Part shown: piece after piece, positions 1 through 48,518 of the stretch
How positions within the stretch are numbered: the first letter of the stretch is position 1
Layout of the letters: each line of letters starts with the position of its first letter
From: Candidatus Acetothermia bacterium
Lineage (GTDB): Bacteria; Bipolaricaulota; Bipolaricaulia; Bipolaricaulales; Bipolaricaulaceae
Assembly: GCA_003562845.1 (NCBI GenBank)
Contig: PWTL01000050.1
Coordinates: forward strand, 1-48,518
DNA: 48,518 nucleotides
Direction: 5' to 3'
Notes under the pieces: generated by a model
Databases searched by the model: none
Seen by the model: only the letters and a program-made list of their open reading frames with translations
Told to the model about the DNA's origin: nothing
Made by a program: the position numbers and the translations under genes

Positions 1-1068
1 ACGGCGGGGGCGGAAGCCCCCCTGCGCTTCGCCCCACAGGCAACCGTTGCGGAGGCTCTCCAGCCCGACGAGGGCGCACTGGAGGTCGAGGAGTTGCTGG
101 AGACCGCTGCAGAAGTGCAGCGGATGATCCTCCGCGAGCACTCCGATTTGGCCCTGGTTGTGCAGGCAAGCAGGCAGCAGGAGATCGTGAGGATTGCCAC
201 CACAGAAGGGTTCAACGGAGAGCAGAACCGTGGCTTCATGACTCTCAGCGTGAACGCACCTTTTCCCGAGGCGGGCAGCAGGGTGTGGAAGACCAGGTTC
301 TTGGACAAGTCTACTGCAGGCCTGCAAGAGCTCGCCAGTGAGTTTCTGGAGTGGTATGCGTGGGGAACCCGGATTTCAACGCCGCCGCAAGGGAGGCTCC
401 CGGTGCTTCTGGCGCCGGAAGCTTCTTTTCTCCTCTCCATGCCCCTGACGGCAGGCTTATCGGGCGAGGCGTTGCACCAACACACATCGCCCCTGGAAGG
501 GAAGATGGACCGACAGATCTTGGGCAACGGGCTGACGATACTGGATACACCATTGACGCCCACTGACTCCCTGCAGAGAGCATTTGACGACGAGGGCACT
601 CCATGTTGCGACCGTACTTTGGTTGACGAGGGAGTTTTGAAGGGGGTCCTGCTAGACCGCCGGACAGGGGCTCTCCTCTCCCAGGAGTCCTCAGGTAACG
701 GGTTCAAACGGGCACTCTTCGGCGGAGGCCCCTGGGCCCCCCCCAACCCGTGGCCCGCCAGGTTGACCATAGCGAACGGTGACACGGAGTGGCGTGACCT
801 CCTGGGCAGTGTCAAGCAGGGGTTGTTGATCTACGGCGGCATGGGCTTCCATTCGGCGAATTACCTCCAGGGCAACTTCTCGGTCCAGGCCCTGGGCTAC
901 CACGTGGAGAATGGACAGGTTAGAGGGCGGCTCCACGGCGTGATGGTGGCCGGCAACATCTACGAGGACTTCCACAAGGCGAGGGTCAGCCACAATACCG
1001 TAAGGCTTCCCGAGTACGAAAGCCCGTACATTCTGGTCCCTGAACTCCAGGTCGCCCACGGTGGTTGA
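1..1068 (+). CDS. TldE/PmbA family protein (5' end outside window)
   Basis: The reading frame is open from the first base, so the start lies upstream and 355 codons are visible. Family signatures are clear: an SLEGK-like segment (here SPLEGKMDRQILGNG), a DDEGTPC segment followed by LVDEGVLKGVLLD, and near the C-terminus QGNFSVQALGYHVENG followed by VAGNIYE. These are typical of the C-terminal half of TldD/PmbA proteins. The metal-binding HExxxH of TldD is not seen, so this is the TldE (PmbA) partner, which in characterised systems forms a heterodimeric metalloprotease with TldD. A tldD gene would be expected just upstream, outside the window. The next frame starts very close to its stop. Confidence 0.88.
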   Translation, partial: TAGAEAPLRFAPQATVAEALQPDEGALEVEELLETAAEVQRMILREHSDLALVVQASRQQEIVRIATTEGFNGEQNRGFMTLSVNAPFPEAGSRVWKTRFLDKSTAGLQELASEFLEWYAWGTRISTPPQGRLPVLLAPEASFLLSMPLTAGLSGEALHQHTSPLEGKMDRQILGNGLTILDTPLTPTDSLQRAFDDEGTPCCDRTLVDEGVLKGVLLDRRTGALLSQESSGNGFKRALFGGGPWAPPNPWPARLTIANGDTEWRDLLGSVKQGLLIYGGMGFHSANYLQGNFSVQALGYHVENGQVRGRLHGVMVAGNIYEDFHKARVSHNTVRLPEYESPYILVPELQVAHGG

Positions 1069-1105
1069 CCGCGGCGCCCGGGTGGCGCGCTGGCGAGGTG
1101 CCGAG

Positions 1106-1987
1106 ATGAAAGTAACTGACAAACGACTGATGGAATGGTGGGAAGCGCCGGGAATAGCAGGGCGCGAGGATTTCGACGAGGAGATTCTGTACCTGAACAG
1201 CCTAGCTGAGCAGACAGGAGACCTCCCGCGGTGGGCGTTGGCCGTGCGAGACTTGATGCCCCGCTGGGGCTTCGAGCCCTGCGCACATCGCTTCCCGGAC
1301 GGTTTGGAGCAGGTGATAGGGATGATAGGTATGGGCCGCGCCTACCCCCGCGTGGGGGGGTGCGGAGATGTGCCGCTCAGAGTGCAGCGATCTCTGGAGT
1401 ACTGGGGGAGGTCACTGGTACGCTGGGCCCACGGTGGCAAGCTCAACGGGCCATTGGCCGACATGCCCGCCCGCTGTCCGGATCCGGAAGCCGCGCTGGC
1501 CGCCGGCGAGGGGGTTCTCGCGGTAGGACAAGGCCGAGCAGCTCTTGATGCCACCTTGGAGCGCTGGGCAGAGCAAACGCAGAGCAGCCTTGCCCGCGCG
1601 TTGGCCGATGGGGACGATGCTCCGCTCACCGCCGTGCTCCGCCACCCTTGCTGTTTCAACGTGTCGGCAAACCTCGAACGGCTGACACGGAGCATCGCCG
1701 CTGAAGAGCTGCCCACGATCGTTGTGTGCAGGGGTGCTCTGCGCGAGGCACCACACCTCGACCCCGGACGGCTGGTGTGGATGCGTGGAGTCCTGCGCGC
1801 CTTGGGTCGCTGGGTGGACGGCAGGCCTCCCGGAGACGGGTTCTGTGCAGCAGTGCATGCCAAGCTGGGGGCACCTGATCCGGTGCGCCGCTGGCTGGTG
1901 GCATCGCTGTATAAATCATTGAAACTGTGGGCCCAGTACACAGACAGCATGCAAGGGGCTCGCCACCGCTACCGAGCGCTAGTTTAG
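1106..1987 (+). CDS. Hypothetical protein of unknown function
   Basis: A 293-residue soluble-looking protein that I do not recognise. The frame is open from a GTG that overlaps the upstream stop, but ATG at 1106 is preferred because GAGGTG lies 5 bases before it; the GTG start would add 15 residues. The sequence is rich in Trp, Arg and Leu (LMEWW near the N-terminus, SLEYWGRSLVRWA mid-protein) with a Cys pair in RHPCCFN. It has no signal peptide, membrane segment or nucleotide-binding loop. Its place between tldE and upp suggests it is expressed with them. The coding frame is supported by length and codon pattern only. Confidence 0.6.
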   Translation: MKVTDKRLMEWWEAPGIAGREDFDEEILYLNSLAEQTGDLPRWALAVRDLMPRWGFEPCAHRFPDGLEQVIGMIGMGRAYPRVGGCGDVPLRVQRSLEYWGRSLVRWAHGGKLNGPLADMPARCPDPEAALAAGEGVLAVGQGRAALDATLERWAEQTQSSLARALADGDDAPLTAVLRHPCCFNVSANLERLTRSIAAEELPTIVVCRGALREAPHLDPGRLVWMRGVLRALGRWVDGRPPGDGFCAAVHAKLGAPDPVRRWLVASLYKSLKLWAQYTDSMQGARHRYRALV

Positions 1988-2029
1988 CGCTTGCAGGCGC
2001 GCGGCAAGCGGATACCCTACTCGGTGGCC

Positions 2030-2653
2030 ATGGACAACATCACTATCGTACGCCACCCGCTAATACAAGCGAAGCTCACCAAACTTCGCGATCGAAACAC
2101 TGAGCGCTTCCAGTTCAGGGTTATCCTGGAAGAGCTGACTGCTCTAATGGTGTACGAGATCACTCGGGGTTTTCCCCTGCGCGAGGTACAGGTACAGACC
2201 CCATTGGAGAGCGCGCAAGGGGGAGAGCTGGCCAGGCCGGTGGTGCTGGTGCCGATACTGCGGGCAGGGATTGTGATGCTGGACGGCGTTCTATCGCTCA
2301 TTCCCAATGCAAGAGTCGGACACATCGGCGTGTTTCGCGACCCCGAGTCACTGCAACCGGTGGAGTACTATGTCAAGCTGCCTCCCAACCTCACGGACGC
2401 TCTGGTGATCGTGGTCGACCCGATGCTGGCAACAGGCGGGACTGCGGCCCACGCGGTGTCCATGGTCAAGGAACGCGGTGCGTCCGACGTGAGTTTTCTG
2501 TGCCTGGTGGCTGCGCCGGAGGGGGTAAGGGCATTCCGCAGCACCCACCCCCGAGTTCCGATCTATGCCGCGGCCCTGGACCGACAACTCGACGAGCATG
2601 GGTACATACTACCGGGCCTGGGGGACGCAGGGGACCGTCTGTTCGGAACTTGA
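2030..2653 (+). CDS. upp: Uracil phosphoribosyltransferase
   Basis: Upp makes UMP and pyrophosphate from uracil and PRPP in pyrimidine salvage. The 207-residue protein matches the family length. Visible signatures are the N-terminal IVRHPLIQAKLTKLRD, VPILRAG near residues 74-80, and the PRPP-binding loop VDPMLATGGTA near 129-139; DRQLDEHGYILPGLGDAGDR at the C-terminus is the uracil-binding flap region. The frame extends 13 codons further upstream, but the alignment with known Upp proteins begins at this ATG. No clear Shine-Dalgarno precedes it. Confidence 0.96.
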   Translation: MDNITIVRHPLIQAKLTKLRDRNTERFQFRVILEELTALMVYEITRGFPLREVQVQTPLESAQGGELARPVVLVPILRAGIVMLDGVLSLIPNARVGHIGVFRDPESLQPVEYYVKLPPNLTDALVIVVDPMLATGGTAAHAVSMVKERGASDVSFLCLVAAPEGVRAFRSTHPRVPIYAAALDRQLDEHGYILPGLGDAGDRLFGT

Positions 2654-2667
2654 TATAAGGAGGACAC

Positions 2668-3405
2668 ATGAGACTTCGCGCACTGGTCACCGGTGGTTCA
2701 CGGGGCATCGGAGCAGCCACAGCCGTTCGCCTTGCCCGCAGGGGCTATGACGTGGCACTCAGCTTTCGCAGCAGCCGCCAGGACGCCGAGGAGACAGCGG
2801 CAGAAGTAGAAAGAATCGGTTGCCGGAGCGTTGTTCTGCAGGCGGACTTGGCCGACGCTCAGCAGGCGCGGGAACTGGTCAGGAGCGCCGCCGAAGCCCT
2901 GGGCGGCCTTAACGCGCTGGTGAACAACGCCGGGTACGTGCAACGCACTCCCTGGGAAGAGGTGTCCCTAGAGGACTGGAACATGATGATCCAAGTTGCC
3001 CTGACCTCGCCGTTTTTGTGCGCCCAAGTTGCCGTGCCCTACATGAAGGAAGCGGGGTTCGGGCGCATAGTGAACGTATCCTCGCTTCGGGCGCTTACTG
3101 GCTCCGCCCACGGCGTGCACTACTCGGCCGCCAAAGCCGGGCTGTTAGGAGTGACTCGCTCCCTCTCTCTTGCACTTGCCTCTCATGGGATCACCGTGAA
3201 CACAGTGTGCCCAGGATACACCGCCACTGACATAAACCGAGAGGTCCTGGAGCAGCAGCCGGAGAAGATCGCTCGGCAGGTCCCGTTGGGACGTGCCGGC
3301 GAACCGGATGAGATCGCCGCGCTGATCGCGTTCCTCTGCTCGGAAGAGGCCGGCTATATTACCGGGGAAACGGTCAGCGTCAACGGCGGCCTGCACATGC
3401 GCTGA
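2668..3405 (+). CDS. Short-chain dehydrogenase/reductase, FabG-like
   Basis: A classical SDR of 245 residues with a Rossmann fold: TGGSRGIG (8-15) binds NAD(P), NNAG is at 86-89, and the catalytic residues are Ser 138/139 (NVSS), Tyr 152 and Lys 156 (YSAAK). VCPGYTATD and the C-terminal GETVSVNGG are typical of FabG (3-oxoacyl-ACP reductase) and of sugar or alcohol dehydrogenases. AAGGAGG 5 bases before the ATG is a strong ribosome binding site. The next gene, a sugar isomerase-like protein, starts 1 base after the stop, so a role in carbohydrate metabolism is as plausible as fatty acid synthesis; no other fab genes are present. Confidence 0.85.
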   Translation: MRLRALVTGGSRGIGAATAVRLARRGYDVALSFRSSRQDAEETAAEVERIGCRSVVLQADLADAQQARELVRSAAEALGGLNALVNNAGYVQRTPWEEVSLEDWNMMIQVALTSPFLCAQVAVPYMKEAGFGRIVNVSSLRALTGSAHGVHYSAAKAGLLGVTRSLSLALASHGITVNTVCPGYTATDINREVLEQQPEKIARQVPLGRAGEPDEIAALIAFLCSEEAGYITGETVSVNGGLHMR

Positions 3406-3406
3406 C

Positions 3407-4219
3407 GTGCCCACTTTCCACCTCGGAATTACAGCGTTCCTTGGCCCCCTGCTTACCCCGGAGGAGTGGATAGAAACGGCAGTGGCGGCCGGTGCTGCCC
3501 TGCTGGAGATCCGCGCCGAACCCGGGTTTGCCCACCCCTTGACGCTGCCCCCCGCTCGCACGCGCCGGCTACGTCGCCTCCTCCGCGACGCGGGACTACA
3601 GGCCTCCCTGCACGCCCCACTACACGATCTCAATCCCGCAAGCGCCGTTCCCGCATTGGAGGCCGCTGCGTGGGCTGAGCTCTCTTCCTGCGTGGACCTC
3701 GCCGCCTCGCTGGAGGCCACTGTGTTGGTGGTGCATCCCGGCTCCGTCTCTCATGAATATCCGCCCCCCTACTGCGAAGCGGCCATTCGGCGGTTCAGCT
3801 TTGGGTTGCAGATCCTCGCGGCGCGCGCGGCAGCCAATGGAATACACCTAGCACTGGAGAACAAGCAGCGGGGCAAAGGAGAAGACCTTGTCCGCTCTCC
3901 CGAGGAACACCTCTATTTTCTGCGTCAGGTTCCCGAACTTGGCGCCTGTCTCGACCTAGGGCACATGCATACTCTGGGGTTAGACCCGGCAGAGTACGTA
4001 CAGGCACTGGGACAGCACCTCATTCACGTTCATCTGCACGACAACAATGGCCAGCAGGACGAACACCTACCCCTCGGAAAGGGAAACCTGAACTGGAAGA
4101 GGGCACTTGCCTCGCTGGACGAAGCGGGCTACGAGGGAGCGGTGGTGTTGGAGTTGCCCGAGGTCAGCGGCATCGAAGAAAGCCTGGCCTCAATCCGTGG
4201 CCTGGGGAGGACTTTGTGA
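3407..4219 (+). CDS. Sugar phosphate isomerase/epimerase, TIM barrel
   Basis: A 270-residue protein of the xylose isomerase-like TIM barrel superfamily (AP endonuclease 2 Pfam family). Barrel-strand signatures carry the metal ligands: SLHAPLHD, VVHPGS, LALEN, CLDLGHMHT and HVHLHDNNGQQDEH, ending with VVLELPE. Substrate cannot be inferred; members act on sugars, inositols or hydroxypyruvate, and endonuclease IV shares the fold. GTG start 1 base after the SDR stop. The last bases overlap the start of the MFS transporter gene, so these three probably form one operon for uptake and processing of a small polar compound. Confidence 0.8.
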   Translation: MPTFHLGITAFLGPLLTPEEWIETAVAAGAALLEIRAEPGFAHPLTLPPARTRRLRRLLRDAGLQASLHAPLHDLNPASAVPALEAAAWAELSSCVDLAASLEATVLVVHPGSVSHEYPPPYCEAAIRRFSFGLQILAARAAANGIHLALENKQRGKGEDLVRSPEEHLYFLRQVPELGACLDLGHMHTLGLDPAEYVQALGQHLIHVHLHDNNGQQDEHLPLGKGNLNWKRALASLDEAGYEGAVVLELPEVSGIEESLASIRGLGRTL

Positions 4220-5496
4220 GGCAGAAACACTGGTACTGGTCGTTCTTCGCCGCCAACAGTGTAGCGGGAGCCGCATCCCCCCTGCTCCCGCTGTACGTCT
4301 ACTTCCTCGGCGGAGGGCCGCGGGAAGTGGGCCAGTTGGCGTCCGTGGCCAGCGCCGTCGGCGTCCTGGCCAGCCTGCTGTGGGGACGCCTGTCAGACCG
4401 GACCCAGCGCCGCCGGCCGATGATCGTGTTCAGCTTCGGCGGCCTGGCCCTGGCCTACGCTGCTTTCCCCTTTCTAAACCAGATAAGCCATCTTCTCTAC
4501 CTGAACGCTTTCGTCAGCCTGGCGTGGATGGCCTCAGTCACGGTAGCAGTGCTGCTGATCATGGAGTCGAATCCCAGAGCTGACTGGGAGCAGCAAATCG
4601 GCAGGTTCAACGTCTACAGCGGGCTGGGTTGGACCGGAGGTCTTGCCCTCGGAGCGGCTTGGACGGGTCTGCTGCTGCCCCTAGTAGGCGAGGGGTGGGG
4701 GCTTCGCTCGCTGGGTGTCGGCATCTCTGGTTTGGCCGTGTGTGCCACTGTGTTGGCCACACTGTGGGTGCGCGAACCTCCGCTCCACATCTCCGCTCGC
4801 TCCTTTCGCGGCATGGCCATTACGGCTGGCGCGCTTCTCTATGAGCGCTTCCGCTATGCTCCGGCTCACCTGTATCACCTACTCAGCCCAATGCAGTTGG
4901 TGAGGTTCCTGCAAGGGCGCTCCCCTCTCGGCCCCGACCTGGCGCTGTGGTACTACGGAGCCCTGCTAGCCTTCACCGGCTTCAGCATGGTGTTTGTGCT
5001 TCTCCCGGTCTTCCTCCGCTCAGTTCTGGAGTGGCCCAGCGAGCTCGTATATGCTGCCTACCTTGTGCATCACGCGATAAGCGTACTGGCGTTCGGCTGG
5101 GCCCGCCGGGCCGTAACCCGCTGGGGACACCGCCCGGCCGTGGCGTTGGCGCTCCTTGTGCGGGGCGTGGCGTTCGTGGGGTGGGCCGGAGTGGGCACAG
5201 TGCTAGGCGGGTGGGCAGTGCCGGTGTTGTTCGGGATGGCAGGCGTTACCTGGTCTTACTTCCAGCTTGCGTCCACCGCCGTAGTGTCCAGGCTAGCCCC
5301 ACCAGGGTTGAAGGGTCAGAGCCTAGGAATGTATAACGCCCTGGCCGGTCTGGGCAACGTTATTGGGGCGCTGACCGGAGGATATCTCGCCGACTCATTC
5401 GGTTACCAGGCCCCGTTCTTGGCCGGGGCGGCCCTGGTCATACTCGCCTTGCCCATTTTGCTTGTGGAAGGGCGGCCGTTGGCTGAAGAGGTGTAA
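4216..5496 (+). CDS. MFS transporter
   Basis: A 426-residue membrane protein with about 12 hydrophobic segments and the MFS motif A loop GRLSDRTQRRRP after the second segment; a related segment recurs mid-protein (WARRAVTRWGHRP). N- and C-terminal halves are similar, as in the family. The GTG start overlaps the upstream TGA (GTGA), implying translational coupling to the isomerase/epimerase gene, so a sugar or sugar-acid substrate is a reasonable guess. It converges on rpmF with 7 bases between stops. Confidence 0.85.
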   Translation: MRQKHWYWSFFAANSVAGAASPLLPLYVYFLGGGPREVGQLASVASAVGVLASLLWGRLSDRTQRRRPMIVFSFGGLALAYAAFPFLNQISHLLYLNAFVSLAWMASVTVAVLLIMESNPRADWEQQIGRFNVYSGLGWTGGLALGAAWTGLLLPLVGEGWGLRSLGVGISGLAVCATVLATLWVREPPLHISARSFRGMAITAGALLYERFRYAPAHLYHLLSPMQLVRFLQGRSPLGPDLALWYYGALLAFTGFSMVFVLLPVFLRSVLEWPSELVYAAYLVHHAISVLAFGWARRAVTRWGHRPAVALALLVRGVAFVGWAGVGTVLGGWAVPVLFGMAGVTWSYFQLASTAVVSRLAPPGLKGQSLGMYNALAGLGNVIGALTGGYLADSFGYQAPFLAGAALVILALPILLVEGRPLAEEV

Positions 5497-5503
5497 AAAG
5501 AAG

Positions 5504-5695
5504 CTACTTCTCCTTGGACTTAATCTCTACAGCCTGTCTGCCGTTGTAATAACCACAGTGAGGGCAGACACGATGCGGCAAACGTAGCTCATGACAGTGA
5601 GGGCACTCCCCCGCCAGAGCCAAGGGCGTGCGCCAGTGGGCACGCCTGGTACGTACCCTTCTGTGCGATCGTCGTGTCTTGGGTACAGCAGCCAT
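5504..5695 (-). CDS. rpmF: 50S ribosomal protein L32
   Basis: A 63-residue basic protein with the invariant start MAAVPKTRRS and a zinc ribbon formed by CPHC (31-34) and CPHC (44-47). This C+ form of L32 binds Zn and sits in the large ribosomal subunit. A strong AAGGAGGT lies upstream of the ATG. In many bacteria rpmF lies next to a DUF177 gene and plsX/fab genes; here it follows dtd instead. Confidence 0.97.
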   Translation of the reverse strand: MAAVPKTRRSHRRVRTRRAHWRTPLALAGECPHCHELRLPHRVCPHCGYYNGRQAVEIKSKEK

Positions 5696-5715
5696 CGTTA
5701 CCTCCTTCCAGGGAG

Positions 5716-6165
5716 CTATTGTCCCTCACCACGGTCCAGTATCAAGGTGACCGGCCCGTCGTTGACCAACTCCACCTCCATCATCGCTCCGAACTCGCCT
5801 GTTCGGACAGTGACATCTTCCCCTCGCAGGAGCTCCACAAATCGGTCGAACCTCCCCCGGGCCTCCTCCGGAGGGGCAGCGTGGGAGAAACTCGGGCGGC
5901 GCCCCTTTCGACAATCGCCGTACAAAGTGAACTGAGACACACACAGGACTTCTCCCCCTACGTCCCGCAGGCTCTTGCTCATCCGACCGTCGCTGTCCCG
6001 GAACACGCGGAGCTCCGGGATCTTCCGCGCCCACAGGGCGAGCTCCTGTTCCTCGTCGGCACGCCCTACAGCCACGAGCAGCACATAGCCCTGACCAATG
6101 CGTGCGAGCTCTCGAGAGTCAGAGCGGACTGCGGCCCCCTTCACTCGCTGCAGGACAATCCTCAC
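5716..6165 (-). CDS. dtd: D-aminoacyl-tRNA deacylase
   Basis: Dtd hydrolyses D-amino acids (and Gly from tRNA-Ala) off mischarged tRNAs. The 149-residue length is standard. The two active-site motifs are present: SQFTLYGD (77-84) and VNDGPVT (134-140, with the cross-subunit cis Gly-Pro). The N-terminus MRIVLQRV is family-typical. The GTG start shares one base with the TAG of the RNase H-like gene, implying coupling. Confidence 0.96.
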   Translation of the reverse strand: MRIVLQRVKGAAVRSDSRELARIGQGYVLLVAVGRADEEQELALWARKIPELRVFRDSDGRMSKSLRDVGGEVLCVSQFTLYGDCRKGRRPSFSHAAPPEEARGRFDRFVELLRGEDVTVRTGEFGAMMEVELVNDGPVTLILDRGEGQ

Positions 6166-6692
6166 TACTGTGCCTCTGCAGAGGACAGGCTCCGCACGTA
6201 CGCCAACACCTTCCGCAACTCATCGGCGGACAGGTCCACAAGGAAGGTGTCCACCCGCTGGCGGAGCACAGTTCGCTCCCGCTCCTCACGGGCGTGCTCC
6301 CGGAACGCCTGCCCGGCGAGGCGCTGTGCGGCTCTGTTTCCGTCCTGTTCGATGTAGTTCACACGCCACTTGGGAAGCTGCGACAGCAGCCCCAGGGCGA
6401 CTTGGTTTAGGTGCAGAAGGTGCGGAACCCTGGCCTGGCACAGCCCATTGAGTTGGTTGGCGATCATCTGGTTATCCGTGAGAAAGACGGCCTCCTCGGG
6501 AGAGTAGGCGATGGCCCGATGAGCCCCTCTAATCAGGGCCTTGTACACCGCCATGTTCTGGGTCGTGCGGCCAATGCGCTCGCTCAACTGCTCTACGACT
6601 GCGCCGTGCTCATCGGTGAGCACTACACCGATCGCCGCCTCCCCAGGACTCCCTCGCGCACGGCCTTCCACACTCACAAACAGCTTCAACAT
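6165..6692 (-). CDS. RNase H-like protein with degenerate active site
   Basis: A 175-residue protein whose first 130 residues align by eye with bacterial RNase HI-like proteins: GRARGSPGEAAIG for the first strand pair, TTQNMAVYKALIRG for helix A, FLTDNQMIANQLNG for strand 4 and NRAAQRLAGQA for the last helix. Of the four expected acidic catalytic residues, the first is Glu 9 instead of Asp, the second is Val 49 instead of Glu, Asp 73 is kept, and the fourth is Gln 123 instead of Asp. Catalysis by the normal two-metal mechanism is therefore doubtful; a binding role is possible. A C-terminal tail of about 45 charged residues follows. GAGAAGG precedes the ATG. Confidence 0.75.
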   Translation of the reverse strand: MLKLFVSVEGRARGSPGEAAIGVVLTDEHGAVVEQLSERIGRTTQNMAVYKALIRGAHRAIAYSPEEAVFLTDNQMIANQLNGLCQARVPHLLHLNQVALGLLSQLPKWRVNYIEQDGNRAAQRLAGQAFREHAREERERTVLRQRVDTFLVDLSADELRKVLAYVRSLSSAEAQ

Positions 6693-6702
6693 GCCTTCTC
6701 TG

Positions 6703-6774
6703 TGGGCCCGGCAGGGTTTGAACCTGCGTCCGACCGGTTATGAGCCGGCTGCTCTACCCCTGAGCTACGGGCCC
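6703..6774 (-). tRNA. tRNA with CAT anticodon (elongator Met or Ile2)
   Basis: Read on the minus strand, it folds as a full cloverleaf: acceptor GGGCCCG/CGGGCCC with discriminator A, D arm GCTC/GAGC, anticodon stem GCCGG/CCGGT around loop CTCATAA, and T arm GCAGG/CCTGC around TTCAAAC. The CCA end is not encoded. It lacks the initiator hallmarks (1-72 mismatch and three G-C pairs below the anticodon), so it is an elongator Met tRNA or a tRNA-Ile whose CAT is modified to lysidine; sequence alone does not separate these. Confidence 0.93.
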
Positions 6775-6783
6775 GTGCCCTCC

Positions 6784-6812
6784 ATCTTAGCGAGGGGTTG
6801 CGACTGGGACAA
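6784..6812 (-). promoter_or_regulatory. Promoter of tRNA(CAT)
   Basis: On the minus strand TTGTCC, 17 bases and TAAGAT end 9 bases before the 5' end of the tRNA. The same two hexamers with the same spacing precede tRNA-Ala at 45132-45160. Confidence 0.7.
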
Positions 6813-6830
6813 CCGCCGTCCCCAGCACAT

Positions 6831-7319
6831 CTATGGGCGCACGATCAACCGTTCCAGCCACCGCAGGGGGGTAGTTGCAGGATGCTCACGCGCGCTGATC
6901 GGCCTGACGAGCACGGCCCGCAACCCAACCACACGCGCCCCGAGGACGTCCGTGAACGTCTGGTCCCCCACCATAGCCGCCTCATGGGGCTGGAGACCCA
7001 TCGCCGAGAGCGCACGGCGAAAGCCCCACGGCCAAGGCTTCCTTCCCGGCCACACCACCGGCACCTTCAGCCGACTCAGCTTCTCCAGCAGGTTCTTCCT
7101 CCGTGACAGCCGCCCGTTGGAGAGGATCGCCACCTTGAAGCCGTTTCTGTGCAGATTCCGGAGGAGCCCCTCTGCCTCCTCCCCGAGCCCATCCTCTCGC
7201 CACCCACACAGTGTGTTGTCTAGGTCGAACACCACTCCCCGGACGCCCGCGGACCACAACTCCCCATAACACACCTCGTGAACAGAACTCGCTGTGTAAT
7301 CAGGTTGAAGTAGCCTCAC
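6831..7319 (-). CDS. YqeG family HAD IIIA-type phosphatase
   Basis: A 162-residue HAD hydrolase. Motif I is FDLDNTL (Asp 32 nucleophile, Asp 34), motif II is ILSN (Ser 67), Lys near 94 gives motif III, and MVGDQTFTDVLG (117-127) is motif IV. The GDQ-TD-G pattern and short uncapped form are typical of the YqeG family; relatives are phosphatidylglycerophosphate phosphatases in plants and yeast (GEP4), so a role in PG lipid synthesis is possible but not shown. The GTG start overlaps the stop of the DUF4911 gene (GTGA). Confidence 0.88.
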   Translation of the reverse strand: MRLLQPDYTASSVHEVCYGELWSAGVRGVVFDLDNTLCGWREDGLGEEAEGLLRNLHRNGFKVAILSNGRLSRRKNLLEKLSRLKVPVVWPGRKPWPWGFRRALSAMGLQPHEAAMVGDQTFTDVLGARVVGLRAVLVRPISAREHPATTPLRWLERLIVRP

Positions 7320-7585
7320 GATTCTGCGCGTACCTCACCCACATACACGTGGCGCCCGAGTGCTCGCAGGAGACCGCTCACCTCATCCAGCGCACCGGGC
7401 GCCACATAGATCTTGAACAGCTTACGGTCGCCCTCGCTAGTGTACTCCCGGCGTACGTTTACCAGCCCGTCCGTTGCCGCCAGGATCCCATCCAAGACGT
7501 GAATCGCGGAGTCTGGCGTCTCCACCCACAGGACCTGTGCCTCCTTCGGAGGGCGCGTCCCGGCACGCCACCCATCATCCCTCAT
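7316..7585 (-). CDS. DUF4911-like small protein
   Basis: An 89-residue protein starting at an ATG that overlaps the mazG stop (ATGA); the frame is open further upstream, but that part lies inside mazG. The core reads VLDGILAATDGLVNVRREY followed by KIYVAPG and LLRALGR, resembling DUF4911 proteins, which have a small alpha/beta fold of unknown function. It sits between mazG and yqeG in a tightly coupled run. Confidence 0.65.
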   Translation of the reverse strand: MRDDGWRAGTRPPKEAQVLWVETPDSAIHVLDGILAATDGLVNVRREYTSEGDRKLFKIYVAPGALDEVSGLLRALGRHVYVGEVRAES

Positions 7586-8196
7586 TCCCCTGCCCCCAGA
7601 GTCTGCAAATGCCGACGCAGAGCCAGCTCCGGCTCGACCCCCCACTGGCGAGCTGCAGCCACTACCAGCATGAGCAGCTCGCCGACAGCGCCCTGTGGAT
7701 CCTCGGGGCGCTCGTTTATCCTCAAACAACCGCTGCGGGGAGCCTCAGGGGTAACTCCACCGGACTCCAGATGCTTGCGGGCTGCAACAAGGGCGGGGCG
7801 AGAGAGGTCAGGTAGCGCCCCCTCCTCCCGCTTGATGTCCTCCCAGCGCCGTCGGACTTCGGCAGCATCCCGGGCCACCGCGTCCCCGAAGACGTGTGGA
7901 TGCCGGCGGATCAGCTTCTCCTTCAGCCCGTCGGCAACATCAGCCAGAGAGAACCGTCCCTGCTCATCCTCGATGCGGGCGTGCAGAGCCACTTGCAACA
8001 ACAGGTCCCCGAGTTCTTCCTTCAGTTTGTCCGGTTCCGCGCCGCGCAGGGCCTCCGCGACCTCGTACGCCTCCTCAAGGAGGTATGGCACAAGGCTCTC
8101 GTGAGTCTGCTCTCTGTCCCAGGGGCAGCCGTGGGGACCCCTCAGGTGAGCGACCACATCTACCAGTTCCTGCAGCGCCTGGCCTTCTCTCCCCAC
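7582..8196 (-). CDS. mazG: MazG nucleoside triphosphate pyrophosphohydrolase
   Basis: MazG hydrolyses NTPs/dNTPs to NMP and PPi as housecleaning. Signatures: LRGPHGCPWDREQTHESL (residues 18-35), the metal-binding EEAYE (41-45) and ELGD (61-64), then FSLADV and KLIRRHPHVFGD. I chose the GTG 4 bases after the upstream TGA, about ten bases downstream of AGGAG, giving 204 residues; the frame is open for 19 more codons inside the preceding gene. It is shorter than the two-domain E. coli enzyme (263): the second domain is reduced to GELLMLVVAAARQWGVEPELAL. Confidence 0.92.
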   Translation of the reverse strand: MGREGQALQELVDVVAHLRGPHGCPWDREQTHESLVPYLLEEAYEVAEALRGAEPDKLKEELGDLLLQVALHARIEDEQGRFSLADVADGLKEKLIRRHPHVFGDAVARDAAEVRRRWEDIKREEGALPDLSRPALVAARKHLESGGVTPEAPRSGCLRINERPEDPQGAVGELLMLVVAAARQWGVEPELALRRHLQTLGAGE

Positions 8197-8200
8197 TGGT

Positions 8201-10750
8201 TCACTCCTGGTCCACGGAGCCGTCCTCATCCGAACCCGGGCTCTCTCCCTCATCCAGCTCCTCCTCAGGAGACCTCACCTCGCCTCCCAGCTCGTCGAGG
8301 AGGGGCACCAGCTCATCTGCCCGGAACCCAGGATCTGTATTGTGGATTCGCTGAAGGTCGCTGCGAGCCCGTTCCACTTCCCCCGCCTCGTGGCGCAGCA
8401 ACGCCCTCTGCCACAGTGCCTCCAGGCCGACAGCGGTCAACGGCTCCTCGGACCCTACTCTCTCCTCGTCCCCGGCGACCAGCTTGTCATACACTGCCAG
8501 CTTCTCCGCACGCGACTCCGCCACGCCTAGAGCCCTCTCGTATTGCTCGATCGCTTCGTCATACCCGCCCTGGGCCATGTACCCGTCACCCAGGCCGAGG
8601 AAGGCGTGTATGTTGCCGGGGTCCACCTCTATGATCATCTCGTACTGCTCCATGGCGGCGGCTGTTCTTCCCTGGTCTCTAAGGAATCCGGCTAGGCGAA
8701 AGCGCATGTCCACGTCATCGGGGCGCAACTCCACGATCCTGCGAGCTATCTCCTCCCGGGTCCCGACGTCCGGAGCCTGACGCAATCCCAACCTGTACTG
8801 CTCCACTGCGCGCTCGTCTTCCCCTTGCTCGCGGTAGATATCCCCCAGCCCCACGTACCCCTCAGGGCGATAGGGGAACTGCCTTGTCAGGTCGCGGAAG
8901 GCCGCCTCAGCATCCGCCTCTCTGCCCACCGCGGCCAGCGCGCGAGCACGCTTCAGCTGAACCTGCGACGTGGGGTTCCTGGCGAATGCCGCCTGATACC
9001 TCTCCAAGGCACCTGCAGCGTCGCCCTTCTCCATCAGCACGTCGCCCATGAGGGTCAGCGCGGTCACGTTACGCTCGTCCTCGGCCAACACTTCTTGCAG
9101 GAGTTCCTCTGCCCGGTCGAAGGAGCCGTCTCCCAAGTGAGCTCCCGCCAGCTTGACCTTGAGACTTAGGCTGTCGGGATCTCTGTCCAAGGCCTCCTCG
9201 TAATACCCCGTAGCACGCCCGAACAGCCCCTCAGCCATGGCCACGTCCCCCAGTCCGACGTACGCGCCCACGAAATCAGGGTCTACCTCCAGAGCGCGCT
9301 CATACTGCTCTCGGGCCTGCACATACTCGCCTTGCTCGCGGTACACCTCGCCCATCCGATAGCGGGCGATGGTCTGGTCCGGATCCAGGCTGAGAATCCT
9401 CTGCAACACCGACTCGTCTGCCTCCCCTGTCCCGGCAAACCTCAGGTAGTAGTCCAGCGCCGCCTCCCGGTGTCTCGCTGCTGCTTCCCGTGCCGCCTCC
9501 AGCCGGGATTCTTCCTCCGCGCTCGGCTCGTCCAACTCTTCCAGCTGGCTCACCCGACCCAGAGCATCATTCCTCACAGACTCATGCATGCGGCCAAGGT
9601 AGAACTGCACGTTGAGGTCAACGACTTCCCCGGCGTCATACGACTGCTCCAGAACCTCCAACCCCGCCTCGTTGTCCTGTCTATAGGACACAAAAGCCTT
9701 GACCAGCAGGTCCCTGATCTCCACGTTGGCCGCCCGGCGCAGATCCCGGTACCACTCGTCCCACTTCCTCTCACGCTGTTCAGCGACGTAGCTTTCGCGG
9801 ACCTCGTCGCGGACATCCTCCAACGGGGCATACACAGGTCCCTGGCGCTCCAGCAGCTTCACTATGTGCTGGTAGTCGCCCTCGCCCACCAGGGTGATGC
9901 GCCCCACCTCCAGGTCGAAGGCCACCGACTCCACCTGAGAGGAGAGCCCCGACTCTCCATAGCTGAACCAGTCCGTCTCCCCCCCAGCCTCACGGGTCTC
10001 CTCGTGCAGAGAGTGCTCCTCTGCCAAAGCGGACCAGTCAGCGTCCTCGGCGCCCACCTCTGCCAACAGTCTATCAGCGAGGGCTGCATCTTGGACCTGG
10101 ATGTAGCCGACCCTAATCCTCTCCGGCTCTTCCCTGTACCGCTCTCGGTGCTCGGCGTAGTACTCCTCGAGCTCTTCCTCGGTGGGCTCGATCTCCCCCA
10201 CAACTGTGCGCCGCAGCCGTTCGTTCTCCAGCTCCCGCTCCACCGCGGCCCGCAGCTCGCGCTGGAAGTCCTGCAAGGTCATCCCCTGAACCGTCAGGTA
10301 CTGCTCCAACAGGGCCTCGTCTCCGTCCACCTGCTCCAAGTACTGCCCGTATTGCTGGTCAAACGCCGCGTCCACTTCCTGAGAGGGGACACTTATGCGA
10401 AGGCGCCTGGCCTCTTGAGCCAACAGCGCCGTTCTGATGAAGTTCTCAGTGGCCTCAGCCACCAGCTGCTGCCTGCGGAACGAGCCATCGGCTCCCCGTA
10501 GCTCCCTGGTGAAGTCGAGGCCGTACATCTCGTACATCTGGATGTACTGATTCACTAGGCGTTCATAACGCTCCCCCAGTTGTTGTCTGGTCAACTCCCG
10601 TCCCGCTACCGAAACGATCGTCTCCTCAGCAGTCCCAGGCTCGGCGGGAGAGAAACGCTGCAGCATTCCCATCCCAAATATGCTCAAGGCAAACCCGATG
10701 GCCACCGTCCACACAATTGCCTTCCGGTAGCGATGGAAGAACCGGTTCAT
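8201..10750 (-). CDS. Membrane-anchored SurA/PpiD-like PPIase fused to TPR repeats
   Basis: An 849-residue protein. Residues 10-30 form one membrane anchor after a basic start (MNRFFHRYRKA), placing the rest outside the cytoplasm. Residues about 45-200 form a SurA/PpiD-like N-terminal chaperone region, followed by a parvulin-type domain (about 200-320, with FSYGESG and VGRITLVGEGDYQHIVKLLER). The second half has about 8-9 tetratricopeptide repeats, seen in repeated cores such as YRMGEVYREQGEY and GLGDIYREQGEDERAVEQY. The tail is acidic. A role in folding or handling exported proteins is likely. PpiD and TPR regions are normally separate proteins. The ATG overlaps the stop of the AtpZ-like gene. 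Confidence 0.82.
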   Translation of the reverse strand: MNRFFHRYRKAIVWTVAIGFALSIFGMGMLQRFSPAEPGTAEETIVSVAGRELTRQQLGERYERLVNQYIQMYEMYGLDFTRELRGADGSFRRQQLVAEATENFIRTALLAQEARRLRISVPSQEVDAAFDQQYGQYLEQVDGDEALLEQYLTVQGMTLQDFQRELRAAVERELENERLRRTVVGEIEPTEEELEEYYAEHRERYREEPERIRVGYIQVQDAALADRLLAEVGAEDADWSALAEEHSLHEETREAGGETDWFSYGESGLSSQVESVAFDLEVGRITLVGEGDYQHIVKLLERQGPVYAPLEDVRDEVRESYVAEQRERKWDEWYRDLRRAANVEIRDLLVKAFVSYRQDNEAGLEVLEQSYDAGEVVDLNVQFYLGRMHESVRNDALGRVSQLEELDEPSAEEESRLEAAREAAARHREAALDYYLRFAGTGEADESVLQRILSLDPDQTIARYRMGEVYREQGEYVQAREQYERALEVDPDFVGAYVGLGDVAMAEGLFGRATGYYEEALDRDPDSLSLKVKLAGAHLGDGSFDRAEELLQEVLAEDERNVTALTLMGDVLMEKGDAAGALERYQAAFARNPTSQVQLKRARALAAVGREADAEAAFRDLTRQFPYRPEGYVGLGDIYREQGEDERAVEQYRLGLRQAPDVGTREEIARRIVELRPDDVDMRFRLAGFLRDQGRTAAAMEQYEMIIEVDPGNIHAFLGLGDGYMAQGGYDEAIEQYERALGVAESRAEKLAVYDKLVAGDEERVGSEEPLTAVGLEALWQRALLRHEAGEVERARSDLQRIHNTDPGFRADELVPLLDELGGEVRSPEEELDEGESPGSDEDGSVDQE

Positions 10751-10995
10751 CTGTCTTCGTCACCCCCATGGTCATACAGGGTACGGGCTACAAGCTTCCA
10801 AGCCGACCATATCCCCGAAGCCAAGCCCACAATGATCCCTATCAGCTGACCGAACCGGCCGCCGACTAGAAGATCGACCCCGTACCCCAAACCGTATCCG
10901 ACAAGCACTCCCCCCACCACCACAAACCCCAGCTGCCCGACCTGGGCGAACGTCCGTAGGGCGGTGGTCCAGGGTCTAGATTTCTCCCTCTTCAG
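10747..10995 (-). CDS. AtpZ/AtpI-like small membrane protein, CTG start proposed
   Basis: An 82-residue frame between spoVS and the PPIase gene that has no ATG/GTG/TTG start at a sensible place. It has two membrane segments (QLGFVVVGGVLVGYGLGYGV and LIGIIVGLASGIWSAW) linked by DLLVGGRFGQ, and a short charged tail ending in DHGGDEDR. This two-helix glycine-rich pattern resembles AtpZ/AtpI proteins, which accompany F-type ATP synthases. I propose CTG at 10995, preceded by AGGGAGG about eight bases away, giving the N-terminus MKREKSRPW. The first 20 bases overlap the end of spoVS, and the stop overlaps the next start (ATGA), which supports the frame. No other atp genes are in the window. Confidence 0.62.
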   Translation of the reverse strand: MKREKSRPWTTALRTFAQVGQLGFVVVGGVLVGYGLGYGVDLLVGGRFGQLIGIIVGLASGIWSAWKLVARTLYDHGGDEDR

Positions 10996-11302
10996 GTACT
11001 GTCCCTCCCTGTCGCGTCCGCGGCTTCAGCCTGGCCACCGGAGTTCGCGATCGCACGGTGAGCCGCACCGCCGTCTTCATCTCCCCGTTGATCTCCACAT
11101 CCACGAAGGAAGGCACAAAGAACAAGTCCAAGCCACTGGGCGCCACGTAGCCACGAGCGATTGCTACGCACTTTACCGCCTGGTTCACCGCCTTCGGCCC
11201 GATGGCCTGAATCTCGGCGGTCCCCTCCTCACGGATCGTGTTCGCCACTGCCCCTGCCGCTGCGCTTGGGTCGGAACCTGACGCGACCTTCAGTGTGCTC
11301 AC
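10976..11302 (-). CDS. spoVS: Stage V sporulation protein S (SpoVS/Alba-like)
   Basis: A 108-residue protein with the conserved SpoVS core: TLKVAS at the start, AEIQAIGPKAVNQAVKCVAIA, ARGYVAPSG and a final VDVEINGEMKTAVRL. GTG at 11302 is chosen because AAGGAGG lies just before it and alignment with known SpoVS begins there; a longer frame exists. SpoVS has an Alba-like fold, is essential for late sporulation in Bacillus and also occurs in non-sporulating lineages. Here it carries an extra C-terminal tail of about 20 residues. It follows RNase Y, a neighbourhood known from several phyla. Confidence 0.93.
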   Translation of the reverse strand: MSTLKVASGSDPSAAAGAVANTIREEGTAEIQAIGPKAVNQAVKCVAIARGYVAPSGLDLFFVPSFVDVEINGEMKTAVRLTVRSRTPVARLKPRTRQGGTVPEEGEI

Positions 11303-11318
11303 GTTCGCCTCCTTCAGC

Positions 11319-12845
11319 TCAACGTGCTGTCTCCACATACTGGGACTGCCTAATCACCGTAACCTTTATCTCGCCGGGATACTTGATCTGCTCTTCAATC
11401 TGGCGTGCCACATCATACGCCAGCTTGGCGGCCATGTCATCGGAGGTGTTCTCGGGTTTCACCATCACCCGCACCTCCCGGCCGGCCTGCAAAGCAAACG
11501 CCTCCTTGACCTGGGGATACGAGCGGCAGAGCTTCTCCAGTTCCTCCAGTCGCTGCACGTATCGCTCGTACGTCTCCTTGCGGGCCCCGGGCCGCGCGGC
11601 AGACAGCGTGTCTGCCGCTTGGATCAGGACCGCCGTTATAGTTGCCGGATCGACGTTTTCGTGATGTGCAGCCACGGAGTTGACAATAGGCCAAGGCTCG
11701 CCATACCTCCTGGCCAAGTCCGCTCCGATCAGGGCATGTGGCCCTTCCACATCGTGGTCCACGGCCTTACCGATATCGTGCAGAAGACCCGCCCGCTTCG
11801 CAGGTTCGGGATCAATGCCGATCTCCTGGGCCAACAAGCGGCCCAAGAAGCTTACCTCCAGGGAGTGCTGCAGTTGGTTCTGCCCGTAACTGGTGCGAAA
11901 GTGCAGCCGGCCCAGGAGGGCAAGCAGCTCAGGGGGAAGATCGACGCCCGCTTCGAACGCCGCACGCTCCCCATGCTCCTGGATCAGCTCCTCAACCCGT
12001 CCCTTTGCCTTACGGACCTTCTCCTCTATATGGGCTGGATGGATGCGCCCGTCCTCCAGCAGACGCTCCAAAGCCAGACGTGCCACCTCTCGGCGAATGG
12101 GATGGAATGAGGACAACACCACTACGTCCGGGGTGTCATCGACCAACACCTCCACTCCGGTGACAGCCTCAAACATACGTATATTACGGCCTTCGCGACC
12201 GATGATCCTCCCTTTGAAGTCATCGCTGGGAAGAGGAACGGAGGTCACAGTGGCTTCCTCAGCATAATCCACAGCGTAGCGCTGTACCGCATTGGCCAGC
12301 GCCCTGCGTGCCCGGCGCTCGGCGTCCTGCTTCGCCCGGCGCTCGACCTCCCCTATCTTCTTGGCGAAGTATCGCTCCGACTCCGACTCCACAAGCTTCA
12401 GCAAATACTCCTTCGCTTCCTCCTGGCTAAAACCGGACAGCCTCTCAAGCAGCGACCGTTGTTCCGTCAACAACTGTTGGCCCGCCTCCAACGTGCGCTG
12501 GAGTTCCGCCTCGTCCTTGCGCAGAGAATCCTCCAGCATCTCCAAATGGCTGCTACGGGCCACCAACCGTTCTTCTTTCTGCAAAACCCGTTCCGCCATC
12601 TGCTCAAGCTCTGCTTCCTTGCGGCGCAAGCGCTCCTCTTCTCGCTCACGTGCCTCCTGTATCTCTTGCTGTGCGGAAAGGAGCGTCTCTCTTCGCGCGT
12701 GCTCGGCCTCTTCACGGGCCGCCTCCAAAAGCGCATCCGCGCGTCGCCCCACGAGTTTGTTACGGAGTTCAACGATCAAGATGCCGCCGGCCAACCCCAG
12801 GAGGAGCGTGATAGACGCAATGAGCGCGCTGATGAGCACGTACAT
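11319..12845 (-). CDS. rny: Ribonuclease Y
   Basis: RNase Y is a membrane-bound endoribonuclease that starts mRNA decay. Order: one N-terminal membrane helix (3-25), a long charged coiled coil (30-190), a KH RNA-binding domain with GRIIGREGRNIR (212-223), and an HD domain with GQNQLQHS (321-328) and the metal-binding LLHDIGKAVDHD (354-365). Length (508) and order match the family. A GA-rich GAGGAGG lies upstream of the ATG. Confidence 0.97.
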   Translation of the reverse strand: MYVLISALIASITLLLGLAGGILIVELRNKLVGRRADALLEAAREEAEHARRETLLSAQQEIQEAREREEERLRRKEAELEQMAERVLQKEERLVARSSHLEMLEDSLRKDEAELQRTLEAGQQLLTEQRSLLERLSGFSQEEAKEYLLKLVESESERYFAKKIGEVERRAKQDAERRARRALANAVQRYAVDYAEEATVTSVPLPSDDFKGRIIGREGRNIRMFEAVTGVEVLVDDTPDVVVLSSFHPIRREVARLALERLLEDGRIHPAHIEEKVRKAKGRVEELIQEHGERAAFEAGVDLPPELLALLGRLHFRTSYGQNQLQHSLEVSFLGRLLAQEIGIDPEPAKRAGLLHDIGKAVDHDVEGPHALIGADLARRYGEPWPIVNSVAAHHENVDPATITAVLIQAADTLSAARPGARKETYERYVQRLEELEKLCRSYPQVKEAFALQAGREVRVMVKPENTSDDMAAKLAYDVARQIEEQIKYPGEIKVTVIRQSQYVETAR

Positions 12846-12888
12846 CCCCCTCCTCGGGCGCTAACCGACCGTCCTAGGATTCCTGACT

Positions 12889-15681
12889 TTAGTCTCCGCG
12901 GCGGCGGCGCTCAACCCACAGGCTGGCCGCTGGAAGGAATACAAGGCTTCCCAAGAGTGTAAAGCCCAAGCCTATCAAAGCTGAAGTACCTAGCAACCGT
13001 AGCCCCGGGGTACCGGCGGTTATCAGCGCCCCAAAGACGAGCATGGTTGCCAGGGAGGTAACGGCCACTGGAACTGCAGAAGACGATGCTCCCCGCGCCA
13101 CCGCCCCCGGACCTCCGGCCCCCTCTTCCTGTATGCGGTGCAAAATGTGCACCGCCGAGTCCACTCCGATCCCTATCAACAGCGGGGACACCACGATGTT
13201 CGTGAAGTTGAACGATATGTCGAGCACGTGCATGCCCGCCAACATCCATACATACCCGATGACAAGTGGCGCCAGAGCGAGGATTCCTTCGGAGAAGGTG
13301 CGCAAGCTACGCCAGACCAAGACCGTAATCAAAAACGCCGCAAGAGCTGTTGAGATAAGGAAGTCCCGCTTCATGTACGACTCGAGGTGCACCTGAATCT
13401 CTGGCAGCCCAAAGTACTCTACGTCCACCCCACGGGCCCAAGACACGAACTCTCTCAGCTCCTCCGTACCGTAGATATCGGCACTCATCTGGGCGCGGAG
13501 GACATACCGTCCTCTGGGGGTGTAGTACTGTCCGCGCAGTTCCGCGGGGAGGATCTCCATCAGCTGCGCCAACAGCTCCTCTTCCGGAGGGAGCCCCTCC
13601 ACTCCCTCCACAAACGAGCGCACCACAGCCAGATCATCTTGCATAGCCGCAATCAGGGGCAGCAGTTGTTCGGGGTTCAGCTCCTCCAGCTCCTCCAACA
13701 ACTCAATGAGCTCCCCGCTGACGGCAGAAAGGTCACGTGCTTGCCGTCCCCATCCAGAGAGCACGGCTCTGAGTTCCAGCTGGGACAGCCCGGCCACCCA
13801 AGCTTGAGCGGCGGAAGTGATGTCCGGCAACCCCTCCATAGCCGCCTGCAGCCCCACAAGCGCCTCGTGCGTCTCGTAAACCGGCAAATCCACCACGGAC
13901 GCCCGGCCGCGCAACAACTCTTGCGGGAGGAGATATCGTGCCGATCTTGTGGCCTGCACCGTGGGCTGTTCATTGAGCAGCTGTTCCAGTGCCGACAGCT
14001 GCGCCGGCGATTCGGGGAAGAACACGAAATAGTCGCCAAGCGGAAGCTCCACATCGAACTCCCCCACGATTTCCTCGCCGACCTGCTTGGCCCGCGTTGT
14101 CGGGGCGAGTTCGGCCGACGTGAACTCGAACCCCACTTGGCCGGCCTGATATACCATGGCCAGGGTGGCCAAGAGGAAAAGGCTTACCACCGCCCTCCGC
14201 TGCACCAGGAGGTGGCGGTACCCGCGCCGAAACAGAGACTGCCCCCGCGGGACGACCTCCCGAAACCGCCGACGAAAGGTAACGTATGCCAGGACAACCA
14301 AGCTGGGAGTGAGGAGCATTGCTGCCACATAGGCGACGATAGTTCCCACTCCCATGATGATCCCCATCTCTGCCATAGCCGGAGAGCGAGATACGAGCAG
14401 GCACAAAAACACGCCACACGTCGTAAGGGCCGCGGTCAACGACGCAGCCCCCTTGCGATAGATGGCTGTTGCCGTTGCTTGGCCGACCGAGTGCCCTGTG
14501 GCTCTCTCCTCGGCGTAGCGAGCCAGAAGGTGCACTGTGAAGTCAACTCCATATCCCAGCACCAAGGCTGGGAGGAAAGCGGTCACCAGGTTGAACCCGT
14601 CCACCGCCAGCCGGGCCCAAGCCATGGTAAACAGGGCCGATACGAGCATCGGCACCAAGGCCACCACGGTCAAGAAGAAGCTGGAGAAAGTGACCAGCAA
14701 GATAATCAGCACACCGGCAGAGGAGATAATGGTGGTCAGGTACATGTCCTGCCGGATGATCTCGTCCGCCTCCGTACTGACAACGTAGATCCCCGTCAGA
14801 TCGGCCAGCACTCCCATCTCGTCCAGCTCCGCCCGGGCGGTGGCTTCGCGCACCAGCCGTGTGATCGTCTTGTTGTAGTCGATGGACTCATGAGCCGGCC
14901 GCTGAGGAAAGACCTGCAGCACAAGCCGCGCAGAGTCACGGGAGAACAGAGGCTCCCCGTCCTCCGGCGGAGGCGGTCGCTCGTGAATAGTCCGGATGAG
15001 CTGAACAGCCTCGTCGAGCAATGGCTGAACCTCAGGCAGCCTGTCCAATGTGTCCAGCCCGGACCACCCTGTGCGAACCAGTCGCGAAAGCGCAGAGATC
15101 AGCTGGTCGTATTCCAGTCTGGTCTGAGGTTCCGGGAGCCCCTCCACGTTTTCCACTCGGGATACAATGTCCAGTCGCCCCCCATCGCCCTGCGGAGGCA
15201 CCGGCAGAATGTGGAGTATCTGCTCGGCGATCTCCCTCAGACGAGCGATGTCCTCGGGAGCCAATGCCCAAAACAGGAGGAGTTCTTCCGGAATGTCCAG
15301 ACCCTCTCCCACCCGGTACGAAGCCATACGGATCTCCGGATGATCGAGTTCCTGGAGCAGTCGCTCAGCGGCCCCGGCGAGCAGCGCCCTGCGGTCCGCC
15401 GTGTCTTCCGAAGGGGAGCGCAGGGTGAGGAGTACAGCCATATAGTCCACTCCCTCCAGCTCCTCCTGCTTGCGCTGGTAGCTCTCCACCAGTGGGTCGC
15501 CCTTGGGAAGGAGGTCCAGATAAGAACTGCGGATCGGGAGATCGCGGACGTAGTACAGCGACAATCCCGCCAACACGCCCACCACGACGACCACAGCCAG
15601 AGCCTGCCGTCGCGACAGATAGACGATCCCATCGAGCAGGCGCCCGCGCCAGGGCCGCCTGTTACGGGGCCTGTACTTCAT
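12889..15681 (-). CDS. RND superfamily exporter (MMPL domain protein)
   Basis: A 930-residue inner-membrane protein with two similar halves. Each has one membrane helix, a large external loop and a block of five helices. The key RND motif occurs in both blocks: GYGVDFTVHLL in the first and GIGVDSAVHIL in the second. Relatives include MmpL and hopanoid/lipid transporters (HpnN), which move hydrophobic compounds using the proton gradient; substrate is unknown here. It overlaps the 3' end of nusA by 20 bases, so it is translated from the rimP-nusA transcript. Confidence 0.88.
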   Translation of the reverse strand: MKYRPRNRRPWRGRLLDGIVYLSRRQALAVVVVVGVLAGLSLYYVRDLPIRSSYLDLLPKGDPLVESYQRKQEELEGVDYMAVLLTLRSPSEDTADRRALLAGAAERLLQELDHPEIRMASYRVGEGLDIPEELLLFWALAPEDIARLREIAEQILHILPVPPQGDGGRLDIVSRVENVEGLPEPQTRLEYDQLISALSRLVRTGWSGLDTLDRLPEVQPLLDEAVQLIRTIHERPPPPEDGEPLFSRDSARLVLQVFPQRPAHESIDYNKTITRLVREATARAELDEMGVLADLTGIYVVSTEADEIIRQDMYLTTIISSAGVLIILLVTFSSFFLTVVALVPMLVSALFTMAWARLAVDGFNLVTAFLPALVLGYGVDFTVHLLARYAEERATGHSVGQATATAIYRKGAASLTAALTTCGVFLCLLVSRSPAMAEMGIIMGVGTIVAYVAAMLLTPSLVVLAYVTFRRRFREVVPRGQSLFRRGYRHLLVQRRAVVSLFLLATLAMVYQAGQVGFEFTSAELAPTTRAKQVGEEIVGEFDVELPLGDYFVFFPESPAQLSALEQLLNEQPTVQATRSARYLLPQELLRGRASVVDLPVYETHEALVGLQAAMEGLPDITSAAQAWVAGLSQLELRAVLSGWGRQARDLSAVSGELIELLEELEELNPEQLLPLIAAMQDDLAVVRSFVEGVEGLPPEEELLAQLMEILPAELRGQYYTPRGRYVLRAQMSADIYGTEELREFVSWARGVDVEYFGLPEIQVHLESYMKRDFLISTALAAFLITVLVWRSLRTFSEGILALAPLVIGYVWMLAGMHVLDISFNFTNIVVSPLLIGIGVDSAVHILHRIQEEGAGGPGAVARGASSSAVPVAVTSLATMLVFGALITAGTPGLRLLGTSALIGLGFTLLGSLVFLPAASLWVERRRRGD

Positions 15682-16603
15682 CTCCGGACGGCGTCCGGAT
15701 CTGGATGCTATATCCGGTCAGCTTGGCGGCCAGTTCAACGCTCTGCCCGTCACGGCCGATGGCGAGCGAGACCTCGTTGGCCGGCACAGTCACAGTCGCC
15801 GCTCGCGCCTCTTCGTCCACTTCCACCGCCCGGACGCTGGCCGGCGCCAAGCAGCCACGAATTATGTCTCGCAGTTCCTCGCTCCAACGGATGATGTCCA
15901 CCTTCTCCCCGGACAGCTCCCGAGAAACTGAGCGGATGCGGCTTCCCCCAGCCCCCACACAGGTTCCCACAGGGTCGATGCGCGGATCCAACCCTCGCAC
16001 GAGCACCTTGCTGCGCACCCCGGGGATGCGAGCCACCTCCACCACCTCCAACAAACCCTGCTCAACCTCCGGAACCTCCAGCTCGAGCAGCTTGGCCACG
16101 AACTGCGGGTGTGCTCGCGAGACGAACAGCCGCGGATCCCCCTGCGTTCTCTCCACTTCGTACAGGTACGCCCGCAGCCGACGGCCGGGGACGTAGCGCT
16201 CGCCGGGGATTCTTTCCCGTTCGGGCATGAACGCCTCGGCCTCCCCGAGGTTGATCCACACGCTGCGCCCCTCAAAGCGGTGGACTGACCCGTTGAGGAT
16301 TTCCCCCACCCGTTCCGAGTACATGTCGTACAGAATCTCCCGCCGGTGCTTGAGGATCTCCTGGCGAAACACCTCTTCCGCCCGGCGCGTGGCAATGCGG
16401 CTTAGGTCCTCCCAGATCAGCCGCTCGCCGTCTACTTTAACATCTCCCGAATTCCTATCGATGGACACGTGCTCGGGAGTGCTCCCGAACTCAAGGGCAT
16501 ATGCTGCAGCTATCCCTCGCTCCATGGCTACATAAGCCGCTTCCCTGTCGATACCGCGCTCCCGGGCCATTTCCTCCAAGGCCTCCAGGAAGTCGATGTT
16601 CAT
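15662..16603 (-). CDS. nusA: Transcription termination/antitermination factor NusA
   Basis: NusA binds RNA polymerase and nascent RNA to control pausing and termination. Order: N-terminal RNAP-binding domain (1-100), S1 domain (about 105-170), KH1 with DPVGTCVGAGGSRIR and GEKVDIIRW, and KH2 with NEVSLAIGRDGQSVELAAKLTG near the end. At 313 residues it is on the short side and lacks the acidic repeats of proteobacteria. The start overlaps the rimP stop. Confidence 0.96.
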   Translation of the reverse strand: MNIDFLEALEEMARERGIDREAAYVAMERGIAAAYALEFGSTPEHVSIDRNSGDVKVDGERLIWEDLSRIATRRAEEVFRQEILKHRREILYDMYSERVGEILNGSVHRFEGRSVWINLGEAEAFMPERERIPGERYVPGRRLRAYLYEVERTQGDPRLFVSRAHPQFVAKLLELEVPEVEQGLLEVVEVARIPGVRSKVLVRGLDPRIDPVGTCVGAGGSRIRSVSRELSGEKVDIIRWSEELRDIIRGCLAPASVRAVEVDEEARAATVTVPANEVSLAIGRDGQSVELAAKLTGYSIQIRTPSGDEVQAP

Positions 16604-17070
16604 CGTCCCTCCCGCTTCGGCTCGAAGACGACTTGGGCCCGGGCCACCTCGGCCAGGGGAAGCTCAACAGTCTCCCCGTCCACATCCATAGTTACTGTCT
16701 CGCCGCTAAGCCCGTCAAGACGTCCGACCATGTTCCTCTGCCCTTCCCGTGGCCGCTGAAGCCGCACGCGGATCATCTTCCCCACGGCGCGGTGATAGTG
16801 CCACAGCTCGTACAGGCTCCGTTCAATACCCGGAGAGGAGACCTCAAGCATGTACGGAGTTCGCAGAGTCTCCTCACGATCGAGGACCCGTTCTATGGCC
16901 CGGCTGGCTCGCTCGCAATCCGCACTGGTCACCCCATCCGCGGTGTCGATGTACACCAGCAGCCGCCCCTGGCCCTCGCCACCAGAGAGCTCCCAGTGGT
17001 ACAACTCCACCCCGGCGCTCGCAGTGCCCTCACGGAGCAACGAATCCATCTTTTCCGGGAACATGACCAT
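16600..17070 (-). CDS. rimP: Ribosome maturation factor RimP
   Basis: A 156-residue RimP, needed for 30S assembly. Recognisable are YHWELSGGEGQGRLLVYID, the motif LEVSSPGIERSL (family hallmark SSPGLdRpL) and the C-terminal SH3-like domain ending EVARAQVVFEPKR. rimP-nusA is a universal pair. Two ATGs, 6 bases apart, are possible; neither has a Shine-Dalgarno, but a consensus promoter ends 8 bases before the first, suggesting a leaderless message. Confidence 0.95.
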   Translation of the reverse strand: MVMFPEKMDSLLREGTASAGVELYHWELSGGEGQGRLLVYIDTADGVTSADCERASRAIERVLDREETLRTPYMLEVSSPGIERSLYELWHYHRAVGKMIRVRLQRPREGQRNMVGRLDGLSGETVTMDVDGETVELPLAEVARAQVVFEPKREGR

Positions 17071-17078
17071 GTTTTGCC

Positions 17079-17107
17079 ATTATACTTACCCCGTGCCATG
17101 GTCACAA
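17079..17107 (-). promoter_or_regulatory. Promoter of rimP, overlapping a divergent promoter
   Basis: On the minus strand TTGTGA, 17 bases and a perfect TATAAT end 8 bases before the rimP ATG. On the plus strand the overlapping TATACT (17081-17086) lies 11 bases before the rluD-like ATG. Both messages would have almost no leader. Confidence 0.65.
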
Positions 17108-18006
17108 AGGGTTCCCGCCGTACAGATCGCTTGTCCGTGCTCCCCGAGGAGGAGGGTCAACGGATCGACCGCTTGGTCGCCCGTCGCCTGGGGATACCTC
17201 GCTCCTACGCGCGTGCGCTGGTGAAGGAGGAGCACGTGAAGCTCGACGACGCTGTTCCCTCGCCGAGCCGCCGGGTGAGCGCAGCTCAAACGGTGGAGGT
17301 GTCCTGGGAGGGACGCGCTCTGCAGCCTACTCCCAGTCCACTGCCCATCTTGTACCAAGATGACGACCTGGTAGCGGTCAACAAACCTCAGGGGATGCCC
17401 GTCCACCCCGTGGCCATGGCCGACCGGCAACCGACCGTCGTCACCGCCCTGCTAGCAGTTGCCCCACTCGCCGGAGGACCGGCGAACCGCCCGGGAGTCG
17501 TACACCGCCTAGACGCCCCCACCACCGGAGTTCTCGTACTGGCGAGCAACGAACATGCACACCGTTCCCTAGCAGAACAGTTCAGGCACCGCACCGTGGA
17601 CAAGACGTACCTGGCCGTGGTGGAAGGGACGCTGGACGCCGACGAGGGTACTGTAGAGGGTCGAATCGGTCGCGATCCTCACCGCCCATGGCGAATGGCG
17701 GTGAGCCCCGCGGGCCGCTCTGCTACCACCCACATCACCGTGCTCCGCCGCGCCGACGATCGCACGCTGCTCGCGGTCCACCCGCACACCGGGCGAACCC
17801 ATCAGATCCGAGTCCATCTTGCGGCCATCGGCCATCCTGTTCTGGGAGACAGAGTCTACGGCGCAGGAGAGGGCCTGTTCTTCCTCCACGCCTGGCGGTT
17901 GGGCATCACGCATCCTCGCACGGGGAAGCGCCTGTTGCTTGAGGCCCCTCCTCCGGAAGCCTTCGCTCCCTGGCTCGCACCTGAAGGTAGGACACCCCCG
18001 CGATGA
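17098..18006 (+). CDS. RluA-family pseudouridine synthase (RluD-like)
   Basis: A 302-residue enzyme converting uridine to pseudouridine in RNA, most likely large-subunit rRNA. An S4 RNA-binding domain spans about 17-75 (GQRIDRLVARRLG); the catalytic domain has VNKPQGMPVHP (94-104), the active-site motif HRLD (136-139, Asp 139 nucleophile), VDKTYLAVVEG and GRTHQIRVHLAAIGHPVLGDRVYG. An open frame extends about 200 codons further upstream, but that part is opposite rimP/nusA and has no homology; ATG at 17098 fits the family start. Its last 101 bases overlap the convergent pgsA-like gene. Confidence 0.93.
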   Translation: MVTKGSRRTDRLSVLPEEEGQRIDRLVARRLGIPRSYARALVKEEHVKLDDAVPSPSRRVSAAQTVEVSWEGRALQPTPSPLPILYQDDDLVAVNKPQGMPVHPVAMADRQPTVVTALLAVAPLAGGPANRPGVVHRLDAPTTGVLVLASNEHAHRSLAEQFRHRTVDKTYLAVVEGTLDADEGTVEGRIGRDPHRPWRMAVSPAGRSATTHITVLRRADDRTLLAVHPHTGRTHQIRVHLAAIGHPVLGDRVYGAGEGLFFLHAWRLGITHPRTGKRLLLEAPPPEAFAPWLAPEGRTPPR

Positions 18007-18454
18007 ACTGGGTCGCTATCGCCCCCCACAGGACCCACACCCCCCAGTCCGTGAGGAGCACTAACGCCGTTGCCCCCGCGGTCAGTGAAGCAGCCATCTT
18101 CCCCGGCCAGCGGGCCCCAAACCGCTGTCGCTGTCCCCAGAACACCACCGCTCCTATGGCTATGCCCGCTTGCGGGGCCAAGAACAGGCCAAACGCCGTC
18201 CAGGAAATCCGCCCCACATGCGCCAAAGCCGCAAGCAGTCCCACATAGAAGAGCTTATCCATGAAGGGATCGAGCCACTTTCCCAGTTGCGTCTCCCTGT
18301 GGAAGCGACGTGCCGCAAGGCCGTCGAGGACGTCTGTTCCCGCCGCGATAACCAAGAGAGCAAACGCCAACGGTAGCCGGTCTGCCAACACAGCCCACAC
18401 CGTGGGCGCCAGCAGCAGTCCACGCAGGAGAGTGAGGCCATTGGCCACAGTCAT
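17906..18454 (-). CDS. CDP-alcohol phosphatidyltransferase, PgsA-like
   Basis: A 182-residue membrane enzyme with the signature D-x2-D-G-x2-A-R-x8-G-x3-D-x3-D at 41-66 (DVLDGLAARR and GKWLDPFMDK). About five to six membrane helices follow the family pattern. It transfers a CDP-activated phosphatidyl group to an alcohol such as glycerol-3-phosphate. This is the first of two such genes in the window; the other (26287-26862) looks closer to canonical PgsA. A promoter directly upstream suggests it has its own leaderless message. Confidence 0.85.
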   Translation of the reverse strand: MTVANGLTLLRGLLLAPTVWAVLADRLPLAFALLVIAAGTDVLDGLAARRFHRETQLGKWLDPFMDKLFYVGLLAALAHVGRISWTAFGLFLAPQAGIAIGAVVFWGQRQRFGARWPGKMAASLTAGATALVLLTDWGVWVLWGAIATQFIAGVSYLQVRARERRLPEEGPQATGASPCEDA

Positions 18455-18460
18455 GCCCTC

Positions 18461-18489
18461 ATCATAACCGTGCCCGACCGCAAGGCCAA
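18461..18489 (-). promoter_or_regulatory. Promoter of PgsA-like gene, leaderless arrangement
   Basis: On the minus strand TTGGCC, 17 bases and TATGAT end 6 bases before the ATG. The expected transcription start coincides with the start codon. There is no Shine-Dalgarno. Confidence 0.6.
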
Positions 18490-18490
18490 T

Positions 18491-18519
18491 TCGCCATTCC
18501 CGTACCCCGCGGGTATAAT
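18491..18519 (+). promoter_or_regulatory. Promoter of the cPGS-like gene
   Basis: TCGCCA, 17 bases, then a perfect TATAAT; the leader of about 30 bases contains GAGGTG 6 bases before the ATG at 18558, so this gene has a normal leader. Confidence 0.55.
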
Positions 18520-18557
18520 GCCATCAACCCGCCACAACTTCTCAGCGAGGTGATCAC

Positions 18558-19868
18558 ATGCGTAGCCGGAGGATCGTCATCATGGGCGCCGCCGGGCGTG
18601 ACTTTCACAACTTCAACGTTGTATTCCGTGACAACGATGTTTATGACGTAGTGGCCTTCACAGCAACGCAGATACCAGGCATCGAGAGCCGCTGCTATCC
18701 GCCGCAGCTCGCCGGCAAGCTCTACCCCGATGGGATCCCCATCGTGCCCGAAGCCGAACTACCCTCCCTTGTGCAAAGGGAGGAGGTGGACGCCGTGGTA
18801 TTCGCCTACTCTGACGTGTCTCACGAGCACGTCATGGACAGGGCGGCCACTGCAGCAGCTGCAGGCGCTGATTTCTGGCTCCTCGGACCGCACAGCACGC
18901 AGCTTGTATCCCAGGTGCCGGTGGTGGCCGTATGTGCAGTGCGTACAGGGTGCGGCAAGTCCCAGACTACACGTACCGTGGCCGAGCTGCTGAAGACCAG
19001 AGGCAAACGAGTGGCCATCGTGCGGCATCCGATGCCTTATGGAGACCTGGCAGCACAGGCCGTACAGCGGTTCGCCACCTATGACGATCTCGAAGCCGCC
19101 CACTGCACCATCGAGGAGCGAGAGGAGTACGAGCCCCACATCGAACGGGGAAATGTCGTATACGCCGGAGTGGACTACGAGGAGATCCTCCGCCGGGCGG
19201 AGCAGGAGGCCGACTTCATCTTGTGGGACGGCGGGAACAACGACATGTCATTCTACCGCCCGCGGCTGCTCATCGTGGTCGCCGATCCCCTACGGGTCGG
19301 CCACGAGCGAAGCTACTGGCCCGGGTCGGTGAACGTGCGCGCTGCGGACATTCTGCTGATCAACAAACTGGACTCGGCGTCCATGGAGCAAGTTACCGAG
19401 CTGCGTGACTCCCTGTACAAGCTGAATCCTCGCGCCACGATCGTCGAGGCCGCCTCCCCCATCACCGTGGATAGTCCTGAGCTGATTAGAGGCCGCCAGG
19501 TCCTCGTGGTGGAAGACGGGCCCACCGTGACCCACGGCCACATGGCCTACGGGGCCGGTACGGTGGCCGCCCGCAAACTCGGAGCGACCCTGGTGGACCC
19601 CCGCCCCTACGCCGCGGGCTCGTTGGCCGCGGTGTTCACCGCGTATCCCCACTTGGGACCCGTCCTCCCGGCGATGGGCTATGGAGAAGCCCAAATCCGA
19701 GAACTGAATGAAACCATCTCCCGTGTGCCGTGCGAGGCACTTGTGATCGGGACCCCGATAGACCTCCGGCGACTTCTGGACAGCGACCTCCCCGCAACTC
19801 GCACTCGATATGAGCTCCAGGAGATCGGACACCCCACCTTGGAGGACGCCCTGGCCCATTTGCTGTAG
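18558..19868 (+). CDS. Cyclic 2,3-diphosphoglycerate synthetase-like GTPase/ATPase
   Basis: A 436-residue cytoplasmic protein with an N-terminal Rossmann-like half (IVIMGAAGRDFHNFN at the start, VDAVVFAYSDVSHEHV) and a P-loop half with RTGCGKS (129-135) followed by TTRTVAELL, then LWDGGNND and ILLINKLD, a variant NKxD. This matches the family typed by archaeal cyclic 2,3-diphosphoglycerate synthetase, which makes a thermoprotective solute in methanogens; many bacterial members are simply called GTPases, and their reaction is unproven. It has its own promoter and GAGGTG ribosome site. A 10-base inverted repeat follows. Confidence 0.8.
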   Translation: MRSRRIVIMGAAGRDFHNFNVVFRDNDVYDVVAFTATQIPGIESRCYPPQLAGKLYPDGIPIVPEAELPSLVQREEVDAVVFAYSDVSHEHVMDRAATAAAAGADFWLLGPHSTQLVSQVPVVAVCAVRTGCGKSQTTRTVAELLKTRGKRVAIVRHPMPYGDLAAQAVQRFATYDDLEAAHCTIEEREEYEPHIERGNVVYAGVDYEEILRRAEQEADFILWDGGNNDMSFYRPRLLIVVADPLRVGHERSYWPGSVNVRAADILLINKLDSASMEQVTELRDSLYKLNPRATIVEAASPITVDSPELIRGRQVLVVEDGPTVTHGHMAYGAGTVAARKLGATLVDPRPYAAGSLAAVFTAYPHLGPVLPAMGYGEAQIRELNETISRVPCEALVIGTPIDLRRLLDSDLPATRTRYELQEIGHPTLEDALAHLL

Positions 19869-19872
19869 ACAC

Positions 19873-19917
19873 AGGTAAGGGGGAACCCGGACAAACCGGA
19901 CCGGCCACCCCTTACCT
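19873..19917 (+). repeat. 10-base inverted repeat, possible terminator
   Basis: AGGTAAGGGG and its exact complement CCCCTTACCT enclose 25 bases that can pair internally (CCGG repeats). It starts 4 bases after the cPGS-like stop. There is no T-run, so either it ends transcription weakly or it acts in RNA stability or as an operator for the next gene. Confidence 0.5.
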
Positions 19918-19972
19918 CCTTCCGGGCAAGACAGCCGGCATAGCGGTTAGCCTGACCATGAGGAGGGCTACC

Positions 19973-20890
19973 GTGAAGAAAAACCTGACAATGCTGGCGG
20001 TACTGGCGGCTGTGGCGTTGCTGCCCGCGGGCACCATGGGGGAGGAGTTCAGATTTGGAGGGTCGTTGGGGTTGGAGTTCACCTTCACCCCCGTCCCCCC
20101 TGCCGACCTGGACATCTCCAGCGACATCACCCTTTCCCTGAGCTTCGGCAACGCCCAGGTGATAAGTCGGACACGTTTGACCCTGGACGGGTTTCATCAG
20201 GCGTGGCTCGGGTTTGGGTTGGACCTAAGCGTCTTGCACCTGGAAACCGCTATGCGCTTTGACCCATGTTTCTCTATGTACCGGCTCGAGGTGCGAGGGG
20301 AGTGGTGTCCCGCTGAGTTCGGGGGCCTCCTCCTTCTGGAGAACTTGGCCCCCATATGCGAGCCTCCCGACTACACTGTGGGGGTCGTCCTCGACCTGGG
20401 GCTGCAGCTAACCTCCGGGTTCTGGCTGCGCAGCCTCACGGGTTTCGGAGTATGGGATCTGTACTACCTCGTCGACGAGCTCGCCCGCACCGACATCTCC
20501 GCCGCCCCCGGGTGGTGGTTCGAGGAACAGCTGCTGGGAATGGGCCTGCAGGCAGAGTGCTTCTCCGTGGACAGCTGGATTCTGTTCACCGATCTCGGGT
20601 TGATCTGGGCCCGTCTGAGCAGTTCGTACAGCTGGTCCCAACCGGACGTAGCAGTAGGAGCCAGTTTGTGGTGGTCGGGGGGCTGGATGTTCGACACGGC
20701 GGAGCTGTTCGTCTCCGGGACGATCCACCCGGTGACCCTGCGCTCGGTGACCGTGTTCGATTTGAGCGGCTTTGTCATGCAGGAGATTGACGTCGAGGTA
20801 ACGTTCTCCGGCATAACTATCTACTCGCAGACAGTATTCGACTTCCTTGGGCTCATTCAACAGGTGGCAGGAATCGAACTGCGGTTCTAG
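19973..20890 (+). CDS. Secreted beta-rich protein, possible outer membrane barrel
   Basis: A 305-residue protein with a signal peptide (MKKNLTMLAVLAAVALL, cleavage near AGTMG-EE). The mature part is all-beta in appearance: alternating hydrophobic strands, many Gly, Phe and Trp, few Lys, and a terminal Phe, as in outer membrane barrels. GTG at 19973 is preferred over ATG at 19958 because GAGGAGG lies 6 bases before it and the signal peptide then begins MKKN. No family recognised. The sigma-like gene begins 3 bases after the stop, so the two are co-transcribed. Confidence 0.68.
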   Translation: MKKNLTMLAVLAAVALLPAGTMGEEFRFGGSLGLEFTFTPVPPADLDISSDITLSLSFGNAQVISRTRLTLDGFHQAWLGFGLDLSVLHLETAMRFDPCFSMYRLEVRGEWCPAEFGGLLLLENLAPICEPPDYTVGVVLDLGLQLTSGFWLRSLTGFGVWDLYYLVDELARTDISAAPGWWFEEQLLGMGLQAECFSVDSWILFTDLGLIWARLSSSYSWSQPDVAVGASLWWSGGWMFDTAELFVSGTIHPVTLRSVTVFDLSGFVMQEIDVEVTFSGITIYSQTVFDFLGLIQQVAGIELRF

Positions 20891-20893
20891 ATT

Positions 20894-21553
20894 GTGGCCG
20901 GGATGGATCACTTGCAGGAGCTGGCCGATCAGCTGCGGGGTTTCCCTTCCGCCGAGCTGCGGCAACGGCTGACCGAAGCTGCACTGCCCCTGGTCGAGGA
21001 GGTGGTCGACGAGTTCGCCGCCAGCGGCAGGCCCCGGGAGGCTTTGCTCCGTGCAGGGCACCTCGGACTGCTGAACGCCGTCAGCAATCTGAACCTGGAC
21101 AGGCGGGGGGACTTCGCCGCGTTCGCCCGCGACCTGATACGCGGTGAAATACGCGCCTCCGTTCGTGAGGAGTTCGCCGCTCCGCAGCCCCCTGCCTGGC
21201 TGGAGACGCTGGGCGAACACCTCGACATCGCCCATCGCCAGCTGGCCGGCGAGCTCGGTCGCCCTCCCTCATTGCCCGAGCTGGCGGACCGCCTGAACCT
21301 GAGCGAAGAGGGCTTGCGGGAGGCGTTCAAGGCGCGGGCCACGTTTCGCTACACTTCGCTCGGCCAACGCCGGCGCTCCACAGATCCCCAGCCTCACTTC
21401 CGCCCCGAGGAGGTGCAGGAGGCGACCCCCACCGGTATCCCCTGGCCGGCGCGGGCCCGGTTGGCGCAGGCCCTACGCCGCCTGCAGAGCTTGGCCGAAA
21501 GGTTACTAGAGCAGCTATTCCACGGCGGAGGCAGCGGGGGGGACGGTGAGTAG
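20894..21553 (+). CDS. Sigma-70 family protein lacking region 4
   Basis: A 219-residue protein (or 216 from ATG 20903). Residues 30-95 match sigma region 2 of the SigB/SigF/FliA type (LLRAGHLGLLNAVSNLNLDRRG, then FARDLIRGEIRASVREE); 105-160 match region 3 (RQLAGELGRPPSLPELADRL, LSEEGLREA, FRYTSL). Region 4, needed to bind the -35 element, is missing: after LAQALRRLQSLAERLLEQLF the protein ends in a GGGSGGDGE tail. No frameshifted region 4 is seen downstream. It could be a partial sigma that needs a partner, an antagonist, or a decaying gene. It lies just upstream of the c-di-GMP-controlled locus. Confidence 0.7.
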   Translation: MAGMDHLQELADQLRGFPSAELRQRLTEAALPLVEEVVDEFAASGRPREALLRAGHLGLLNAVSNLNLDRRGDFAAFARDLIRGEIRASVREEFAAPQPPAWLETLGEHLDIAHRQLAGELGRPPSLPELADRLNLSEEGLREAFKARATFRYTSLGQRRRSTDPQPHFRPEEVQEATPTGIPWPARARLAQALRRLQSLAERLLEQLFHGGGSGGDGE

Positions 21554-21594
21554 TGTTTACCAGTGTATGCAATGGTATATGTACTGTATAACAC

Positions 21595-21623
21595 TTGACA
21601 CACTTGGTTACCCCCCGTATACT
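21595..21623 (+). promoter_or_regulatory. Strong sigma-A-type promoter for the riboswitch transcript
   Basis: A perfect TTGACA, 17 bases, then TATACT (5 of 6). Transcription should begin near 21630, a few bases before the riboswitch aptamer. The 40 bases upstream are unusually AT-rich and contain an AGTGTT/AACACT inverted pair that could be an operator. Confidence 0.85.
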
Positions 21624-21635
21624 AGTTGCTGTAGG

Positions 21636-21716
21636 GTGAACGAAAAGGCAAACCCGGGGCGACCTGGGGGCGCAAAGCTCAGGGCCTCCGCATCGAGGAG
21701 GTAGCCGGGCTGCCGA
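21636..21716 (+). ncRNA. c-di-GMP-I riboswitch (GEMM-I class)
   Basis: The aptamer matches the GEMM-I layout by eye. GGCAAACC is at 21647-21654, then a CGGG/CCTG stem capped by a GCGA tetraloop, then CGCAAAGC at 21671-21678, a CCTCC/GGAGG helix, and GGTAGCCGGG followed by CTGCCG. The tetraloop, the CGCAAAGC junction and the GGTAGC segment are the conserved parts of the Vibrio Vc2 type aptamer that binds cyclic di-GMP. It sits between a strong promoter and a terminator, so it most likely controls the next gene by premature termination. Confidence 0.9.
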
Positions 21717-21748
21717 AACACCTCCAAAACACTTAGGAGGTGTTTTTT
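21717..21748 (+). terminator. Intrinsic terminator of the riboswitch, containing the ribosome site
   Basis: AACACCTCC and GGAGGTGTT form a perfect 9-base stem with a 10-base loop and a run of six T. The 3' arm includes the Shine-Dalgarno AGGAGG of the next ATG (21750), so the hairpin would block both transcription and translation. The 5' arm ACCTCC can instead pair with GGAGGT at 21697-21702 inside the aptamer helix; this gives a simple antiterminator. Ligand binding would keep the aptamer helix and free the terminator (off switch), by inference. Confidence 0.88.
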
Positions 21749-21749
21749 G

Positions 21750-22244
21750 ATGAGGAAGTGGATGGTAGTAGGGACAATACTGGCGATGGGGCTCGTGTTC
21801 GCCGTGAGCGGCGGCGCGGACAGCGCGACCGGAACGACGGACGTCACGTGGAGCGCGCAGACGTTCATCCAACTGAACATCGACGACCAAGACGTTGACC
21901 TGGGCGAGATCAGCGGGGATCTGTACGACCCAGGCGCAGACTCCTGGAACAACTTGGAGAGCACGGGCCACAGCGGGTGGGTCCTGAGCAACAGCCCAGG
22001 CGGGTTCACCCTCACCGCCACCGCGGCCAACGCCAGCGGCTTTGAACAAGCTGACCTCAGCAGGTTCTCGATCACCGGCTGGACTGCAGGCTGGCACTCT
22101 CTCGAGGGCACAGTGACCCTGGGCAGCCGTACCGGACCGGGCCGAGAGAGCATCGAGGACATCGGCTATCGGTACGAGCCGAGCTTCGACGACGCGCCGG
22201 GCGAGTACCAGGTGGTCGTCACGTTCACCGCGACCACGCAGTAG
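21750..22244 (+). CDS. Small secreted beta-rich protein under c-di-GMP control
   Basis: 164 residues, signal peptide MRKWMVVGTILAMGLVFAVSG with cleavage near SGGADS-AT, and a mature part without Cys that alternates polar and hydrophobic residues (beta sandwich-like). It ends with GEYQVVVTFTATTQ, a closing strand reminiscent of pilin-like, spore coat U-like and WxL-like surface proteins; no close family recognised. ATG is chosen because AGGAGG lies 9 bases upstream; a TTG immediately before it is less likely. Being directly behind the c-di-GMP riboswitch, it is probably a surface or matrix subunit. Confidence 0.78.
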   Translation: MRKWMVVGTILAMGLVFAVSGGADSATGTTDVTWSAQTFIQLNIDDQDVDLGEISGDLYDPGADSWNNLESTGHSGWVLSNSPGGFTLTATAANASGFEQADLSRFSITGWTAGWHSLEGTVTLGSRTGPGRESIEDIGYRYEPSFDDAPGEYQVVVTFTATTQ

Positions 22245-22267
22245 TCGGAGAGAAGGATTGCCCTGGC

Positions 22268-22300
22268 GGGCGGCCGGCGCGTCTACGTGTTCGGCCGCCC
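22268..22300 (+). terminator. GC-rich hairpin after the small secreted protein gene
   Basis: GGGCGGCC and GGCCGCCC form an 8-base stem with a 17-base loop. There is no T-run, so termination may be partial, letting some readthrough into the following genes. Confidence 0.45.
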
Positions 22301-22303
22301 AGG

Positions 22304-22309
22304 TATAAT
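22304..22309 (+). promoter_or_regulatory. -10 element just before the chaperone-like gene
   Basis: A perfect TATAAT 9 bases before the ATG at 22319; no good -35 match was found. If used, the message has a leader of only 2-3 bases. This would allow expression independent of the riboswitch. Confidence 0.45.
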
Positions 22310-22318
22310 TAGGATGCC

Positions 22319-23347
22319 ATGAGACGAGCAAGCCTTACAGCAGCCCTGCTGGTCGCCGCGCTGGCCACAAGCGGAGTCGCGCTGCAGATAACACAGCTGG
22401 AGTTTCAGTTCACCCTCAGGCCGGGGGAGGAGCGCCAGTTCTCCTTCCAGGTGCGAAACGACGGGCAGAGTACCCAGCGGATCAGCACGGAACTCGGCGA
22501 TTGGGAGAGAACACCCACGGGGGAGCACCGCTTCCTGGAGCCGGGTACTCTCCCCCGATCGTTGACCGAGTGGCTCGAGGTGTACCCGCGCTCGTTCACC
22601 TTAGGGCCGGACGAAGTACAAGAAGTTTCCGGCACCTTGCGCATCCCCTCTTCCGACCACCACCCAGTCGGGGGTTCCCACTGGGGGATCATCTTTGTCC
22701 AAGGCGAACCACGCCTCCAGGAGCACGAGGGAACAATGGTCCTGGCCGTGGAGAGGTTCGGGGTGAAGGTGCTCGTGGACCTCCCCCCCAGGGAGCGCGC
22801 CGCTACCATCGGTGCACTGAACGCTAAGGGCCTGAACCCCCTGTGGGTGGAGATCGAGGTGTCAAACACGGGAAACACAAACCTCCCCTCCATCGAAGGC
22901 CAGGTCACGGTGTACGACGAGACCGGCGAAGAGCTGGGACGCTACGACTTCGCCCGCTTCCCCTGTCTCCCCGGCGCAGAGCGCAGGGTCCGGGTGGACA
23001 CTGGTCTTCGGCTCACCGAGCCCGGAGACTACAACGTCCTTGTCACGGTGGACGCGGGAGTGGACCACCTCATCGCCACACAGCGCATGGTGCGAATCCG
23101 GCGGTTGGCGTTGCAGCCCTTGCAAGACGACTGGGGCGTCCCCCAGGACCTGTCGGGGGACGGGCTATACGAGGACGTGCTGGGAGATGGCTCGTTTCAC
23201 CAAGGGGACGTAGACGCCCTGGCCGAGCACCTGTACCGTCCCGCGGTGCAGCGCAATTGGCGGGCGTTCGACTTCGCCAACGATGGCCAAGTGGGAGAGC
23301 TGGACGTCTCCGCTCTGCAGGCGATGCTCGACGCCCAAGGCGGGTGA
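22319..23347 (+). CDS. Secreted chaperone-like Ig-fold protein with dockerin-like C-terminus
   Basis: 342 residues. Signal peptide 1-21 (RASLTAALLVAALATSGVA). Residues about 25-150 resemble the first domain of DUF916/PapD-like periplasmic chaperones: TLRPGEERQFSFQVRNDG, then WLEVYPRSFTLGPDEVQEV and SGTLRIPSSDHHPVGGSHWG. A second Ig-like domain (about 160-260) has VSNTGNTNLPSIEG. The last 70 residues contain two calcium-loop repeats, DLSGDGLYEDVLGDG and FDFANDGQVGELDVSAL, like a type I dockerin pair. I infer that it escorts or anchors the upstream small secreted protein. Confidence 0.72.
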   Translation: MRRASLTAALLVAALATSGVALQITQLEFQFTLRPGEERQFSFQVRNDGQSTQRISTELGDWERTPTGEHRFLEPGTLPRSLTEWLEVYPRSFTLGPDEVQEVSGTLRIPSSDHHPVGGSHWGIIFVQGEPRLQEHEGTMVLAVERFGVKVLVDLPPRERAATIGALNAKGLNPLWVEIEVSNTGNTNLPSIEGQVTVYDETGEELGRYDFARFPCLPGAERRVRVDTGLRLTEPGDYNVLVTVDAGVDHLIATQRMVRIRRLALQPLQDDWGVPQDLSGDGLYEDVLGDGSFHQGDVDALAEHLYRPAVQRNWRAFDFANDGQVGELDVSALQAMLDAQGG

Positions 23348-23421
23348 CCCGCGCACCGACGTCCATCTCCTGAGGTAAACCGGTCCTGCCGACCGCGGCC
23401 ACGCCGAGATAGCCTGTGCGT

Positions 23422-26271
23422 ATGCGCGCGCTTGTCTCCTTGCTCGTCTGCATTGGGTTCGGGCTTGCTGCCCAGGCGCTCACTGTGCGGGTCACCTCGC
23501 CGCCCCGCACGGTGGAACCTGGAGACGTGGCGCTGCACGTGTTCCGTCTGGAGAATCCTCAGGACAGCACCCTGGGAGTCGATCTGTCAGTAGAGCTCCC
23601 GCAAGGGTGGAGCGTGCTGCCCATCGCCCCGCAGCTCACGTTGGACCCCGAAGACGCGGCCACGGTGTTCGTCACCGTGCAGGTTCCCCCGGCGGCCGGA
23701 GCAGGGGAGCATGACATCCTGCTGGCCGCACGTTGGAACAGCCGGGAGGCCACGGCCACCGCACGGGTAACCGTGCGTCAGGTGGCACAAGTCGCCATCG
23801 ACGTCCCCGCAGAGAAGAGCATCTCTCCCGGGGGATCGGTCTCCTACACCTTCACGGTGAGTAACCGCGGGAACGCAGTGGATCGGTACACCGTCAGTGC
23901 GGACTCGGCAAGGAGATACACACTGCGCGTCGACCCGCGAGAGTTGTCTCTGGCCCCTATGGAACGAGGGACAGTCACTGTGGAGGCAGACATTCCCCTC
24001 ACAGCTGACGCCGGGCGGGATAGGCTGCTGCTCATTGTCCGTTCCACTGCCGCTCCGGCCGTGGAGCGAGAGGTCGCCTTGTTCACCACGATCCTCCCGC
24101 CTGGCCCGGAGCTGATAGTAGGGCACACCCTCGCCGAGGTGGACACACAGCTCGGTGGCCGGTTGGAGTTTGACCTCCTGAACGATCAGCGGCAGTCCTC
24201 ACTGTTCTTCTCTGGGCGCACCTCTCTCCTCGACGGCGTGCTCTCCTTCTCGGTGCGGGCGAGCGGGCCCTGGGGAGCTCCTCCCCTGGACGTGGATAGA
24301 GTGAGCCTGGCGTACACACACGACCAGGCACGCGTCCGCGCCGGAGAGTTCACTGTGCCCTTGGCTCCTCTCTCCGGGCTCAGTGGGTCGGGCGTCGCTG
24401 TGGAGTTCCTGCAAGGGAGAGCGTCCCTGTCCTTGGCCAGCGGGTGGCACGAGGGAGAGGGGCGGTTCGGGGGGACGGTCACCGTCCGCGGCAACGCGTG
24501 GGAACTGGGCACCGTGTACAGGGAAACCAGGGGAGAGGACGAACACCGCCGAGCGTTGGCCGGCCGGGTCACCCACTTCCTCGGGGAACACGTAGAGTTC
24601 GAGCTGGCAGCCAGTCTGGCCCTGGAGCCCCCCATCCTAGAGGAGGGCCTCCGGGCGGCGCTGCGCGTAGAAGTCGAGAGAGTAGCTTTCCTGGGCCTCT
24701 CCTGGCACTCTGTGGGGGGCGCCGTCCCCAGCCCGCTGGCCGGAGAGGAGGGAGTCAGCGTGTCCGGCCGTCTAGCATCCGCCCCCCTCGGCTTTCGCTT
24801 CGCCTGCCGCTGGGTCCGGGACAACCCGCAGCAGCACACAACTGAGGGGAACGCCTCCCGGGTTGAGCTCTCCTCGGCCACGGACTGGGCCCCGGAAGAA
24901 TGGCCGCTGGCCTTCTTCGGAAGCTTCTCTGGGCGAAGGGAGTGGGACGGAGAGGGCACCGCACTGGAGAGGGTTCGGGAAGCCCACCTGGCAGTGAGCG
25001 GCAATGCGGAGCCACTGGCCTTCCACCTGTCGGGAACCTTGCGCACAGACGAGGAGTTGCCCAACGGCCACATCGTGTTCCGCACGGCATACGAGCAACG
25101 GTTTACCCTGTCCGGAGAGTTCGTGCAGGGCACTCTGTCCCTCAGGCAGCAGGCCGCGTTTGACCCTCCGGGAGATCCTCTGGAGCGTGGCTGGGAAGTG
25201 GGCCTGTCTGCCCGCCTGGTGGACATGCCCTACCGCCTGACCCTGAGCTGGACTCACGACAGCCCGGACGTGGAGGCAGAGCTGGACTTGCAGGGGCCGC
25301 TCACCGACAGCTTCAGTGCAGGGCTCACCGCGGCAGCCCACTGGAACGATCAAGGGGAAGTTGCATCCCTCCGCTTGGGGCTCGCCTTCGAGCATGTCTT
25401 CTCCTGGACACCGCCCTTTCTCCCCGCCCGGGGCTGGTTGGAGGGAAGTGTGTTGGCTGACGGTCGCGGCGTGGAAGGGGCCGTGCTGGCCACCGCCGGC
25501 CACAGAGTTGCCACCGATGCGGAGGGCCGTTTTCTGTTCCCTCCGTTGGCCCCCGGGGAGTACTCTGTCGCCATTGATCGGCTGCCCTTCGGGGTACGCG
25601 CATTGGAACCCGAGCCCGTGGAAGCAGAGGTCGAACTCGACAAGCGAACGCACATCGTCATCCACTGCGAGCTGCTGGCCGAAGTGCGGGGGCTCGTGTT
25701 CGACGACCGCGGCCAACAGGGCGAGCGCCATCCGGACGATCCGGGATTGGGCGGAATCACCGTGACGTTACTGGAGAAGTCAGAACCGGCGGAACGCACG
25801 ACCACCAACAGCGCAGGCCGCTTCTCCTTCTCCCACCTGTCCCCCGGGAACTACACCCTACGACTGGAAACAGACAGCCTGCCCCTGCGCTATGAGGCCA
25901 CCACTCCCACCCAGCGCGAGGTCAAACTGGAGCAGGGTGCTGTGGCCGAGGTCGAGTTTGGCGCCTGGCAACGACCACGGGAAGTGGTGGTCGCCCCGGC
26001 GCCTCCCCTGGCGGACTTCGCCTGGGAGCCCCCCGTCCCCCAGGCCGGGGACAGCGTCACCTTCGACGGTCGCCTCTCTGCCCCGGGCGATTCTGACATC
26101 CTCGCCTACAGGTGGGATTTCACCGACGATGGGGAGATCGACGCTACGGGGAGAGAAGCGATCTGGACCTTCTCCGAACCTGGAGTGTACTGGGTGACGC
26201 TGACCGTGGAGGACGAACTGGGTCTGCAGGACGAGCTAACCCTCCCCCTGGAAGTACTGCCCGCGGAGTGA
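23422..26271 (+). CDS. Large secreted multi-domain protein: NEW3-like, beta-rich core, CnaB-like, PKD
   Basis: 949 residues from ATG 23422 (a GTG two codons earlier is possible). Signal peptide RALVSLLVCIGFGLAAQA. Two NEW3-like Ig domains (about 20-215; VEPGDVALHVFRLEN and SPGGSVSYTFTVSNRGN). Residues about 215-690 are a long run of alternating beta strands, suggestive of an outer membrane barrel or usher. Two carboxypeptidase-regulatory/CnaB-like domains follow (LADGRGVEGAVLATAGHRVATD; GGITVTLLEK with TNSAGRFSFSHLSPGNYTL). A PKD domain ends the protein (FDGRLS, YRWDFTDDGEI, YWVTLTVEDE). Usher-like assembly platform or surface scaffold is inferred from order and context; there is no direct homology to FimD that I can see. 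Confidence 0.7.
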   Translation: MRALVSLLVCIGFGLAAQALTVRVTSPPRTVEPGDVALHVFRLENPQDSTLGVDLSVELPQGWSVLPIAPQLTLDPEDAATVFVTVQVPPAAGAGEHDILLAARWNSREATATARVTVRQVAQVAIDVPAEKSISPGGSVSYTFTVSNRGNAVDRYTVSADSARRYTLRVDPRELSLAPMERGTVTVEADIPLTADAGRDRLLLIVRSTAAPAVEREVALFTTILPPGPELIVGHTLAEVDTQLGGRLEFDLLNDQRQSSLFFSGRTSLLDGVLSFSVRASGPWGAPPLDVDRVSLAYTHDQARVRAGEFTVPLAPLSGLSGSGVAVEFLQGRASLSLASGWHEGEGRFGGTVTVRGNAWELGTVYRETRGEDEHRRALAGRVTHFLGEHVEFELAASLALEPPILEEGLRAALRVEVERVAFLGLSWHSVGGAVPSPLAGEEGVSVSGRLASAPLGFRFACRWVRDNPQQHTTEGNASRVELSSATDWAPEEWPLAFFGSFSGRREWDGEGTALERVREAHLAVSGNAEPLAFHLSGTLRTDEELPNGHIVFRTAYEQRFTLSGEFVQGTLSLRQQAAFDPPGDPLERGWEVGLSARLVDMPYRLTLSWTHDSPDVEAELDLQGPLTDSFSAGLTAAAHWNDQGEVASLRLGLAFEHVFSWTPPFLPARGWLEGSVLADGRGVEGAVLATAGHRVATDAEGRFLFPPLAPGEYSVAIDRLPFGVRALEPEPVEAEVELDKRTHIVIHCELLAEVRGLVFDDRGQQGERHPDDPGLGGITVTLLEKSEPAERTTTNSAGRFSFSHLSPGNYTLRLETDSLPLRYEATTPTQREVKLEQGAVAEVEFGAWQRPREVVVAPAPPLADFAWEPPVPQAGDSVTFDGRLSAPGDSDILAYRWDFTDDGEIDATGREAIWTFSEPGVYWVTLTVEDELGLQDELTLPLEVLPAE

Positions 26272-26286
26272 CCGACACAGTGCTCT

Positions 26287-26862
26287 CTACTCGTCGCCAA
26301 GATGACGGGTGGTCGAGGCCCCGCTGAGAAGCCCCCTGCCCCGCCAAAAATAATCCCCAGCGGAGACAACCGCCAGGGCCACCGCCAAGTACAGGAACGC
26401 CTCGCGCGCCACGTCGCCCCACGGGCCCACTCCGAAATAACGAACGGCGAGGATGAACATGACCAACCCCGTGTGGGAGAGGGTCTTGGCCTTTCCCAAA
26501 TACGATGCGGACACAACCACACCCTCGCCCACGGCCAACAACCTGAACCCCGTCACCAAGAACTCCCGCGCCAGGATCACCACCACCGGAACTGCCGCCA
26601 GCTCCCCCAGCTCGACGAAGGAGACCAGTGTGGCCGTCACCAACAGCTTGTCGGCTATTGGATCGGCGAACACACCGAACGCTGTCTCTTGTCGCAGGGA
26701 GCGGGCCAGATAACCGTCCACTACATCGGAGGCGGCAGCCAAGGCGAACATCCCGATGGCCAGGATCTTGAACACGGTCCCCTCGGCAAATATGAAGTAC
26801 ATGAGAACCGGAATGGCCAGGATGCGGGCCAGAGTTATCTGGTTGGGTATGGTCCAAGTCAT
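26287..26862 (-). CDS. pgsA: CDP-diacylglycerol--glycerol-3-phosphate 3-phosphatidyltransferase
   Basis: A 191-residue membrane enzyme making phosphatidylglycerol phosphate. The N-terminus TIPNQITLARILAIPVL is typical of PgsA. The catalytic signature is at 46-71: SDVVDGYLARSLR, then G-x3-D-x3-D in GVFADPIADK. The ATG overlaps the tpiA stop (ATGA). A longer open frame runs opposite to sense into tpiA and is ignored. Better PgsA candidate than the paralogue at 17906-18454. Confidence 0.92.
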   Translation of the reverse strand: MTWTIPNQITLARILAIPVLMYFIFAEGTVFKILAIGMFALAAASDVVDGYLARSLRQETAFGVFADPIADKLLVTATLVSFVELGELAAVPVVVILAREFLVTGFRLLAVGEGVVVSASYLGKAKTLSHTGLVMFILAVRYFGVGPWGDVAREAFLYLAVALAVVSAGDYFWRGRGLLSGASTTRHLGDE

Positions 26863-27626
26863 GGCTGCCGGCCAGCAACAGCGCCTTGGGCTATCTTCCA
26901 AAACGAGTCGGGATCGAGCGATGCGCCGCCTACAAGCGCCCCGTCCACGTCGGCCAAGCCCAGAAACGCCCGTGCGTTTTCCGGTTTCACGGACCCCCCG
27001 TATTGGATGCGCACTTCTCCCCCTCCAGCCCCGAAGCGCTCGCCCAGCCACCGGCGAAGGCGAGCGGCCATATCTTGTGCATCATCCGGCTGAGCAGCCA
27101 CTCCCGTCCCGATGGCCCACACCGGCTCATAGGCGAGCACAAGGCGGGAAGGATCTTCCAGCTCCACCCCGTGGAGGGCGACGACAAGCTGCTCTTCCAC
27201 CATCGACCACGCTTCGCCGTGCCGCCGCTGATCCAACGTCTCTCCCACGCACAAAATGGGAACCAGTCCGGCGGAAAGTGTCGCCTCAACTTTGCGAGCA
27301 ATCAGCCTATTGTCCTCTCCAAACAGCGCCCGACGCTCGGAGTGACCGCAGATCATGTGCGTCACTCCGTGCTCGATCACCTGGGTCAAGGAGACTTCTC
27401 CGGTGAACGCGCCCTCCGGCTCTGGGCGGGCACTCTGCGCGCCCCACGCTATTTTCGTCCCGGCCAACACCCGTCCCACTGCCTGCAGTGCAGTGGCCGA
27501 AGGACACACCACCAGCTCAACTTGCGGGCGTTGGGGCGCCAATTCCAGCAGCCTCCTCAGGAACCTCTCCGCATCCTGGACGGACTTATGCATCTTCCAG
27601 TTGGCCACCACCACTGGCCTGCGCAT
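26859..27626 (-). CDS. tpiA: Triosephosphate isomerase
   Basis: A 255-residue TIM barrel interconverting dihydroxyacetone phosphate and glyceraldehyde 3-phosphate. Active-site Asn and Lys are in ANWKM (8-12), the catalytic His in CGHSERR, the catalytic Glu in [12 protein letters not shown], and the phosphate loop in [11 protein letters not shown]. Start chosen at 27626 because it gives the normal N-terminus and AAGGAGGGAGG precedes it; the frame is open 10 codons further up. Paired with pgsA. Confidence 0.97.
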
Positions 27627-27642
27627 TTCCTCCCTCCTTCCG

Positions 27643-27672
27643 TTGACAACCGCCATCCTAGGGGCCTATCAT
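27643..27672 (+). promoter_or_regulatory. Promoter of the slipin gene
   Basis: A perfect TTGACA, 18 bases and TATCAT (5 of 6), 33 bases before the ATG at 27706. AGAGGAGGGG forms the ribosome binding site. Confidence 0.8.
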
Positions 27673-27705
27673 GGCCAACGCAACCGCGTGCAAGAGGAGG
27701 GGACC

Positions 27706-28455
27706 ATGTGGCTTACACTAGTGATCATCTTCGCGGCAGTGGGGCTGTTCTTGGCCAGCGCCATTCGCATAGTCCGCGAATACGAGCGGGGCGTCATCTT
27801 CCGCTTGGGGAGGCTGATCGGTGCGAAGGGGCCGGGCCTGTTTTTCATCATCCCCCTGGTGGACTCCATGGTCAGAGTGGACCTCAGAACCATCACCCTC
27901 GACGTTCCGCCCCAAGAGGTGATCACGCGAGACAACGTGCCCGCCAACGTGAACGCCGTGGTCTACTTCCGCGTTATGGATGCGCAGGCCTCGGTGGTGG
28001 AGGTGCTGGACTTCATCGAGGCCACGCGGCAGATCTCCATGACCACGCTGCGCTCCGTGCTCGGCCGCGCTGAGCTGGACGAGATCCTCGGTGAGAGGGA
28101 GAAGCTCAATCGTCAACTGCAGGAGATCATCGACGAACACACCGACCCCTGGGGTATCAAGGTCATCACGGTGGAGATCAAGGACGTGAAGATACCCACG
28201 GACATGCAGCGGGCGATAGCCGCCCAGGCGGAAGCAGAACGGGACCGACGCTCCAAGATCATCCACGCCCAGGCGGAGCTGCAGGCGGCGGAAAAACTGG
28301 GCCAAGCCGCAGACATAATGAACCGCTCGCCCGGGGCGCTGCAACTCAGGTACCTGGAGACTCTGTCCGACATCGCTTCGGAGAACTCGTCGACAGTGGT
28401 CTTCCCCGTGCCCATCGACCTTCTGGCCCTCCTGCGGAAGGGCAGCCGCGATTGA
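27706..28455 (+). CDS. Slipin/stomatin-like SPFH domain membrane protein
   Basis: A 249-residue protein: one N-terminal membrane segment ([19 protein letters not shown]), then an SPFH/PHB domain with [44 protein letters not shown] and [11 protein letters not shown], and a C-terminal coiled coil ([16 protein letters not shown]). Slipins oligomerise in the membrane and organise microdomains. The usual NfeD/ClpP-class partner is not adjacent. The longer frame upstream overlaps tpiA antisense and is discarded. Stop overlaps the next gene's TTG. Confidence 0.93.
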
Positions 28456-29189
28456 GGTTCTGCTCTCTGGCCAGCGGGTCCAATGGAAACGCTACTCTCG
28501 TCGAGGGGCCCGACGGCCCCCTGCTGGTGGATGTGGGGCTCTCCTGGCGGGAGATGACGCGCCGGGCGGCCCGCGCCGGGATGTCGACGACGGATTTGAG
28601 CTGGATAGTGCTCACCCATGAGCACTCCGACCACGTACGAGGCTTGAAAACGGCACTGCGTCGGGGCCTCCGCGTGGCAGCCACCCAAGGCACGCTCCGT
28701 GCGCTCGGGGTGGACGGGATCCCCCTGGAACCCGGCTTGGAACTGGCCGGGATCACGGTGACCCCATTCCCCGTGGCGCATGACGCCGCCCAGCCGGTGG
28801 GGCTACGGCTGGATACGCCTGACGTGCGCCTGGCCCTGGTCACCGACCTGGGGCGCGTTACCCCCGAAGTGCTGGCCGCCATGCGCCACTGCACCCACCT
28901 TCTCGTCGAGGCAAACCACGATACAGAGATGCTTCTTACCGGTCCTTACCCCTGGCCGCTCAAGATGCGCATCCTGGGACCCAACGGGCACCTGGCCAAC
29001 GAGGAAACTGCCCGTGCGCTGGCCCGACTGGGGCCGGACGGCCCCAAGACAGTGCTCCTGGCTCACCTGTCCCGGGAGAACAACAGCCCGGCCCGCGCGT
29101 TGGAGTCGGTGGCCGGCGCGTTGAACGGATCCCCGGCGGCTTTATACCTCACCTATCCCGACCGTCCGTCGGCAGTGGTCTGCTCGTAA
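28452..29189 (+). CDS. MBL-fold metallohydrolase, WalJ/YycJ type
   Basis: 245 residues. Metallo-beta-lactamase fold with [13 protein letters not shown] at the start (typical of WalJ/YycJ), the zinc motif THEHSDH, a later His-Asp pair in FPVAHDA, LVTDLG and EANHD, and a final [10 protein letters not shown]. Family members are exonucleases or phosphodiesterases linked to DNA repair or cell wall control; function here is not certain. The TTG start overlaps the slipin stop (TTGA). Its last 37 bases overlap the convergent ftsI. Confidence 0.9.
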
Positions 29190-30868
29190 GGGGAGACGAT
29201 CCCCGCAGCATCCAACCCTTCGACGATCCGCGCCACGGTGGGCCCTGCGGACTGAGCACCCCATACCCGCGCCATCCCCTCACTGGCGTCGATCTCGTCG
29301 TACACCACCAACACGACGTACTCGGGCTCGTCCCACGGAAAGAACGCGCCGAACCCGGAGATGTAGTGACCGGGGACATAACCTTCGCCGGGAAACGCTT
29401 TCTCCCCCGTACCGGACTTTCCCCCGATTCCGTAGCCGGGGACGTCGGCGAAGCGCGACGGCAACACCCACCGCACGGGATCCACCGCCTTGCGCAGGAT
29501 GGCCCGCAGCTCGTAGGCCGCCTGGGGCGAGGCAACACGAGCGACGATCTCCCCCTTCCCTTGCAGCACGTGCACCCGATGCAGTAGGCCATCGCCCGCC
29601 ACAGCGCCGAATGCAGCCGCCAGCTGCACTCCCGTGACCGCCACTCCCTGTCCGTAGGAGCTGGTGGCAAGATCCAGCTCAGTCCACTCGTCCAGTGGGC
29701 GAAGTATCCCCGCCGCCTCCCCCGGAAGCTCGATCCCGGTCGGCCGGCCAAAGCCCAGATCCCCGAGGTACTCGTACATCAGTTCTATCCCCAAGCGCTG
29801 GGCCACCTGGACAAGCACCACGTTCAACGACTGAGCCATACCCCGTTCAAAGGTCACAGAACCGTACTCCACATGGGGATCAGCGTTTCGCAGCGGAACC
29901 CCCATCACCATGATCGGTGAGTTGGCGTGGAACACGCTGTCCGGCCGCACCAATCCGGCGTCCAAGGCTGCCAGCCCGGCCATGATCTTGAACGTGGAGC
30001 CAGGTTCGAACATCTGCGTTACCGGCCAGGGTTGGAGATGGTCCACGTTCGAGGTCGGGCTCTCCGGATCGAAGGTGGGCGCCTGAGCCAAGGCGAGGAT
30101 GGCCCCGCTGTGCGGGTCGAGTACGATGGCGAAGCCCCGTTCCGCCTTGTACCTGTCCACACCGGCAGCGATTTGCTCCTCACAGATCCTCTGGATGACC
30201 GGCTCGATCGTGAGGCGAACGTCCTCCCCGGGGGCGCCGGGATCGTCCACCTCCAAGTGATACACGCGCCCGTCCCGCCCGCGCAGCACTCGGTACACAG
30301 CGGGACGCCCAGTCAGCTTCTCCTCGAACTCAAGCTCCACTCCCGCGAGCCCCTGTCCGTCCACGCCCACAACTCCCAGTACAGGCAAGGCGATTGCCCC
30401 CTGCGGGTACACCCGAATCCAACTGTCGAAGAACAACAACCCGCGGATCCCCAGCTCTCGCGCCCGCGCCCTCAGGCGATCGCCGACCTCGAGATCGAGC
30501 CTTCGTGAGAGCCAGGTGAAGTACGATTCCCGGTACACCTTGTCCCCCGCCTCTGCGCGTGCGAACCCGAGTTGCTCGCACAGCAATTCCACCAGGAGCT
30601 CAGGGCGCGTCATGTGGTAGTTATCCAAAGCCAGCGCGTACCCGGGGACATCCTTGGCCAACGGGCGGCCATCGGCCCCATACAGGGTCCCTCGGCGGGC
30701 GGGCAATTCCACCACCTGCTCTTGGATACGGGAGGCGGCCTCAGCCCAAGTCCCGTGCTCGGCTATTTGAAGAACCGCCAGACGGACCAGCACGGCAAGC
30801 AGCCCCACGCCCAGCACTGCAAGCAGTGCTGCGCCGCGTCTAATTGCCTGATCTCGATCCATCGCCAA
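29153..30868 (-). CDS. ftsI: Division-type peptidoglycan transpeptidase (FtsI/PBP3 class)
   Basis: A 571-residue class B penicillin-binding protein. One N-terminal membrane helix (10-35), a PBP dimer domain with the ARRGTLYGADGRPLA motif, and a transpeptidase domain with STFK (291-294, Ser 291 nucleophile), SLN (347-349) and KSGTG (484-488). Position after rsmH and an FtsL-like gene marks it as the septal FtsI rather than PBP2. No PASTA domains. It overlaps the upstream FtsL-like gene by 29 bases. Confidence 0.93.
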   Translation of the reverse strand: MAMDRDQAIRRGAALLAVLGVGLLAVLVRLAVLQIAEHGTWAEAASRIQEQVVELPARRGTLYGADGRPLAKDVPGYALALDNYHMTRPELLVELLCEQLGFARAEAGDKVYRESYFTWLSRRLDLEVGDRLRARARELGIRGLLFFDSWIRVYPQGAIALPVLGVVGVDGQGLAGVELEFEEKLTGRPAVYRVLRGRDGRVYHLEVDDPGAPGEDVRLTIEPVIQRICEEQIAAGVDRYKAERGFAIVLDPHSGAILALAQAPTFDPESPTSNVDHLQPWPVTQMFEPGSTFKIMAGLAALDAGLVRPDSVFHANSPIMVMGVPLRNADPHVEYGSVTFERGMAQSLNVVLVQVAQRLGIELMYEYLGDLGFGRPTGIELPGEAAGILRPLDEWTELDLATSSYGQGVAVTGVQLAAAFGAVAGDGLLHRVHVLQGKGEIVARVASPQAAYELRAILRKAVDPVRWVLPSRFADVPGYGIGGKSGTGEKAFPGEGYVPGHYISGFGAFFPWDEPEYVVLVVYDEIDASEGMARVWGAQSAGPTVARIVEGLDAAGIVSPYEQTTADGRSG

Positions 30869-31196
30869 CTTTCAGCCGGGTGATGTGCTCCTCGTCGAAA
30901 GGTCGCAGACCCAGCTCCCGCGCTCGTGCTTCCAGACTCTCCCTGCTGTAAGCAACGTCTACTCGGTGCTCGTAGTAGAGGACCTCTCGCTGCAGCTTGT
31001 CCACGGACAGTGCCGCCCGTGCCGCCTCCCGTTGGACAAGGGTCAGATCGGATACCAAGAGCAAGTACACAAATACTAACCCGGCCACAAGAGCGCCCGC
31101 ACCCAATACGGCAAGCGCCCGAAGCCAGTAATCAGAAAGGCTCAGATCACTTGTCCCCACCCACGGCAGGGACGTCGTTCTCACCCGTGCCTTCAT
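30840..31196 (-). CDS. FtsL-like bitopic division protein
   Basis: 118 residues: short cytoplasmic part, one membrane helix (ALAVLGAGALVAGLVFVYLLLV), then a heptad-rich coiled coil (REAARAALSVDKLQREVLYYEHRV) and a short DivIC/FtsL-like end (SRESLEARARELGLRPFD). FtsL links FtsQ/DivIB to FtsI and FtsW at the septum. Sequence is poorly conserved in this family; the assignment rests on topology, length and position between rsmH and ftsI. Its ribosome site lies in a hairpin. Confidence 0.8.
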   Translation of the reverse strand: MKARVRTTSLPWVGTSDLSLSDYWLRALAVLGAGALVAGLVFVYLLLVSDLTLVQREAARAALSVDKLQREVLYYEHRVDVAYSRESLEARARELGLRPFDEEHITRLKVGDGSRSGN

Positions 31197-31198
31197 CC

Positions 31199-31232
31199 CC
31201 TCCCAGGCTAGAGACGTTTCCGCCTGGGGAGG
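31199..31232 (-). promoter_or_regulatory. Hairpin that covers the ftsL-like ribosome binding site
   Basis: On the minus strand CTCCCCAGGC and GCCTGGGAGG pair (7 perfect bases, extended past a bulge) with a 13-base loop. The 3' arm includes the GGGAGG Shine-Dalgarno just before the ATG at 31196. This could limit translation of the gene after rsmH, or act as a partial terminator; there is no T-run. Confidence 0.45.
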
Positions 31233-31244
31233 AGGACAGTTGGC

Positions 31245-32150
31245 CTACGCAGCTGCGACCTCGCTCACCTCGGCTGCCCGGAGTTTGGCCGAGCGCGCGC
31301 GGGGATTCTCCGCCACCTCCTCAGGCAAGGGTCGAACAGGCTTCGTGGTGAGCACCTGCAAGCGGCCTTCCTTCTCCCACCGGCGGAAGGAATGCTTCAC
31401 CAGCCTGTCCTCCAGCGAGTGGAAGGAGATGACGCACAGACGTCCTCCCGGCGACAACACAGCTACGGCGGCCTCCAACCCTCGCTCCAGAGCCTGGCGT
31501 TCCTCGTTGACCGCCATGCGCAGGGCCTGGAATGTCCGCGTCGCGGGGTGAATGCGCTGCCTTCGCCGCGGGTAGCACCGCGCCACCAGACTCGCAAACT
31601 CCGTGGTGGTCCTGATTGGCTCACCCCGACGCTCCTTGACCACCCGCCGAGCGATGCGCCGGGCGAATCTCTCTTCGCCGAGTTCCCACAGAATGTCAGC
31701 CAGCTCCTTTTCGGAGAGGTTGTTCACCAGCTCTGCCGCCGTCGTCGTGGCCCCCGGGCCCATGCGCATGTCCAGCGGCCCCTCGGCGCGAAAGCTGAAC
31801 CCTCTCTGCGGGGAGTCAAGCTGCAACGAGGACACCCCCAAATCGAAGAGCACTCCGTCGGGCGAGGCAATACCGGCTTCCGCAAGCAGAACAGGCAACG
31901 CCCTGAAGTCGCCCTGCACGAGCGCCACCTGTGAGCCCCAACCGCTCAACCGTCGGCGAGCGATGTCCAGAGCCTCCGGATCACGGTCGATCCCCACCAC
32001 CTGTGCACCGCTCTGGAGCAGAATCTCAGCGTGCCCGCCCAACCCCACAGTCCCATCGACAATGGTCTTCCCCGGGCCCGGACGAAGCACCTGCACCACC
32101 ACAGAGGGAAGGACGGGCTCATGCCACTGTGCGAAGCCACTCCCGGACAT
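31245..32150 (-). CDS. rsmH: 16S rRNA (cytosine(1402)-N(4))-methyltransferase
   Basis: 301 residues. HEPVLPSVVVQVL at the start, the SAM-binding DGTVGLGGHAEILL and IDRDPEALDIA, then FDLGVSSLQLD, PLDMRM, HPATRTFQALRMAVNEE and VISFHSLEDRLVKHSF are all hallmark MraW/RsmH motifs. Normally second in the division-wall cluster after mraZ; here csaB precedes it with a 32-base overlap, and no mraZ is present. Confidence 0.97.
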   Translation of the reverse strand: MSGSGFAQWHEPVLPSVVVQVLRPGPGKTIVDGTVGLGGHAEILLQSGAQVVGIDRDPEALDIARRRLSGWGSQVALVQGDFRALPVLLAEAGIASPDGVLFDLGVSSLQLDSPQRGFSFRAEGPLDMRMGPGATTTAAELVNNLSEKELADILWELGEERFARRIARRVVKERRGEPIRTTTEFASLVARCYPRRRQRIHPATRTFQALRMAVNEERQALERGLEAAVAVLSPGGRLCVISFHSLEDRLVKHSFRRWEKEGRLQVLTTKPVRPLPEEVAENPRARSAKLRAAEVSEVAAA

Positions 32151-33036
32151 CGTTCACCCCCGTCCACGCCTCCTCTACCAGTAGCTCACGCGCCCTGTGC
32201 AAAGCTCGCCTCCAGTCCGCCGACTCCATCCACCCTACTCTGCTCTCCTCCGGCAGCCTCGGCACCGGGCGCGGAAGCTCGCGCTCAACAAGTCGCAGGA
32301 ACGCTCTGGTCTTCCGCGTCACCGGGACGGCGACGAACGGAGTCCCGCACAGGAGAGCAAACTCCAAAGCATGCAGCCTGGCGGCGAACAGCACCCGCGC
32401 CGAGGAGAGGATGTCCATGAGCTGCGCCGGAGTAGCCGGGCATAGTAGGGACAGACCGCAGAGAACCCGCTCGTCCTCTCCTCGAGCGAGCACCAGGCCG
32501 CGCAAGTCAGCCCGCAAAACACGGGCAGTCTGCACGGCTGACGCGACGACGGCCCGGCACTCGGCTCGCGAGACTCCTGGGGTGAGGTTCACCAAGACCG
32601 ACCCCCGGCCGCGATAGGGAGGTGCCGGCAGCGTCAGCGCCACATCCCGTGCCTCGCGCGGCCGGCCCCCCGCGGCCGCCAGCGCCTCGCAGCTGTCCGG
32701 GTCACGCCCTGAGCAAAAGTGAACCCGGGGAACGGCCCGCGCAAGCGCCGCCCGACCCGGTCGGCTGTGGACGTCTACCCCTACTGCACTCAGAGCACAC
32801 GGCCCCCACCGGGCCGCCGCCCGCACCGCCAGGGCGTAGAACAGAAGAGAGCGCAAGGAACTCCTGTCTTGCAGGACTCCCCCGCCGAACAGAGTCACCG
32901 CTCGTCCCCGCGGCAAGCGCGGCGGACCCTGTACCAGAGCCTCACGAAGCGCAGGTACCGCCCGACGCCAGGCCTGCTGAACGGCCTCATCGCCGAGGTT
33001 GCCACGACCGAAGTAGCCATACAGCCGCATTCTCAT
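32119..33036 (-). CDS. csaB: Polysaccharide pyruvyl transferase, CsaB-like
   Basis: 305 residues. RLYGYFGRGNLGDEA at the N-terminus, TLFGGGVLQDRSS, SARVLFAARLHALEFALLCGTPFVAVP near the C-terminus are typical of the CsaB family, which adds pyruvate to cell-wall polysaccharide for binding of S-layer (SLH) proteins. No SLH-domain protein is in the window. The frame extends 59 codons further upstream, but homology starts here; a second ATG lies two codons on. TACACT lies 8 bases before the ATG and no Shine-Dalgarno is seen, so a leaderless message is possible. Confidence 0.85.
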   Translation of the reverse strand: MRMRLYGYFGRGNLGDEAVQQAWRRAVPALREALVQGPPRLPRGRAVTLFGGGVLQDRSSLRSLLFYALAVRAAARWGPCALSAVGVDVHSRPGRAALARAVPRVHFCSGRDPDSCEALAAAGGRPREARDVALTLPAPPYRGRGSVLVNLTPGVSRAECRAVVASAVQTARVLRADLRGLVLARGEDERVLCGLSLLCPATPAQLMDILSSARVLFAARLHALEFALLCGTPFVAVPVTRKTRAFLRLVERELPRPVPRLPEESRVGWMESADWRRALHRARELLVEEAWTGVNDVREWLRTVA

Positions 33037-33098
33037 ACCAGCTAAGTGTAACAGCTCCTCCGGATGGCGAAGGCCGGGGAAGCGAAAGTAGAGAGCGA

Positions 33099-33857
33099 TC
33101 AGCGGGAGCTCTCCGAGAACGACAACGCTGTGAGATCGTCGACCACGTGATGGGCGGCGGAGAGCTCCGTGGACTCCCCCAGCCCCGTGAGGAGCCCAAT
33201 CACCGGCCGGCACCCGGCGACAAGACCCGCTCCTACATCGGCGGGAGTATCGCCGGCCATCAGGGAGCGGCCCGGAGCTGTTCGCAACAGCTCACAGGCT
33301 TTGAGCACGCCATCCGGCGCCGGTTTGAGCGCCTTCATGTCCTCGACGCCGATCACCACGTCCACAAGCTCCAGCCAGCTCAACGCCTGCAGGTGCCGCT
33401 CGGCAGCTGCACGTCCATCGTGGGTGACCACCGCGGTCTTCACGCCGAGTTGCCGGGCCTCATGGAGGAACTCCTCCGCCCCCGGTGTCGCCCGCACGTA
33501 CCGCTCAAACGGGAACAGCTCGTCGACCCGGGCGAATACGGCCCGCACTTTCTCCCGGACTCTGGTCATGGTTGTCCCAGTCCAAGAGTGAACATATTCG
33601 GCAACAGCCTCCTCTGCCTCGCTCCGCGGAAGCACGGTGATGCGCACCTCGCCGGAGCGGCCCCCTCCGTCGAGTCCCACAAAGCGCAGCAGCGTGTCCA
33701 GCTGTGAGCGCGAGAGGGACAGCGCTCCCGCGAGAAGCTCCGCCCGCATGCGCATCACTTCCAGCCAGTGGTCGAACCCAAGCAGCGTTCCGTCCTTGTC
33801 CAGGATACACGCTTCCAGCGGGTACGTACGTCCGTCGACGTTCAACAGAGGCGCCAT
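33099..33857 (-). CDS. HAD family hydrolase, phosphoglycolate phosphatase-like
   Basis: 252 residues. Motif I is ILDKDGTLLGFD, motif II is VVTHDGRAAAE, Lys in KALKPAPDG is motif III and MAGDTPADVGAG is motif IV. A helical cap domain lies between motifs I and II, as in HAD subfamily IA. ATG 33857 is chosen because TTGAGG-N17-TAGCAT ends 7 bases before it, giving a leaderless arrangement; ATG 33866 is an alternative, and a longer open frame has no homology. Divergent from sucD. Confidence 0.85.
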   Translation of the reverse strand: MAPLLNVDGRTYPLEACILDKDGTLLGFDHWLEVMRMRAELLAGALSLSRSQLDTLLRFVGLDGGGRSGEVRITVLPRSEAEEAVAEYVHSWTGTTMTRVREKVRAVFARVDELFPFERYVRATPGAEEFLHEARQLGVKTAVVTHDGRAAAERHLQALSWLELVDVVIGVEDMKALKPAPDGVLKACELLRTAPGRSLMAGDTPADVGAGLVAGCRPVIGLLTGLGESTELSAAHHVVDDLTALSFSESSR

Positions 33858-33864
33858 ACAGGGC

Positions 33865-33893
33865 ATGCTAGCCTGCCGGACATGACACCTCAA
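33865..33893 (-). promoter_or_regulatory. Promoter of the HAD gene, leaderless arrangement
   Basis: On the minus strand TTGAGG, 17 bases and TAGCAT end 7 bases before the ATG at 33857. Each hexamer matches consensus at 4 of 6 bases. Confidence 0.4.
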
Positions 33894-33902
33894 CTCCCGT
33901 TC

Positions 33903-33931
33903 TTGCCCCGTCGTACGGGGCCGCCTATGCT
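33903..33931 (+). promoter_or_regulatory. Promoter of sucD
   Basis: TTGCCC, 17 bases and TATGCT, 23 bases before the GTG at 33955; GAGAGGTGAGAGG provides the ribosome site. Confidence 0.5.
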
Positions 33932-33954
33932 TTCTGCCGAGAGAGGTGAGAGGC

Positions 33955-34824
33955 GTGTCCATTCTCGTCGACAGGAACACCCGCGTGGTGGTGCAGGGGA
34001 TCACAGGCAAAGAAGGCGCCTTCCACACAAGGCAGATGACGGCCTACGGCACCCAAGTCGTAGCCGGAGTCACCCCCGGCAAAGGAGGACAGGAGATGGA
34101 CGGCATACCCGTCTTCGACACTGTCGAGGAAGCCGTCTCCAAGCAAGAGGCCAACACGTCCATTGTGTTCGTGCCCTCGAGGTTCGCCCTGGACGCGATG
34201 GTGGAAGCTGCCGAGGCGGGGGTATCTCTCGTAGTCTGTATCACGGAGGGCATTCCCGTGCACGATATGCTCAGGGCCTTCCCCCTGGTCAGAAGCTACG
34301 GCACGCGTCTGATCGGGCCCAACTGCCCGGGACTGATCTCCCCGGGCAAGGCCAAAGTCGGCATCATGCCCGGCGACGTGTTCACCCCCGGGCCCGTGGG
34401 GATCATCTCCCGCTCGGGAACCCTCACCTACGAAATCGCCCACCACCTGTCCCAGGCGGGGCTCGGCCAGTCTACCGTGATCGGCATCGGGGGCGACCCA
34501 GTGGTGGGAAGCACCTACGCCGACCTGTTGCCACTGCTGGCAGAGGACGCGGAGACCGAGGCTCTGGTTCTGGTCGGGGAGATCGGCGGGACCGCCGAGG
34601 AGGAAGCAGCGGACTGGATAGCCGCGCACCTGCACATCCCCGTCGTGGCTTACATCGCCGGCTTCTCCGCCCCCCCCGGAAAACGGATGGGGCATGCCGG
34701 GGCGATAGTCTCCGGGGGAGAGGGCACTGCAGAGGCGAAGGCCGCCCGCCTGGAACAGCGGGACATCCCCGTGGCCCGGACCCCGGCTCAGGTCAGCGAG
34801 CTCCTGGAGGGCCGCCGCCGTTAG
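33955..34824 (+). CDS. sucD: Succinate--CoA ligase alpha subunit
   Basis: 289 residues. [20 protein letters not shown] is the CoA-binding start, followed by GPNCPG, the SRSGTLTYE segment, GIGGDP and the phosphohistidine loop [12 protein letters not shown]. SucD works with SucC to interconvert succinyl-CoA and succinate with NDP phosphorylation. GTG 33955 gives the normal N-terminus; GTG 33946 would add three residues. The usual sucC partner is absent: the upstream gene is divergent and ychF follows. Confidence 0.95.
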
Positions 34825-34842
34825 CGGTGGCGACTTGTTGCC

Positions 34843-35931
34843 GTGAGTCGCGCTTTTGGTCTCGTGGGCCTGCCTAACGCGGGGAAGTCCACCGTGTTCA
34901 ACGCCCTCACTGCCGGCGGCGCCCGGGTAGAGGCGTACCCCTTCTGCACCATCGACCCGCACCGCGGGGTGGCCGGCGTCCCCGACGAACGGCTGGACCG
35001 CCTCCATTCTCTGTATCCAGAAAAGCGCAAAGTGCCAACTACAATAGAAGTAGTGGACATCGCCGGATTGGTCGCCGGGGCCGCCCAAGGCGAAGGGCTG
35101 GGCAACCAGTTTCTCGCGGAGATCCGAGGATGTGAAGCGATACTGCATGTGGTCCGTTGCTTCAAGGATGAGAGCATAGCCCACCCGACCGGCTCTGTGA
35201 ATGTGAGACGTGATGTGGAGATGGTGGAGGCCGAGCTTCTCCTAAAAGACCTGGAGACCTTGCAGCGCCGCAAGGAGCGCACGGCCAAGGTGGCCCGCAC
35301 CGGCGACCGAGCTGCGAAGGCAGAACTGGAGCTGCTGGTGAGGTTGATCGACGGCGTTAAGGCCGCGATGCCCCTTCGGGATCTCCCGCTTGCCCCCGCA
35401 GAGCAGAACCAGCTCAAGGATCTCTCCCCTCTTACCGCCAAACCGGTGTTGTACGTGGCCAACTTGGGAGAGGAGGGGGAGAATCAGCACTTCGAGGCCC
35501 TCCGCTCCCTGGCCGAGGGCAAGGGCGCGCCGTGGATCGCCCTCCGGGGCCGCTTGGAGGCCGAAGTGGCCGAGGCGGCGCAGGGACCGGATGAGCGGAT
35601 GGCCTTCCTCAGCGAATGGGGAATCGAACAACCAGCCCTGGAGAAGCTCCTTCAGGCGGCGTACCGCCTCCTCAAGCTGGTCACTTTCTACACTGTAGAC
35701 GGGCCCGAGGTACGCGCATGGACAGTGGTGCAGGGAACCCGAGCTCCCGACGCTGGCGCGGAGATCCACGGGGACTTCCGCGACCGGTTCGTGCTGGCAG
35801 AAGTCATGGATCCAGAGGTCTTGTGGTCGGCGGGCACGGAGAAAACCTTGCGGGACGCGGGGAAGATCACCCGGGCCGGCCGGGACTACGTGGTCCACGA
35901 CGGCGACGTCATCCACTTCATCTGCGCCTGA
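34843..35931 (+). CDS. ychF: Redox-regulated ATPase/GTPase YchF (Obg family)
   Basis: 362 residues. G1 is GLPNAGKST near the N-terminus, followed by AYPFCTIDPHRGV and the G3 segment VVDIAGLVAGAAQGEGLGNQF. NLGEE replaces the NKxD motif, as is normal for YchF, which prefers ATP. The C-terminal TGS domain includes LVTFYTVDGPEVRAW, the HGDFRDRFVLAEV segment and DYVVHDGDVIHF. It binds ribosomes. GTG start 18 bases after sucD. Confidence 0.96.
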   Translation: MSRAFGLVGLPNAGKSTVFNALTAGGARVEAYPFCTIDPHRGVAGVPDERLDRLHSLYPEKRKVPTTIEVVDIAGLVAGAAQGEGLGNQFLAEIRGCEAILHVVRCFKDESIAHPTGSVNVRRDVEMVEAELLLKDLETLQRRKERTAKVARTGDRAAKAELELLVRLIDGVKAAMPLRDLPLAPAEQNQLKDLSPLTAKPVLYVANLGEEGENQHFEALRSLAEGKGAPWIALRGRLEAEVAEAAQGPDERMAFLSEWGIEQPALEKLLQAAYRLLKLVTFYTVDGPEVRAWTVVQGTRAPDAGAEIHGDFRDRFVLAEVMDPEVLWSAGTEKTLRDAGKITRAGRDYVVHDGDVIHFICA

Positions 35932-35951
35932 TCTCCACCGCGGAAACTATG

Positions 35952-37133
35952 TCACAACACGAGATAGCTGGCGCCGAGCACTGCACCCAGGGCCAGGACA
36001 CTGGGGACGAACATCCGCTTGAGCAGCCCGGCCAAAGTGGTGCCGGCGTATTCGGCGGATACCGTAACGCACGGATGCACCGGAGACATCACAAACCCGA
36101 TGTACACCGCAAAGTACGTAACAGCAAACGCCCACGGGGTCATGACGCCATACGCCGCGAGAAAGATGGGGATCACTATGGAGGCGGGGGCCTGCTCTCT
36201 CCCGGTAGCCAGACCCAGCAGAAGCGCGATCCCCACACACAGAGCCTGGGGAGACAAGTGCAGGTCGGCGATCAGTTGCGCCGCGCCCGAGGCTCGGAAC
36301 ACCTCAAGATAAGCGAACATGCCGATCACAATCAGTCCAAATCGCCACGGCTTCCCCTGCGCCACCATTCGCCCCAACTGGCGAACGTCCATGCGTCTCC
36401 ACACGGCAAGTGTGAGGCTGACGGAGACCCCGATCACAGTGGCCAGCTCCGAAACAGGGAGGGCAGGGAGTTGCTTGAAAGCGAAGTCCAGCGCTGGCGC
36501 GACGAACAGAATCCCCAAGGGGACCAGCAGCCCTCCCAGGGAGAACAGGCCCTTCCGCTCCATCTCTCCTGCAAAATGCCGTAAGAAAAACACATACCCC
36601 AGCAGCACCGTCAGGCCGAACGCCGGCAACTGATAGGGCAGAACCTGCCACACCTCCAAGCCGGCCAGCTTGGCCGCGGTGATGAGCGAGGCTGATAGCG
36701 GGTACACGAGAAGAAGTGCGTGCCGGAACCACACGTTGGCCGCAGCTCGGAGGTCCGCCGGCGCCCCGCCCGCCCGCTCCACGAGAGGTGCCGACAGCAG
36801 CGCGCCCCCGGGCATGGGGAGCATCCCTAACAGTGCCGGAGAGACAGCGACGAACGCCCGGCGTGGTATGCGCATGTTGTTCACAAGGGAATCCATGCGC
36901 CCCGTCCGCTCCAGCGCCCCGCCGACAAGGGGGATGATGGACACCGCAAGCCCAAGCAGCATCACCGACGGATCTGCGAGAACGCCCGCCACCGCCCCGG
37001 CCAGGTTTCCGGGGGACACGGTGAACAGCCCCAACACGACGGCGGCGCCGAACATGGCCAGCCACAGGCTCCAATGTGCTACAGTGATCAAGAACACAAG
37101 AGAGAAGGCAAACCCGAGCCAAGAGAGGACCAT
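35952..37133 (-). CDS. DUF401 family integral membrane transporter
   Basis: 393 residues with about ten hydrophobic segments. The family hallmark LLGMLPMPGGALLSAPLVE is near residue 115; a second reentrant-like stretch is PIFLAAYGVMTPWAFAVTYFAVYIGFVMSPVHPC. DUF401 proteins belong to the ion transporter superfamily; substrates are unproven. The ATG is 4 bases after the tnaA stop; the frame is open another 111 codons inside tnaA, which is discarded. Coupling with tryptophanase suggests transport of an amino acid, indole or a related product, by inference. Confidence 0.83.
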   Translation of the reverse strand: MVLSWLGFAFSLVFLITVAHWSLWLAMFGAAVVLGLFTVSPGNLAGAVAGVLADPSVMLLGLAVSIIPLVGGALERTGRMDSLVNNMRIPRRAFVAVSPALLGMLPMPGGALLSAPLVERAGGAPADLRAAANVWFRHALLLVYPLSASLITAAKLAGLEVWQVLPYQLPAFGLTVLLGYVFFLRHFAGEMERKGLFSLGGLLVPLGILFVAPALDFAFKQLPALPVSELATVIGVSVSLTLAVWRRMDVRQLGRMVAQGKPWRFGLIVIGMFAYLEVFRASGAAQLIADLHLSPQALCVGIALLLGLATGREQAPASIVIPIFLAAYGVMTPWAFAVTYFAVYIGFVMSPVHPCVTVSAEYAGTTLAGLLKRMFVPSVLALGAVLGASYLVL

Positions 37134-37137
37134 CGTC

Positions 37138-38490
37138 TCAGTCCACCGGAGCGAAGCGGGCTGTGAAATGCCGCAACGGCCCCTCCCCCTCCACCAAACG
37201 CACCCCCGACACCGAGCTTGCCTTGTCCCGCAAACGGACAAGAGCGTCCACCACCCACTCCAAGTGCTCGCGTGAGTACACCCTGCGGGGGACGGCCAGC
37301 CGCACCAGCTCCATCCGTGCCGCCTCCCCGAGCATCGCCGACCCCACCTCCACTGCGCGGACGCCACCCTCCAGGTACAGGGCACATACCAGGGCTTGTC
37401 CGGGGAACTCCTCCCGGGGAAGGTGAGAGAGAAGCGCCGCAGCATCCACGTACACCGCGTGCCCACCCGGCGGCCAGTACACCGGGACCCCCGCTTCGCG
37501 GAGCCGCTCCCCCAGCCAGCGCACCTGGCCCACCCTATCTCTGAGGTACGACAGCTCCAACGCCTCCCGCAAACCCACGGCCAGCGCCGCCAGATCCCGC
37601 CCCGCCAGCCCGCCGTAGGTGGAGAAACCCTCCACCAAGATCAGCCGCTCACGACAGCGCGCGTAGACTTCCGGATCTCGCAGGGCGATGAACCCCCCGA
37701 TGTTGCCCAGCCCGTCTTTCTTGGCCGACATCAAGCACCCGTCGGCCAGGGAGAAGAGCTCGCGCGCAATATCCACGACCTCGCGCCCCTGATATCCCTC
37801 CTCCCTCTCGCGTACGAAGAAGCAGTTCTCCGCGTAACGAGCGGCATCCAACATCAAAGGCAGCTTATGAGCCCGGGCCACGCGGGCTACCGCGCGCACG
37901 TTGCTCATGGACACCGGCTGTCCGGCGGCGGTGTTGTTGGTCACCGTGATGAACAAGGCTGGGATCCTGTCCACACCGACCTCTCGGATCATCTCCTCCA
38001 ATGCATCTACATCCGTGTCCCCTTTGAACGGAAGATCGGCCTGGGGATCAAACGCATGCGGCAACGGCACGTCGGCCGGGCGCCCCCCTTGGGCCAGGAT
38101 ATTGGCCCGCGTGGTATCGAAATGGGTGTTGTTGGGCACCACATCTCCCCGGGAGACAACGGAGGAGAAGTAGACGTGCTCTGCAGCTCGCCCCTGATGG
38201 GTGGGCAGCACGTAGGGCATGCCGGTGATCGAACGTACGGTGTCCCTAAACAGAGCGAACGAGCGGGAGCCGGCGTACGCTTCGTCTCCCTCCATCAGCG
38301 CCGCCCACTGTGCCTGCGACATAGCGCCGGTCCCTGAGTCTGTGAGGAGGTCGACGTATATGTCGCCCGAAGCCAACCGGAAGACGTTATGCCCGGCCTG
38401 GGCCAAGCATGCTTCCCGCTCGCCGCGATCAGGCAAGCGGATCGGCTCTACAACCTTCGACTTATAGGCCCTCGGCCATCCAGCGCCCAT
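37138..38490 (-). CDS. tnaA: Tryptophanase / tyrosine phenol-lyase family beta-eliminating lyase
   Basis: 450 residues, PLP-dependent. Conserved segments: [78 protein letters not shown] and the PLP lysine in MSAKKDG (257-258). [12 protein letters not shown] and [11 protein letters not shown] follow. It splits tryptophan to indole, pyruvate and ammonia, or tyrosine to phenol. TNNT before the GQPVS motif is closer to tryptophanase than TPL, but the choice is not firm. Confidence 0.88.
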
Positions 38491-38521
38491 GGGCCCTGAT
38501 CATACGAGAAAACTCGCTCGC

Positions 38522-38827
38522 CTACCAGCTTTCGTCGTCAGGTTCGCCAAACACCGGCGGCACGGCGAAGTACCCGCCGCGCACCTCCGGAGCGTGGGCC
38601 AACGACTGTTCCTGCGACAGAGAAGGGAGAACATCGTCCTCCCGCAACGCCCTCCCGGCCCGCCCGACCGGCGTCATGGGAGGTACTGTTTCGCTGTCAA
38701 GTTCCTGCAGGATCCGACAATAACTCAGCATCCTCTCTAAGTCCGCCACAAGGGTCTCCCGCTCCTCCTGATCCAACCTCAACCCCGCCATCCTCTCCAG
38801 TCGTTTCATCTCTCGTTCGTCCAGCAC
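38522..38827 (-). CDS. gatC: Asp/Glu-tRNA amidotransferase subunit C
   Basis: 101 residues. Pattern of GatC: KRLERMAGLRLDQEERETLVADLERMLSYCRILQELD, then VPPMTPVG, LREDDV and the C-terminal APEVRGGYFAVPPVF. GatC stabilises GatAB, which forms Gln-tRNA or Asn-tRNA. gatA and gatB are not next to it. GTG start 3 bases after the recG stop; ATG six codons later is an alternative start. Confidence 0.92.
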   Translation of the reverse strand: MLDEREMKRLERMAGLRLDQEERETLVADLERMLSYCRILQELDSETVPPMTPVGRAGRALREDDVLPSLSQEQSLAHAPEVRGGYFAVPPVFGEPDDESW

Positions 38828-38830
38828 CCC

Positions 38831-41119
38831 TCACACCCCCAGGAACTCCAGCGTATCGCCGAACCGTCGCTCCACCTCGCCGGCGACCTCCAACGGCAAG
38901 CCCTCCTCGGCCAGGGCTTGCGCCGCCCTCCGCGCCTCCTCCAGAAGGGGAAGGTCCCTCACCAGATCAGCCACCCTTAGCCTGGACACGAAGCCGTGCT
39001 GGGCGGTGCCGAGGACGTCTCCAGGACCGCGAATTCTGAGATCCTCTTCCGCAATGGCAAACCCGTCACTCAAGTCCCGGAACGCCACCATCCTCCGTCT
39101 CCCCTCCTCGGTGCCCGGATCGGCAATGGCAAAGCAAGTGGCCGCCTGCCCGGCTCGGCCAATCCGCCCCCGTAGCTGGTGAAGCTGAGCCAGACCAAAG
39201 CGATCAGCGTGCTCGACGACCAAGAACGAGGCGTCTGGAACATCGAGCCCCACCTCCACCACTGACGTCGCCACAAGCAACTGCACCTCGCCGGTTCTGA
39301 ACGCACCCATCGCCCCACGCTTCTCCTCGGCGGACATCCGGCCGTGCAAAAGCGCTGCCCCGGCCTGGGGAAACATGGCGGAAAGCTCCGCATGAGCTCG
39401 GGTAGCATCCCGCAGGTCGACCTCCTCGGACTCCTCCACCAACGGGAACACGACGTAGCCGCGGGAGCCGGACTGCAAGAACCTCCCCACCTCCCGGTAC
39501 ACTTCCTGTCGTCGTGACTCAGAGAGCCACACCGTTCGTACCTCCGAACGGCCACGGGGCATCTCATCGAGGACGGACATCGAAAAGCGCCCGTACACGG
39601 TGAGCACTACCGTGCGGGGGATGGGAGTCGCCGACATGACCAAGACGTTCGTTTCCTGCCCTTTGGACTCCAGCTGCGCCCGCTGCACCACGCCGAACCG
39701 GTGTTGCTCGTCCACCACCGCTAGCCCCAGATCCTTGAACGAGACGTCCTCTTGCAACAGCGCGTGCGTGCCCACCACCACCGATACGTCCCCCCCGGCC
39801 AGCTCCTCCAACACTCGTCTGCGTTCCTTGGTCGGCATTCCCCCGACCACAAGCTCCACGCGCATGCCCACCTTCCCCAGGAGTTCTCCCAATACAAGGG
39901 AGTGTTGCTGCGCGAGGATCTCAGTGGGGGCCATCACCGCAGTCTGTGCTCCCGCCGAGTGCACGGCCACCGCCGCCCCCGCGGCCACCGCTGTCTTCCC
40001 CGAGCCCACATCTCCTTGCAGAAGGCGCCACATGGGCCGTCCCGACCGCAGGTCGCGCTCGACATCCTGCAGGGCCCGCTGCTGCGCCCCGGTCAAGGAG
40101 AACGGAAGAGCGGCGGCAAATCTGTCCAGCGCACCCCGGTCAACCGCGAGCTTCCGCACGGCGTCCTCTGCGGACCCTTTCCGCATGGCCAACCCCACCT
40201 GCAGCAAGAACAACTCCTCAAAAGCCAGGCTGCGGCGAGCAGCCTGAAAGTCCTCCGGCCCCTCGGGGAAGTGGATGCGTTCCACGGCCTCTCGCCGCGG
40301 GAGCAGCCCCAGCCGGCGGCGGACTGGGTCGGGCACCACCGCCGTCAAGGTGTGGCCCTTTCGCTCGAGATTTCGCCGGATCAGGCCGCGCAATACTGGC
40401 TGGCTCAACCCTTCGGTGGCCGGGTAGATGGGAACCCACCGCCCCGTGTGAAACCCTGCGCCTGCGCTTTCCCACACTGGGTTCTCCATCTGCAGCTCAC
40501 CATAGCGCGCCTGGACCTTGCCGAAGAAGGAGTAGCGCTGTCCTTGCCTTAGTTCCTCCCACATCCACGGCTGGTTGAACCAAATCACAAACAGGAGTCC
40601 TCCTCCATCCTCCACCGCCGCCTTCACCAGCTCCAGTCCCCGCCGCACGCGGATGCGCGACTTGGCCCGCACCACACCCTCCACTGTAGCCGATACCCCG
40701 TCGACGAGCTCGGAGAGAGGGACTCGCTGCGACCGGTCTTCCAGCCGGCGGGGGAAGAAGAACAGGAGGTCCTCCACCGTCTCCATCCCCAGTCGGCGCA
40801 ACTGCTTCCCACGGCGCGTCCCCACACCCACCGCCTGCTCGATCGGGCTGTCCCCCACAGACCCCCCGGCCGAAGCAACACCGGCCTCAAGGCGGTCGAC
40901 GAACGCCTCCAACTCGTCGACGAGCTCCCTCCTCTCCTCGGGGGAGCGCCCCGAGTAGCCGCGCGCCGTCTGGACTCCCTCCGGCAAGTGCGTTTCGAGA
41001 AAGGGCTCCAACCCTCCCGACGCCGCCGTGTCCGCATAGCCCTTGCGCCGCTCCAAGGCCAATACCTTACGCACCAGGGCCAGGCGCTGTTCGAGGCTTC
41101 GCTCTTCAGTTGTGCGCAT
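38831..41119 (-). CDS. recG: ATP-dependent DNA helicase RecG
   Basis: 762 residues. An N-terminal helical extension (1-100), wedge/OB domain with RRLEDRSQRVPLSEL, then SF2 helicase motifs: LQGDVGSGKTAVA (Walker A), VVDEQHRFGVVQRAQL (DEQH variant of DExH as in RecG), MSATPIPRT, LLHGRMSAEEKRGAM, TSVVEVGLDVPDAS and QLRGRIGRAG. RecG remodels stalled forks and Holliday junctions. First gene of the recG-gatC-tnaA-DUF401 run. Confidence 0.97.
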   Translation of the reverse strand: MRTTEERSLEQRLALVRKVLALERRKGYADTAASGGLEPFLETHLPEGVQTARGYSGRSPEERRELVDELEAFVDRLEAGVASAGGSVGDSPIEQAVGVGTRRGKQLRRLGMETVEDLLFFFPRRLEDRSQRVPLSELVDGVSATVEGVVRAKSRIRVRRGLELVKAAVEDGGGLLFVIWFNQPWMWEELRQGQRYSFFGKVQARYGELQMENPVWESAGAGFHTGRWVPIYPATEGLSQPVLRGLIRRNLERKGHTLTAVVPDPVRRRLGLLPRREAVERIHFPEGPEDFQAARRSLAFEELFLLQVGLAMRKGSAEDAVRKLAVDRGALDRFAAALPFSLTGAQQRALQDVERDLRSGRPMWRLLQGDVGSGKTAVAAGAAVAVHSAGAQTAVMAPTEILAQQHSLVLGELLGKVGMRVELVVGGMPTKERRRVLEELAGGDVSVVVGTHALLQEDVSFKDLGLAVVDEQHRFGVVQRAQLESKGQETNVLVMSATPIPRTVVLTVYGRFSMSVLDEMPRGRSEVRTVWLSESRRQEVYREVGRFLQSGSRGYVVFPLVEESEEVDLRDATRAHAELSAMFPQAGAALLHGRMSAEEKRGAMGAFRTGEVQLLVATSVVEVGLDVPDASFLVVEHADRFGLAQLHQLRGRIGRAGQAATCFAIADPGTEEGRRRMVAFRDLSDGFAIAEEDLRIRGPGDVLGTAQHGFVSRLRVADLVRDLPLLEEARRAAQALAEEGLPLEVAGEVERRFGDTLEFLGV

Positions 41120-41138
41120 CCGCGATCCCGACTATAAT
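41110..41138 (+). promoter_or_regulatory. Promoter of def-fmt, facing recG
   Basis: TTGTGC, 17 bases and a perfect TATAAT; leader of about 30 bases with GAGGTG before the def ATG. The same AT-rich centre reads TATTAT on the minus strand, upstream of recG, so the two promoters probably overlap. Confidence 0.55.
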
Positions 41139-41174
41139 AAGCGTTCTCAACAGGGGAAGCGAGGTGAGCACCCA

Positions 41175-41669
41175 ATGGTCCGACTGTACCCAGATCCTTG
41201 CCTGCGTGTGTGCGCAGAACCAGTCAACCCCGGCTCGGCCGAGGCCGGGGAGGCCTGTAGATGCCTGCGCCAAACGTTCGCCCAGGTCGAGGGCCTGGGG
41301 CTGGCCGCCACCCAGCTGGGGCTGCCCTACAGAGTGGTGCTCGTGGAGCTCGGCGAGGAGCAACTGCTCCTCCTGAACCCGGAGGTGACTGCCCGCTCTG
41401 AGGAGCGAGTGGTGGACTCCGAAGGGTGCCTTTCTCTTCCAGGTCTACAGGCCGGTATCCCCCGGGCCGAGAGAATGGAAGTCGCGGCCCTACGGGAGGA
41501 CGGCTCACCTGTGAAACTGGCCCTGCAGGACCTGGAGGCGCGAGTCCTTCAACACGAAATAGACCACCTGGACGGCATTCTGTTTGTGGACCACCTCCCG
41601 GCCGGGCTGCGCAAACAGCTTCTGGCCGGATATCGCCCGGAGCGAGAGGAGGCGGCTTCGCGAACATGA
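41175..41669 (+). CDS. def: Peptide deformylase
   Basis: 164 residues. Metal site complete: GLGLAATQLG (motif I), EGCLSLPG (83-90, metal-binding Cys) and HEIDHLDG (127-134; two His ligands, catalytic Glu 128). Removes the formyl group of nascent proteins. GAGGTG lies upstream of the ATG; a longer frame is disregarded. The stop overlaps the fmt start (ATGA). Confidence 0.97.
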   Translation: MVRLYPDPCLRVCAEPVNPGSAEAGEACRCLRQTFAQVEGLGLAATQLGLPYRVVLVELGEEQLLLLNPEVTARSEERVVDSEGCLSLPGLQAGIPRAERMEVAALREDGSPVKLALQDLEARVLQHEIDHLDGILFVDHLPAGLRKQLLAGYRPEREEAASRT

Positions 41670-42610
41670 CGGCCCCCAGGCTGCTGTTCGCCGGCACTGG
41701 CCCATTCGCCGTGCCCGTGCTGCAGGCACTGAGCGAACACGGCTGGGTGACAAAGGTCGTATCGCAGCCCGATCGGCCCGCGGGGCGCGGACTCACCCCC
41801 TGCCCCTCGGCCGTGTCCCGTATTGCCCAGGAGCTTGGCCTCCCCTTGATCACGCCCCGCTCTATCAACGCCGAAGAAACACTGGACGATCTCCGCGTGC
41901 ACAGCCCCCACCTGATGGTGGTCGCTGACTTCGGACAGCTATTGAAGCGCAGAGTCTTGGACCTTCCCGCCAAGGGTTGTCTGAACGTGCACGGGTCTCT
42001 CCTTCCCAGATGGCGTGGCGCCGCGCCCGTAGCCCGCGCCGTTATGAACGGTGACCATGAGACCGGCGTCACCACCATGCTTCTCGACGAGGGCATGGAC
42101 ACAGGACCGATCCTCCTCCAGCAACGTACCCCCATCGGAGCGGAGGAGACGGCCGAGGAGGTCGAAGTGCGCCTCGCCGTAATGGGAGCGCAGCTTGCCG
42201 TGGAGTCCGTGCAAGGGTTGCTGGAAGGAACGCTCTCCCCCCGCCCCCAACCTCGCGAGGGGACGATCGCCCCCAAGCTGACCCGCGACGAGGGCTGGGT
42301 GGACTGGGCGCAGGATACGTGCAGCATCCACAACCTGGTGCGGGGTACACAGCCCTGGCCTGGCGCATGGACGGAGTTCAACGCGCGCAGAGTCAAACTC
42401 CTCCGCTCCCGTCCCACAGACCTGCCCCTCCCCGAGAACCCCCCGGGCAGCGTGCTTCCCGCCAAGAACAGGCTGCTCGTAGTCACCGGAGATGGTGTCC
42501 TGGAGTTCCTCCTTGTACAGCCGGAAGGGTGCCGCCCGATGACTGGACAGGCTTTCCAGGCTGGCTACTGCCGCCGCGAACCAGTCCGCCTGGGCACCTG
42601 CGCTCCATAG
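41666..42610 (+). CDS. fmt: Methionyl-tRNA formyltransferase
   Basis: 314 residues. RLLFAGTGPFAVPVLQAL is the N-terminus; VADFGQLLKRRVLD, LNVHGSLLPRWRGAAPVARAV (with the catalytic Asn-His), and GVTTMLLDEGMDTGPIL follow, with a C-terminal OB-like domain (IHNLVRGTQPWPGAW). Adds formyl to Met-tRNA for initiation. Coupled to def, the standard pair. An open frame starting at 41426 overlaps def and is discarded. Confidence 0.97.
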   Translation: MTAPRLLFAGTGPFAVPVLQALSEHGWVTKVVSQPDRPAGRGLTPCPSAVSRIAQELGLPLITPRSINAEETLDDLRVHSPHLMVVADFGQLLKRRVLDLPAKGCLNVHGSLLPRWRGAAPVARAVMNGDHETGVTTMLLDEGMDTGPILLQQRTPIGAEETAEEVEVRLAVMGAQLAVESVQGLLEGTLSPRPQPREGTIAPKLTRDEGWVDWAQDTCSIHNLVRGTQPWPGAWTEFNARRVKLLRSRPTDLPLPENPPGSVLPAKNRLLVVTGDGVLEFLLVQPEGCRPMTGQAFQAGYCRREPVRLGTCAP

Positions 42611-42621
42611 CTCCTCATACC

Positions 42622-43833
42622 TCACAGCCTCGCAGATTGCGGCCGCCAGACCATGAGCCCAAGCGCAGCAACCAGCGCCAACGCTGCTCCGAAGAAGAAC
42701 GGCGCCCCGGGGCTCACTGCCTGCCACAACGCCCCGGCGATCACCGAGGCGGGAAGGTTCAGCGCACCGATTACCGTGCTGTACGCGCCGTAGGCCGTTC
42801 CCCGCACGTGGACTGGCACCAGATCGGCCACCAACGCCTTGGCCGTGCCGAAGGCAATGCCGTAGTACGCCCCATAAGCTGCATACAGAACCCACATGCT
42901 CCACGCTCGCCCGGCAAGACCAACACCTAGGTAGATGAGCGCGTACGCAATCCACCCGCCAACGATCACCCTCTTGCGGGGAACCCGGTCGGAAAGCGCA
43001 CCGGCGGGGGTGGAAAGGAGCGCATACACAAAGTTGAACACGACCAGCATCCCCAATATGCCCACCACACTAGTACCTAAGTCTTGGGCCCGCAGGACGA
43101 GAAACGCATCTGCGGAGTTCCCCAGCTCAAACAACGCCACGATACCCAAGAATAGAAGAAAAGGCCTCCCCAAACCGCGGAAGCCTACCTTCACCCCGTC
43201 CTCGGGCGAAGCCTGGCGTACCTCACGCGCCCCGTAGGCAAGCACCGCCACCGCTATCCCTGCGGGGACCAAACTGGCCAACACGACCACGCGAAAAGTG
43301 GCCGCGGTGAGCGCCTCCGCCCCCCCTTGCATCACCCACACGGCAGCCAGCGCCCCGAGGATCCCGAGCATGGCCCCGGCCGTGTCCGCCGCCCGGTGAA
43401 AGCCGAAAGCGAGGCCCCGGCGCTTCCCGTCGATAGAGTCGGCTATGAGTGCATCTCGCGGCGCAGTGCGCACCCCCTTTCCCACGCGATCCACCCACCG
43501 CGCACCGGCAACCGTAGGCCAACCTCCGGCCAGGTAGAAAAACGGCTTTGCCGCAGCAGAGATTCCGTACCCGGCCACCGCCAGCCATTTCCGCCTGCGC
43601 AATCGATCGGAGAACCATCCCGAAACGACCTTCAGAAGAGAGGACGTCGACTCGGCCACCCCTTCGATCAGCCCGATCACCGTTGTGCTGACGTTGAGCA
43701 CGTTCGCCAGAAAGAGAGGCACGAGGTTCAGGATCATCTCACTGGAGATGTCCGTGAGAAAGCTGGTCAGACTCACCGCCCAGACGTTGCGCGGGAGGCC
43801 CCTGATCCCGCTTCTCTTCTTGTGGTTCGTCAT
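42622..43833 (-). CDS. MFS transporter
   Basis: 403 residues with about 12 membrane helices. Motif A is GWFSDRLRRRKWLA; a DRVGKGVRTAPRDALIADS loop marks a subgroup of MFS proteins of unknown substrate; GALSDRVPRKRV is the matching loop of the second half. It converges on fmt (11 bases between stops). A strong promoter lies upstream, and GAGGAGGTGG precedes the ATG. Confidence 0.88.
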   Translation of the reverse strand: MTNHKKRSGIRGLPRNVWAVSLTSFLTDISSEMILNLVPLFLANVLNVSTTVIGLIEGVAESTSSLLKVVSGWFSDRLRRRKWLAVAGYGISAAAKPFFYLAGGWPTVAGARWVDRVGKGVRTAPRDALIADSIDGKRRGLAFGFHRAADTAGAMLGILGALAAVWVMQGGAEALTAATFRVVVLASLVPAGIAVAVLAYGAREVRQASPEDGVKVGFRGLGRPFLLFLGIVALFELGNSADAFLVLRAQDLGTSVVGILGMLVVFNFVYALLSTPAGALSDRVPRKRVIVGGWIAYALIYLGVGLAGRAWSMWVLYAAYGAYYGIAFGTAKALVADLVPVHVRGTAYGAYSTVIGALNLPASVIAGALWQAVSPGAPFFFGAALALVAALGLMVWRPQSARL

Positions 43834-43878
43834 TCCACCTCCTCGTAGTGTATGCTGGTGTTTAGCGCAAGACGCCCC

Positions 43879-43906
43879 AGTATACGTAGGGCCCTAGCTG
43901 TGTAAA
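43879..43906 (-). promoter_or_regulatory. Promoter of the MFS gene with a palindrome in the spacer
   Basis: On the minus strand TTTACA (5 of 6), 16 bases and TATACT (5 of 6). The spacer contains the perfect palindrome TAGGGCCCTA (43887-43896), a plausible operator for a local repressor. The ferritin-like gene starts 23 bases away on the other strand. Confidence 0.65.
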
Positions 43907-43928
43907 CCCGAGCAACGAGGGAGGCGGA

Positions 43929-44429
43929 ATGCAGGACCGAAGACGAGATGCCTTGAAGGGGGCCATGCTCCTCGAACAGCGCGGCGAGGAATTCTACAAG
44001 GCTGCAGCGCGCCAGACGCACGTTTCCGAGGTGAGGGCAATGTTCCAGCTCCTTGCCGACGAGGAGAAGCATCATCGGCAGACGCTGGCCAAAGCGTACA
44101 CCCAACTGGAGGAAAGCGGCGAGTTCTCCATTCCTTCCCTGGAGAGAGCTCCAGCCGACGTGGCGAGCAATGTCCTCACTGCCGACGTAATGTCCGAGGT
44201 CTCCGCCGCAGGCTACGAGGCAGCAGCTGTGTACGCGGCAATGGGGTTGGAGGAACGAGCGATCTCCTACTACCGGGAACAGGAGAAGGCCGCCACCGAC
44301 GACAAAGAACGGAAGCTGTACAACTGGCTGGCCGACTGGGAAGGGCGGCATCTGAACGCGCTTCTGGCTATGGAGGAGGACCTCCGCCAACGCGTCTGGC
44401 ACGACCAGCGCTTCTGGCCTCTGTTGTAG
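43929..44429 (+). CDS. Ferritin-like/rubrerythrin-family di-iron protein
   Basis: 166 residues, all-alpha. Diiron ligands of the erythrin type: LEQRGEEFY in the first helix, DEEKHH (ExxH) in the second, a Glu-rich third helix (MGLEERAISYY and REQEKAA) and DWEGRHLNALL in the fourth. It has no rubredoxin domain, so it is an erythrin-type protein (sulerythrin-like) for peroxide or iron handling. GAGGGAGG precedes the ATG. Confidence 0.85.
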   Translation: MQDRRRDALKGAMLLEQRGEEFYKAAARQTHVSEVRAMFQLLADEEKHHRQTLAKAYTQLEESGEFSIPSLERAPADVASNVLTADVMSEVSAAGYEAAAVYAAMGLEERAISYYREQEKAATDDKERKLYNWLADWEGRHLNALLAMEEDLRQRVWHDQRFWPLL

Positions 44430-44447
44430 GCGTCGCCCGCCTTGCCC

Positions 44448-44960
44448 CTACTGAGGGCTGTTGTCGTCACCGGCCGGAGGGACGGTCGCCTCCTGGCCCT
44501 CCTGTAACTCGTCAACACGACGGGACAGCGTTTCCACTTCCTCCCCGAGGGTGGTCAGGCGGGCCTCGAGTTCTGCCAGTCGCCCCGGCAGTGCCTCCGG
44601 GGCCTCTCCCACTGCGGCCAGAAGGTCATGCCGCACACTGCTGACTGCTTCTTCCAGCAAGCGCACATCACGCGCAACTCCCTCCAGGCTCCCATCTGCG
44701 GCGCCAACGGCGCCCTCCAGGCTCGCCATACGCGACAGAAGACGCTGCTGCTCCTCCTCCAGCGCCGCGAGGGCCTGCGCTGCCTCCCCCACGGTCCCCA
44801 GCTGTTCCTCCCATACAGCCAGGTCCCCTTCGAGCTCGGCCAGCCGCTCTTCGCTGGAGGCCAGCCTCGCCTCCATGCTGGACAGGAGCACGCCGACCGC
44901 CGTGCCCAGTGCTATCACCAGGAGCCCCATAACAAGGGGAATCACTGCACCAGGCTTCAC
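44448..44960 (-). CDS. Single-pass membrane coiled-coil protein, unknown function
   Basis: 170 residues: an N-terminal membrane helix (VIPLVMGLLVIALGTAVGVLL) followed by about 130 residues of heptad-rich coiled coil (RLASSEERLAELEGDL and repeated LEARL/LEELV-like units) and an acidic tail. No family recognised. Convergent with the ferritin-like gene. The opposite-strand Ser-rich frame is a shadow. Confidence 0.65.
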   Translation of the reverse strand: MKPGAVIPLVMGLLVIALGTAVGVLLSSMEARLASSEERLAELEGDLAVWEEQLGTVGEAAQALAALEEEQQRLLSRMASLEGAVGAADGSLEGVARDVRLLEEAVSSVRHDLLAAVGEAPEALPGRLAELEARLTTLGEEVETLSRRVDELQEGQEATVPPAGDDNSPQ

Positions 44961-45131
44961 CTAGAGCCTCCCGTGCCCTGCACCGCGCTCCCCCCACGCC
45001 ACCCGGGGGCTGCAGCCCCCGCCACCAGCTCGCCCGGCGCCGTCCCAGTCTTCTTCGTCTGCCACATGGGTCTGCACATAACAACCCATTCTAACCGCCA
45101 AGGGGGCACATGCCTACGCGGCTTAGGTCCC

Positions 45132-45160
45132 TTGTCCGTCCGCTCCCCTCCCGATAAGAT
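45132..45160 (+). promoter_or_regulatory. Promoter of tRNA-Ala
   Basis: TTGTCC, 17 bases and TAAGAT, 12 bases before the tRNA. The same sequence pair and spacing occurs at the tRNA(CAT) gene. Confidence 0.75.
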
Positions 45161-45172
45161 CAGGACAGAGAC

Positions 45173-45249
45173 GGGGGCGTAGCTCAGTCTGGGAGAGCAC
45201 CGGCTTTGCAAGCCGGGGGTCGGCGGTTCGAGCCCGCTCGCCTCCACCA
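45173..45249 (+). tRNA. tRNA-Ala (TGC)
   Basis: A full cloverleaf: acceptor GGGGGCG/CGCCTCC (one G-T pair), D arm GCTC/GAGC, anticodon stem CCGGC/GCCGG with loop TTTGCAA (anticodon TGC), T arm GGCGG/CCGCT around TTCGAGC, discriminator A and an encoded CCA at 45247-45249. It decodes GCA-type Ala codons. No rRNA genes are near. Confidence 0.96.
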
Positions 45250-45333
45250 TCCACGAGGCCAAAGCTCTGACTTGACAGAACCTGGCCCGCGGGTCTTGTA
45301 CAGCACACAGCGGTAGGCAGACACTCGCTGCCG

Positions 45334-45383
45334 AGGCCCTTCCCCTCGCCCAGCGGGGCCTGAGGAGGAGCCGGAACCTCCTC
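45334..45383 (-). terminator. Two tandem hairpins between tRNA-Ala and lapA
   Basis: AGGCCC/GGGCCT and GAGGAGG/CCTCCTC form two adjacent stems just past the lapA stop (minus strand). They probably separate the converging tRNA-Ala and lapA transcripts. No T-run is seen. Confidence 0.4.
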
Positions 45384-45397
45384 GCCGCGTAAGAGGG

Positions 45398-45631
45398 CTA
45401 CTCCTTCCCCTCGCTCCGGTTGGACACACCGCGGAAAGATGATCTCAACAGGCTTGCAATCGCCCCCCCCGTGGTCATCCCTAGGACGTAGACAAGGAGC
45501 CCCAAGGCGAACAAGGGAAGCGTGACACGTATCGTCAGGAAGGACACGGTTACCGATTGCAGATTCTGAGCCATGAAGATGATCACTGCCGCCGACACCA
45601 ACACAATAAGCGTCAAGTGCAGATAGCGCAT
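45398..45631 (-). CDS. LapA domain (DUF1049) small membrane protein
   Basis: 77 residues: two membrane helices (LTLIVLVSAAVIIFMAQN and LPLFALGLLVYVLGMTTGG) separated by LQSVTVSFLTIRV, with a basic tail. The FMAQN-x-VTVSFL pattern is typical of LapA-domain proteins, which act with LapB (YciM) in LPS regulation in proteobacteria; elsewhere function is unknown. Starts with ATG. Confidence 0.8.
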   Translation of the reverse strand: MRYLHLTLIVLVSAAVIIFMAQNLQSVTVSFLTIRVTLPLFALGLLVYVLGMTTGGAIASLLRSSFRGVSNRSEGKE

Positions 45632-45802
45632 AGCATCCCCCTTTTGCGTAGTAGTTTAGCGCATATGTACACCTCCAGCGACCGCACGCCGCAGCGCCGA
45701 GGCACAGCTCCCTCGCACTCTGGACATGTGTGAGAGCAGACTGTGATCACCCCTGGCTCGGGGAGAGGAGGCATGGTATGGTTGGGGGAGGGGGTGAGCA
45801 CA

Positions 45803-46627
45803 ATGTCGCGACGGCTTGAGTACTGTACAGTTGTACTTGCTGCTCTGTTGGCCATCGAACTGGGGGCACTCGCTGAACCATCCTGCACGATCGCTGTGAG
45901 GCCTGATGAGTCCCTCCAACAGGCGATCAACGTGGCCCCCGAAGGGGCGGTGCTCTGTCTGGAAGACGGCATCTGGGAGGAGAACATAGAGATCGGGAAG
46001 TCCCTCACCCTGCGCGGCACGGGAGCAGAACATACACTGGTCAAGGCTGAACACGCAGGAAAGCCCGTGATCCGCGTCGCCTCCCTGGTTGAAGCCGAGG
46101 TTAGGCTCGAGGAACTCACTGTTGCTGACGCGAGGCGCGCGACACCGAGGACCTACGAGGAGGCTGGCGTGCGCATCCTGGGGCGTGCCCACGTGCTTAT
46201 CGTCGGCGCAGTTATCAGGGCGAACTCCGACGGCATCTACATGTGGGACAGTTCGCGACTCACGGTGGAGAGCTCGCTCATTGTGGGCAACGAAGGATCC
46301 GGCCTTGTTATGTGGGATTCATCCCGAGCGTCCATTGCTGAGTCCACTATTAAGGGGAACGGGAAACACGGAATCTACCTGTGGGGATCGGCCGAACTCG
46401 CCCTCACCCACAGTAGCATCTTCGACAACACTGGCCACGGTGTTGCTCTGCACGAGAGGCCATGTATCGACGTGGCCTTTCCCTTCCAGGGCGTCGTAAC
46501 GGGCCGCGACAACGAGATCCCCGGACCCGGGGACGAAGGGGGCAACATGAGAGGCGCGGTCTGCCCTGTGAAGTTGGAGTTCCTCATAACTGTTGAGGGA
46601 GGCGAGTTCGACCGACGGGGCGATTGA
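45803..46627 (+). CDS. Secreted right-handed beta-helix protein
   Basis: 274 residues. Signal peptide LEYCTVVLAALLAIELGALA, then LQQAINVAPEGAVLCLEDGIW at the start of the helix and a set of repeats of about 23 residues: DGIYMWDSSRLTVESSLI, SGLVMWDSSRASIAESTI, HGIYLWGSAELALTHSSI and HGVALHERP. The pattern is that of NosD/pectate-lyase-like parallel beta-helices; a carbohydrate-related or surface role is likely. An ATG after GGGTGAGC is chosen; earlier ATG/GTG starts in frame are possible. Confidence 0.78.
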   Translation: MSRRLEYCTVVLAALLAIELGALAEPSCTIAVRPDESLQQAINVAPEGAVLCLEDGIWEENIEIGKSLTLRGTGAEHTLVKAEHAGKPVIRVASLVEAEVRLEELTVADARRATPRTYEEAGVRILGRAHVLIVGAVIRANSDGIYMWDSSRLTVESSLIVGNEGSGLVMWDSSRASIAESTIKGNGKHGIYLWGSAELALTHSSIFDNTGHGVALHERPCIDVAFPFQGVVTGRDNEIPGPGDEGGNMRGAVCPVKLEFLITVEGGEFDRRGD

Positions 46628-46687
46628 GCCTACGCAGGCGGTGCTCCTTACAGGTGCCCTCGCACAAGGAGGGCTGCCGGCCCTATG

Positions 46688-47200
46688 CTACCCCGATGAA
46701 CCTGTGCCGTGATCGCTGACCCCTTGCTCCTGCAGCAGAGATTGATAGCGCTTTTCCAATACGGCCATTTGCTTGGCGACGCGCTGGTGGCGTTGCTCGA
46801 GGACCTCGGGGATCTCGCGACCGTTCTGCGAGAGGTACTCGTATATAGCTTCGTTCAGTGCATCGGCGGCGAGAGCGGAGCAGTGCATCTTCACCGGCGG
46901 CAGGCCTCCGAGTCCTTCGGCAACTTCGCGATTGGTGATGTCGATCGCCTCGTCCAGAGACTTCCCCTTGGCCATCTCCGAGACCATAGACGAGGTGGCG
47001 ATGGCTGCCGCACACCCATAGGTCTCCCAGGAAATGTCACTGATCACCTCGCGTCCCTGGTCGTCCTCGCCCACCTTGATGTACACCCACATTACGTCAC
47101 CGCAGACGACCTGGCCCACCTTGCCCACGGCAGAGTAGTTCTCCAGCTTGCCCTTGTTGCGAGGGTTCCGAAAGTGGTCCATTACCTGATCAGTGTACAT
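46688..47200 (-). CDS. NifU/IscU-type iron-sulfur cluster scaffold protein
   Basis: 170 residues. The three cluster-binding Cys are in VCGDVMWVYI, TYGCAAAIATSSM and KMHCSALAADA. The N-terminus MYTDQVMDHFRNPRN is typical of IscU/NifU. An extended C-terminal helix (about 50 residues) is not the NfU domain. ATG 47200 is preferred to the ATG 9 bases earlier since it gives the usual start. It overlaps the end of the cysteine desulfurase gene by 11 bases; the pair builds Fe-S clusters. Confidence 0.9.
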   Translation of the reverse strand: MYTDQVMDHFRNPRNKGKLENYSAVGKVGQVVCGDVMWVYIKVGEDDQGREVISDISWETYGCAAAIATSSMVSEMAKGKSLDEAIDITNREVAEGLGGLPPVKMHCSALAADALNEAIYEYLSQNGREIPEVLEQRHQRVAKQMAVLEKRYQSLLQEQGVSDHGTGSSG

Positions 47201-48356
47201 CGCTCTCACCTACTCTAAATGGGGAGTACGCACGGAGAGATTCCACCGCACGCGGCAAGATTTCAAGGAACCGCTCGATGTCCTCACTCGTCGTCTCCCG
47301 CCCCGTGCTCACCCGCAGGCTGCCGTGGACCATTGCCGGCGGTACACCGATAGCTACAAGCACGTGGCTGGGTTCAAGGTCAGGGGAGGAGCATGCAGAG
47401 CCTGTGGAAACTGCAATCCCCTCTTCATCCAGCTTCAGCACGAGGGACTCTCCCTCGATCGCCTCAAAGCTGAAGTTGGCGATGTGCGGCAGGCTGTTCT
47501 CCCGATGTCCATTGAGGCGGGATCCCGGCACCCGGGTGACTCCCTCGATCAGCCGCTCCCGCAGCGCCCGCAGGCGGGGCGCGCTTTCGTCCTGCTCGGA
47601 AAAAGAGATCTTCGTCGCCTTGGCCAGCCCCACGATCCCGGGAACGTTCTCCGTTCCGCTGCGCCGGCCCCCTTCGTGCCCTCCGCCGTGGAAGAGCGGG
47701 GTCAAGCGCACTCCGCTGCGCACAAACAGCAGTCCCACCCCTTTGGGCCCGTGCAGCTTGTGCGCGGACGCGGACAAGAGATCGACGCTGTCCATGGCCA
47801 GGGGGACCTTGCCGAAGGCTTGGACCGCGTCAGTGTGAAACAGTACCCCCCTCTCCCGGCACAGGCCGCCGATCTCCTCGATCGGCTGGGTGGTGCCCAG
47901 TTCGTTGTTCCCCGCCATAACCGAAACCAAGAAAGTGTCGTCTTGCACAGCTTCCCCAATCGCCTGGGGATCGACCCTGCCAGAGGAATCCGGACTGACG
48001 AACGTCACCGAGTACCCGAGCTTTTCCAGCCAGCGAGCAGTGTGTAGTACTGCGTGGTGCTCGATAGCTGTGGTGACCAGATGCCGGCGCTCTGCAGAAG
48101 AATAGGCCGCGCCGACCAGTGCCAAGTTGTTCGCCTCCGTCGCCCCAGAAGTGAACACTATTTCCTCTGCTCTTACCCCCAGCCGCTCGGCAATCGCTCC
48201 CCTGCTCTCCTCCATGGCGCTCCGCGCCTTGCGGCCGTAGACATGGAGGCTCGAGGCGTTGCCATAATGCTCCCTGTGGTACGGGGCCATCGCCTCCAGG
48301 ACCTCGGGGGCGACCGGGGTGGTAGCGCTATGGTCCAGGTAGATCACTCGGTCCAT
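47190..48356 (-). CDS. Cysteine desulfurase, NifS/IscS type
   Basis: 388 residues, PLP enzyme that takes sulfur from Cys. IYLDHSATTPVAPEVL at the start, FTSGATEANNLAL, IEHHAVLHTA, the PLP lysine in SAHKLHGPKG, GTENVPG and the active-site Cys in STGSACSS. It passes sulfur to the co-transcribed scaffold protein. The pair appears to be its own transcription unit, with a promoter at 48375-48403. Confidence 0.94.
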   Translation of the reverse strand: MDRVIYLDHSATTPVAPEVLEAMAPYHREHYGNASSLHVYGRKARSAMEESRGAIAERLGVRAEEIVFTSGATEANNLALVGAAYSSAERRHLVTTAIEHHAVLHTARWLEKLGYSVTFVSPDSSGRVDPQAIGEAVQDDTFLVSVMAGNNELGTTQPIEEIGGLCRERGVLFHTDAVQAFGKVPLAMDSVDLLSASAHKLHGPKGVGLLFVRSGVRLTPLFHGGGHEGGRRSGTENVPGIVGLAKATKISFSEQDESAPRLRALRERLIEGVTRVPGSRLNGHRENSLPHIANFSFEAIEGESLVLKLDEEGIAVSTGSACSSPDLEPSHVLVAIGVPPAMVHGSLRVSTGRETTSEDIERFLEILPRAVESLRAYSPFRVGESDVH

Positions 48357-48374
48357 TTCGGATCACCGAGAATA

Positions 48375-48403
48375 ACATTACCACGATTGTCTCATTTACG
48401 CAA
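48375..48403 (-). promoter_or_regulatory. Promoter of the cysteine desulfurase-scaffold pair
   Basis: On the minus strand TTGCGT, 17 bases and TAATGT, about 18 bases before the ATG. The palindrome AAGGCCGGCCTT (48428-48439), just past the preceding gene, could be a terminator or operator. Confidence 0.5.
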
Positions 48404-48437
48404 CCCCCCAGTTATGAAGAACCCGTGAAGGCCGGCC

Positions 48438-48518
48438 TTAGCTGGTCTCTTCCACCACCTGTTGCTCATAGAGCTCTCGGCGAGCTTCCTCGTGCTCGAA
48501 CAGGCGGAACGTATCCCG
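48438..48518 (-). CDS. 3' end of an unidentified gene (start outside window)
   Basis: The minus strand has an open frame of 26 codons to the window edge, ending in a TAA at 48438 and reading FRLFEHEEARRELYEQQ near its middle. It is charged and helical and too short to identify. In many genomes an Rrf2 regulator sits here, but nothing in the visible part supports or excludes that. Confidence 0.4.
   Translation of the reverse strand, partial: RDTFRLFEHEEARRELYEQQVVEETS

Follow-up and report, generated by a model that had tools for sequence, protein, structure and literature searches.

The window (the whole stretch of DNA analysed, 48,518 nucleotides) comes from a genome of Candidatus Bipolaricaulota (Acetothermia), a little-known phylum. 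Its locus of interest consists of a c-di-GMP-I riboswitch followed by genes for a 164-residue secreted protein, a protein with two inferred Ig-type domains and a terminal dockerin, and a 951-residue protein, in that order. A first-pass annotation had named these genes and the riboswitch, all in one direction, together with a secreted barrel-like protein and a partial sigma factor upstream. All of the named features are present on the + strand, and the locus is real, beyond chance. The features are as follows.

19958..20890, + strand: secreted beta-rich protein, 310 aa; no family hit
20894..21553, + strand: sigma-like protein, 219 aa; regions 2 and 3 only
21595..21623, + strand: sigma-70-type promoter, TTGACA-17-TATACT; 11/12 matches, about 0.2 such sites expected (shuffles)
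21634..21638, + strand: 5' strand of P1 (GGGUG), pairing with 21719-21723 (CACCU) when ligand-bound; identity of P1 inferred
21637..21717, + strand: c-di-GMP-I riboswitch aptamer RF01051; 59.5 bits against a gathering threshold of 35
21717..21744, + strand: expression platform hairpin AACACCTCC / GGAGGTGTT, then a T run; covers the Shine-Dalgarno sequence GGAGGTG
21750..22244, + strand: small secreted pilin-like subunit, 164 aa, ATG at 21750; AlphaFold2, Foldseek and family alignment
22319..23347, + strand: chaperone-like protein, 342 aa; homology to EfmWxLIP1 across both domains, WxLIP_PGBD in 9/30 relatives
23416..26271, + strand: usher-like protein, 951 aa; AlphaFold2 model, Foldseek FimD/PapC at E 1e-17
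23482..24093, + strand: usher-like protein, two N-terminal Ig/NEW3 domains; domain search and AlphaFold2
24139..25407, + strand: usher-like protein, predicted 26-strand beta-barrel, residues 242-664; DSSP of the model, no plug insertion
25432..26259, + strand: usher-like protein, two C-terminal CnaB-type domains and PKD; domain search and AlphaFold2

The two upstream genes look accessory and may stand outside the core. The sigma-like protein matches Sigma70_r3 (2e-6), region 2 weakly and a SigBFG-like family (3.5e-24) and lacks region 4; the 310-residue secreted protein has no match in a Pfam search. They adjoin the locus in some members of the phylum only and were rejected as core parts because they are absent beside it in most relatives.

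The remaining genes, by contrast, travel together. The pair of chaperone-like and usher-like genes recurs in most of 60 relatives, in whose genomes an usher-like gene lies close downstream of 53 of the 71 chaperone-like genes. The order subunit, chaperone-like, usher-like is kept across the phylum, and the genome contains a further, paralogous trio at another site, with its genes in the same order. Co-occurrence in related genomes, which the first-pass annotation had proposed as a check, thus held. Five distant loci (L098, L104, L105, L108 and L109) carry the chaperone-like gene without an usher-like gene within the stretch read. Two loci labelled Neomarinimicrobiota (L107) and Thermotoga sp. 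(L080) closely resemble those of Bipolaricaulota and were probably mislabelled through an error of binning or naming. Moreover, the outer-membrane assembly protein Omp85 was found in 29 of 30 relatives.

The 951-residue protein comprises NEW3/NPCBM_assoc, two CnaB-type and PKD domains. Its AlphaFold2 model (pLDDT 89.5, pTM 0.61) contains a barrel of 26 long antiparallel strands (residues 242-664, by DSSP) flanked by Ig-type domains at the N- and C-termini, although the pTM leaves the predicted packing of the domains uncertain. In a Foldseek search, FimD and PapC were the top PDB matches (E 1e-17); BtuB was also matched (E 1e-7), and ushers stood ahead of every other barrel by about ten orders of magnitude. 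TM-scores were modest (0.25-0.5). The two hallmarks of the usher fold, a large outer-membrane barrel and Ig-type periplasmic ends, are thus met in the model, which is a predicted resemblance of fold and not proof of descent. The model counts 26 strands and not the 24 of an usher barrel, and it shows no plug domain, its insertions never being longer than about 10 residues. The usher families PF00577, PapC_N and PapC_C are not among the families listed for the relatives of the protein, PF00577 was found in 0 of 60 relatives' genomes (the E. coli control was detected), and profile-profile alignment (hhalign) of the family with the ushers of E. coli K-12 gave 0.8 percent probability.

The model of the small subunit (pLDDT 89.1, pTM 0.75) matches nearly exclusively chaperone-usher pilins among its top 50 Foldseek hits in the PDB, with modest scores (E about 1e-3). 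In the model no strand is formed by residues about 20-38; the missing strand of pilins was not inspected in the coordinates. The protein contains no cysteine, unlike most pilins, and profile-profile alignment with E. coli K-12 pilins was weak (19 percent probability). Relatives include two-domain subunits with the subunit domain at the C-terminus, and their subunits bear the motif SN..W-x-L and a C-terminal Y-T-L-T-A-P. No match to the WxL domain (PF13731) below E 0.17 was found across 60 genomes, in a search that detected the L. lactis control. Three small-subunit genes were found in this genome, two of them away from this locus.

The 342-residue protein carries a signal peptide, a pair of Ig-type domains (about 22376-23104) and a dockerin-like C-terminus (about 23144-23329); no hydrophobic stretch that could form a transmembrane helix was found beyond the signal peptide. 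Its two-Ig build is inferred from homology to WxLIP and not from a structure model. Profile comparison relates the family to EfmWxLIP1 across both domains. The WxLIP_PGBD family (DUF916) was detected in 9 of 30 relatives (best 2e-5) and in 8 of 60 genomes, one of them above the cut-off, and the window copy itself is unmatched. PapD_N, in turn, appeared in 2 of 30 relatives (best 0.016) and not in the window copy, and alignment of the family with E. coli K-12 chaperones reached 1.5 percent probability. By profile, then, the protein is a relative of the Gram-positive WxL-interacting protein (DUF916/DUF3324), a relation clearer than that to PapD. Three positions, K/R150, R222 and Y238, are invariant or nearly so in the family; by analogy, they recall the two-domain carboxylate anchor described for archaic chaperones (PMC4654587). 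In the E. coli K-12 profile-profile alignments the general register was right for chaperone and pilin, but these alignments are too weak to count. A cohesin partner for the dockerin was considered and set aside, as this genome has no cohesin and only 4 of 20 relatives have one.

The absence of a close match to a known pilin, chaperone or usher, which the first-pass annotation had remarked on, was thus confirmed at the sequence level: HMM searches did not recognise the usher or PapD families in the window and found DUF916 in relatives only. Its description of a PapD/DUF916-like Ig chaperone held in part, in that the protein is DUF916/WxLIP-like rather than PapD-like. Structure prediction, another of its proposed checks, bore out the barrel and a pilin-like subunit for the other two proteins.

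The c-di-GMP molecule is a biofilm signal. The aptamer clears its Rfam gathering threshold, and a relative's locus (L094) holds an orthologous aptamer at 3330-3410 in which the P1 pairing is kept as AGGUG/CACCU and the expression platform has the same design. As CACCU is common to P1 and to the hairpin that hides the Shine-Dalgarno sequence, the two folds are mutually exclusive. The design recurs in other sequences at most small-subunit sites, a hairpin of this kind coming directly after the aptamer in 24 of 28. Because P1 and this hairpin overlap, the riboswitch may act as an ON switch, a possibility in which both ligand binding and gene control are inferred from sequence alone. In the absence of ligand the OFF fold is favoured over the ON-like one by 10 kcal/mol, and even the ON-like fold leaves room for a weaker hairpin over the Shine-Dalgarno sequence. 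Of the small-subunit genes detected in this genome, all three have a c-di-GMP riboswitch of their own. Among sampled sites, the largest riboswitch class (63/163) precedes the small-subunit cluster; this count is rough, since part of the sites are at the ends of contigs, those in tandem were counted separately and start codons were chosen automatically. Moreover, 50 of 167 sampled sites have a chaperone-like gene no more than 5 kb downstream, where about 0.3 would be expected. The regulon also includes S8 proteases and large secreted proteins, which suggests that c-di-GMP governs a wider surface programme. A riboswitch-controlled 107-residue protein, considered as carrying a c-di-GMP-binding MshEN domain, was dropped for want of Pfam support.

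In E. coli, chaperone-usher machinery builds adhesive hair-like fibres. It is likely that the locus encodes a diverged fibre system of this kind that relies on a WxLIP-type chaperone and is turned on by c-di-GMP; both the fibres and donor-strand exchange are inferred. The earlier suggestion of a c-di-GMP-controlled, chaperone-usher-like surface structure, perhaps an undescribed variant, is thereby supported. In this model, high c-di-GMP would bind the aptamer and P1 would capture the CACCU strand, which would free the Shine-Dalgarno sequence and break the terminator-like hairpin, so that the subunit is made; these steps are inferred from the RNA sequence. The subunit would reach the periplasm through Sec, be held there by the two-Ig chaperone-like protein and be handed to the 951-residue outer-membrane barrel, which would secrete and assemble subunits, probably by swapping N-terminal donor strands, a mechanism that is inferred and has not been shown. 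The two other small subunits of the genome, each under its own riboswitch, would supply this machine or its paralogue, and the two-domain subunit of many relatives, with its extra N-terminal domain beside the pilin-like one, would be a tip adhesin. The product would be an adhesive surface fibre on the diderm Bipolaricaulota cell. This reading is favoured by the predicted barrel and pilin-like folds, the soluble WxLIP-related chaperone-like protein with its near-invariant residues, the conserved and duplicated gene order, the two-domain subunits of relatives, Omp85, the riboswitch regulon and the hairpin over the Shine-Dalgarno sequence that excludes P1. Against it stand the lack of sequence-family matches, the 26 strands, the missing plug, the modest Foldseek scores, the weak profile-profile alignments, a chaperone fold inferred from homology only, the uncertain domain packing, the cysteine-free subunit, the distant loci without an usher-like gene and, in the RNA, the stability of the OFF fold without ligand and the weaker hairpin of the ON-like fold. 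Because sequence searches do not place the locus in the usher, PapD or WxL families, it seems to function as a chaperone-usher system does but is not shown to be one.

The strongest rival, though unlikely, is that the locus is a diderm counterpart of the Gram-positive WxL clusters, in which the WxLIP-like protein keeps small WxL-like proteins and two-domain adhesins on the surface, with the barrel serving for anchorage or as a pore for export and without fibre polymerisation. WxL clusters hold a small WxL protein, a two-domain large one with a C-terminal WxL domain and a WxLIP (PMC10599100), a content paralleled by the sets of small, two-domain and chaperone-like proteins found here. The chaperone-like family is also closer to WxLIP_PGBD and EfmWxLIP1 than to PapD, and the subunits of relatives carry SN..W-x-L and Y-T-L-T-A-P. 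However, the WxL match is not significant, the chaperone-like protein has no transmembrane helix, the subunit fold resembles chaperone-usher pilins, and the usual downstream partner is an usher-like barrel, which WxL clusters lack.

A further reading, very unlikely, takes the 951-residue protein for nothing more than a large porin or transporter barrel that carries Ig domains, in a loose set of envelope genes, with the Foldseek match merely reflecting a big barrel beside beta-sandwiches. The BtuB match, low TM-scores, absent plug and 26 strands would fit such a protein, but ushers outrank other barrels by the margin given above, the adjoining small protein independently matches pilins, and the gene pair and its order are conserved and duplicated. 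The idea that the small protein is a c-di-GMP-regulated matrix or S-layer-like protein, with the chaperone and barrel nearby serving export only, draws on the S8 proteases and large secreted proteins that share its regulon; it is all but excluded by the pilin-like fold, the tandem subunits with two-domain variants and the chaperone-like partner.

Published reports place archaic chaperone-usher systems in Proteobacteria, Cyanobacteria and Deinococcus-Thermus (PMC4654587). For a closed Bipolaricaulota genome, fimbriae, pili and adhesins were reported as absent and the envelope as unclear (PMC6092417). If the fibre-system reading is true, Bipolaricaulota possess a conserved fibre machine that sequence models missed, an usher that needs no plug and, for adhesion, a clear regulon of c-di-GMP riboswitches, and the link between WxLIP and PapD-type chaperones becomes testable. 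A bolder reading, possible though less likely than not, is that the WxLIP/WxL systems of Gram-positive bacteria and the chaperone-usher pili of Gram-negative bacteria go back to a common ancestor. The Bipolaricaulota system would then be an intermediate lineage with a WxLIP-type chaperone, pilin-like subunits, a plugless 26-strand barrel and scattered subunit genes individually activated by c-di-GMP riboswitches.

Among known systems, c-di-GMP-I riboswitches (GEMM; RF01051, RF03167) share with this one an aptamer above the curated threshold, an expression platform that hides the Shine-Dalgarno sequence, and tandem and multiple copies over surface genes. They differ in that the Bipolaricaulota regulon is centred on the pilin-like subunits of an usher-like system, of which no description was found in the literature searched. 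WxL/WxLIP (DUF916-DUF3324) clusters resemble the locus in the relation of its chaperone-like protein to EfmWxLIP1 across both domains, in the clustering of a small subunit, a two-domain subunit and a WxLIP, and in the W-x-L-like motif of relatives. The 342-residue protein, however, ends in a dockerin and not in a C-terminal transmembrane helix, the subunits have no WxL family match, and an outer-membrane-type barrel and a diderm host are found here. From the chaperone-usher pathway (FimC/FimD, PapD/PapC and the archaic Csu) the locus departs in lacking a family match by sequence, in its plugless barrel of 26 rather than 24 strands, in its NEW3 domains in place of the usher N-terminal domain and its extra PKD domain, and in its WxLIP-type chaperone with a dockerin, cysteine-free subunit and riboswitch control. 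Nevertheless, it shares with that pathway a predicted usher-like barrel with Ig-type ends, a pilin-like subunit fold, a soluble chaperone-like protein of putative two-Ig build, the gene order and, in relatives, two-domain subunits.

The genome (1.45 Mb, 85 percent complete) carries the locus on the contig that forms the window (C64). A c-di-GMP-controlled surface structure resembling a chaperone-usher locus had been proposed here in the first-pass annotation, and the features that it listed were all found present:

21595-21623, promoter (core of the locus)
21637-21717, c-di-GMP-I aptamer (core)
21750, start ATG of the small secreted protein (core)
22319-23347, two-Ig protein of 342 aa (core)
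23416-26271, 951-aa protein (core)
20894-21553, sigma-like protein with regions 2 and 3, without region 4
19958-20890, secreted, repeat-like, beta-rich protein without a family (6546-7739 in the related locus L054)

By predicted fold, the 951-aa protein most resembles an usher. Its AlphaFold2 model (24 sequences; mean pLDDT 89.5, pTM 0.61) begins with a pair of Ig domains, continues with 26 long strands (residues 242-664) and closes with C-terminal beta domains, with no plug insertion in the barrel. In a Foldseek search of the PDB, FimD and PapC rank first (9fw9_D, 1.1e-17; 3rfz, 9fy9, 7lhg, 6cd2, 2vqi), and the next membrane barrel, BtuB, falls behind the ushers by about ten orders of magnitude. 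An even number of strands in an outer-membrane barrel places both ends in the periplasm, as in ushers; since 26 is even, the same arrangement would hold for this barrel. The predicted fold and its PDB neighbours, like those of the small protein, are shown by computation, as is the absence of usher, PapD and WxL family matches in the window by sequence; the outer-membrane location is inferred. Omp85 is found in 29 of 30 relatives, and an outer membrane capable of receiving a barrel is therefore likely.

Chaperone-usher pilins make up almost the whole top 50 of PDB matches to the small protein (AlphaFold2, 32 sequences; pLDDT 89.1, pTM 0.75), including CS20, PapA, FimA, FimG, FimF, CfaB, PapE, the PapG pilin domain, CsuA/B and CsuE. 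Because E-values (8e-4 and up) and TM-scores (0.4-0.54) are modest, the argument rests on the specificity of this list and on no single score. In nearly all family members, the C-terminus reads G-x-Y, then alternating residues and Y/F-T. In a second gene, present in many relatives, the same domain forms the C-terminal half behind a separate N-terminal domain, a layout shared with FimH-type tip adhesins and also with large WxL proteins.

Relatives of the 342-aa protein occupy 35 named loci, nearly all from Candidatus Bipolaricaulota or Acetothermia, which places this genome in the same phylum. Each of the two Ig domains of the 342-aa protein can be aligned along its full length with EfmWxLIP1, a Gram-positive WxL-interacting protein (WxLIP; 9i25, 9i1y; E 0.015-0.05). 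Of 30 relatives, 9 match WxLIP_PGBD (DUF916; best 2e-5) and only 2 match PapD_N (0.016). The protein has no TM helix, and its C-terminal end is dockerin-like; no cohesin is evident in this genome. WxLIP is thought to stabilise WxL, into which its beta-hairpin strand is predicted to insert (PMC10599100), a logic close to donor-strand complementation. In archaic chaperones, the subunit carboxylate is anchored by Arg of domain 1 and by Tyr and Arg of domain 2 (PMC4654587). In the present family, K/R150 and Y238 never vary and R222 hardly does; the parallel is by analogy, an untested lead only. Thermotoga maritima, a control genome, also gave a DUF916 match that passed the cut-off, which was not expected of a diderm.

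The order and conservation of the trio are shown by computation. Among the 60 nearest genomes, the chaperone-like profile is present in 56 and some match to the 951-aa protein in all 60, many of the weaker ones to PKD only. An usher-like gene lies 3' of the chaperone-like gene, on the same strand and within 2.5 kb, for 53 of 71 chaperone-like genes (45 genomes), with a median gap of 314 bases. Of those counted as lacking a partner, at least one is close to the end of its contig, and at least one has an usher-like gene that plain sequence search missed. The latter belongs to a second trio in this genome (contig C31), in the same order; here the small protein has 185 aa, the chaperone-like protein 265 aa (profile E 6e-29) and the usher-like protein 805 aa (1.8e-83). 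A further version, in one genus of relatives (g13) and the related genome G017, comprises a riboswitch, several secreted proteins, and then the chaperone-like and usher-like genes.

In some relatives, these two genes are separated by one for a secreted protein that ends in a dockerin-like region (L076 8046-9266, L099 8023-9186, L293 12823-13983). In loci of another clade (L105, L108, L109), a small subunit-like gene 3' of the chaperone-like gene is followed by genes for a protein of 817-832 aa, for a sensor-like and for a protease-like one; a barrel is absent within the stretch read.

Aptamers of the c-di-GMP-I class, shown by computation, occur in 57 of 60 relatives. At 163 sampled sites, the largest class of following genes is the small-subunit family (63 sites, 36 genomes); other classes are S8 proteases (17) and, with 19 each, a 107-aa protein and large secreted proteins. 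By profile, this genome has three subunit genes and no more, and every one of them follows such an aptamer. In the window, the hairpin AACACCTCC/GGAGGTGTT, followed by a T run, covers the Shine-Dalgarno sequence, seven bases before the ATG, and CACCU in its 5' arm also pairs with GGGUG as P1. As P1 and this hairpin are mutually exclusive, ligand binding should switch expression on, a direction that is inferred. Hairpins of like design but other sequences are present at the majority of the subunit sites tested: at 24 of 28 the hairpin begins no more than 12 bases from the aptamer, and for 22 of 28 at most 5 of 100 shuffles were as good.

The 107-aa protein (L039 167-487 (-), and 19 genomes), itself behind a c-di-GMP riboswitch, begins in a ribbon-helix-helix-like manner and contains repeats of the motif LGEILV..G, with no Pfam family above its cut-off. 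It is part of the string riboswitch-protease-riboswitch-107-aa protein-riboswitch-large secreted protein, which is found repeatedly, in several relatives (L039 67-1800; L233, L236, L244, L212, L174), and thus c-di-GMP appears to control a wider surface programme.

The sigma-like gene adjoins the locus in several lineages (window, L094, L106, L107, L054, L098) and is conserved; it encodes regions 2 and 3 only, and its product has about 216-222 aa in most copies. Lacking region 4, the protein might depend on a partner to recognise the -35 element, or might instead be a regulator. Directly 5' of it in most copies is the gene for the beta-rich secreted protein, possibly an outer-membrane barrel.

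The one closed genome paper reported pili and adhesins absent (PMC6092417), and no prior description of such a system was found in the literature searched. Chaperone action, donor-strand exchange and fibre assembly by the trio are inferred; with these as putative activities, the Bipolaricaulota system appears to be a variant akin to chaperone-usher systems, from which it differs in the type of chaperone, the barrel and the domain composition.

Follow-up and report, generated by a model that had tools for sequence, protein, structure and literature searches.

A c-di-GMP-I riboswitch with a predicted ON-type dual expression platform in front of a predicted surface-fibre operon of a Candidatus Acetothermia bacterium

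What a riboswitch does for the cell hinges on its sign, and the question raised by the leader described here is whether c-di-GMP would open or silence the genes behind it. The leader lies in a 48,518-nt stretch of contig PWTL01000050.1 (the window), to which all coordinates refer; the features of the leader and its operon are on the plus strand. In the first-pass annotation of this DNA, ligand binding was taken to favor a terminator and to shut off both transcription and translation. Comparison with 25 related switches reverses this obvious reading, and the annotated mechanism probably errs in both its central step and its sign.

The leader begins with a sigma-70-type promoter, TTGACA-N17-TATACT (21595–21623), composed of TTGACA (21595–21600), a 17-nt spacer, and TATACT (21618–21623). 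With 11 of 12 matches, it is the sole promoter-like site in the 1.5 kb between 20900 and 22400, compared with a mean of 0.2 in shuffled sequences, and transcription is expected to start near 21630. Directly 3′ of the promoter sits a c-di-GMP-I (GEMM-I) aptamer (21637–21717), which matches RF01051 with 59.5 bits (E = 3.1e-9, model positions 1–87) against a gathering cut-off of 35 bits. The core motifs are present, namely GGCAAACC at 21647, CGCAAAGC, and GGTAGCCGGG, together with a GCGA loop (21659–21662) that caps P2 (21653–21658/21663–21668); P3 is placed by the aptamer layout around CCTCC (21685–21689) and GGAGG (21697–21701). The element is predicted to bind c-di-GMP. While the full-length model match, the conserved core, and the P1-P2-P3 layout are shared with RF01051, the family consensus has a GAAA loop and a CUAAG/UAUGG-type receptor, instead of the GCGA loop and plain CCTCC:GGAGG helix of the window. 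Among relatives, loop and helix seem to pair up into these two kinds. The flanks of the core form the closing helix P1, in which GGGTG (21634–21638), overlooked in the first-pass annotation, pairs with CACCT (21719–21723) over 5 bp, one of them G·U.

The aptamer runs into a putative intrinsic terminator (21717–21748), consisting of AACACCTCC (21717–21725), a loop, GGAGGTGTT (21736–21744), and six T (21743–21748). The stem is 9–11 bp long, and when extended to 13-nt arms it is 92% complementary. Its 3′ arm carries the AGGAGG Shine–Dalgarno (SD) sequence (21735–21740), which is kept in relatives, and CACCT in its 5′ arm is the anti-SD. Given that the stem ends at 21744 and the ATG lies at 21750, the terminator stops less than 10 nt before the start codon with the ribosome-binding site in its 3′ arm, a layout that supports the earlier proposal of one hairpin acting as both terminator and SD sequestrator. 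Promoter, aptamer with GCGA tetraloop, and T-tailed hairpin had likewise been recognized correctly. A simple terminator scan found no match at the leader because the 10-nt loop exceeds its 8-nt limit, which is no evidence against a terminator. Dinucleotide shuffles of the leader fold less stably than the leader itself (z = −2.35). In addition, when P1 is formed, part of the SD could be masked by a second hairpin (AAAACAC 21726–21732/GTGTTTT 21740–21746); this hairpin is absent from the corresponding loop sequences of three related loci, L038, L133, and L145.

The regulated gene (21750–22244) encodes a 164-aa secreted protein with a signal-like N-terminus and a predicted pilin-like β-sandwich (AF model pLDDT 74, weak pilin matches in fold comparison), for which Pfam and NCBIfam returned no family. 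The open-frame list starts this gene at TTG 21747, and ATG 21750 has normal SD spacing. A WxL domain, considered for the family on account of W-x-L motifs and the WxLIP neighbor, found no support in Pfam, which gave no match on four other members. Downstream are a 342-aa protein (22319–23347) with two Ig-like domains, closest to WxL-interacting protein and PapD-chaperone-like folds (model pLDDT 63.5, low TM-scores), and a dockerin-like tail, and a 951-aa surface protein (23416–26271) in which Pfam finds PKD, SdrD_B, and carboxypeptidase-regulatory domains. The target is most likely an operon for a surface fibre or adhesin, and c-di-GMP would then turn on an adhesin-like operon, matching the part it usually plays in attachment. 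The gene immediately before the switch (20894–21553) encodes a SigB/F-like sigma factor of 219 aa that has regions 2 and 3 and no match for region 4; this gene is conserved beside the switch at L131, and it is kept with its neighbors at L100.

The direction of the switch depends on which strand competes with the terminator. The strand 21719–21723 is common to the P1 and terminator helices, and in 26 of 26 SD-hairpin platforms the 5′ flank of the aptamer is complementary to the anti-SD, with many compensatory changes; the spacing is almost constant, the complementary stretches starting 7–10 nt before and 3–5 nt after the core. When flanks were exchanged at random among loci, the observed mean energy was not reached in any of 2000 permutations (19 loci), nor was the observed mean helix length in any of 5000 (26 loci), with again 0 of 5000 on 17 non-redundant loci. 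P1 is kept at L038 and L133, where A–U replaces the G·U of the window. Against this, the P1 of the window is equaled by 4.8% of shuffled flanks, and at a few loci (L110, L107, and L070) P1 has only 4 bp.

In GEMM-I aptamers, ligand binding stabilizes P1. Since the P1 3′ strand is also the terminator 5′ arm, a closed aptamer excludes the terminator, and ligand should block termination, giving an ON rather than an OFF switch. The sequence analysis shows the aptamer, the hairpin, its overlap with the SD, and the covariation of P1; on this basis the leader is likely to be a c-di-GMP-I riboswitch whose dual expression platform follows ON logic, with the ON sign expected at both levels, transcription and translation. 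In the proposed mechanism, CACCT would pair alternatively with GGGTG (P1) or with GGAGGTG (21736–21742, terminator). Without c-di-GMP, the terminator would win, so that most transcripts stop at the T run and AGGAGG is buried in any mRNA that reads through. With c-di-GMP, bound once the aptamer is made, P1 would be locked before the SD arm emerges; no hairpin would form, RNA polymerase would go on, and the SD would be free. GGDEF domains are encoded in the genome.

The opposite sign would follow if GGAGGT in the P3 3′ strand (21697–21702) paired with ACCTCC (21720–21725) as an antiterminator without ligand, and ligand, by stabilizing P3, released the terminator to stop both steps, as annotated at first. 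The complement is indeed exact over 6 bp in the window and strong at L038, with duplex energies of −11.0 kcal/mol for P3:anti-SD vs −7.8 for P1 in the window and −14.0 vs −8.5 at L038; moreover, aptamer and terminator co-exist in the Cd1 GEMM-I switch, which is OFF (PMC9262584). The match is strong in these two leaders because CCTCC is both a strand of P3 (CCTCC:GGAGG) and the anti-SD, and its switching role did not hold up: permuted pairings were as good in 1204 of 2000 (19 loci), 2682 of 5000 (26 loci), and 3544 of 5000 (non-redundant loci) trials, which reveals no covariation. Nor is GGAGGT kept, as the P3 strand reads TTGAGGC at L133 and CCGAGGA at L145, both of which have the hairpin ACACCTCC...AGGAGGTG unchanged; at L133, P3:anti-SD pairing is down to about 4 bp with terminator and SD identical. 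This reading also leaves out P1, a helix that would retain the anti-SD when ligand is bound. In folds of the growing transcript with 3′ ends at 21726–21736, the deciding lengths, the native aptamer with P1 is best (−38.1 kcal/mol), and the P3 pairing is 2.4 kcal/mol worse (−35.7). Pairing of P3 with the anti-SD as the main mechanism was thus rejected by the permutation and conservation tests, and an OFF switch of this kind appears improbable. Once the SD arm has emerged, the terminator is best (−50.2 vs −44.2 kcal/mol for the P1 fold), and because of this difference of about 6 kcal/mol, the preferred ON switch needs both ligand and timing.

Another reading is an ON switch at the level of translation only, in which the hairpin hides the SD and the T run fails to terminate because of its weakness or its closeness to the gene. 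A T run of at least five is absent in most of the 26 related platforms, which must then act on translation alone. Directly after the stem, however, there are 6–7 T in the window, L038, L133, L145, and L101, and five in three others; the T run is thus kept within the genus, and for the window this reading seems rather unlikely. As for the ligand, position 21647, which we take to be the specificity position equivalent to G20 of Vc2, is a G, the core is otherwise conserved, and diguanylate cyclase domains are encoded in the genome, all of which speak against another cyclic dinucleotide, 3′,3′-cGAMP. Although natural cGAMP-sensing GEMM-I variants exist (PMC9481103, PMC9262584), it is very improbable that the aptamer of the window is one of them.

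Dual platforms and ON-type GEMM-I switches are both known already, and the element of the window is a member of RF01051 that would combine them. The closest parallel for the shared strand is the pilM switch of Geobacter metallireducens, which is ON because P1 and terminator have a strand in common; its P1 is seen only with ligand, and ligand-stabilized P1 prevents termination (PMC9262584). pilM senses cGAMP, and the switch of the window differs from it in that the terminator 3′ arm is also the SD. A ribosome-binding site in the 3′ side of a terminator near the start codon is a feature of the dual platforms described by Barrick and Breaker in 2007 (PMC2258182), whose account is a general one for other riboswitch classes and makes no mention of GEMM or c-di-GMP; the switch of the window, in contrast, is of the c-di-GMP-I class and predicted ON. 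Bc1 of Bacillus thuringiensis is a c-di-GMP-I riboswitch with transcription–translation dual regulation, as predicted here, but it has two terminators apart from the ribosome-binding site and exerts opposite effects on the two steps (PMC11218506), whereas in the window a single hairpin is predicted to act in the same direction on both. What is surprising is the sign, reversed relative to the first-pass annotation, along with the homologous targets and the nested aptamers described below.

The platform is found again in a relative of the same genus and in other Bipolaricaulota. The draft genome of the window (1.45 Mb) has six c-di-GMP-I matches, and such matches are found in 57 of the 60 genomes of the relatives search. 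In a genome of the same genus (G001), the orthologous leader (L038/L131) has the promoter, aptamer, hairpin, SD, and T run conserved (GGCTGCCGAAACACCTCCCAACCAAACAGGAGGTGTTTTTTTATG). At L133 and L145, from a genome of another genus in the same family (G004), conservation covers the end of the aptamer, the hairpin, the SD, and the T run; the conserved aptamer core of the latter two reads GGCTAAC, not GGCAAAC. When 84,980 species genomes were scanned for the aptamer end with the SD hairpin, 15 contigs were returned. The closest relatives with the platform are recorded publicly as Candidatus Acetothermia or Bipolaricaulota, and a few matching MAGs carry other submitter labels (Caldisericota and Neomarinimicrobiota). 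In the open-access literature searched, no article was found that mentions 'riboswitch' and 'Bipolaricaulota' together.

Switches before homologous secreted genes in these genomes appear to carry both signs. We read 91 distinct GEMM-I elements, and in roughly 40% of them the aptamer is followed at once by a potential start codon. This count is indicative, as the automatic platform sorting is rough and some terminator-type and truncated elements ended up in this start-adjacent class. In many of these start-adjacent elements, the start codon or SD lies within the P1 3′ strand, and such elements should be OFF. One homologous secreted family stands behind ON-type, OFF-type, and nested elements (36 of the clustered first open frames), and the genome of the window has all three, with signs as predicted: the switch of the window (ON), contig C97 (L002, OFF), and contig C46 (L001, nested). 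In several genomes (for example at G024:C15, G012:C43, G005:C1, and G006:C9), OFF-type and ON-type elements are 0.6–0.7 kb apart. Elements of opposite predicted sign at this distance, each before homologous secreted genes, were noted at L027 (1511 and 2083, minus strand), L031, L117, and L121. We tentatively propose, as one possible arrangement, a reciprocal circuit in which one messenger swaps homologous subunits of surface fibres through opposite-sign switches on related secreted genes of the same genome, some with nested aptamers. In this little-studied phylum, c-di-GMP-I switches would control homologous secreted protein families with both predicted signs.

At some loci, elements that look like tandem aptamers appear from their sequences to be nested. 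The P3 helix of one aptamer seems to enclose a second aptamer at L001, L018, L021 (twice), L022, L023, L068, and L125, such that the 3′ half of the outer aptamer (GGTGGCCGAGCTGCT) comes after the second, complete aptamer; the L001 pair is at 1430–1620 in contig C46. In an alignment of seven sequences, to which the nested structure was fitted by eye and on which pairing was counted directly, 95% of cells are paired with 14 doubly changed pairs, a level reached by none of 500 shuffles, and the helix spanning the inner aptamer is 91% paired with three doubly changed pairs. The structure proposed by RNAalifold for these loci has a local hairpin instead of P3 at the 3′ end. To our knowledge, no precedent for nested c-di-GMP-I aptamers has been described. 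The open-access literature searched returned nothing for 'riboswitch' together with 'nested aptamer', and a 2022 survey of tandem riboswitches gave no match for 'nested'.

Other targets recur behind these aptamers as well. Genes for S8 subtilisin-like proteases, recognized by motifs in their translations, begin 2–19 nt behind the aptamer at L019, L026, L032, L034, L036, and L067, and are predicted to be OFF because P1 is near their start codon or SD. Behind a c-di-GMP-I aptamer, a small conserved protein of about 105 aa (MQVTLYYSDEDQYL...) is encoded at L004 (contig C82 of the window genome), L056, L107 (at 409), and L116, and several of these loci have a terminator-like sequence complementary to the aptamer 3′ strand and are predicted to be ON.
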